NCBI GenBank assembly: GCA_021792235.1
Contig: JAJYVC010000003.1
Coordinates: forward strand, 960 to 39,058
Length of the DNA: 38,099 nucleotides
Direction: 5' to 3'
Source: Microcaldota archaeon
GTDB lineage: Archaea; Micrarchaeota; Micrarchaeia; Micrarchaeales; CABMGC01
A program made the translations under genes and the position numbers. How positions within the stretch are numbered: the first letter of the stretch is position 1; each line of letters opens with the position of its first letter. The notes beneath the pieces were generated by a model. That model had not been told where the DNA came from, ran no database searches, and saw only the letters and a list, made by a program, of their open reading frames with translations. Positions 1 through 38,099 of this stretch are shown in pieces.

Positions 1-612
1 TACAGAAAGAGGAGTACGCCTAACTCCAGTCTTTCCATTTACTATTACATAATTAGTTGCTCCAGACAACATAAATGAAGATAGCTTAAGGTTTTCAAGC
101 TCCCCAGCACGCATACCAGCGTCCCAAAGTAATGCCAATATTGTCTTATCTCTTTGATTTGTTGTTGCATTTAGCAGTATCCCAACGTCTTCTTCAGTCA
201 ATAGCTCTTCTGGGAGTTTATTTGAGCCTTTTGAGCTAGTCTTAATCCAACTGACATGTTTGTCAGAGCCTGTCAGCCATATTATGAAACTCTTGAAAGT
301 ACGTTTTGTTCGAGATTTGCTATAATCTGCGACATCTTTACCCGTGTTTGACACTTTTAGTTTGTTTATCTGCCTTACTACCTCCTCTACCTGTTCTTTG
401 TTTATTTTCTTAAGGTCTTTGCATATTCCAAGCTTACATATAGTGCGCAATTCCATGAGCCTTCGCTCTTGGGTGCGTTCTTTTCTATCAGTCAATTCGA
501 GGTTATCTCTGAAGCCTAACAGATAGCTCCTATTAGGTGCATCAACCTCCCTATTGATACGATCTGTTTCGTATTGTAGCTTCTTTGCACCGTCTGTTAG
601 GTATCTTGGCAT
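1..612 (-). CDS. Tyrosine recombinase/integrase, 3' part beyond window (partial)
   Basis: Own translation of minus strand from ATG at 612: MPRYLTDGAKKLQYETDRINREVDAPNRSYLLGFRDNLELTDRKERTQERRLMELRTICKLGICKDLKKINKEQVEEVV...LPEELLTEEDVGILLNATTNQRDKTILALLWDAGMRAGELENLKLSSFMLSGATNYVIVNGKTGVRRTPLSV; open to window edge; Arg-I box 'DAGMRAGELENLKLSSF' typical of phage-type integrases. Absent from ORF track because no stop in window. Confidence 0.88.
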   Translation of the reverse strand, partial: MPRYLTDGAKKLQYETDRINREVDAPNRSYLLGFRDNLELTDRKERTQERRLMELRTICKLGICKDLKKINKEQVEEVVRQINKLKVSNTGKDVADYSKSRTKRTFKSFIIWLTGSDKHVSWIKTSSKGSNKLPEELLTEEDVGILLNATTNQRDKTILALLWDAGMRAGELENLKLSSFMLSGATNYVIVNGKTGVRRTPLSV

Positions 613-677
613 AGTTCTTTTTGTCGCTTCACCCACTATATAAGCAGGGTGAGTAGGGCGATGGAAAGAAGAAGTAA

Positions 678-749
678 CGCCCTGGCCGGGATTCGGACCC
701 GGGTCGGAAACGTGACAGGCTTCCATCCTAACCACTAGACGACCAGAGC
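678..749 (-). tRNA. tRNA-Asp(GTC)
   Basis: Reverse complement GCTCTGGTCGTCTAGTGGTTAGGATGGAAGCCTGTCACGTTTCCGACCCGGGTCCGAATCCCGGCCAGGGC folds as cloverleaf; loop CTGTCAC gives anticodon GTC. Confidence 0.93.
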
Positions 750-813
750 ATCAGTTATAATACTACAAAAAGGTTTTATAAGCCATAATGCTCAGATTTC
801 TGGGTCCGGTTGG

Positions 814-1475
814 CTATTCATCTTCCTTTCCGGAAGTCTTGACAAGCTCTTTTATGTTTCTATTCACCCTTCTCAGCAATATAAGCAACCCGGGATAGCC
901 GGCAATTACTACTCCCCCTACAATACCTCCTATAACCTCAACGTCAGTTTCAATCTGGCTCTTTATGCTGGGTATCTGCTTGACGATATTCTCCGCTTTT
1001 GGTAGTTCTGCCTCTGTCTTCTGCAAGCTCTTCCTTATTGCAGCGAGGTCTTTCTCAGCCTGGTCTATGTTTGAATTGTTCAGATCCACTTCCACCTGTT
1101 TTATGGCGCCTTCCACCGAAGCTATGCTACTCTCCACCAGTGCTATCTGTGTAGGGTTGAGTGCAGATTCCAGCTTTTTGAGGTTATTCTGTATGCTGTC
1201 TAGCCCCTGCTGCGCCTGTTCTACTATTATTGCTACGCTTTGCGTGCCCGAGGCACTTGACTGAGCCGCAGTCGTAGTGCTGCTTGACGATGATGCCAAT
1301 GTCGCATCGCCTACAGTCTGCGATATATTTGCAATGTTCACTGCAACTGGCCTACCTGCACTCTTCAAGGCTTCAAAATGCGAAATATCCCCAGAAACCC
1401 CAAGGATTACTCCAGCACTCAATGCTGCTGCAGCCAGCGTTTTGCTATTCTGTGCTTATCTTTTGTATGTAACAT
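814..1475 (-). CDS. Uncharacterised membrane-anchored coiled-coil protein (hydrophobic N-term, coiled coil, C-terminal TM); N-terminus probably needs a frameshift (ORF track 814..1422 from TTG)
   Basis: ORF 202 aa with C-terminal 'VEVIGGIVGGVVIAGYPGLLILLRRV' TM and coiled coil; upstream ATG at 1475 in another frame supplies MLHTKDKHRIAK. Confidence 0.6.
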
Positions 1476-1530
1476 TTCAATTATGCCCTTCACCAAACAC
1501 TATACGTTCTGGTTAATATATATTATATTT

Positions 1531-3837
1531 ATGCATTGCGGTGCCGGCGGCAACCTGCTACCAGAAAACTTTATCTATCTTTTCAGTGAAGAAAGAATCA
1601 GATGCGGAGTGAGAGAACAAGAGAGCACGTATAAACTATTATGCACAGACCTTGATGGGACAATGTTCCCTCTTTATGGTAAACCAGACCAGCAGTGCCT
1701 TAACAGGCTCAAGAAGCTACTAAATAAAAATCCAAATTCCCTGTTATGTTACGTTACTGGAAGAAATCTGCAGAAGTCCCTGCATGCAATAAAAGATTAT
1801 GACCTGCCACAGCCACATTATCTCATAACTGATGTTGGCACAAGAATATATTTTCGCAATGCGCGCGGAAAATGGAAGCAGGACAAGGGATGGGAATGGT
1901 TTCTGAGAACCTCATGGCCAAGGGGCACATCGCGCGGCGTAGCCAACTCTATAAGGCAGATAAAAGGCATAAGGGTCCAGTCAAAAAGCAGCCAATCCTC
2001 ATTCAAGAGCAGCTTCTATCTGTCCAATACTAGGACGAGCCGCCTGCTCAAGGAGATGCACTCAAAGCTAAAGGACCTTGGCGTGCCGTACACAGTCATA
2101 ATAAGCAAGGGCAGGCAGAAATATCTGTTGCTTGACATTCTTGCAAAAGGGGCGTCCAAGAAAAATGCAGTCAATGAGCTTAGAAGTAGACTCGGCGTGG
2201 CCGTGCACGATACTGCATTTGCAGGAGACAGCGGCAATGACTTCGATCTGCTCACTACAGATCTAAAGACAATCGTTGTGAATAATGCATCAAGGGACCT
2301 GAAGCGCAGGATACTAATAAAAGCTGGCAAAAGAGCCACAGTGCCAACACTTTATTTCTCAAAGGGCAGGTACAACTGCCATCATGGAAATGACATATGT
2401 GGGGTGCTTGAAGGAATGCTTCATTTTGGAATGTTTTCCAGGGCTAGAAACGCTGGTCTGTATGTTCAAATACACTCAATTCACGGCCTTATAAACAGAA
2501 ATTATACTGACTTGGGGAGGGACGAGGACACTGGTGGTCAGGTCGTATATGTGGTGGAACTCGCAAAGTCACTATCAAAGCTCCCAGAGATAGGGCAAGT
2601 AGATCTTGTCACCCGCAGGATAGTGGACAGGATGTACCCTAGCTATAGCAAGAAGCTTGAGTATGTCAACAGCAAGTTCAAGATAGTCCGCATAGATTGC
2701 GGCGGAGGCCGGTACATAAAGAAGACTAAGCTATGGCCGTACATAAAGGAATACGCTGACAATGTAATAAAGTACACCAATGAATTAGGTAGGATGCCAG
2801 ACATAATACATACAAATTATGCCGATGCCGGGCTCGCCGGAGCGGTTATAGCCAAAAAATTTGGGTCAATACTAACATTCACTGGTCATTCATTAGGCGT
2901 ACCAAAGATGCAGAAGCTAGGAGTCAACAAGGCCAATTACATGGGTTTCGACAAGAGATTCAATTTCACTAAGAGGTTAAAGGCAGAGCAGACTGCCATA
3001 GACAGTTCAGATGCAATAATCGTAAGCACCAAGGAAGAGATAGAAAACCAATATTCAGGATACAACTTGGACAAGAGCAAGGTACACGTGATACCTCCAG
3101 GCATAGACCTGCGCATGTTCAATCCCTCCAACGAATACAGGTCAAGGCAGCCTGAGATATTGAGGGCTGCTACAAAGAGCCTATCAGACCCGGAAAAGCA
3201 GATGATACTTGCGGTCTCAAGACTAGAGAAGCGCAAAAACCTGGAACGTCTGGTAAACGCCTTCTGCAGCAGCAAAAAACTCAAGGATCGCGCTAATCTC
3301 ATAATGGTCACCGGGGTAAAGAGCAAGACAAGCAACGAGCAGCAGGAGATACTCAACCGGATGAAAAATACTGTGCAAAAATCAGGATGCCAAGGCAACG
3401 TATCATTCGTCAAGTTCATCGACTCAGATGGCGGTCTTCCGGCGTTATACCACCTTGCTAGGAAAAGCGGCGGCGTATTCATAAACCCTGCCCTGATAGA
3501 GCCCTTCGGTCTCACGGTGCTGGAAGCAAGTGCCTGCGGCCTGCCCGTAGTTGCAACAAAGTATGGTGGCCCGGCAGAGATAATAACAGACAATTTCAAC
3601 GGCATGCTGGTCGATCCGTACAGCACAAAGGATATTGGGGCTACTCTTGCCAAGATTCTTACCGATAGGATACTTTGGAGAAAGATATCAAGGAACTCTG
3701 TGACAAATGCGATGCGCTTCAGCTGGGATGAGGCTGCCAGAAAGGAGGCAATACTCTTCAATGAACTCAAGGAAAAGAAGCTGGAGGACAAGCTTTCAGA
3801 ATACTTCAAGAGCAGGAACCGACACTCCGGCCTATAA
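1531..3837 (+). CDS. Bifunctional protein: N-terminal HAD sucrose-phosphate phosphatase-like domain + C-terminal GT4 sucrose-phosphate synthase-like glycosyltransferase (GTG 1609 is an alternative start)
   Basis: HAD motifs DLDGTMF, YVTGR, GDSGNDFDLL; GT4 motifs IHSIHGLI..DEDTGGQVVYV, GHSLG, SRLEKRKNLE, NPALIEPFGLTVLEASACGLPVVATKYGGPAEI. Confidence 0.85.
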   Translation: MHCGAGGNLLPENFIYLFSEERIRCGVREQESTYKLLCTDLDGTMFPLYGKPDQQCLNRLKKLLNKNPNSLLCYVTGRNLQKSLHAIKDYDLPQPHYLITDVGTRIYFRNARGKWKQDKGWEWFLRTSWPRGTSRGVANSIRQIKGIRVQSKSSQSSFKSSFYLSNTRTSRLLKEMHSKLKDLGVPYTVIISKGRQKYLLLDILAKGASKKNAVNELRSRLGVAVHDTAFAGDSGNDFDLLTTDLKTIVVNNASRDLKRRILIKAGKRATVPTLYFSKGRYNCHHGNDICGVLEGMLHFGMFSRARNAGLYVQIHSIHGLINRNYTDLGRDEDTGGQVVYVVELAKSLSKLPEIGQVDLVTRRIVDRMYPSYSKKLEYVNSKFKIVRIDCGGGRYIKKTKLWPYIKEYADNVIKYTNELGRMPDIIHTNYADAGLAGAVIAKKFGSILTFTGHSLGVPKMQKLGVNKANYMGFDKRFNFTKRLKAEQTAIDSSDAIIVSTKEEIENQYSGYNLDKSKVHVIPPGIDLRMFNPSNEYRSRQPEILRAATKSLSDPEKQMILAVSRLEKRKNLERLVNAFCSSKKLKDRANLIMVTGVKSKTSNEQQEILNRMKNTVQKSGCQGNVSFVKFIDSDGGLPALYHLARKSGGVFINPALIEPFGLTVLEASACGLPVVATKYGGPAEIITDNFNGMLVDPYSTKDIGATLAKILTDRILWRKISRNSVTNAMRFSWDEAARKEAILFNELKEKKLEDKLSEYFKSRNRHSGL

Positions 3838-3864
3838 TCTCTCTTTCATAAACAGGAAAACCAT

Positions 3865-3970
3865 TCCCGTTGGTGCGAGTCGAACGCACAGCCTGTCGGT
3901 ATCTACTCCCGAGCGATGCACGGAAAGTTACGAACTACAGCCGACCGCTCTGCCATTGAGCTACAACGGG
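3865..3970 (-). tRNA. tRNA-Tyr(GTA) with ~34-nt intron at 37/38 (3901..3934)
   Basis: Reverse complement CCCGTTGTAGCTCAATGGCAGAGCGGTCGGCTGTAG[TTCGTAACTTTCCGTGCATCGCTCGGGAGTAGAT]ACCGACAGGCTGTGCGTTCGACTCGCACCAACGGGA. Confidence 0.9.
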
Positions 3971-4045
3971 ATATGATGATTATTGAGGATGCTAACATTA
4001 ATAATAATACTAACTTATATATTTAGGTTAATTGGGATACCGTAT

Positions 4046-6799
4046 ATGCCAGATACGCCCTTGCAAAAAAAACAGCCCTCCGCAAAGAAATTGGACATCT
4101 CGTTTGGAAAGAAGCCGGAGCAGCCGCGCCATAGGTATAGACACAGCATAGTACCAATGTCCTTTTACTGGCTCAAGGACTACGCTAAAGAATTCATAAG
4201 CCATAAAAATTTCCCCGATGCGCTAGCGGTCGTATTTGCTACATTCAGCATATCTATAGCCTTTCCTTTATTTCCTCCGATAGTGCTCATACCACTGCTT
4301 ATCCTGTTCTTTGCAGCAACCATAATCTCGCCGCTAGGCGGCTTGATGCTGATGCTCTTCGGCACGCTGCTCATGTTCATATACCAGGCACCACTGCTTG
4401 CGTGGATACTTACTATATTCATAAGTGTGTCCCTGTTCCTAGGGCACAAACATTACCGCACTATAACGTTCATATACGCACTCATAATGCTGCCCATGTC
4501 CTACCTTGGCTTTGTATTTGAGATTCCAGCTTTCGTAATCGGTAGCCTGTTCATAGGTTACAGGAGATCTATGGTATCTGCAATAATAATACTACTAATG
4601 GTTGCAATGCTTTCAGGAATGACTGGCATACAGAACAGCGCTCCGATTGTCTACAACGCCATGCGGGGTAGTACCGATCCATTCATGGTGCCTTCAAAGC
4701 CTGCGGTGAATCTGTCCGATCTGCCTTCTGCATTCGCGGGCGCCATAGGAAACTTCTTCAGCCTGCAAGTCGCATCCCATATCTTTTCAGGATTCGGCGC
4801 AGCAATGCTTTCTCTGGTTCACGAGTTCCAATTAACCCTAATACAGATAGCAGTGTGGCTTCTTGTCATATTCGCAATGACCAGCTTTGTTATACGCAGC
4901 AGGTCGGCATTGAAGGGCACTGTGGCAAGCACATTCTCATTTGCGATTCTCGCAGCATATATAATACTTTCTTATGTCAATGGCGGCTCACCCAACACCG
5001 TGGATATGCTTAGCTTCGCGCTAACTGTGTTGGTAGTTCTATTCCTCGAACTGAATAATGTGGAGGTGGTAAAGGCACTGTCTGTGATGAAACAGGATTT
5101 CCTGGGCAGGTTCGGCGACGCCTTTCAGGATCTGACGAACGGCAGCAGGGAGACTATGGCAGACGTAATCAACTACGATGAAACCAAGAAGGAGCTCAGG
5201 GAAGCCATACTTGCTCCTATAGAACATAGGGAGATTGCCGGAGCCTATAAAGTGAAGCCTGCAAAGGGCCTGCTCCTGTTTGGGCCTCCGGGCACTGGAA
5301 AGACGCTCATTATGAGATCTCTCGCAAACGAGGTCCGTGCAAAGTTCTTCTACGTCAAGACGTCATCGCTCCTCTCGCCGTATGAAGGTCAGAGCGCCAA
5401 GGACCTGTCCAAGATATTTGATATGGTCAGGAAGAGTACTCCAGCCATACTCTTCTTCGATGAGGTGGACGGAATAGCTGCCAAGAGAGAAGGCACTGAT
5501 AGCGATGCGAGCCGGCAGCTGATATCCACACTGCTTGCCGAGATGGATGGATTCCAGAAGATAGAGAAGGTGGTGATAGTGGGATCCACAAACGTGCCGC
5601 AGCTAATAGATCCAGGCCTCTTAAGGCCAGGCAGGTTCGATAAGATAATATACATGCCGCTGCCAGACAAGGCCGGCAGGGCGAAGATGTTCCAGTATTA
5701 CCTGAGCAAGTTGCCTATAGGCAAAAATATCAATTACCAGAAGCTTGCAGACATCACCAACAGGTACAGCGGAGCAGACGTAAAGAACGCCTGCGACGAG
5801 GTGGCCAGGCAGGTCGCCGACGAGGCTGTAAGGGAGAGAAAGGTGCTGGAGATAGACATGCCAGATATAGTTAATGTGATAAAGTCCATCAAGCCGTCCA
5901 CTTCCCTCTCGACCCTTGATAAGTACAACCAGTTCAAGATAGACTTCGAAAGGAGATCCCATCCTGAAGTCGACAACAAGGAATCAGAGATAAGCCTGGG
6001 TGATGTTGTAGGCTTGGAGGAGGCAAAGAAGGCCCTTTATGAGGCAATAGAGATACCGATACTGCACCCCAGTCTAGTGAAGAAGTATGATGTGGGCAAT
6101 ATAAAGGGAATACTCATGTTCGGTCCTCCAGGCACCGGAAAGACCATGCTAATACGTGCCGTCGCAGCTGAGCTTGAGGATGTCAAGTTGATAGTAGTGT
6201 CAGGATCAGAGATAGCAAAGAACGGCTTGGAGAACGCTCTTGTGGAGATAAAGGATGTATTCAACAGGGCGAGGGAGAATGCACCCTCCATCATATTCAT
6301 AGACGAGATGGATGCGCTGCTTCCCAACAGGGAGAATTCAAGCGAGTTTGCAGTGCACATGACGAGCGAGTTCCTCCAGCAGCTTGACGGCATACGGAGC
6401 TCTAATGGCATAGTGCTAGTTGGCGCTACCAACAGGCCCGACCATCTTGATCCGGCCGTGCTGAGACCTGGAAGGATTGACAAGTTCATATTCGTGCCTC
6501 CCCCCAACTCCAAGGCCAGAGCGCAGATTTTCGAGAACTACCTTAAAAAGGCACCAATATTCCCTGACATGGACTTCGAAAAGCTCGCCGCCAAGACTGA
6601 TGGCTTCACCGGAGCCGATATAGCCAACATATGCAGGCAGGCCAAGCTCAACGCGCTTGAAGAGAACGTTTCAACATCAAGCGAGAAGAAGATAAGCGTT
6701 GCTGATGTACTTAAGATAATAAGCTATACGAAGCCCTCTGCTCCGGCGAGCATACTGGGTGTGTACATGAACTTCATATCGATCTATGGTGGAAGATAG
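4046..6799 (+). CDS. Tandem AAA+ ATPase (Cdc48/VAT-like, D1+D2) with polytopic membrane N-terminal domain
   Basis: Multiple hydrophobic helices over the N-terminal ~350 aa; two Walker A (GPPGTGKT x2), Walker B FFDEVDG / FIDEMDA, and LRPGRFD / LRPGRID SRH signatures. TATA-like 'cttatatattt' ~25-30 bp upstream of ATG 4046 favours it over the ORF-track start 3983. Confidence 0.9.
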   Translation: MPDTPLQKKQPSAKKLDISFGKKPEQPRHRYRHSIVPMSFYWLKDYAKEFISHKNFPDALAVVFATFSISIAFPLFPPIVLIPLLILFFAATIISPLGGLMLMLFGTLLMFIYQAPLLAWILTIFISVSLFLGHKHYRTITFIYALIMLPMSYLGFVFEIPAFVIGSLFIGYRRSMVSAIIILLMVAMLSGMTGIQNSAPIVYNAMRGSTDPFMVPSKPAVNLSDLPSAFAGAIGNFFSLQVASHIFSGFGAAMLSLVHEFQLTLIQIAVWLLVIFAMTSFVIRSRSALKGTVASTFSFAILAAYIILSYVNGGSPNTVDMLSFALTVLVVLFLELNNVEVVKALSVMKQDFLGRFGDAFQDLTNGSRETMADVINYDETKKELREAILAPIEHREIAGAYKVKPAKGLLLFGPPGTGKTLIMRSLANEVRAKFFYVKTSSLLSPYEGQSAKDLSKIFDMVRKSTPAILFFDEVDGIAAKREGTDSDASRQLISTLLAEMDGFQKIEKVVIVGSTNVPQLIDPGLLRPGRFDKIIYMPLPDKAGRAKMFQYYLSKLPIGKNINYQKLADITNRYSGADVKNACDEVARQVADEAVRERKVLEIDMPDIVNVIKSIKPSTSLSTLDKYNQFKIDFERRSHPEVDNKESEISLGDVVGLEEAKKALYEAIEIPILHPSLVKKYDVGNIKGILMFGPPGTGKTMLIRAVAAELEDVKLIVVSGSEIAKNGLENALVEIKDVFNRARENAPSIIFIDEMDALLPNRENSSEFAVHMTSEFLQQLDGIRSSNGIVLVGATNRPDHLDPAVLRPGRIDKFIFVPPPNSKARAQIFENYLKKAPIFPDMDFEKLAAKTDGFTGADIANICRQAKLNALEENVSTSSEKKISVADVLKIISYTKPSAPASILGVYMNFISIYGGR

Positions 6800-8209
6800 A
6801 TGCTGCCAATACTCTTGTTAATAGTGCTTGTGCCGTTCGCATTCCTGCTGCCTCTAGTACTTGCGGATAGGGACTATTCATACACATTGTCTATAATAGC
6901 ATCCACTATAGTGCTCCTGCTTACAGCATATGCATTATATCTGTCTTATACTGCCGGATCATCCGTGCTTTCAACCAGCAACTTCTATGTGCCAGTGCTG
7001 AACCTCAATTTTTCCCTAAGGGTGAATCAGCTATCAATGATGCTCCTTGTCATGACTGCGGTGGTGTTCTTTGCGTCATCCATAGTGGGCAAGTACTTCA
7101 TAGGAAAGAGGGATAGGACATACAACATAATCTTCCTGCTTGCTGAAGGGTCATCATTGGGTGTGTTCATAGCCGCGAACCTCTTCTTCTTCTACGTATT
7201 CTGGGAGGTAGCCGAAGTGATGATGTTCTTCATAATATTCCTTTACGGCGGGTACAACAGGCGGTACGCAAGCATAAAGTTCATAATATACTCGATATTC
7301 TCCAGCTTGCTCATGCTTATCGGAATCCTAATGCTCTACAATTCAGTCACTCCGCATACATTCAACATTGGCGGTCTTATTGCATCGTCCGGACAGATCC
7401 CTGCAGGCACGCAGGCTGTCATCCTCTTGCTGTTCGTGATAGCATTTCTGATAAAGATGCCGGTATTCCCACTGCATAGCTGGCTTCCCGACGCACACAC
7501 TGAAGCACCTACCACAGGCAGCATGATCCTCGCAGGAGTTCTGCTCAAGTTCGGAGGATACGGGTTGTATCTCTCATTCCTGATCCTGCCTGTCGCAGCT
7601 CATTATGCCCTGTATCTGATGCTCCTGTTCATATTCTCGACCATCTATTCTGCGTACGTCTGCTTAAGTCAGACCAACCTGAAAAGGCTGATAGCTTATA
7701 CGAGCATAACTGACATGGGGCTTGTAGGTGTGGGGCTTGCTGCAATGAATGCATTTGGCTACAGCGGGTCATTCTATGCCATGTTCAACCATGGTGTGGT
7801 GATAGCCATGTTGTTCCTTGTGGCAGGTACACTTGACCATGTATATGGCACGCTCGAGATAGAGAAGATAAAGGGGGTGGTGAAGAATTTCGCAGGCATG
7901 TCCTACCTGTTCATACTTGGGGTCTTCGCAGCCCTGGGCATACCTCTGACTGCAGGATTCATAGCCGATTTGTTCATATTCATAGGCGCAGTGGGTACAT
8001 TCGGCGTGCTTGGGATAGTGCCTCTCTTCGGAGTTCTCGTGATGGGCGCAGCACTCTTTTGGCTCATAGAGCGGGTGTTCATGAGCGCGTCTAAGGCAGT
8101 AGAGCCATACAACCCGCTTGGCAGCGAGGTGATGATCGCCTCACTGCTTCTGTTCGGCGCAGCGGTGCTGTTCGGGGTACTGCCCGTACTGTTTTTGGGC
8201 ATACACTAG
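6800..8209 (+). CDS. Proton-translocating NADH-quinone oxidoreductase subunit M-like (NuoM/MrpD superfamily)
   Basis: Polytopic; 'FFFYVFWEVAEVMMFFI' and 'KMPVFPLHSWLPDAHTEAPTTGSMILAGVLLKFGGYGL' are hallmark NuoM motifs; ATG immediately follows the preceding stop. Confidence 0.88.
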   Translation: MLPILLLIVLVPFAFLLPLVLADRDYSYTLSIIASTIVLLLTAYALYLSYTAGSSVLSTSNFYVPVLNLNFSLRVNQLSMMLLVMTAVVFFASSIVGKYFIGKRDRTYNIIFLLAEGSSLGVFIAANLFFFYVFWEVAEVMMFFIIFLYGGYNRRYASIKFIIYSIFSSLLMLIGILMLYNSVTPHTFNIGGLIASSGQIPAGTQAVILLLFVIAFLIKMPVFPLHSWLPDAHTEAPTTGSMILAGVLLKFGGYGLYLSFLILPVAAHYALYLMLLFIFSTIYSAYVCLSQTNLKRLIAYTSITDMGLVGVGLAAMNAFGYSGSFYAMFNHGVVIAMLFLVAGTLDHVYGTLEIEKIKGVVKNFAGMSYLFILGVFAALGIPLTAGFIADLFIFIGAVGTFGVLGIVPLFGVLVMGAALFWLIERVFMSASKAVEPYNPLGSEVMIASLLLFGAAVLFGVLPVLFLGIH

Positions 8210-9156
8210 ATTCTAATTATGAGCAGGAGTGCGGTGAGCGCTGCAGATACTGAGAGATTGTCGTCAATCCTTATCCTCAGGCTTTCCACCAGCGCACCGA
8301 CCAGTCCAATGGCCAGTGCATAGTAGCCTATGAAGGCGAAGGATATTGCTGAAGTCGCTGCGAAGTACGCCATGGATCCGTAAACGCTCTTTCTGCGGTT
8401 CCATGGTATCTTTTTGCCACCGAAATGTATCCCTACCATGGTGGCTACAGGATCGCCTATGAATATCGCCGAGAACACCACGAGCACATTCATTGTGTTG
8501 AGGAACGAGACTGCCATCAGCGACCCTATGGCCAGCCAGAGCGCCCCGTATCCCAGCGCCGACCCATTCCTCTCGAATCTGGTAATGATCCTCGAAAATC
8601 TGTTACTACTGAAGGCTTCAATTACACATATAACTAGAATTCCTCCAAGTATCAGAAGCATCTGGAATGTCACCGCTATGGGCTCTATCTCGAAATAGAA
8701 CATCAGCATAAGAAATATTCCTGCACCCATGTGGAAGAAGTCTCTGCTGATCTCGACCCGTCTGTCCTCTATGCTGTTTCTATACTCTTTGAGCTTGGTT
8801 ATCACGCTCAGTAGCCCGAGGAGCATTGCCTGTGCTATGTACATGAAACCAATGTAGTGTATCATCACTATGTAGAGCGCATCAACAAGCACGTAGGCTG
8901 CCCTAGACCTGGCAGACTTTCCGGAGAGCAGGCCGTTGAAGCCAAGTATGCCTACTTCAAGGAGAAGGATTGTAACCACGTGCACGTGCTGTGCAATGAA
9001 AAGTACGAACCCTGCCATCACTGCCAAAGTGATCAGCAATTGGCTCCTCCTGTCCATCCTCAATATCCTGTAAACTGCCACCAGCGAGAGCGCTGCGGCT
9101 ACTGCGAATGTCGCATAAAGCAATGACCCGTAGGAAAAATCAACGATGCCCAGCAA
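8206..9156 (-). CDS. Dolichol/phytol kinase-like (SEC59/DGK1/VTE5-type CTP-dependent) integral membrane protein
   Basis: C-terminal 'FIGDPVATMVGIHFGGKKIPWNRRKSVYGSMAYF' and 'GALVESLRIRIDDNLSVSAALTALLL' resemble the family; ~10 TM helices. Confidence 0.75.
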   Translation of the reverse strand: MLGIVDFSYGSLLYATFAVAAALSLVAVYRILRMDRRSQLLITLAVMAGFVLFIAQHVHVVTILLLEVGILGFNGLLSGKSARSRAAYVLVDALYIVMIHYIGFMYIAQAMLLGLLSVITKLKEYRNSIEDRRVEISRDFFHMGAGIFLMLMFYFEIEPIAVTFQMLLILGGILVICVIEAFSSNRFSRIITRFERNGSALGYGALWLAIGSLMAVSFLNTMNVLVVFSAIFIGDPVATMVGIHFGGKKIPWNRRKSVYGSMAYFAATSAISFAFIGYYALAIGLVGALVESLRIRIDDNLSVSAALTALLLIIRI

Positions 9157-10989
9157 CTATATCACGTATATGATCCATCCCGCGACTATATATGCTCCGA
9201 CTATTACCAATGGAACAACTCTCTTGCCTACCTTTATTATTTCCATGCCTACCTTGTTGAGCAGCTCTTCCGATCCGGTGCCCCATACCTTGAAATTCCT
9301 GAACACGGTCGATCCGTGCGCCAATCCTACTGGTTCAATGTCATTTATGGCCTTTTCCACCATCCTATCCAGCACAGGTATTATATCAGACGGGGACGTG
9401 TGCCTTCCCAGGGAGTTACTTGCTGACATTGCCAGTGAATTGACCGAATGGGTGTCGGTAGTGTAGATCTCAGACGCCACTCTGTACTTGTATTTTATGT
9501 GGCTTATTACGGCATTCCTGAATCCGGGAAGCATGTTGTTTGCATCTATGTAAATCATGACGAACTTCCTGCGCCCGAATTCGAATATTCCTACACTGGA
9601 ATATCCTCTGCCAAGATCCGGATTGTGAAGGAGGTTAGTTATCTTCATATACGAAGCGCCGAACCGAAGCCTTCCTGCTTTCCTCTTTTCAGTAGCCCTT
9701 ATTATGGCCCTCTCATATTTTGGTATGTATCTGCTGAGCTTGCCAATTCCTTTCAATTCCTCGGGGCTCGCGCTCTCGAACCTTGAGTTATGTGCATCTA
9801 TCAATATGGTGAAGGCCCCATTTCTTCCTGCAAGCTTGCTCAAGCGCATGCCGACATTTCTGTCAATGTCCTCGGTGATCATCGGCGCCTTTGTCAGCGT
9901 AAGCAGGTTCAGGTCGTTCACCTTTATGTTGATCGCCCTGCATGGGTCATCCCTCCCAAATCCTATGCTGCCCTGCGCGCTTTTTGCCTTTCCGCTTGAC
10001 ATTGAGTCTACGTAACTGCAGATCCTTTTAGACATCGCGAATACCTGGTTGGTATTCATCGGGTTGTCCTCTATATTCACCGCACCGTGTATTATGAAAG
10101 GCGCTGAGTTGTATTTGGACGTTATCATGCTGCCCAGCGTCTCCGGAAATGCACTACCACCAACCGTGCCGAACGGGCCGTAATGAATGTCAGGCCTTAC
10201 AAATACTGCCTTCATCGATTTCTTCCCATACAGCACTGCTACATCTATGTCAACGTCCCTTCTGATTCCTCCACTTCCAAGTATGTTTGCATCTGTAGCA
10301 ATGTCGTACAGCCACTGATCTACCATGTTGCTGAACAGGTCTATGCTGCTTACTGAGAGCTTCTTCTTTGCAGGCCTGTCAAGCAGGTACAGTATTGCGT
10401 ATCCCATTACCAGAAAGACCAATATGCCCGAATAGAGCTTTACCAGCGCTATGTCTATGGGGAAATCGGCCTTAAGCAAGTAGCCGCCGAATGGAAAATA
10501 CATTAGTACGTTCAGTATCGGCTGTATTTCCGCAGTTATGGCTGCGCTCCTCTTCTGCCCTATTGCCACCCTGTTTATTATGAACCAGTAGCCATAGATG
10601 CTCGCATTGGCAAGAAGCAGTATGGCGTACGCAAGCGGGCCGTTATGGTCTACAGAAAACAGCATAGAGTCAGTGATGATGAATGCCGAATATGCACCAG
10701 ATACTGCAAGCGCGGCGAAAAGCAGATGCTTCGTCTTTACCTTTCTCTTGATGATCCTCATGGTCATTACTGTGAGCAGTGCGGGTAGGCTTACCACGAG
10801 TATGCCCGAGCTTGCACCCAGAAGGACTATGTCTATTACATTCGAGCCGCCCTTATAATGGACAAACAGGCTCGAAACGGATCCGGCAATTGCGCCAATA
10901 AGTATTATCAGGGCTATCTGGTTTATGCTGCTCGGTATTTCAAGTGTGAAGTAGCTAGAGTATTTCGTCAGGTCCCTTTTAGGCGCCAT
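9157..10989 (-). CDS. DUF2070-family archaeal membrane protein
   Basis: 610 aa, N-terminal TM bundle plus soluble domain with 'FVRPDIHYGPFGTVGGSAFPETL' and 'IDAHNSRFE' typical of DUF2070. Confidence 0.8.
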   Translation of the reverse strand: MAPKRDLTKYSSYFTLEIPSSINQIALIILIGAIAGSVSSLFVHYKGGSNVIDIVLLGASSGILVVSLPALLTVMTMRIIKRKVKTKHLLFAALAVSGAYSAFIITDSMLFSVDHNGPLAYAILLLANASIYGYWFIINRVAIGQKRSAAITAEIQPILNVLMYFPFGGYLLKADFPIDIALVKLYSGILVFLVMGYAILYLLDRPAKKKLSVSSIDLFSNMVDQWLYDIATDANILGSGGIRRDVDIDVAVLYGKKSMKAVFVRPDIHYGPFGTVGGSAFPETLGSMITSKYNSAPFIIHGAVNIEDNPMNTNQVFAMSKRICSYVDSMSSGKAKSAQGSIGFGRDDPCRAINIKVNDLNLLTLTKAPMITEDIDRNVGMRLSKLAGRNGAFTILIDAHNSRFESASPEELKGIGKLSRYIPKYERAIIRATEKRKAGRLRFGASYMKITNLLHNPDLGRGYSSVGIFEFGRRKFVMIYIDANNMLPGFRNAVISHIKYKYRVASEIYTTDTHSVNSLAMSASNSLGRHTSPSDIIPVLDRMVEKAINDIEPVGLAHGSTVFRNFKVWGTGSEELLNKVGMEIIKVGKRVVPLVIVGAYIVAGWIIYVI

Positions 10990-10998
10990 TTCAACACT

Positions 10999-11697
10999 TT
11001 ACCTGCCAAATCTCCTCTCACGGCTCTGATATTCGGAAAGTGCGTTATACAGGTCATGCCTGCTGAAGTCAGGCCACAGCTTGCTTGAGAAATAAAGCTC
11101 TGAATACGCAGCCTGCCATGGTATGAATCCGGAAAGCCTCTTTTCACCAGAAGTTCTTATTATGAAGTCAATGTCTGGCACTTCGTTGGATAGCAGGCAT
11201 TCAGTGAACCTGTTCGCATCAAGGTTCACTCCCTTTTTCGCAAGCCCCACTGCCTTCTTCGCTGCGAATATCAGGTCATCCTTGCCTCCATATCCTATCA
11301 GCATGTTTATGACCCTTTCCTTATTTTCCCTTGTCTTGCTTGCAAGGTCTGCGAGCGCCCTGTTCAGATCCTGCGGCAGTAGCTTCTTGTTGCTTATTAT
11401 GTTTAGCCGCACCCCCTCTCTCTGCAGCCTTTCTATTATCTCCCTGTCCTTGCACACTCTACGGTATATGCCAAAGAGTGCCTTGACCTCTCCCGGCGAT
11501 CGCCTTATGTTCTCAGATGACAGGGCCCATACTGTTATGTTTCTGACTCCGTATGATTTGCACCATTCGCTGAAGTCTAGGAATTTCTTTACGCCCTTGT
11601 CGTAACCCTCCATCATGGAAAGTCTATGCGCCTTGGCCCACCTTCTGTTACCGTCGGGTATTAATGCCAGAGATCTGGGCACTGAAGAGAACGCCAT
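10999..11697 (-). CDS. uppS: cis-prenyltransferase (undecaprenyl/dehydrodolichyl diphosphate synthase family)
   Basis: 'LALIPDGNRRWAKAHRLSMMEGYDKGVKKF' , 'VWALSSENIRRSPGEV', 'DFIIRTSGEKRLSGFIPWQAAYSELYF'. Confidence 0.95.
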   Translation of the reverse strand: MAFSSVPRSLALIPDGNRRWAKAHRLSMMEGYDKGVKKFLDFSEWCKSYGVRNITVWALSSENIRRSPGEVKALFGIYRRVCKDREIIERLQREGVRLNIISNKKLLPQDLNRALADLASKTRENKERVINMLIGYGGKDDLIFAAKKAVGLAKKGVNLDANRFTECLLSNEVPDIDFIIRTSGEKRLSGFIPWQAAYSELYFSSKLWPDFSRHDLYNALSEYQSRERRFGR

Positions 11698-11857
11698 TAT
11701 ATCTCGTGTAGTTGGTGTCTATTTATCTATTTAAATGTTTTTATCACGTTGTCACTGACCAATTCTCATTAGCGCCATTATCTCTGCCTACACCAGTGTA
11801 TATTATGTATTTTCCACTATTTATGCATTCCTCTAATCTGTAGCATTGGCTTGCGCC

Positions 11858-13078
11858 TCAGGCTGTTTCCAGCTCCTCTATCCTTGCCAGCTCGTTCAGC
11901 TTTGCCACTCTCTCCCCTCCGACGATGCCCGTCTTTATGAACTCCGATCCGAATGCCACTGCAAGGTGCGCTATGAAGTTGTCTGTTGTTTCCCTGCTTC
12001 TGTGGGACACTACTGTCTTGATGCCGTTCTTATGCGCAAGACCTATCACATCAAGCGTATCGCTCAGCGTGCCTATCTGGTTGACCTTTATCAGCACGCC
12101 GTTCGTGGAGCTGCTCTTTATGCCCTTCTCAAGCCTCTCCTTGTTCGTTGTGTATAAATCATCGCCTACTACCAGGCTGTTCTTTCCTATCTTCTTTGTA
12201 ATTTCTGCGAATCCGCCGAAATCATCCTCATTCATAGGATCCTCAACAACTGCAAGTCCAAAATCATCCCTCAGTTTCTCTACGAATGCCACATTATCGG
12301 CAGGGCTAAGTCTCCTATCTCCATACACATAGTGCCCATCCTTGAAGAATTCGCTTGCTGCAAAGTCGGCGCCAAGCTGCACGTCCACTCCAAGCTCCTC
12401 GACCGCACCGGCCATCTCATCTGCAAGAGCGAGGTTCTCCTGATCGGCAAGGCCAGTAACCCATGCACCTTCTATGTTCACTCCGGCCGGAATATGGAGT
12501 TTACCTATGATATAATCTCCCACCGACTTGTGCACGCGCGCATTTATTTCTATCCCGTTTGAAAAGCTGACATCCTTGGGTGAGATAAGTATCTCCTGTA
12601 TCGACATCCTGTCCTTGGAATGTGCACCTCCCCCTATCAGGTTGCCAAGTGGCATTGGTATTCCTTTCTTTATGCCCAGGCTCTTAGTAAAGCCATTGTA
12701 AACATACTCATAAAGCTCAAGCCCTTCCAGACTTGCAGCAAGCTTTGCGGTTGCAATGGATACTCCGGTGGCAACATTGCCGCCTATCACATTGAATCTC
12801 TCCCCGCCAACTTCATGCAGCGCAGAGTCAACATTCCTCTGCTCTCTTGCCCCAATGCCTATGATCTTCTTCTTGACCTCCTCCAAGTTCGATATGCCAA
12901 GATCGACATTGCCTTCAGGGAAGGCGAACACCTCATGCGATCCTGTGCTTGTGCTGTTTGCTATCGCCGCCGTAGCGCTCCTCTTCGCACAGCTTACCGT
13001 GACCTCTACTGTGAATCCGCCACGCGAATCAAGTATCTTCCTTGCATGCACATCCTTTATTGCATCATTTGGCATCAA
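11858..13078 (-). CDS. eno: Enolase (divergent)
   Basis: 'ARKILDSRGGFTVEV', 'STSTGSHE', 'VVEDPMNEDDF', 'VVGDDLYTTN', 'VLIKVNQIGTLSDTLD', 'VVSHRSRETTDNFIAHLAVAF', 'IKTGIVGGERVAKLNELARIEE'. Confidence 0.9.
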   Translation of the reverse strand: MMPNDAIKDVHARKILDSRGGFTVEVTVSCAKRSATAAIANSTSTGSHEVFAFPEGNVDLGISNLEEVKKKIIGIGAREQRNVDSALHEVGGERFNVIGGNVATGVSIATAKLAASLEGLELYEYVYNGFTKSLGIKKGIPMPLGNLIGGGAHSKDRMSIQEILISPKDVSFSNGIEINARVHKSVGDYIIGKLHIPAGVNIEGAWVTGLADQENLALADEMAGAVEELGVDVQLGADFAASEFFKDGHYVYGDRRLSPADNVAFVEKLRDDFGLAVVEDPMNEDDFGGFAEITKKIGKNSLVVGDDLYTTNKERLEKGIKSSSTNGVLIKVNQIGTLSDTLDVIGLAHKNGIKTVVSHRSRETTDNFIAHLAVAFGSEFIKTGIVGGERVAKLNELARIEELETA

Positions 13079-14318
13079 ATCTCCTCTTGATAATATAATC
13101 TACCAGCTGGTTGCCGTTCATGATCCTCATTGTCCCATGGGAATCGATGTTCTCGTCGAAATCAACTGCATCTGCCTTGGTGCTGTTCGCGTACCTTACC
13201 ATTACCGGTACCGGGTCCGAGGAATGGGCCTTAAGCGGGCACGGGGTGGCATGGTCGCATGTTACGCACATGTCGACATCAAGCTCCCTTATGCGCGAGA
13301 AGAATTCGCTGTCTATCTCCTCAAGTATCTTTTTCTTAAGCAGTGCATCACCGTCATGTCCCGGTTCGTCAGGTCCCTTTATGTGTACATACATGAAGTC
13401 GTATCTGCTCAGATTCTGTATCACAAGCTCTGCCATCCTCCTGTACCTCCCCTTTCTGTCCTTAAGCTCCTCGAGCCCTATGGGCTCCATTCCGAGCACT
13501 TTTGCTATGCCTGTCTCTACAGGCATCTCGGCTATGAATGCGCACTTCATGCCGTACCTTGCTTCAAACGTCTCAACTTTCGGCAGCCCCACTCCGGCAT
13601 CCCTGAGCAGAAGTGCATTGGCCCTGAGCAGCCCTTCATCGCCCCTCCTCGAATTCACCTTCGAATGTGCAAGTTTCTCAATGACCTTGTCGATGAACGC
13701 ATTTACTATGTATGCAGTGTTGGCCGATGCCTCAGATTCATCTAGCGGAACGACTTTTGGAAGCTTCTTGCTTGCGACCTCCTCAGCAACCGATATGTTC
13801 CCTTTCCTTACGTATCCTATGTCTGCATTGGAGACGTTTGCAGACAGACTCTTCTCGCTGTAGAACACACACGCTCCTCGATGGCCTACAGTAGATTTGA
13901 ACTTAAACGTAATCCCTTTAATGCCCAGGTCGATCTCCGAAATCTCCTTTTCAAGCGCCTTCGCATCACCTGTCTCTATCCTTCCTGCCCTCCTGTCAAT
14001 GATGTCCCTGTCTGCGTTTATTGTAGCAAAGTTGCACCTGAATGCCACCGAACGATCATCTACTTCCATTCCTGCCCCGTATGCCTCGAGGGGCCCCCTT
14101 CCAGTGTACGCCGACATATCATATCCGAGTATGGAAAAAACCGCAGCATCAGATTCGGGAGCTACGCCCTTTCCTATCGGATACATCATGCCCTTTATTG
14201 ATTGCGAGGCCAGATGCCTGAGGTTAGGCATGTTCGCGCTCTGGAGGGGAGTCATGCCATTAAGGGCGTCATTCTTCCTGTCCGCAGCACCGTCAAGTAT
14301 AACGAATAACAAGGCCAT
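13065..14318 (-). CDS. apgM: 2,3-bisphosphoglycerate-independent phosphoglycerate mutase, archaeal type
   Basis: 'LFVILDGAADRKNDALNGMTPLQSANMPNLRHLA', 'PESDAAVFSILGYD', 'TGRGPLEAYGAGMEV', 'CVTCDHATPC'. GTG 14333 is an alternative start; overlaps eno start by 14 bp. Confidence 0.92.
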   Translation of the reverse strand: MALLFVILDGAADRKNDALNGMTPLQSANMPNLRHLASQSIKGMMYPIGKGVAPESDAAVFSILGYDMSAYTGRGPLEAYGAGMEVDDRSVAFRCNFATINADRDIIDRRAGRIETGDAKALEKEISEIDLGIKGITFKFKSTVGHRGACVFYSEKSLSANVSNADIGYVRKGNISVAEEVASKKLPKVVPLDESEASANTAYIVNAFIDKVIEKLAHSKVNSRRGDEGLLRANALLLRDAGVGLPKVETFEARYGMKCAFIAEMPVETGIAKVLGMEPIGLEELKDRKGRYRRMAELVIQNLSRYDFMYVHIKGPDEPGHDGDALLKKKILEEIDSEFFSRIRELDVDMCVTCDHATPCPLKAHSSDPVPVMVRYANSTKADAVDFDENIDSHGTMRIMNGNQLVDYIIKRRFDAK

Positions 14319-14416
14319 GGATGCACTATGCACATCTCATATTCAAACTATTTATAACCTAAGCATGTGCATCGGCTATTGCCGCACATGTCGTATACCT
14401 CGCAAAGAAACTGGCA

Positions 14417-14779
14417 TTATCCAAGCTGCTTCACAAAAGCAGCGAATTCTATTTCCAGCTTCGTAACCCTGCCTTCGTTACTATATGTGGCATATACCTG
14501 ATAAGTGCCCTCACCATAGCCTGCCTCGCTTACCACTGCCAGTTTATTGCCTTCTTCAAGCTGTCCTGCTTTGGTGGATGAGAGTAATATGCGGGTAGCT
14601 GCACTGTGTGAAAAGTCATTTCTTTCCGGTTTGCCTTGGTCATAATCGTCGTTTTTCCATGTGTCTAGGAATGAGGGATCAACAACAATTACCTGTCCCG
14701 TGTCGACATTAACCCTACCTACCAATACTCTTCTAACCATCCAACTACCACAAATACAATTGCACACGGTATTTATCAT
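14417..14779 (-). CDS. Uncharacterised small protein (likely start MVRRVLVG at codon 14)
   Basis: 120-aa ORF; 'VNVDTGQVIVVDPSFLDTW...AGYGEGTYQVYATYSNEGRVTKLEIEF' resembles widespread small bacterial/phage-associated proteins of unknown function. Confidence 0.65.
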   Translation of the reverse strand: MINTVCNCICGSWMVRRVLVGRVNVDTGQVIVVDPSFLDTWKNDDYDQGKPERNDFSHSAATRILLSSTKAGQLEEGNKLAVVSEAGYGEGTYQVYATYSNEGRVTKLEIEFAAFVKQLG

Positions 14780-14891
14780 GCTTATGAATAGGAATTCAAT
14801 GGCCGATGTTTTACATGACTTGTAAGCAGATAGGCCAATAGCCAGTGCAAAGATAACAAGCTATAAATAAGTTCGACAAGAGTATACCACC

Positions 14892-15440
14892 ATGTCCTCT
14901 AAAAAATCAGAAGCAGAGGAAACCGAGGAGCTGATAAAGAGCAGAATAAGGGCCATACCAGACTATCCGAAGCCCGGCATAACCTTCAGGGACATAACCC
15001 CACTGCTCAAGGACAGCGTGGCGTTCTCGAAGTGCATAGATCTGCTGGCAGACAGGGTATCTGCATACGACTTCGACTATATCGCAGGCATAGAGGCCCG
15101 CGGCTTCATAGTAGCTTCGGCACTTGCCTACAAGTTGGGCAGGGGCTTAATCCCGATAAGGAAAAAAGGCAAGCTTCCGTATTCAAAGATAAGTAAGAGT
15201 TACCAGCTCGAATACGGCATTGAGACCATAGAGGTGCACAGTGACTCGGTGGAGAGGGGCAGCGGCGTGCTGATAGCTGATGACCTGCTGGCTACTGGTG
15301 GCACCGCAAGCGCAGGTGCCGACTTGATAAGGGACCTAGGGGCGGAAGTAAAGGGATATGCATTCATAGTCGAGCTTGAATTCCTGGGAGGGCGTACCAG
15401 GCTTGGAGACAGGGACATCTGCTCGCTCGTAAAGTACTGA
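14892..15440 (+). CDS. apt: Adenine phosphoribosyltransferase
   Basis: 'IRAIPDYPKPGITFRDITPLLKD', 'GIEARGFIVASALAYKLG', PRPP-binding 'VLIADDLLATGGTASA'. Confidence 0.95.
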   Translation: MSSKKSEAEETEELIKSRIRAIPDYPKPGITFRDITPLLKDSVAFSKCIDLLADRVSAYDFDYIAGIEARGFIVASALAYKLGRGLIPIRKKGKLPYSKISKSYQLEYGIETIEVHSDSVERGSGVLIADDLLATGGTASAGADLIRDLGAEVKGYAFIVELEFLGGRTRLGDRDICSLVKY

Positions 15441-15512
15441 CCTACATCAAATGTCAAACCGTTCAGGCTTGTTTTTAAATTTTGGCATTTCAATACAATT
15501 CAGTGCAGCCGG

Positions 15513-16859
15513 ATGAAGACCAAGATAGTAGCTACGTATGGTCCAAGCATAGAGGGCCGCCCAGTGCTTTCCAAGATAATGAAGCATGTGGATGTGTTCA
15601 GGTTGAACTTTTCCCATGGAAACGAAGAGACATGGGCAGAGGCCATTGAGAACATATCACACGTATCCAGATTAATGAACAGGGAGGTCTCTCTCCTTGC
15701 TGATCTCCCTGGCCCCAAGATAAGGATAGGCGACCTTAAAAGCAGCATTGGAGTGAAGAAAGGGGAACTTGTAACGTTCAGATACGGAAAGCCTTCTGAA
15801 GGTGCAGTGCCGCTAGACCATGATATATTCAGATACCTGAACAAGAAATCAGTGATATCTATAGGGGACGGGTACCCTAATTTCAGGGTAATAGGTCTTA
15901 GCAAGGGCAATATAACCTGCCGCGCGCTCAATTCAGGCGCCCTTTCAAGCAGGAAGGGCATAAATATAATGAACGGCAGGGTCACGGCTGCGCCTCCAAC
16001 CGCAGAAGACGTGAAGCTTGCGAGGTTCGCAAAGAGGAACGGGTTCGATTTCATAGGGATGTCATTCGTGAGGTCTGCGCAGAACATAAGCGATCTGAGG
16101 AAGAAGATTGGTGGCGCATACGTCATAGCAAAGATAGAGCGTGCGGAAGCAGTCAAGCATATAGACAGCATAGTCTTGGAGGCCGATGCGATAATGGTGG
16201 CAAGAGGCGACCTTGCCTTCGAGATACCTGTAGAGACATTGCCCATAATTCAGGCAAGGATAATACGCGCTTCACTGAAGTTCCATAAACCAGTCATAGT
16301 GGCCACGCAGATGCTTGCAAGCATGGTGAACAACCCAATGCCTACAAGGGCTGAGGTGAATGACATAGCCACTGCGGTGGCAAGCGGTGCAGACTGCGTG
16401 ATGCTCAGCGAAGAATCGGCGGTAGGCAAGTATCCGATCGAATCCGTAAGGACCCTCGCTACTACGGCAAGGAATGCAGAGGAGATAGCCCTTCACCATC
16501 AGGACTTCAGGATAGGTGCTATAAGCGATAGCATAGCCTTTGCCGCAGCAGAGATAGCAGACAACTATAGGACTGACTGCATATTTGCGCCAACACAGAC
16601 TGGCAGCACGGCAAAAAAGCTTTCTGCGCTGAGGCCTAGGTCCGGCATAATCGCGCTAAGCACTTCAAAGAAAGTGAGAAAGATGCTCAATATATACTAC
16701 GGCGTGCGCAGCGAAGCTATTCGTAAGTACAATACCGTTGACGGCATGCTTGAACAGGTAAAGGCGATAGCGCGTAAGAGGGGTGCGAGCAGATATATCG
16801 TAGTGTCAGGCTCACCAAACCATGCTGGCAGCACTAACACTCTTAAGTACATAGAATGA
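15513..16859 (+). CDS. pyk: Pyruvate kinase
   Basis: 'TKIVATYGPS', 'VFRLNFSHGNEE', 'LADLPGPKIRIGDL', 'IMVARGDLAFEIP', 'KPVIVATQMLASMVNNPMPTRAEVNDIATAVASGADCVMLSEESAVGKYP'. Confidence 0.97.
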   Translation: MKTKIVATYGPSIEGRPVLSKIMKHVDVFRLNFSHGNEETWAEAIENISHVSRLMNREVSLLADLPGPKIRIGDLKSSIGVKKGELVTFRYGKPSEGAVPLDHDIFRYLNKKSVISIGDGYPNFRVIGLSKGNITCRALNSGALSSRKGINIMNGRVTAAPPTAEDVKLARFAKRNGFDFIGMSFVRSAQNISDLRKKIGGAYVIAKIERAEAVKHIDSIVLEADAIMVARGDLAFEIPVETLPIIQARIIRASLKFHKPVIVATQMLASMVNNPMPTRAEVNDIATAVASGADCVMLSEESAVGKYPIESVRTLATTARNAEEIALHHQDFRIGAISDSIAFAAAEIADNYRTDCIFAPTQTGSTAKKLSALRPRSGIIALSTSKKVRKMLNIYYGVRSEAIRKYNTVDGMLEQVKAIARKRGASRYIVVSGSPNHAGSTNTLKYIE

Positions 16860-16939
16860 TAAACCGTGCCTCATCACAACCTGCAAGCCAAGCTGCAGCC
16901 AACGCATAATCTAATATACTTGCCGAACGAAGGGTTGAT

Positions 16940-17584
16940 GTGGCTGATGATATGCTGGTTCTCTCAATAACGTCATGGTTGCTGCAGGTCATCTCAGGAA
17001 CCTACTCAACCATAAATACGTTTATAACTACACATGGGCTAGCGGCCATAGTGGCGCTGATGGCCCTGGAATCTGCATCTTTACCAATACCAAGCGAGGT
17101 AATACTGCCTCTTGCGGGCAGGTTTGCGGCAGCTGGTGATTTCAGTTTATATCTGGCTATTGCAGCATCGATAGTCGGTACAGTGATAGGGATAACGGTA
17201 GATTATGCAATAGCATATGTGCTGGAAAAGGAGGTAGTGTACAAGCACCTAAGTGCATTCCACATAAAGAAGTCTGATCTTGACGCATTCGATGCGTGGT
17301 TCGCAAAGAACGGCGCATTCGCAGTCTTCGTCGCAAGGCTGCTCCCTGTGGTAAGGGGGCTGATAAGCCTACCAGCCGGGTTCGCAAAGATGTCGCTAAG
17401 GGACTTCTACTTGTACTCGATAGCAGGGTCGCTGATATGGAATGTCGCATTGATAATGTTCGGGTACTGGGCCCTAGCAACATCTAATGCACAGCTCATG
17501 TTTGCTGCAATTGCCGCATTTGCTATAGTGCTTTACCTTACATACAGGATAGGCATGAAAAGGATAAGCAGACACAGCAAGTAG
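16940..17584 (+). CDS. DedA/SNARE-associated family membrane protein
   Basis: 'MALESASLPIPSEVILPLAGRFAA' and 'FVARLLPVVRGLISLPAGFAKMSLRDFYLYSIAGSLIWN' DedA motifs; GTG start. Confidence 0.92.
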   Translation: MADDMLVLSITSWLLQVISGTYSTINTFITTHGLAAIVALMALESASLPIPSEVILPLAGRFAAAGDFSLYLAIAASIVGTVIGITVDYAIAYVLEKEVVYKHLSAFHIKKSDLDAFDAWFAKNGAFAVFVARLLPVVRGLISLPAGFAKMSLRDFYLYSIAGSLIWNVALIMFGYWALATSNAQLMFAAIAAFAIVLYLTYRIGMKRISRHSK

Positions 17585-17623
17585 CGCGCAGATGGGAAAT
17601 GCGAATTATATGCGTCACAGAAC

Positions 17624-17953
17624 CTATGCGGCTTTTGATTCAAGTATGTAGTTCTTCACTATCTTTATTACTTGGTCGATTGCCTTCTTTATGTCTGCCT
17701 CGGTCTTAGCTCCGGTGCATATTATCTTTCCGTTCTTGAACAGGAGCAGTGCTGTCTTTGGTTCATGTATCTTGCATATGGCGCCAGGGAACTGCTCTGG
17801 CTCATAATCGACGTCAGGCGACGCCTTTGCTATGCCGTAAAGGTCAAGCTCGACACCAAGGTCGGCACTTGCTACTATGTTCTCTATCTTGAACTTCGTG
17901 TTAAGCTCAACACGCTTACCTGACTTTGTCTTAGCAGCATTTGAGTTACCCAT
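17624..17953 (-). CDS. tbp: Single-repeat TATA-binding protein (half-TBP), 109 aa
   Basis: 'IENIVASADLGVELDLYGIAKASPDVDYEPEQFPGAICKIHEPKTALLLFKNGKIICTGAKTEADIKKAIDQVIKIVKN' equals one canonical TBP repeat; normal TBP (~180 aa) has two. Confidence 0.93.
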   Translation of the reverse strand: MGNSNAAKTKSGKRVELNTKFKIENIVASADLGVELDLYGIAKASPDVDYEPEQFPGAICKIHEPKTALLLFKNGKIICTGAKTEADIKKAIDQVIKIVKNYILESKAA

Positions 17954-17984
17954 TTATACCACTATTTAAAGATATCTACTGAAA

Positions 17985-18004
17985 GGTATTTATATATGCA
18001 TACC
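17985..18004. promoter_or_regulatory. Quasi-palindromic TATA region shared by divergent tbp and eL21 genes
   Basis: GGTATTTATATATGCATACC; TATA-like on both strands, ~32-52 bp upstream of the tbp ATG (17953) and ~46 bp or more upstream of the eL21 ATG (18050). Confidence 0.5.
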
Positions 18005-18049
18005 AAAAGGTATCTTGCCTGATTGTATACAATTAGCATAGCTGATAGA

Positions 18050-18337
18050 ATGTCGCAGAGGTCGCACGGATTGTTTGTGGGAAGAACGAGGCAGCTTGCA
18101 AGGCACCACCGATTGTCCAGAATGGGAATAACAGGACTAATAAAAGAGTTCAAAATTGATGACAGAGTAGTGATACTCCCAAAGGGCAACTTCAAGAACA
18201 TACCTCATCCCAGGTACAAGGGAAGGGTGGGAAGGGTGATAGAGAAGAGAGGTGCCGCCTATGTCGTTGAGGTTGAAACCTCAAGGTCCAAATCAGCAAA
18301 GATAATAGTGCCTCAGGTGCACCTTGAGAAGGCATGA
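18050..18337 (+). CDS. rpl21e: 50S ribosomal protein eL21 (L21e)
   Basis: 'RSHGLFVGRTRQLARHHRLSRMGITGLIKEFKIDDRVVILPKGNFKNIPHPRYKGRVGRVIEKRGAAYVVEV'. Confidence 0.93.
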   Translation: MSQRSHGLFVGRTRQLARHHRLSRMGITGLIKEFKIDDRVVILPKGNFKNIPHPRYKGRVGRVIEKRGAAYVVEVETSRSKSAKIIVPQVHLEKA

Positions 18338-18463
18338 ACAGGCATCTGGCATAATGGAATCCTGACTTATTCTGCAGTCTGTTCGTACAAAATACTTAAA
18401 TCCGCAGACAGCGGATTAGTACAATGCTGCAATTTTGCAGTTGTAAAGGCGATAAAAGATATC

Positions 18464-19117
18464 ATGAAACCATACAAGCATATATTCTTCGACTGGGATG
18501 GCTGCGTAGCCGACACTCTGGGCATGTGGTTCAGCGCGATAGACTCTTCGCTGGACGAATGCAGGATACGTCATTCAGAACGTGATGTACTCTTCCTTCT
18601 GAACAATCTCTATACTGGTGCCATGCGGCTTGGAATGAATCATGACGAATACGGGGTGTTCAAGAAAATGGTCTATGAAAAGGGCGAGGCAAACGCTGAA
18701 AATGTCCGTTTGTACGAAGGTGCAGAACAGCTGCTTGGTAGACTCAAGGCAGGCGGCAAGAGCATCGCGCTTATATCGAGCGGTTCAAGGGGGCCTCTTG
18801 ACCGCATGCTCAGGATCACTGGAGCGAGGTGGTATTTCGATTTAGTGGTCAGCGGATCCGACGTCGAGAATAGGAAACCGGATCCCGAGGGCATAGCGCT
18901 TGCGCTTGCTAAGTTGGGATCTGAGAAGAACGAAGCCATAATGGTCGGGGACTCGGATCATGACCTTGAAGCTGCGAGAAATGCAGGCATAGATTCGGTG
19001 CTCTTTTACCCTGACACCCACTCGTCCTTCTACGATCTGCAGCTTCTAAAGACCTCAAGGCCAACCTACACTGTAAGCAGATTCGACGAACTTGCCCGGA
19101 TACTTATACTGGGTTAG
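18464..19117 (+). CDS. HAD-superfamily hydrolase (phosphoglycolate phosphatase/beta-PGM-like)
   Basis: 'IFFDWDGCVADTLGMW', 'LISSGSRG', 'ENRKPDPEGIALALAKLG', 'IMVGDSDHDLEAARNAG'. Confidence 0.88.
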   Translation: MKPYKHIFFDWDGCVADTLGMWFSAIDSSLDECRIRHSERDVLFLLNNLYTGAMRLGMNHDEYGVFKKMVYEKGEANAENVRLYEGAEQLLGRLKAGGKSIALISSGSRGPLDRMLRITGARWYFDLVVSGSDVENRKPDPEGIALALAKLGSEKNEAIMVGDSDHDLEAARNAGIDSVLFYPDTHSSFYDLQLLKTSRPTYTVSRFDELARILILG

Positions 19118-19695
19118 AAGTGCTCCCTTGCAGGAGGCTTGGTCAGGATGTAGAACCTGCTGTCTCCCTTGAGCTCAAGTATAACTCTTTCGGTCAGAAG
19201 CTTGACGGGATCCTGCAGAAGGGGTACGCGCTTAGATATATCCTCAAAATTCTCGAACGGTTTTTCGTCCCTCGCGTCAAGCAGGGCTGCGAGGTGCTTC
19301 TTGCCTATGCCTGGAAGTAGCTCCAGCGAGTGCACCCTTATGTTCAATGGACCTGCGCTGTTGAATATGGCTACGAATTTCTTCTCGTTGCCTTTTATCA
19401 GGTTGCTTACTGCAGTGTGAAGCTCGTTCTTCGAGACCTCTGTAAGATCATTGAACATCAATCGTCCTTTTATTATTGCTATCTTGTCCCTTTCACCCTT
19501 GCCTATGTACACCCTCTCACCTATTCTTATGTCAGGGCTCTTTGGCACTGCCTCAAGGAGCGTGAACTTCTCTTCGCCTATCATCTGCACTACCGGTTCA
19601 GATCTAACTGAGGTTGACCTGCCTGTAGGAAGGAAGTCTAGCACTATTGCATATTCTTCAAGATTCTCCCTTCTCTGCTCTAGCTCCTGCATCAC
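19114..19695 (-). CDS. DUF655 family protein (archaeal, HhH/OB-like, putative nucleic-acid binding)
   Basis: 'YAIVLDFLPTGR', 'ERVYIGKGERDKIAIIKGRL', 'HSLELLPGIGKKHLAALLDARDEKPFENFEDISKRVPLLQDPVKLLTERVILEL'; start assumed at MQELEQ. Confidence 0.88.
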   Translation of the reverse strand: MMQELEQRRENLEEYAIVLDFLPTGRSTSVRSEPVVQMIGEEKFTLLEAVPKSPDIRIGERVYIGKGERDKIAIIKGRLMFNDLTEVSKNELHTAVSNLIKGNEKKFVAIFNSAGPLNIRVHSLELLPGIGKKHLAALLDARDEKPFENFEDISKRVPLLQDPVKLLTERVILELKGDSRFYILTKPPAREHF

Positions 19696-19713
19696 AACAC
19701 CCCAAAACAAAAG

Positions 19714-20055
19714 TTATTTAGAATAGCTCTTCACTACGGCAAGTATCTTGTTCACTGTCTCGTCTTCCGCAGGCTGCCTGTTCTTGTCCATTGCAAGGAT
19801 CAGCTTGGCAAGGCTGGCGTCGTCCGGCATTATTTCTATGAACTTGAGGGCAAGTCTCTCGTCAAGCCCGAGCTCCTCGAGCTCCTTCTTCATCCTCTTG
19901 GCATCAGATCCCTTCAGCTTGGAGAACCTGCCAGCGTACTCGTAAGCAAGCGTCTGCTCGTAGCCAAGCTCGCCCTCCTTCTTTCTGTCCTCTAGTATGT
20001 CGAGGACTTCGGGCACGGAGACTAGCTTGCCACCATATTTCTTCTTTCCTGCCAT
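19714..20055 (-). CDS. rpo4: DNA-directed RNA polymerase subunit Rpo4 (RpoF/Rpb4 family)
   Basis: 'GGKLVSVPEVLDILEDRKKEGELGYEQTLAYEYAGRFSKLKGSDAKRMKKELEELGLDERLALKFIEIMPDDASLAKLIL'; upstream of DUF655 gene as in many archaea. Confidence 0.88.
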   Translation of the reverse strand: MAGKKKYGGKLVSVPEVLDILEDRKKEGELGYEQTLAYEYAGRFSKLKGSDAKRMKKELEELGLDERLALKFIEIMPDDASLAKLILAMDKNRQPAEDETVNKILAVVKSYSK

Positions 20056-20179
20056 GAATAGCACCTTAAGCCAGCTATATTATGCCTGATGCTTAATTTA
20101 AACCTTTTGTATGGCCGGCGCAGGGCATACCAAAAACTGAAGTAAACGCTTATAAACAATGAATGATCTCCTATGAGCA

Positions 20180-21196
20180 GTGCAGGTTATGGATGGAAGC
20201 GAAGTTTCAATAGTGTCAATTGCCAACACAATGCTAATAGATGCCATACTCGGATCAAACAGCGTTGATGAGGCAAGCCTTGCAATAAGGCTTGGCGCAG
20301 ATGTCAACTCACTTAACCCTGTGGACATAATACACAACGGGGTGAAAAGGACCGTCGGCGTCACTCCGCTTATGGGCAGTGTCACTAGATCTGGCAGGGA
20401 TCCAAGGATAGTTGAGCTGCTGCTTGAGAACGGTGCAGACCCGACCTACCACAAGGCCACCAGCAGGACAGGCGTCATACACCTTGCAGCATATTCCTGC
20501 ACTCCAGAGATAATCAACGCCCTTGTCCGGTCCAAGCTTGTCGATGTCAATTTGCCTGACAATGATGAAACAACCCCGTTAGTATATGCTATAAAGGCCC
20601 GCAAGCCACAGAACATGAGGGCACTTCTGGATGCAGGCGCAGACGTGAATTACGGAGGACCAGAAGGAATACTGCCGGTGATCGAGGCTACGAAGGGCAA
20701 TGATGATCATGCACTGTCCATCCTTTTCGAGTACGGGGTAAATGTCAATGTGAGGGACAGCGAATTGGCATCGCCTCTGCATTATGCTGCCATGCTCAAC
20801 AACACGGGCATAGCGAGGATGCTTATTAGGAAGGGTGCAGACCTCGATGCAATGGATGGAAACGCGCAGACGCCGCTGCTCAGGGCATGCTTTGACGGAA
20901 ATGCCGATGTCGCAAAGGTTCTGGCAGATGCTGGTGCTGATGTTAACGCAAAGGATGTTGCAGGAATGACTCCGCTAATGCTTGCTGTAAAGTCGGGTGA
21001 TGCTGAACTTGCAGCTTATCTAATTTCGAAATCAGCCGACGTGAGGGCGGTCGATGCGCAGGGCTACGACGCGCTAACTTATGCATATGCAAAGAGAGAC
21101 AATGGGCCTCTGGTAAAGCTGCTGAGGGATGGTAACGAGGCAGCATTGCAGCTCAGGAGAGACGGCATTTCTACAGAAAGAAGAAAGGTAAAATAG
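20180..21196 (+). CDS. Ankyrin-repeat protein 1
   Basis: Multiple ANK consensus units e.g. 'DNDETTPLVYAIKARKPQNMRALLDAGADVNY', 'NAQTPLLRACFDGNADVAKVLADAGADVNAKDVAGMTPLMLAVKSGDAELAAYLISKSADV'. Confidence 0.95.
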   Translation: MQVMDGSEVSIVSIANTMLIDAILGSNSVDEASLAIRLGADVNSLNPVDIIHNGVKRTVGVTPLMGSVTRSGRDPRIVELLLENGADPTYHKATSRTGVIHLAAYSCTPEIINALVRSKLVDVNLPDNDETTPLVYAIKARKPQNMRALLDAGADVNYGGPEGILPVIEATKGNDDHALSILFEYGVNVNVRDSELASPLHYAAMLNNTGIARMLIRKGADLDAMDGNAQTPLLRACFDGNADVAKVLADAGADVNAKDVAGMTPLMLAVKSGDAELAAYLISKSADVRAVDAQGYDALTYAYAKRDNGPLVKLLRDGNEAALQLRRDGISTERRKVK

Positions 21197-21221
21197 ATGG
21201 ATCTTATAAAGCTGCTATCTG

Positions 21222-22133
21222 GTGCATGGCGTGGTAAAAGAAGCAGACAATGAGATACTCCGCGATCTTGCGCATTCGCTTCTTCGGGATGCCGTAAAAG
21301 ACAATGATCCTGTTCAGGTCGGGATCGCCCTGAGGCTTGGCGCCAACGTCCTGGAGCCTGTGGAATTTGGCACATTGAAGACGTCCAGGGGAACAGTGAC
21401 TGATTCCGCCACGCCACTAATAGCTGCAGTGTCTAGGAAGGATGCGAGTGCAGAGGTTGTAAGGCAGCTCCTAGACGCAGGCGCAGATGCTAACTCATCG
21501 GAACATGGCATCAGCCCACCAATCCACCGGGCGGCGTATTACAACAACACGGAGGTGACAAAGCTGCTCGCAGAGCGCGGGGCCGATGTGAATTTGCAGG
21601 ACAGGTTGGGCAAGACATCGTTGGCATGGGCCGCGCAGGCCGGCAGCACTGCGGCAGCCATAATCCTATTGGAACACGGTGCAGATCCTGAGATAGCCAC
21701 CAATGACAATGAGAAGCCGTTGGCTATAGCGATGAAGAATGCAAGACTTGATTTCTCAGAGATGCTGTTGCTCAAAGGTGCATCGGCAAATACAACAGAC
21801 AGATACGGAAATCCGGTGCTCCACATGGCGATAGGAAGGAACAGTCTCAGGCTCTCCTCTCTGATGGTGCTGAAGGGTGCCGATGTAAATGCAAGGGACA
21901 ATTCAGGCAACACTCCTCTAATACTCGCAGTGATATCTGGCAATGCGGCGATATGCAAGAAGTTGCTCGATGCTGGTGCCGATCCGATGCTCTCTGACAA
22001 AGCCGGCAAGAGCGCGTCGCAGTACGCTGCCCTCTCTCCAGACCCTATAATAAATGTCCTGTTTAGAAATGTCACCGCACAGAAACAGCTTGGAAGCCAA
22101 GGACCAGCGGCGGTGCGCAGGAAGATAAGCTGA
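21222..22133 (+). CDS. Ankyrin-repeat protein 2 (tandem paralogue)
   Basis: 'ISPPIHRAAYYNNTEVTKLLAERGADVNLQDRLGKTSLAWAAQAGSTAAAIILLEHGADPEI', 'SGNTPLILAVISGNAAICKKLLDAGADPML'. Confidence 0.95.
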   Translation: MHGVVKEADNEILRDLAHSLLRDAVKDNDPVQVGIALRLGANVLEPVEFGTLKTSRGTVTDSATPLIAAVSRKDASAEVVRQLLDAGADANSSEHGISPPIHRAAYYNNTEVTKLLAERGADVNLQDRLGKTSLAWAAQAGSTAAAIILLEHGADPEIATNDNEKPLAIAMKNARLDFSEMLLLKGASANTTDRYGNPVLHMAIGRNSLRLSSLMVLKGADVNARDNSGNTPLILAVISGNAAICKKLLDAGADPMLSDKAGKSASQYAALSPDPIINVLFRNVTAQKQLGSQGPAAVRRKIS

Positions 22134-22181
22134 CCATCAATCTTTAAAGCTTTAATCACTATTCCTTTAAATGCTGATAAA

Positions 22182-23093
22182 GTGATCGATGCAAAAGATG
22201 CGTATCAGAAGGTTGAAGAGGAGGTAAAGAAGCACATAGCAGGCAAGACCGAGGTTATAGAGCTGCTGTTCATAGGGCTCCTGGCCAACGGCCATGTGTT
22301 GCTAGAGGGGGTGCCAGGGGTTGCAAAGACGACCATGAGCAAGGCTCTGGCAAGCACGATACAGGCTGATTTCAAGAGGATACAGTGCATGCCCGACATC
22401 ATACCTGAGGACATACTAGGGCAGGCGTATTATGATGAGAACAGGGATCTAAAGATAAAGAAGGGCCCGATATTCACAAACATACTGCTTGCGGATGAAC
22501 TCAACAGGGCCCCAACGAAGACTATGGCTGCATTCCTAGAAGCACTTGAGGAGAGGCAGGTATCCATAGGTGGCGCGGATCTCCCCCTGCCGAAGCCATT
22601 CATGGCCATAGCCACGCAGAACCCGCTTACCATAGAAGGCACCAGCCCGCTTCCAAAAGTACTTGCGGACAGGTTCATAATGCGCATAGCAGTCACTTAC
22701 CCGTCACTTGAGGAGGAAGAATCCATGCTGAGACTCAAGGAAGCAGAGGATAAGGTCATGACTAAAAAGGTGCTAACCCCTACTGACATACTGGACCTGC
22801 AGGAGCAGGTGAAGTCAGTTGCATTCCCCGAAGATGTCGGCGAGTATGTCGCGCGCCTTGTGGACGCATCAAGGACAGAAATGCACATAGTAATGGGTGC
22901 AAGCCCCAGGGCAGATCTTTCATTCATGATGTGCGGCAAGGCCAAGGCGCTAATAGAGGGTAGGAAGGAAGTAACCAAAGATGACATAAGAGCTCTCGCA
23001 AAGCCTGTTTTGAGCCACAGGATAGTCGTCAGGTCGACAGGAGGAATAGGGGTAAACGGCATAATCGACGGCATACTTGCGAGCAACAGGTAG
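22182..23093 (+). CDS. MoxR-family AAA+ ATPase
   Basis: 'GHVLLEGVPGVAKTTMSKALA', 'GPIFTNILLADELNRAPTKTMAAFLEALEERQVSI', 'PFMAIATQNPLTIEGTSPLPKVLADRFIMRI'; GTG start. Confidence 0.95.
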   Translation: MIDAKDAYQKVEEEVKKHIAGKTEVIELLFIGLLANGHVLLEGVPGVAKTTMSKALASTIQADFKRIQCMPDIIPEDILGQAYYDENRDLKIKKGPIFTNILLADELNRAPTKTMAAFLEALEERQVSIGGADLPLPKPFMAIATQNPLTIEGTSPLPKVLADRFIMRIAVTYPSLEEEESMLRLKEAEDKVMTKKVLTPTDILDLQEQVKSVAFPEDVGEYVARLVDASRTEMHIVMGASPRADLSFMMCGKAKALIEGRKEVTKDDIRALAKPVLSHRIVVRSTGGIGVNGIIDGILASNR

Positions 23094-23687
23094 TTATTTC
23101 TCGGTTATGCCCATGAGCAGTTCATGGCTCCTGAGGGAATCACTCTTGCTCACGACGAGCAGGGTTTCTGTATAGCAGGAAACGAACTCTATTATGTTTA
23201 TGTTCTGCTCGGCGAGCAGCGAGGCTATGAATGCGACGAAACCTGGAAGTGCCTCAAGCCTCTCCTCTGAATGTATTATTATCGCTGATGCGTCGGAGGT
23301 CACTTTTATTGTGCCCCTGTCCTTCTTTAGTCTCTTCAGCTCTGTATCGTCGGATACGAGGTACACGTAGTAATCGCTCAGCTTTATCTTGCCGCTCTTA
23401 GCCGCATCGATGTCCGAAGTCGATATAACTACAGATATACCGCTGCTTATGGTCACCCTGCTCTGGCTAAGTATCGATGTCGCATGCTTCTCTATGTTGA
23501 TGTCCTTATCGCGCAGCTCAGCGGCATACCTCCTTAGCGCACCCTTTATGGCATGGTAATTCCTCACCTGAAGGTCGCGCTGTATTATACGTGCAAGAGC
23601 GCTGTAATTGACTATGCTCCGCTCAAGCGCTTCAAGCGTGTACGGCTTGTTCTTGAGATAAACCCTTACCATGTCAGCTATGGTCAT
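23094..23687 (-). CDS. ACT-domain putative regulator with N-terminal helical (HTH-like?) domain
   Basis: 'MTIADMVRVYLKNKPYTLEALERSIVNYSALARIIQRDL' plus C-terminal ACT-like 'LPGFVAFIASLLAEQNINIIEFVSCYTETLLVVSKSDSLRSHELL'; ATG at 23687 preferred over ORF-track 23729 because of promoter layout. Confidence 0.75.
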   Translation of the reverse strand: MTIADMVRVYLKNKPYTLEALERSIVNYSALARIIQRDLQVRNYHAIKGALRRYAAELRDKDINIEKHATSILSQSRVTISSGISVVISTSDIDAAKSGKIKLSDYYVYLVSDDTELKRLKKDRGTIKVTSDASAIIIHSEERLEALPGFVAFIASLLAEQNINIIEFVSCYTETLLVVSKSDSLRSHELLMGITEK

Positions 23688-23704
23688 TGTATCACCCGAT
23701 ACAA
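23687..23704. promoter_or_regulatory. Operator-like palindrome, site A (core GTATC-ACCC-GATAC)
   Basis: Sequence TTGTATCACCCGATACAA: perfect 7-bp inverted repeat; immediately 5' of the ACT-gene ATG and upstream of GNAT1. Confidence 0.65.
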
Positions 23705-23772
23705 AATATACTAATATTGAACAGGACAAAGCTTATATATCTCAAGCAATAACGGACCCTTAAGGGGAAGAC

Positions 23773-24114
23773 ATGGTAGTAAATAAGCCTATATCAATAA
23801 CGAAAAGCACCCAAGCTGACATTCCAAGGATAGCCGCGCTTCTGGGCGCGGAAAGTTCTGCAGCTCTGAGGTCAAGACTTCAGGAAGTCATACGCGATGG
23901 GTTGTCTGTAATTGCAAAGACCGATTCTGGAGAAGTCGTTGGCCATGGCTATGTATTCAATGGCAAGGATGGAGAAGCGCTGTACGTTGCCGTTTCTGAC
24001 AAAAGCCCGTCAGTTCTGCGTAATGACATAGAAGGCGCATTGAGGAAGATATTGAGGCCTGAGCAGGAGGAGTTCAGAGACTACGTGCCTCTCCCAGGTA
24101 CCTGCGACAAATAG
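23773..24114 (+). CDS. Short GNAT-like protein lacking the acyl-CoA-binding motif
   Basis: 'ITKSTQADIPRIAALLGAESSAALRSRLQEVIRDGLSVIAKTDSGEVVGHGYVFNGKDGEALYVAV' aligns by eye with the N-terminal half of the two downstream GNATs. Confidence 0.7.
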   Translation: MVVNKPISITKSTQADIPRIAALLGAESSAALRSRLQEVIRDGLSVIAKTDSGEVVGHGYVFNGKDGEALYVAVSDKSPSVLRNDIEGALRKILRPEQEEFRDYVPLPGTCDK

Positions 24115-24231
24115 AATAATCAAATTTGCGAACAACTCCCCTAGAAGGTATCTGTTGTTTATAAGCAATGATGCCGTAGCTTTGCAGTTCTTGTTTAAGT
24201 TGAAAACCGTTTTGCAAAGTTAAGGTTTATT

Positions 24232-24245
24232 ATATCAAATGATAC
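24232..24245. promoter_or_regulatory. Operator-like palindrome, site B (ATATC-AAAT-GATAC)
   Basis: Same TATC-N4-GATA core as site A, ~70-80 bp upstream of GNAT2. Confidence 0.55.
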
Positions 24246-24313
24246 ATTATAGCTCAATTATTGCATAAATATGCCGCAATTATTATAAAGCCTAAAACCT
24301 ACAACATCTACAG

Positions 24314-24886
24314 ATGCATATGGCGAATATCGAGAAGGCATGCACGGCGCAGCTTGGCATACTCGCAAAGGAAAAACGCAGCGTTGGGTTTCACATAGCT
24401 CCTGCAAGAGTTTCCGATGCTGCAGAGATAACCGGAATGATTAACAACGAGGCTGAGCTCTCAGGAGCGGTAATCAAAGTAACGCAAAAAGAGGTTGAGG
24501 GATGGATAGATGGCGGGCTTTCCTTCGTTGCAAAGGCAGGCACACGGATAGTCGGGCACACTGCGGGATGCATCTGGCCTAAGTCGGGCATTGCAGAGCA
24601 TAGGGCAGTTGTGGTGCTTCCGGAATACCGCGGCAACGGCATAAACACCGCCCTCACGTCGGCATTCGTGCAGCGGCTCATAGAGCAGGATCCCCACATA
24701 ACCATAATATCCCTCAAGAATTCCAATGCAAGCGAGGCAGCCAAGAAAGCTGTACTCAAGTCAGGATTCTGCAAGATAGATGTGAATGAGCTTCCAGATG
24801 AGATATTCGACGGCCCGACCTCCCGCGACCAGTATGCTGCATACGCTTTCAACTACTCTGAAGTGAAGGCGCTTGCGCGCTCTTGA
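24314..24886 (+). CDS. GNAT-family N-acetyltransferase
   Basis: 'IAPARVSDAAEITGMINNEAELSG', 'AVVVLPEYRGNGINTALTSAFVQRL' (R-x-x-G-x-G/A acyl-CoA motif). Confidence 0.88.
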   Translation: MHMANIEKACTAQLGILAKEKRSVGFHIAPARVSDAAEITGMINNEAELSGAVIKVTQKEVEGWIDGGLSFVAKAGTRIVGHTAGCIWPKSGIAEHRAVVVLPEYRGNGINTALTSAFVQRLIEQDPHITIISLKNSNASEAAKKAVLKSGFCKIDVNELPDEIFDGPTSRDQYAAYAFNYSEVKALARS

Positions 24887-24908
24887 AATTATCGGATAAA
24901 ATGTCATT

Positions 24909-24922
24909 GTATCATCTGATAT
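24909..24922. promoter_or_regulatory. Operator-like palindrome, site C (GTATC-ATCT-GATAT)
   Basis: Same TATC-N4-GATA core; ~75-88 bp upstream of GNAT3 ATG 24997. Confidence 0.55.
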
Positions 24923-24996
24923 CTTTTTGTTCGATTTTGTGTTAAATATGCCACAATATTTATATACAAATTTTGCCTAATTCTAATGATAATGAA

Positions 24997-25539
24997 ATGG
25001 CAGCTCTCCTAAAACCGCAGAATGCCAACGTAGTAAAGGTGCACTTATCTGCTTCTACTGAGAAAGATGCGGCAAAGATAACTGGGATTATAAATGAGGA
25101 ATCCAAGAGGTCAGGCGCCGTACTGCACGTTTTTGAGGATGAGGTTAAGGGATGGATAAAGGAGGGGCTCTCCTTCGTGGCAAAAACAGACTCGGGAGAG
25201 ATAGTGGGCCATCATGCTGCGTCGGTATGGTCCGGTTCTGGATGGGTTGAACTGCGTGCAGCGGTTGTAATTCCGGAATACCGCGGCAACGGCATAAACA
25301 AGCACCTCAAGGAGGCAATAATGGATGCAATAACCGAAAAGTACCCAAATGCAACAATAGTATCGGTAAAGAACAAGTCGAGCAACGGCAGGCAGGTGCT
25401 CGGCGAACTGGGATTCAAGCAGATTGATCCGTCAGAAGCACCAAATGAGCTTTTCGGTATAGGTCCTGTAGGCGAGGCGTACGATATTTATGTTTATACT
25501 CCTTCTAAGGATATTGTAAAGCAGCTCGTACGCGCCTAG
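24997..25539 (+). CDS. GNAT-family N-acetyltransferase (paralogue of 24314..24886)
   Basis: 'AAVVIPEYRGNGINKHLKEAIMDAI'; TATA-like 'tttatata' at ~24959 fits ATG 24997 better than TTG 24973. Confidence 0.88.
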   Translation: MAALLKPQNANVVKVHLSASTEKDAAKITGIINEESKRSGAVLHVFEDEVKGWIKEGLSFVAKTDSGEIVGHHAASVWSGSGWVELRAAVVIPEYRGNGINKHLKEAIMDAITEKYPNATIVSVKNKSSNGRQVLGELGFKQIDPSEAPNELFGIGPVGEAYDIYVYTPSKDIVKQLVRA

Positions 25540-25570
25540 GCGTTAGGAGCACTCTGAACCGGTTGTTGCA

Positions 25571-26671
25571 ATGCACAGCATCGACGTAGTTAAACTGACA
25601 AGTGACTTGGTGAACATACGTTCGCAAAGCGAATATGATGGGGAAGCAGGCGTAGCGAAGTACATAACAGAATACTTGGATGATCTAGGCATAGTGTCTG
25701 AAACCACCGAATTCTCAAAAGGAAGGTGCAGCGTAACTGCCTCAATTGGCAAAGGCGAAGGGCTAATGCTCAATGGCCACATAGATACGGTGCCTATAGG
25801 TGATGAACGCAAATGGAAATACGGCACAGAGGCCAAGGCAGTTAACGGAAAGCTGTACGGAAGGGGCACATCAGACATGAAGGGAGGCGTTGCAGCGATA
25901 CTTGCCTCGCTGCCAAGCATAAGCAAATCGCATCTGCGCAGGAGGCTGCTCCTCACCTTCGTTGCAGACGAGGAAGTAAGTTCCAGGGGATCGGAATGGC
26001 TCATCAAGAACAGGCCAATGCTCTTCAACCGAGTGAGATATGGCATAGTGGCCGAGCCTACCGACATGAACGTACAGGTGGCGCAGAAGGGCCACGTAGT
26101 CGTTGATGTCACTGCCAAAGGTCTAAGCGCACACGGATCAAAGCCAGAGCTTGGGCACAATGCGATAGTTGACATGTCGAAATTCATAATGTCGCTTGGC
26201 AGGCTGAAATTTAAGACAAGGGACAGGGTGCTAGGAAAGGGCACTGTGAATGTAGGCAGGATAAGCGGTGGCACAGCAGTAAACATAGTGCCAGATCTAT
26301 GCGAGATAAGCATCGATAGACGTCTAGTTCCTGGCGAAACTGACACCATTGCTTCGAGTCAGATAAAATCAATACTAAATTCCCTCGGCATAAGCTATGA
26401 AATAAAGACAAGAGGCTATAGGAAGCCTTTTGCCCTCAAGCCGGATTCGTACATAGTACGTCTGCTCAGGAGCATAGTATCAAGCAATCTGACAGGCTCT
26501 ACAGGTTATACTGAGGCAGAGCTGTACAACGCCAAGGCAGGCATAGAATGCGTCGTGTTCGGTCCAGGCACCAAGAACATAATCCATAAGCCAGACGAAT
26601 ACGTAAGCATATTGAACCTAGAGAAATCAAAGAAGTATTTCTCAATGGTAATGCAGAAATGGTGCATCTGA
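25571..26671 (+). CDS. M20-family metallopeptidase/deacylase (ArgE/DapE-like)
   Basis: 'LMLNGHIDTVPIGDERKWKYG', 'GKLYGRGTSDMKGGVAAILASL', 'FVADEEVSSRGSEWL', 'VAEPTDMNVQVAQKGHVVVDVTAKGLSAHGSKP'. Confidence 0.93.
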   Translation: MHSIDVVKLTSDLVNIRSQSEYDGEAGVAKYITEYLDDLGIVSETTEFSKGRCSVTASIGKGEGLMLNGHIDTVPIGDERKWKYGTEAKAVNGKLYGRGTSDMKGGVAAILASLPSISKSHLRRRLLLTFVADEEVSSRGSEWLIKNRPMLFNRVRYGIVAEPTDMNVQVAQKGHVVVDVTAKGLSAHGSKPELGHNAIVDMSKFIMSLGRLKFKTRDRVLGKGTVNVGRISGGTAVNIVPDLCEISIDRRLVPGETDTIASSQIKSILNSLGISYEIKTRGYRKPFALKPDSYIVRLLRSIVSSNLTGSTGYTEAELYNAKAGIECVVFGPGTKNIIHKPDEYVSILNLEKSKKYFSMVMQKWCI

Positions 26672-26730
26672 ATCTATCATACGCATTCAAAGACTTTATA
26701 ATAATACAATACAATATCCTAATGCAAAAT

Positions 26731-26805
26731 GGGCCTGTAGCTCAGCTTGGATAGAGCGGAACCGTCCTAAGGTTAAGGTCGCGGGTTCAAATCCCGTCAG
26801 GCCCG
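26731..26805 (+). tRNA. tRNA-Arg(CCT)
   Basis: GGGCCTGTAGCTCAGCTTGGATAGAGCGGAACCGTCCTAAGGTTAAGGTCGCGGGTTCAAATCCCGTCAGGCCCG; loop GTCCTAA; followed by T-run. Confidence 0.94.
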
Positions 26806-26811
26806 TTTTTT
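26806..26811 (+). terminator. Oligo-T run after tRNA-Arg
   Basis: TTTTTT directly 3' of tRNA; archaeal poly-T terminator-like. Confidence 0.5.
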
Positions 26812-26879
26812 GATTGGTTTGACGTTGAATTAATATATTTATTAGGATATAGTATGTTATGGTACAACAGTGAGGTACT

Positions 26880-27836
26880 ATGTCGTTCAAGGCAAAGCAT
26901 TCAAGTCCGGTGAAAGTCAAGGGGGACGTATTCTCAATCAATTCGAGCAACTACTTAATAACAGCCAACTTGGTTGTTGTAAGGGAGATTCCAAAATCAT
27001 TTGATGGAGGGCTCACCACGCAGAGGATTGGTAAGCCTGACTATCAAAAAATACGCGAACAGCATGAAGAATTTGTAAATGTCATGCGCAGGCTCGGACT
27101 GAAGGTCATAAGGCTTCCCGCGTATGAGGAACACCCTGACATACATTTCCCAAGGGATACCATAGCTTCGTACAAGGGTGCGCTGATGAGCCTCAATCCT
27201 GGCGCTGCGTCGAGGAAAGCTGAGGTGGAGAGGAATATCTCTGACCTTGAGAAAGTAGGGATTCATGTGAAGAGGATCGAGTATCCCGAAGGCGCGTTCA
27301 TAGAAGGAGGCGATGTGCTTTCCTTCGACGGCGAGGGTCTTGTGGTAATAGGCATATCAGGAAACAGCAATGACATACGGACAAACGAGGCTGGTGCAAA
27401 GGCATTCGCTGAGGCATTGAAGACAATTGACCATGACGTTACCATCGTAGCTGTAAGGCATACTGGCGTGCTGCATCTGGAGACGGGCTTCACCAGGCTC
27501 ACAAAGGATCTGGCGTTGAAGGATCCAAAGTGTTCGATAGACTGGAAAAATCCGTACTATCCTCTCGGTGACGGTAAGAGGGTGAAACTTCCTCCATGGC
27601 AGATAATCGAGCTGCCCGAGGCGGAGGGCTACGGTGCGCACGTGCTACCAATCAACGGCGCCGTCATCATAGCAAAGGGCTATCCTACAGTGAAGGGTCT
27701 TGCAGAAAAATACTACAATCTCGTTATAGAGGTTGACATGAGCGAGTCGCACAAGATGGATGGCAGCCTAAGGTGCTGGACCATACTGCACAATGAAAAT
27801 ACTGAAACACACCGCAGTGAAGCCAAACCTTTATGA
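26880..27836 (+). CDS. Dimethylarginine dimethylaminohydrolase/arginine deiminase-family (amidinotransferase fold) hydrolase
   Basis: 'IHFPRDTIASYKGA', 'EGAFIEGGDVLSFDGEGLVVIG', 'VLHLETGFTRL', C-terminal 'DGSLRCWTIL' catalytic Cys context. Confidence 0.85.
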   Translation: MSFKAKHSSPVKVKGDVFSINSSNYLITANLVVVREIPKSFDGGLTTQRIGKPDYQKIREQHEEFVNVMRRLGLKVIRLPAYEEHPDIHFPRDTIASYKGALMSLNPGAASRKAEVERNISDLEKVGIHVKRIEYPEGAFIEGGDVLSFDGEGLVVIGISGNSNDIRTNEAGAKAFAEALKTIDHDVTIVAVRHTGVLHLETGFTRLTKDLALKDPKCSIDWKNPYYPLGDGKRVKLPPWQIIELPEAEGYGAHVLPINGAVIIAKGYPTVKGLAEKYYNLVIEVDMSESHKMDGSLRCWTILHNENTETHRSEAKPL

Positions 27837-27866
27837 AAACGAATGGTGTAAAACCAGTTGTTCTAC

Positions 27867-28907
27867 ATGCCCAAGCTAAGCAAGAAGATAAGCGAGCCAA
27901 GCATACTCGTGAAGCCGGTGTCGAAACTAGGCGGTCTGGATAACATACACTTGGCACTGATGGCTTTGGTTATAATACTTATACTTCTTGTGGCTGTAAT
28001 CTCGTACAACACAAAGATAACGATTGTGAACTACACAAATCAGACTACCAGCATCAATGCAACCACTTTCAAAGCAATCCATACGCCATCCCAGGCATTA
28101 TCCCAGGCGGAACGCATACTGGCGAGTTATTCGAATATCAATAGCTCGATATCTCTTCTGCCATACCTTGCCAATGTGAATGCTGCAAACGTCTTCTACC
28201 TGCAGAATGTGCGGCAGTGGTACGTATCGATACCATACACTGGTCCTCAGAACGGTAAAACTTATCTATTCAGCATAATCATGAATGACAGCAATCTGTC
28301 CAGGTTCAGCACATTCGTTCAGGATGTAAACCCCATAGCAGTAACAAACAACCAGGTTATCTCAAGGGGCGTTGTGAAACTGTACGGCCAGACCTCGTGC
28401 ACTGCGCCAGGCGGTGCAGTACCTGTGTACTGGTTCCTTGACCCATACGCGCCAGGCGCCCTGCAGTCCTTGAAAAATGCAACTGCGCTTGAGCAGCGAT
28501 TCGGGAGCAATGTAAATGTCAGCATAAAGATACTGAGCACACAGTATTCAGTGGGCATAGCAAATACCTACGGGCTCAATAACACTCTTCAGCTTGGTAA
28601 GTATCTGTACTGCGCATCTACGCAGCGCAACTTCACTAAGTTTGTTACTGCAGTAAATACGACTTACCAGGACACATATATACCTGCATACCTGCTCCAA
28701 GAGCTTGCTGGGCAGTCAGGACTCAACACCACTGTGCTTAACGCGTGCGTCGCATCGGCGCAGGGCAGTATAAACGCGCAGTTCGAGCAGGCAAGGCACT
28801 ACAACATAACCTCATCGTCATCAGTGCTCACGAGCTGTGAGTATATCTCCATACCTCAGACTGTCCAGGATGCGGTGTGCTATTCCGATCCTTCGATATG
28901 CGGATAA
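27867..28907 (+). CDS. Membrane-anchored, exported DsbA-like thioredoxin-fold protein lacking the CxxC motif
   Basis: Single N-terminal TM 'IHLALMALVIILILLVAVISY'; 'VPVYWFLDPYAPGALQSLKNATALEQRFGSNVNVSIKIL' in position of DsbA 'FxDPYCPYC'. Confidence 0.65.
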   Translation: MPKLSKKISEPSILVKPVSKLGGLDNIHLALMALVIILILLVAVISYNTKITIVNYTNQTTSINATTFKAIHTPSQALSQAERILASYSNINSSISLLPYLANVNAANVFYLQNVRQWYVSIPYTGPQNGKTYLFSIIMNDSNLSRFSTFVQDVNPIAVTNNQVISRGVVKLYGQTSCTAPGGAVPVYWFLDPYAPGALQSLKNATALEQRFGSNVNVSIKILSTQYSVGIANTYGLNNTLQLGKYLYCASTQRNFTKFVTAVNTTYQDTYIPAYLLQELAGQSGLNTTVLNACVASAQGSINAQFEQARHYNITSSSSVLTSCEYISIPQTVQDAVCYSDPSICG

Positions 28908-29193
28908 GCGCAGCAAAAAACGATCATACGCAAGAGACCAAATGCAAAGACGCATGGTCTGTCAAAGCTCTAAGTAAGTATTCATGCGCCAGCATTCGCC
29001 TTTGCAGGAACCTGGCAGAATGCACTTCGTGAATTGCGAGTCGGAAGGCAGCCAGCCATTCAGATTCCCGGTAAGTTCTTGTACGCAATCCAAAGCCAGT
29101 CTCAAGATCTGCCATATGAAACCGGATGTATGACTATCTGCAATGTTGCTAATCAGCACGAATTATAAAAATCCTGCGCCCAAATAACTAATC

Positions 29194-29745
29194 ATGGAAA
29201 GCACTGAAGAACAAATCATCAAGAACATGGTTGACAAGGCTGAAGTCAGCCTGATACTAGATACCTATGATGATATATTCTCAGATTTTGACCCAAGGCC
29301 ATATAACCAGCGCATTCTATCTGAAGACTTCATATCCGAGGCAAAAAAAGCTGCACGCGATAAGACGACAGGCATAGAGTTGCAGTTTATGATACCACAG
29401 CAACTAAGGAACGAGCGGAGCGAATCCCTGATAAAACAGCGTCTTAAGGATTACTTCAAGAAGAATTATAAGAGGATAAAGGCCGAGTTGTCCAGGCAGG
29501 AAAAGCGGGCAATGGTACTGATTGGAGTCGGCGTGGTGATAGGATTCTCCGCAGTTTTTCTGTTATCGTCAAGTTACATAAGTACCATAATTAAGTATAC
29601 GGTAGAGATAGTGCTTACGCCTGCCAGCTGGTATACTGTGTGGACCGGCTTCGACGGTCTTATAGTCAAGCCAAAAGATCTCCTGACGGACAAGGAATTC
29701 TACAGGAAGATGGCAGGAGCAGATATAACTTTCACATCTTATTGA
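29194..29745 (+). CDS. Uncharacterised protein with C-terminal transmembrane helices
   Basis: 183-aa ORF, 'MVLIGVGVVIGFSAVFLLSS' TM; basic helical stretch preceding; TATA-like 'attataaaaat' upstream. Confidence 0.7.
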   Translation: MESTEEQIIKNMVDKAEVSLILDTYDDIFSDFDPRPYNQRILSEDFISEAKKAARDKTTGIELQFMIPQQLRNERSESLIKQRLKDYFKKNYKRIKAELSRQEKRAMVLIGVGVVIGFSAVFLLSSSYISTIIKYTVEIVLTPASWYTVWTGFDGLIVKPKDLLTDKEFYRKMAGADITFTSY

Positions 29746-29786
29746 AGGAGCTTCAAGTAGGGTGCAAGAAGCTCCCAAACAAAATT

Positions 29787-29861
29787 CGGGCATGACGGGA
29801 TTTGAACCCGCAACCAGCGGCTCCGCAAGCCGACGTGCTATCCAGGTTACACCACATGCCC
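29787..29861 (-). tRNA. tRNA-Arg(GCG)
   Basis: Reverse complement GGGCATGTGGTGTAACCTGGATAGCACGTCGGCTTGCGGAGCCGCTGGTTGCGGGTTCAAATCCCGTCATGCCCG; loop TTGCGGA. Confidence 0.92.
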
Positions 29862-29926
29862 ACGACAATACTTTATATAGGTTTCTATTTATAAAGACTT
29901 TACATCAATTTTATACTAGTGAGCAC

Positions 29927-30094
29927 ATGTCGGCACAAATAGGGAAGCTCTGTTCATCATGCGGTAAGCTAAGCGTCGAATATGTGGAATTCAAATGCCC
30001 CGGCTGCCTCCAGGAGACGATAGTAAGGGACATGAGCTGCAGGGAGAAGCATACGCGCTACAAGTGCTCAAAATGCGGAACAGAAGGTCCATGA
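29927..30094 (+). CDS. Small zinc-ribbon RNA-binding-like protein (translation-associated)
   Basis: 'KLCSSCGKLSVEYVEFKCPGCLQETIVRDMSCREKHTRYKCSKCGTEGP'; ATG within ORF-track 29762..30094; directly upstream of aEF-1beta. Confidence 0.85.
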   Translation: MSAQIGKLCSSCGKLSVEYVEFKCPGCLQETIVRDMSCREKHTRYKCSKCGTEGP

Positions 30095-30095
30095 T

Positions 30096-30344
30096 ATGGG
30101 AAAAGTTGCTACAGTGTTCAAGGTCTACGCTGAAGACATAAGCATGACGGATTCAATAAAGGCTGATATATCAAACACGCTGAAGCCCAATGGCATCCAG
30201 ATCGATGACATAGGCTTCGGCATAAAGGTTCTGAAGGTAATGTTCATCCATGAGGATCAGGAGGGCAGCACCAGCTTCGAGGAAGGGCTCAGGAAGGTAA
30301 AAGGAGTAAGGGACGTCGAAGTAGAGGACGAAACACTAATATAG
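30096..30344 (+). CDS. ef1b: Elongation factor 1-beta
   Basis: 82 aa; 'GKVATVFKVYAEDIS...IDDIGFGIKVLKVMFIHEDQEG.STSFEEGLRKVKGVRDVEVEDETLI'. Confidence 0.93.
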   Translation: MGKVATVFKVYAEDISMTDSIKADISNTLKPNGIQIDDIGFGIKVLKVMFIHEDQEGSTSFEEGLRKVKGVRDVEVEDETLI

Positions 30345-30390
30345 TTATGCGCTCCGTTCCTAATGGTGGAAGCGCTTTGTCAGTGATTTC

Positions 30391-32697
30391 GTGATCAAAT
30401 CAATCGAGCTTAGGAACTGGAAGACGCACAAGAACACAAAGCTCGACTTCTCCAAAGGAACAAACATACTTATAGGGCAGATGGGTGCAGGCAAGAGCTC
30501 TTTGATGGATGCAATATCCTTCGCACTTTTCGGTACTTTCCCTGCAATACAGCATAAAAGGGTGGGCGTGAGCAGGCTGATAAGGAACAAGCCCGAACAG
30601 GAAAAGGAAGCCCACGTCAAATTGGGCCTTGAGATAAATGGGGAGAGCTACCTGATTACAAGGGAACTGGATCTCAAGGGAAAATCGACTGCAACCATAG
30701 AGAAAAATGGTGCATACCTCCAGTCGCAACCTGAAAGGGTGACTGAGGAAGTGGAGCGGATACTAAAGACTGATTACGACCTTTTCTCAAAGGCAGTGTA
30801 TTCTGAGCAGAACCAGCTGGACTACTTCCTGGATCTTCGGGCTTCCGAAAGGAAGAAGCAGATAGATGGGCTGCTCGGCTTGGACAGATTCGCAACAGCG
30901 CAGGACAATGCGACGTCGTTGCTGAATAGGATAAGGGACATGATATCAGACAGTGAAAGGATAGCAAGGGAATTCGATATAGACAAGGCAGCATCGGAAT
31001 TGCAGGAGATGAAGTCGAGTCTCGATATGCTGAGAACTGAAAAAACCAATGCCCAGGAAGGCGTAAAGGCGCAGAAGGAAGTGAAATCGAAACTGGAATC
31101 CGAGGCGTCGTCCCTCAAGGAAATGAGGGTCAGGAAATCTGCGCTGATGGAGGAGATAAAAAGCCTTAAGGATAGGATATCTCTCCTTGAAGCAGAGATA
31201 AATAAGACAGACCATGCTGCCCTCCGCAAAAAACAGGACGTAATTGAAGAGAAGAATCATATACGCAGCGAGATTGAAAATCTAAACCGGCTTGAGAAGC
31301 GAGTATCAGAGGTGGAGAGCAATGCAAATAAGGAGATTGGCAGGCTAGTCTCTGAAATAGATGGTGCGAGGAAGGATGCAGCTGAAAAGATTAGAATAGA
31401 TAAGGAGCTCGAGAAAAAAAGCAGCATGGACATACAGAAGAGCATGGCAGAATGCAATAGCTCCATAGAAAAAATCTCAGATGATCTCGCGCATTCAAGA
31501 TCCATAGTGTCGGAGACAGAGAAGCAGCTCAAGGACCTGGTAGATCATTTGGGCAAATGCCCAGTATGCGAACGTGCAATTGATGACCAGACAAAGGAAA
31601 GGATAAAAGAGTCAAAGAGTAGCCTAATACGCGAACACGCAGCGAGGTTGAAGACCCTTGAAGCAGAGCTGCTCAAGAAAAGATCTGAGCTGAATGGTCT
31701 CACGACCCTTCAGGCATCTGTTGCATCTCTGCAAGAGAGCAGGAAACGCTATCTGGGCGCAGAGGAGAGGATAAAGGGGCTCGAATCAAGGCTTTCTGCA
31801 GCGAAAGTACAGCAAGAAAAGTCAAAGAAGGAACGCAACGATTTCATTTCAGAGATTAATTCAGCAAACGAGAGGCTGCGCAAGTCAACTTCTGAACTCG
31901 ATGCAATAGAACGCATAGAAAGGCACACTTTCGAAAAGGAAAGAATGTCAAAGGAGCTATTGGCTAAGAGCCAAGCATGTAATGCCATAGCAGTTGATGA
32001 CAGAAGGATAGATGAGATAGAGGTACGGCTGAGGAACGCCGTAGCAGAGATGAGCAGGTACGAAACCATCCTGGATTCTGCCTTCAGAGGCATAAGGGAC
32101 AAGGAGATGCAGATAGGTGCAAAGGAATCAGAGATGGCACGGATAAGGAGGATACACGACGACGTGAAGGCCAAGAAGGAGCTCGTGGAGAATCTCTCGA
32201 AGTTCAAGATGGCATTATCAGAGACGCAGTCAGCGCTGAGGGTAAAACTCATCAATTCCATAAATGAAGTGATGCACGGCGTATGGAAGGAGCTTTATCC
32301 GTATGGTGACTACGAGAGCGTGATACTTGATGCGTCAGAGAGTGGTTATGAGCTCAAGGTGAGGACCATCGTGAACAACGAGCATGTCTGGGAAGATGTC
32401 GAAGCGATAGCAAGCGGAGGCGAAAGGAGCACTGCCTGCCTGGCCATGAGGGTTGCGTTCTCCCTTGTGCTCGTACCAAACCTCAAATGGCTCATATTGG
32501 ATGAGCCGACGCACAACATAGACCGGCAGGGCTTGTCGAAGTTCGTTCAGATGTTCAGCGAGACGCTGCCGAGCATGGTGGATCAGGTGTTCATAATAAC
32601 TCATGACGAGATGCTTAAACAGGTGAACGACGCCAAGATATACGTACTAGACAGGAACAAGGAACTGAATCAGGAGACGATGGTGTCTCAGGGATGA
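30391..32697 (+). CDS. rad50: DNA double-strand break repair ATPase Rad50
   Basis: 'MIKSIELRNWKTHKNTKLDFSKGTNILIGQMGAGKSSLMDAISFALFG', zinc hook 'GKCPVCERAI', signature 'ASGGERSTACLAMRVAFSLVL', Walker B 'LKWLILDEPTHNID'; GTG start. Confidence 0.96.
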   Translation: MIKSIELRNWKTHKNTKLDFSKGTNILIGQMGAGKSSLMDAISFALFGTFPAIQHKRVGVSRLIRNKPEQEKEAHVKLGLEINGESYLITRELDLKGKSTATIEKNGAYLQSQPERVTEEVERILKTDYDLFSKAVYSEQNQLDYFLDLRASERKKQIDGLLGLDRFATAQDNATSLLNRIRDMISDSERIAREFDIDKAASELQEMKSSLDMLRTEKTNAQEGVKAQKEVKSKLESEASSLKEMRVRKSALMEEIKSLKDRISLLEAEINKTDHAALRKKQDVIEEKNHIRSEIENLNRLEKRVSEVESNANKEIGRLVSEIDGARKDAAEKIRIDKELEKKSSMDIQKSMAECNSSIEKISDDLAHSRSIVSETEKQLKDLVDHLGKCPVCERAIDDQTKERIKESKSSLIREHAARLKTLEAELLKKRSELNGLTTLQASVASLQESRKRYLGAEERIKGLESRLSAAKVQQEKSKKERNDFISEINSANERLRKSTSELDAIERIERHTFEKERMSKELLAKSQACNAIAVDDRRIDEIEVRLRNAVAEMSRYETILDSAFRGIRDKEMQIGAKESEMARIRRIHDDVKAKKELVENLSKFKMALSETQSALRVKLINSINEVMHGVWKELYPYGDYESVILDASESGYELKVRTIVNNEHVWEDVEAIASGGERSTACLAMRVAFSLVLVPNLKWLILDEPTHNIDRQGLSKFVQMFSETLPSMVDQVFIITHDEMLKQVNDAKIYVLDRNKELNQETMVSQG

Positions 32698-32712
32698 CTT
32701 TCGAGGTACGGG

Positions 32713-33744
32713 CTAGATGGTGTCTAGGCCAAAAGAGCTATCGGACTTCTCCTCCGTCCTTCCCAGCACAGAAGAGCCGCTCACCCCAGTGAATATGGCT
32801 ATTACCTCTATATTATCTCCGAATTCTGGATCGAGCCTCGCACCCCATATGACGTTTGCGTTAGGTGCGCTCCTTGAAGTGAGCTTCTCTCCAATCTGAT
32901 TGGCATCGCCCAAAGTCAAGCCCGGTCCGCCGGTTATGTGCAGAAGCACGCCAGTAGCATTTGAATAATCCACATCAAGCAGCTTGTTCTTCAACGTGTC
33001 CCTAACTACATCCTCGACTCTGTTTGAGCCTCTCGCGCTGCCCACGCTTATCATCGCGAGACCTCCAACTGACATTATCGTCCTTACGTCGGCGAAATCC
33101 AGATTTATCAGGCTGGGTTGGGTTATCGCCTCGGTTATTCCCCTCACCGCCTTCATCGTTATCTCATCAGCCATAGCAAAGGCCTTCTCCATGGGCAGGT
33201 TGGGATACACCTCCACGAGTCTTTGGTTGTCTATCACTATTAGCGTGTCTATGTGTTGTCTGAGCTTCTGTATCCCCTTCCTTGCAATCTCAAGCCTTAC
33301 TCTCTCCAGGGCGAAAGGTATGGTCACTATGCCTATGACTATGGAACCGTTGTCCTTCAGTGTCCTGCCTACCACGGGTGCGGCGCCTGTGCCCGTGCCC
33401 CCTCCCATTCCGGCGCACAGGAATGCCATGTTGAGGTCGCGTGTGAGTATCTCAAGCTCGTTCTTTGAGAGGTCTGCAGCCTTCTCCCCTATATCCGGAT
33501 ATCCTCCCGCACCCAGTCCGTGTGTAAGCGCGCCGCCAAGCATGAGCTTTGTTATGTTCGGATTCATCATATTCAGCTGCTTTGAATCGGTATTGAATGC
33601 GAACAGCTTCGCGCCTTTTATGTCAGCGCCGCTAAGCCTCTGCACCGTGTTGTTTCCTCCACCGCCCACACCGACCACCCCTATCCTGGGCTTGAAAAGA
33701 TCATAGTCCTCAAAATCCGATCCATGCATCGTGCTTTCTTCCAT
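32713..33744 (-). CDS. ftsZ: Cell division protein FtsZ
   Basis: 'IGVVGVGGGGNNTVQRL', 'FAFNTDSKQL', 'FLCAGMGGGTGTGAAPVVGRTLK', 'NLDFADVRTIMSVGGLAMISVG'. Confidence 0.97.
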   Translation of the reverse strand: MEESTMHGSDFEDYDLFKPRIGVVGVGGGGNNTVQRLSGADIKGAKLFAFNTDSKQLNMMNPNITKLMLGGALTHGLGAGGYPDIGEKAADLSKNELEILTRDLNMAFLCAGMGGGTGTGAAPVVGRTLKDNGSIVIGIVTIPFALERVRLEIARKGIQKLRQHIDTLIVIDNQRLVEVYPNLPMEKAFAMADEITMKAVRGITEAITQPSLINLDFADVRTIMSVGGLAMISVGSARGSNRVEDVVRDTLKNKLLDVDYSNATGVLLHITGGPGLTLGDANQIGEKLTSRSAPNANVIWGARLDPEFGDNIEVIAIFTGVSGSSVLGRTEEKSDSSFGLDTI

Positions 33745-33854
33745 GATGTCGCCAGAGATTATTTGTTCATACCGAATTAAAAACCTTTCCTGTATTCAGC
33801 GTCGGATTTCTTGGCTGCAAGAAGGCTTTAATTTGTTGGGCGGCAAATCATATC

Positions 33855-35579
33855 ATGTACAACTCCCAGATTGCGGAAATGCTCAGCGAGATCGCGGACA
33901 TGCTGTCCCTCGACGAGAAGGATAGGAAGTTCGAGGTGCGTGCGTACAGGAAGGCAGCACTCACCATATCTGGGCTGCAGGAGGACGTGGCCGAGATCTA
34001 CAAGAAGGGTGGGATCGATGCAATCATGGAACTGCCAGGCATAGGTAAGGGCATAGCAGCATCGGTCAAGGAGTACATAGAGACTGGAAGGATGTCCAAG
34101 TTCGATGACCTGAAGAAAAAGTATCCTCTCGATTTTAAGTCGCTTACCAGCATACAGGGAATGGGTGCCAAGAAGGCCTTCAAGCTCTACAAGTATCTCA
34201 AGATAAAGGACGTGGATGACTTGAAGAGGGCAGTGTCAAAGCACAGGATAAGGGACCTAGGCGGATTTGGGGAGAAGAGCGAGGAGGACATAAGCAAGGG
34301 CATAGCGATAATGGAGGCAAGCATGGGCCGCATGGCCCTGGGAGCGGCACTGCCTGAAGCTGAGGATATTGTAAGGAAGCTCAACGAATCTGGTCTTGTC
34401 GGGAGGTCAGCCATAGCTGGGTCGACAAGGAGGATGAAGGAGACTGTGGGAGACCTTGACATACTTGTGACCTCTTCAAAGTCAGAGAAGGTCATGGACT
34501 TCATATCCAAGATGGAAGAGGTGGAGGATGTGGTCCTCAGTGGTCCGACCAAGATCACTGTGCGACTTAGGATAGGTCTCAATTGCGATATCAGAGTCGT
34601 TGAACAGGACAGCTTCGGTGCTGCGTTGCAGTACTTCACAGGCAACAAGGATCACAATGTCAAGGTAAGACAGATAGCCATACGGCTCGGATACAAGCTC
34701 AACGAATACGGCCTGTTCAATAAGAATGGCAGGAATGTGGCTGGAAAAGACGAGGAAAGCATATATAAGAAGCTGGGCATGGAAATCATGGATCCCGAGA
34801 TGCGGGAGGACAGGGGTGAGGTAGAGCTTTCGCTGCAACACAAGATACCAAAAGTGGTGCAGCTGGGCGATATGGTTGGAGATCTGCATGTGCACACAAA
34901 CCACAGCGACGGATCTGCTACCATACTTGAAATGGCCAATGCAGCAAGGGAAATAGGCAGGAAGTACATAGGCATATCTGACCACTCAAAGAGCGAGTAC
35001 GTTGCGCACGGGATGGACGACAAGCAGTTCGAAAAGCACCTCTCCGAGATAGACAAGGCAAACGAGAAGCTTGAAGGAATAAGGCTGCTTAAGAGCGCCG
35101 AAATAGACATACTCAAGGATGGAAGCCTTGATCTCAGCAAGAAGACTATATCGCTGATGGACTACACTCTGGCAAGCATACACACAAACCTCAACATGGG
35201 CAGAGAAGAGATGACAAAGAGGGTTATTTTAGCAATGGAGAGCGGATACGTGAGCATATTTGCGCATCCCACAGACAGGATTATCAATGTAAGAAAACCG
35301 ATAGACATAGACCTTGACAAGGTATTCCAGGCTGCTGAGGATAATGGCGTTATCCTGGAAATCGACGGATACCCAGACAGGCTTGACCTCAATGATGAGA
35401 ATATAATGAGAGCGAGACACTATAAGGTGAAGTTTTCCATAGATACTGATTCTCACAGTCCTGCGCACCTATCACTTATGAGATACGGTGTGAGCACCGC
35501 AAAGCGCGGCTGGCTTACTCCTGACAGGGTCGTAAACACACTTGGCGTAGATAGGCTTGTGCGACTGTTTAGGCGTTGA
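33855..35579 (+). CDS. polX: DNA polymerase X with PHP domain (PolX)
   Basis: 'LPGIGKGIAASVKEYI' HhH, 'AGSTRRMKETVGDLDILV' nucleotidyltransferase, 'DLHVHTNHSDG' PHP. Confidence 0.96.
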   Translation: MYNSQIAEMLSEIADMLSLDEKDRKFEVRAYRKAALTISGLQEDVAEIYKKGGIDAIMELPGIGKGIAASVKEYIETGRMSKFDDLKKKYPLDFKSLTSIQGMGAKKAFKLYKYLKIKDVDDLKRAVSKHRIRDLGGFGEKSEEDISKGIAIMEASMGRMALGAALPEAEDIVRKLNESGLVGRSAIAGSTRRMKETVGDLDILVTSSKSEKVMDFISKMEEVEDVVLSGPTKITVRLRIGLNCDIRVVEQDSFGAALQYFTGNKDHNVKVRQIAIRLGYKLNEYGLFNKNGRNVAGKDEESIYKKLGMEIMDPEMREDRGEVELSLQHKIPKVVQLGDMVGDLHVHTNHSDGSATILEMANAAREIGRKYIGISDHSKSEYVAHGMDDKQFEKHLSEIDKANEKLEGIRLLKSAEIDILKDGSLDLSKKTISLMDYTLASIHTNLNMGREEMTKRVILAMESGYVSIFAHPTDRIINVRKPIDIDLDKVFQAAEDNGVILEIDGYPDRLDLNDENIMRARHYKVKFSIDTDSHSPAHLSLMRYGVSTAKRGWLTPDRVVNTLGVDRLVRLFRR

Positions 35580-35633
35580 ATAATCAAAATTTCGTAGCAA
35601 ACGCTTAAATATGCTCCAAAATGACTTCATATC

Positions 35634-36950
35634 ATGCGGATATTTGGGATTAAGGATCGCCACGTTTCAGCAGATGGACAGTCTGAACTCAAGGCGCAGG
35701 CAAGGCCAGCAGAATCTCTGCAGGAGCCCAAAGGCGATGCGAAAAGACTCACGGATGATGCGACGCTGCTCCCCAAGCTTAAGGAATTTTATGTTCAGCT
35801 TGCGAGTCCGTTCATAAACAAGGAGGAAGAGGCAAAGCTCATAGCCCTAGCGCTTGTGGCTAAGGAGCATGTGATGCTCGTAAGCGAGCCAGGCACTGCG
35901 AAATCAGCGCTTGCGATAAGGGCAGGAGAGCTTACAGAATCCAAGGTGTTCAAGAAGCAGCTTAGCAAGTTCACCGATCCCGCGGAGCTCTTCGGCCCTC
36001 CAAATGCAAAGCTAATACTCGAAGAAGGCAAGTTCCAGATAGTGACCACAGGAATGCTGCCTGAAGCGGACATAGCATTCATAGATGAGATATTCAGGGG
36101 AGGATCTGCCATAAGGGACACGCTGTTGCTCATAATGAATGAGAGGGTTATGTTCAATGGCCAGGAGACTATTCCAGCACCTGTCAGAACGGTGATCAGC
36201 GCTACAAACTTCGTCTCATACGACGAAGAGGATCAGGCGCTCTACGATAGGTTCATGCTCAGGCACTTCATATCTCCGCTGGCCAAAAAGGATTGGGGAG
36301 GACTGGTTCAGGCTACATGGAATGTCGAATTCAACAGGACAGCCAGCGTCAAGGAACCTGTGCTTACTCTGGCAGACCTTGATGCGCTCTACGACAGACT
36401 AAGTAAGGTTAACAAATCCAACGTTAAGGATATACTTGAGAGTATATACGAAAAAGCCGAGGAGGTGCTTAAGATCCATATAACTGACAGGAGGAAGGGA
36501 AGGTCGCTGAAAATGATAGCGGCAAGCGCGCTGCTAGAGGGCAGGACCAAAACTACTGTAGAGGATCTGATGGTCCTGAAATACATAATACCTCACGATG
36601 AGGAAGAAGCTGCAAGAGTCACTGCAATGCTCGAAGATATAATATCTCCGGTAAACCACATAAATCGGCTGTCCAGGATAAACGAGAACATGGTTAGTGC
36701 AATTGACCAGTTCCGGCAGGATCCATCCGTTGTAAAAGATATAGCTCACGACCTGGAGGTTACTGCGAAGGCTTCCGAAGAGGCTAAAAAGCTCATAGGT
36801 CTTCATTCTGACAAGGAACTGAGGAGGACTGCAAGGGCTGTGATCAGATCTGCAAAGGAGCTATCATCCCTTCTCAGCGACCTGAAGGCGGAGAGGGAAG
36901 CAAAGGCTGCCGAGCTTACTGTGGTGGCGAGGAATGAGGTGTACGGCTGA
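35634..36950 (+). CDS. RavA-like MoxR-family AAA+ ATPase
   Basis: 'VMLVSEPGTAKSALAIRAGEL', 'ADIAFIDEIFRGGSAIRDTLLLIMNERVMFNGQETIPAPVRTVISATNFVSYDEEDQALYDRFMLRHFISPL'. Confidence 0.93.
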   Translation: MRIFGIKDRHVSADGQSELKAQARPAESLQEPKGDAKRLTDDATLLPKLKEFYVQLASPFINKEEEAKLIALALVAKEHVMLVSEPGTAKSALAIRAGELTESKVFKKQLSKFTDPAELFGPPNAKLILEEGKFQIVTTGMLPEADIAFIDEIFRGGSAIRDTLLLIMNERVMFNGQETIPAPVRTVISATNFVSYDEEDQALYDRFMLRHFISPLAKKDWGGLVQATWNVEFNRTASVKEPVLTLADLDALYDRLSKVNKSNVKDILESIYEKAEEVLKIHITDRRKGRSLKMIAASALLEGRTKTTVEDLMVLKYIIPHDEEEAARVTAMLEDIISPVNHINRLSRINENMVSAIDQFRQDPSVVKDIAHDLEVTAKASEEAKKLIGLHSDKELRRTARAVIRSAKELSSLLSDLKAEREAKAAELTVVARNEVYG

Positions 36951-38099
36951 TGGCCGTAGCCACCAAGAACGAGGAATTGAAGAAGCAGGGAAAGGTATCT
37001 GAAAGTTCCTTGAAGGGAATAGACCCGTCAGCACATGCAGACAAGTATCGTTCAGATGATATAAGTCATATCATAGAGCAGCTCACCGGAAACAAACTAT
37101 CAAGCGTAATGCTGAATGATATCTTCAACATGCTCTTCCTGCCACATCCAAGGCTCAGGGAGGGCTATCCGGAGCAGGACAAGGATTACTATGAGATGAT
37201 GTCAAGCCTTCTGCCACAGATACAGGCATCAGGCATAAAGTCTCGCACAGTGTCAAATGTGGAAGCTAGTACTGTGGCTACAGTGAACATAGCCATAAAC
37301 TTGATCAAGTCGCTGGAGGAGATGGCTGATGGACAGAATCCACGCGGACAGCAAGGCCAGCAGAACCAGCAGCAGTCCGGAGGGCAGCAGCAGAACGACG
37401 GATCACAATCAGGCCAGCAGTCTGGAAATCAGCAGAATGCAAACAGCCAGCAGGGCCGTCAGCAATCCCAGCAGAACCAGCAAGGCCAGCAGAATATGCA
37501 GCAATCAGCAAGCCTGAGCCAACGACAGGATTCGGATGACATAAATCCTGGCGATCAGGCTGATGCCGCGGAACTGCTCAAGAAGCTGCTGGAAAACAGC
37601 GCGATGATGAAGGAGCTGCAGAAGATGCTTGAAGACTTGCGCAAACAGATGCAACAACAATCCCGTTCAGGCATGATGTCCAACCTCTCAACCGGCCAGG
37701 TTCCGGAGAAGGCTGCCGAAGGCGCCATGAAGAAGGGCGGTGACCAGAATGAGAGTATGAAGGACCTTCAGGATCGCGCATCGCAGGCTGGAAAGGATCC
37801 CGGGAGCCTGGAGTTCAACAACTATGATGCCCTAGCATCGTATATCTCGAAGAGAACGGATATACGCGACCTGCTCAAAGTGCTTACCGGCATCTCCAAC
37901 CCTATGTCAACGACGAAGGATGACAGTCACTTTACAAGAGGCGAATATGGGGGATACGAGATAGGTTCGGATTTCAGATCCATAGCCGCATCAGCATACG
38001 CTTATCCGAAGGAGGTACTCTTTGCCCTGTACTCTCAGAAGAAGCTTCCGAAGTATGAACGGGTGGTTAGGGAGAATGAGAAGATAAGGTATGTCATAT
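36950..38099 (+). CDS. Partial: likely VWA-domain partner (ViaA/CoxE-like) of the RavA-like ATPase, with a Q/N-rich linker
   Basis: Own translation from ATG overlapping the ravA-like stop (TGATG): MAVATKNEELKKQGKVSESSLKGIDPSAHADKYRSDDISHIIEQL...ADGQNPRGQQGQQNQQQSGGQQQNDGSQSGQQSGNQQNANSQQGRQQSQQNQQGQQNMQQSASLSQ...KYERVVRENEKIRYVI, open to window end. The VWA domain itself is not visible in the window. Confidence 0.75.
   Translation, partial: MAVATKNEELKKQGKVSESSLKGIDPSAHADKYRSDDISHIIEQLTGNKLSSVMLNDIFNMLFLPHPRLREGYPEQDKDYYEMMSSLLPQIQASGIKSRTVSNVEASTVATVNIAINLIKSLEEMADGQNPRGQQGQQNQQQSGGQQQNDGSQSGQQSGNQQNANSQQGRQQSQQNQQGQQNMQQSASLSQRQDSDDINPGDQADAAELLKKLLENSAMMKELQKMLEDLRKQMQQQSRSGMMSNLSTGQVPEKAAEGAMKKGGDQNESMKDLQDRASQAGKDPGSLEFNNYDALASYISKRTDIRDLLKVLTGISNPMSTTKDDSHFTRGEYGGYEIGSDFRSIAASAYAYPKEVLFALYSQKKLPKYERVVRENEKIRYVI

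Follow-up and report, generated by a model that had tools for sequence, protein, structure and literature searches.

A candidate palindromic operator and its putative amino-acid-sensing regulator in Micrarchaeota

Palindromes, genes and promoters of the window

The window analysed here, a stretch of 38,099 nucleotides from a genome whose closest named relatives are Micrarchaeota MAGs, carries one inverted repeat in three copies, each ahead of one of three consecutive ORFs and the first also at the start of a divergent gene for an ACT-domain protein. Which protein reads these repeats, and which genes are controlled through them? The repeats were recovered from the sequence exactly as the first-pass annotation had described them, with site A being TTGTATC-ACCC-GATACAA (23687-23704), site B ATATC-AAAT-GATAC (24232-24245) and site C GTATC-ATCT-GATAT (24909-24922). 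The corresponding predicted operators, to which no strand is assigned, are the 16-mer TGTATCACCCGATACA (A, 23688..23703), TATATCAAATGATACA (B, 24231..24246) and TGTATCATCTGATATC (C, 24908..24923). Their distances from the three downstream ORFs are similar, as had been claimed, with 77 bp (A, to the first GNAT-like ORF), 75 bp (B) and 81 bp (C) from palindrome centre to start. The proposed placement of site A directly at the divergent ACT gene was confirmed as well: the ATG of this gene occupies 23687-23685, so that the 16-mer abuts the start codon, a position also occupied in most orthologues.

Within the window, GTATC-N4-GATAC with up to two mismatches occurs 29 times versus 12.8 ± 3.6 times in shuffled sequences, and none of 100 shuffled windows reached 29. 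A scan of the genome (1.02 Mb, estimated 90% complete) for RTATC-N4-GATAY gave 11 places, compared with 5 for the reversed-pattern control. Eight of these lie within coding sequence, one of them at 23344 inside the ACT gene. The palindrome is not scattered over the genome: its only intergenic occurrences are A, B and C.

The description of three GNAT-like genes holds for the second and third, whereas the first calls for a correction. The second (24314..24886, + strand, 190 aa) and third (24997..25539, + strand, ~180 aa) match Acetyltransf_1 above the cut-off (E 3.5e-8 and 3e-7, respectively) and are paralogues with 45% identity. The first (23773..24114, + strand, 113 aa) is truncated, stopping ahead of the acetyl-CoA-binding motif; it has no Pfam or NCBIfam match and is recognisable only via the third GNAT (39% over 61 aa, E 2e-6). 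Truncated GNAT-like proteins of ~100-113 aa recur beside the ACT gene in other genomes (L086, L095, L088), and the short form may therefore have a function instead of being a fragment in decay. Downstream follow an M20 ArgE/DapE-family deacylase (25571..26671, + strand; TIGR01910 with 247.9 bits against a cut-off of 217.6), which is probably co-transcribed with the third GNAT across a gap of 31 bp, and a DDAH/arginine-deiminase-like gene (26880..27836, + strand). A possible weak site, AGTATGTTATGGTACA (26851..26866, no strand assigned), precedes the latter gene; it has 4 mismatches and is uncertain. Distant relatives of this DDAH-like gene carry the operator in other genomes.

Among the neighbouring features are two tRNA-Arg genes with the anticodons CCT and GCG (26730-26806 and 29786-29862), one of which follows the deacylase and precedes the DDAH-like gene. 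In 11 loci one of the neighbours is a predicted 346-aa protein (27867-28907 in the window), which has a membrane-like segment at its N-terminus and matches no Pfam family. Two adjoining ankyrin-repeat genes on the + strand (20189-22133) lie just upstream of a MoxR-type ATPase gene and have relatives in 4 of the neighbouring loci.

Sites B and C share more than the palindrome. Both cores are followed, after the 21 bp noted in the first-pass annotation, by a common block AAATATGCCRCAAT, which runs into a TATA-like box (TTATAAA at 24283..24289 and TTATATA at 24960..24966, + strand) located 44.5 bp from the respective palindrome centre. A degenerate second operator-like block was detected by a position-weight matrix at a fixed offset of 28 bp in promoter B (24259..24279, + strand, score 13.9) as well as in promoter C (24936..24956, + strand, score 23.7). 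For the first GNAT-like ORF a putative TATA-like box TTATATA lies at 23733..23739 (+ strand), and no second block was found at site A.

The same layout was analysed in 26 target promoters (19 GNAT, 4 ArgG, 2 DDAH and 1 ADI), in which the palindrome, a degenerate second copy ~30 bp downstream and the TATA box follow in fixed order; this arrangement is present at B and C and absent at A. Information content amounts to 1.5 bits per base in the palindrome and 0.8 in the second block, compared to 0.0-0.4 in the linker centre and 0.3 in the DNA past the TATA box. In 16 of the 26 promoters, the centre of the palindrome and the start of the TATA box are 43.5 bp apart. The second block, TTTGTATCAAATATGCCACAA, resembles the palindrome in degenerate form: its matrix also detects the first sites of ACT promoters on the opposite strand. 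This weaker copy ends beside the TATA box, and the spacing of ~30 bp corresponds to three helical turns.

Conservation of the candidate operator and its predicted target genes

Upstream regions of relatives were aligned and gave the operator consensus TGTATCAWWTGATACA. Allowing up to 3 mismatches in 14 positions, 40 of 68 ACT orthologues, mostly from Micrarchaeota, have a copy no further than 100 bp from their start, whereas ~0.3 were expected from shuffles. The proposed local regulon is supported as real and conserved across relatives. In the 42 nearer of the 68 named ACT loci (514 kb) we found 27 matches with at most one mismatch versus at most ~1 for permuted half-sites; 21 of the 27 are intergenic, although intergenic DNA makes up 10% of these loci.

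The exact core GTATCAWWTGATAC was found in 10 of 59 family genomes, once per genome, and in none of the other 49; its reversed control occurs in 1 of 59, and all 10 genomes with the core carry the ACT gene. Six copies are located in the intergenic region between ACT gene and GNAT and a seventh precedes a GNAT, in line with the enrichment of the palindrome before orthologous GNATs. Neither of the two sequence outcomes named in the first-pass annotation as speaking against the regulon, a lack of such enrichment or a random scatter over the genome, was observed. The others precede argininosuccinate synthase (L075) and an arginine-deiminase-like gene (L081), or are situated between an M20 peptidase and a gene of unknown type (L076). 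This last gene (L076:1663-2814) is divergent to the M20-like peptidase, with the core 155 bp upstream, and its 383-aa product matches no Pfam family. One match in L009, which is identical to site B on the reverse strand, was rejected as an operator because it is coding. The source genomes of the 59-genome sample and of the 68 loci largely overlap, so that the two samples are not independent.

With up to two mismatches the motif shows no excess in six whole genomes (25 places versus 48 for the reversed control). Consequently, it is strong matches and their position that carry the statistical argument, and weak matches are not trustworthy unless their position supports them. No recognisable site was found upstream of the ACT orthologues of L097, L117, L125 and L132.

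Besides GNATs, the operator-bearing targets elsewhere are ArgG (argininosuccinate synthase), DDAH and ADI-like genes. The neighbourhood of the ACT gene contains GNAT in 25, ArgG in 20, ArgH in 20 and DDAH-like genes in 8 of the 42 loci, and the ArgE/DapE-like deacylase, previously suggested as part of the module, proved a recurrent member with 20 loci. In the common arrangements the ACT gene is divergent to GNAT-M20-ArgG-ArgH or directly divergent to ArgG-ArgH. With strong similarity, the ACT gene itself was found in 30 of the 59 sampled family genomes, commonly divergent to a GNAT. Among the 30 ACT-positive genomes, 17 have ArgG and 10 a DDAH-like gene, while both are absent from all 29 ACT-negative ones (p=6e-7 and p=8e-4, respectively; for ArgG by genus, 10/14 versus 0/13); these co-occurrences could reflect joint gain or loss of clustered genes. 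The same ACT gene with its cluster is also found in four records titled Marsarchaeota, bacterium or Bathyarchaeota (L087, L112, L116, L122), possibly mislabelled bins or cases of gene transfer.

Taken with ArgH, a cluster partner, the comparative targets ArgG and DDAH/ADI-like suggest that the regulated function is arginine metabolism. From the amino-acid module of the first-pass annotation the local regulon is accordingly retained, and its general acylation/deacylation role is replaced by arginine metabolism. For the window's genome this reading is borrowed from relatives, since ArgG was sought there (90% complete) and not found; the genome does have the DDAH-like gene, the deacylase and the three GNAT-type ORFs. 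In a survey of Micrarchaeota, ArgG/ArgH were reported in 13.3% and arginine deiminase in 28.6%, the latter being described as an acid-stress adaptation (PMC8407392).

The ACT protein as candidate binder

The ACT-domain gene (23094..23687, - strand) encodes the proposed regulator, a protein of 197 aa with a DUF7523-type helical N-terminus and an ACT_7 domain. The DUF7523 match (E 3.3e-10, 40.9 bits versus a cut-off of 27) spans profile positions 2-79 of 158, that is, only the N-terminal half of the Pfam model. ACT_7 falls just under its cut-off of 27 in the window protein (E 4e-6, 26.9 bits) and reaches E 1.2e-11 in relatives; both domains were matched in 58 of 58 aligned orthologues, a domain content shared with the predicted archaeal regulators of the COG2150 type. 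A DUF7523 relative is also present in Haloferax volcanii. The structure model of the full protein has a mean pLDDT of 87.5. Its N-terminal domain (pLDDT 95.6) consists of four helices with no strand, and conserved basic residues are found there at R32, K47 and R52 (the modelled sequence began at residue 2, so that model numbers are one lower than full-length numbers). The winged helix previously suggested for this part had to be rejected: the model has no beta wing, and a search of the PDB yielded no significant structural match, the best one having E 2.2. For the C-terminal part, Foldseek with the full model matched aspartokinase regulatory domains (E ~2e-6, TM-scores of 0.4-0.5 over the whole query), and aspartokinase was the only significant match when the family profile was run against PDB sequences.

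We consider it likely that the palindrome is the operator of the adjacent ACT protein, which would act as an autoregulated, amino-acid-sensing one-component regulator of arginine genes in Micrarchaeota and some other DPANN. The ACT gene, already named as regulator in the first-pass annotation, is the best candidate with an operator at its own start, and since sites occur at arginine-making and arginine-degrading genes as well as at the ACT gene, the ACT protein is probably their switch.

The main rival as binder are Lrp proteins. The palindrome would then be a real operator bound by a regulator encoded elsewhere, for example of the Lrp/AsnC type, with the ACT protein as target or co-factor, which we regard as improbable. 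Lrp proteins classically regulate amino-acid genes, Lrp-type ligand domains were found in 56 of 59 genomes with three matches in the window's genome, and the N-terminus of the ACT protein matches no known DNA-binding fold. Being nearly universal, however, Lrp is found in ACT-positive and ACT-negative genomes alike and its presence does not discriminate, whereas all genomes in which the exact motif was found are ACT-positive, which favours the ACT protein. The motif furthermore follows the ACT gene, for the palindrome is present at the ACT start even where no arginine genes are nearby (L107, L120, L123, L124), and this favours the ACT protein as well. A third argument comes from distant orthologues (30-36% identical), whose half-sites read TGTTACA or TGTTCCA and whose ACT promoters often carry two sites ~30 bp apart. 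In these proteins the sequence of helix 43-55 also differs, so that the near and the distant clade are distinguished by motif and N-terminus alike; as one evolutionary step, this co-change is weak evidence.

Relics of a tandem duplication that included the promoters of the GNAT genes are a very improbable explanation: GNATs 2 and 3 are indeed paralogues with the same promoter layout, but the same site and layout precede the unrelated argG, DDAH, ADI and ACT genes in other genera, and both sites and the TATA box are conserved while the linker centre is not. Chance palindromes in AT-rich intergenic DNA have next to no probability, since the motif precedes unrelated genes, is conserved across genera and exceeds reversed, shuffled and permuted controls, even though similar words with up to two mismatches are not rare genome-wide.

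Proposed switch and relation to known regulators

With the ACT protein as binder, the following mechanism can be envisaged. The N-terminal helical domain of an ACT-protein dimer would read one palindrome, and two such dimers would cooperate on target promoters. The C-terminal ACT part may bind arginine or a related amino acid, arginine being a guess that the regulon supports. At its own gene the bound protein would cover the start region and repress. A site over the start region is the usual place for an archaeal repressor, so that the position of site A makes autorepression likely. At the targets, activation by recruitment is modestly favoured over repression because the strongest site lies distal at a fixed distance; alternatively, the protein might repress by covering the TFB recognition element. 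The window's genome would have a small regulon made up of the ACT gene and the three GNAT-type ORFs together with the deacylase, the DDAH-like gene being a possible further member.

The proposed role resembles that of ArgR/AhrC, which likewise exert amino-acid-sensing control over arginine genes and their own gene via palindromic operators. The domains differ, and the ArgR domain PF01316 was detected neither in the ACT protein nor in the 59 genomes. Archaeal Lrp/AsnC proteins correspond to the proposal as one-component amino-acid sensors with autoregulation and TATA-adjacent sites at helical spacing; unlike the wingless model of the ACT protein they possess a wing, and neither HTH_AsnC nor the AsnC ligand domain was found in the ACT protein. 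The C-terminal part resembles the fold of the aspartokinase regulatory ACT domains and of CASTOR1, an arginine sensor structurally similar to the former (PMC5187391). The ACT protein differs from both by its fusion to a putative DNA-binding domain, and arginine as its ligand is a guess. Judged by these comparisons of sequence features, the best reading is an ArgR/Lrp-like amino-acid switch assembled from different parts, which would be neither ArgR nor Lrp.

Among open-licence papers, COG2150 was found in one, only in a table and with no operator, regulon or binding site; DUF7523 was not mentioned, and no DPANN transcription factor was found for which an operator and a regulon have been defined. 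By the COG2150 name, which stands for a predicted ACT-domain regulator of amino-acid metabolism, the DUF7523/ACT_7 family has already been predicted to be regulatory. Against this background, the ACT protein offers a DPANN factor with predicted operator, promoter layout, regulon and sensor, and as one small protein it can be tested in vitro. More tentatively, it might represent a new archaeal transcription-factor family that combines an ACT arginine sensor of the aspartokinase/CASTOR1 type with a four-helix domain hitherto unrecognised as DNA-binding, and that controls arginine genes across much of Micrarchaeota via paired palindromes 30 bp apart, replacing ArgR. If true, DUF7523, a family of unknown function, would become a DNA-binding domain, and the aspartokinase-like ACT fold would serve as arginine sensor in a second case. 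Likewise, the arginine genes that have been suggested to benefit Micrarchaeota living in acid mine drainage (PMC8407392) would be tied to a specific switch.

In several family genomes we also observed a second, distant ACT/DUF7523-like paralogue of ~230 aa with ~30% identity (for example G034:C15:5621, G011:C7:28532 and G006:C20:10624).
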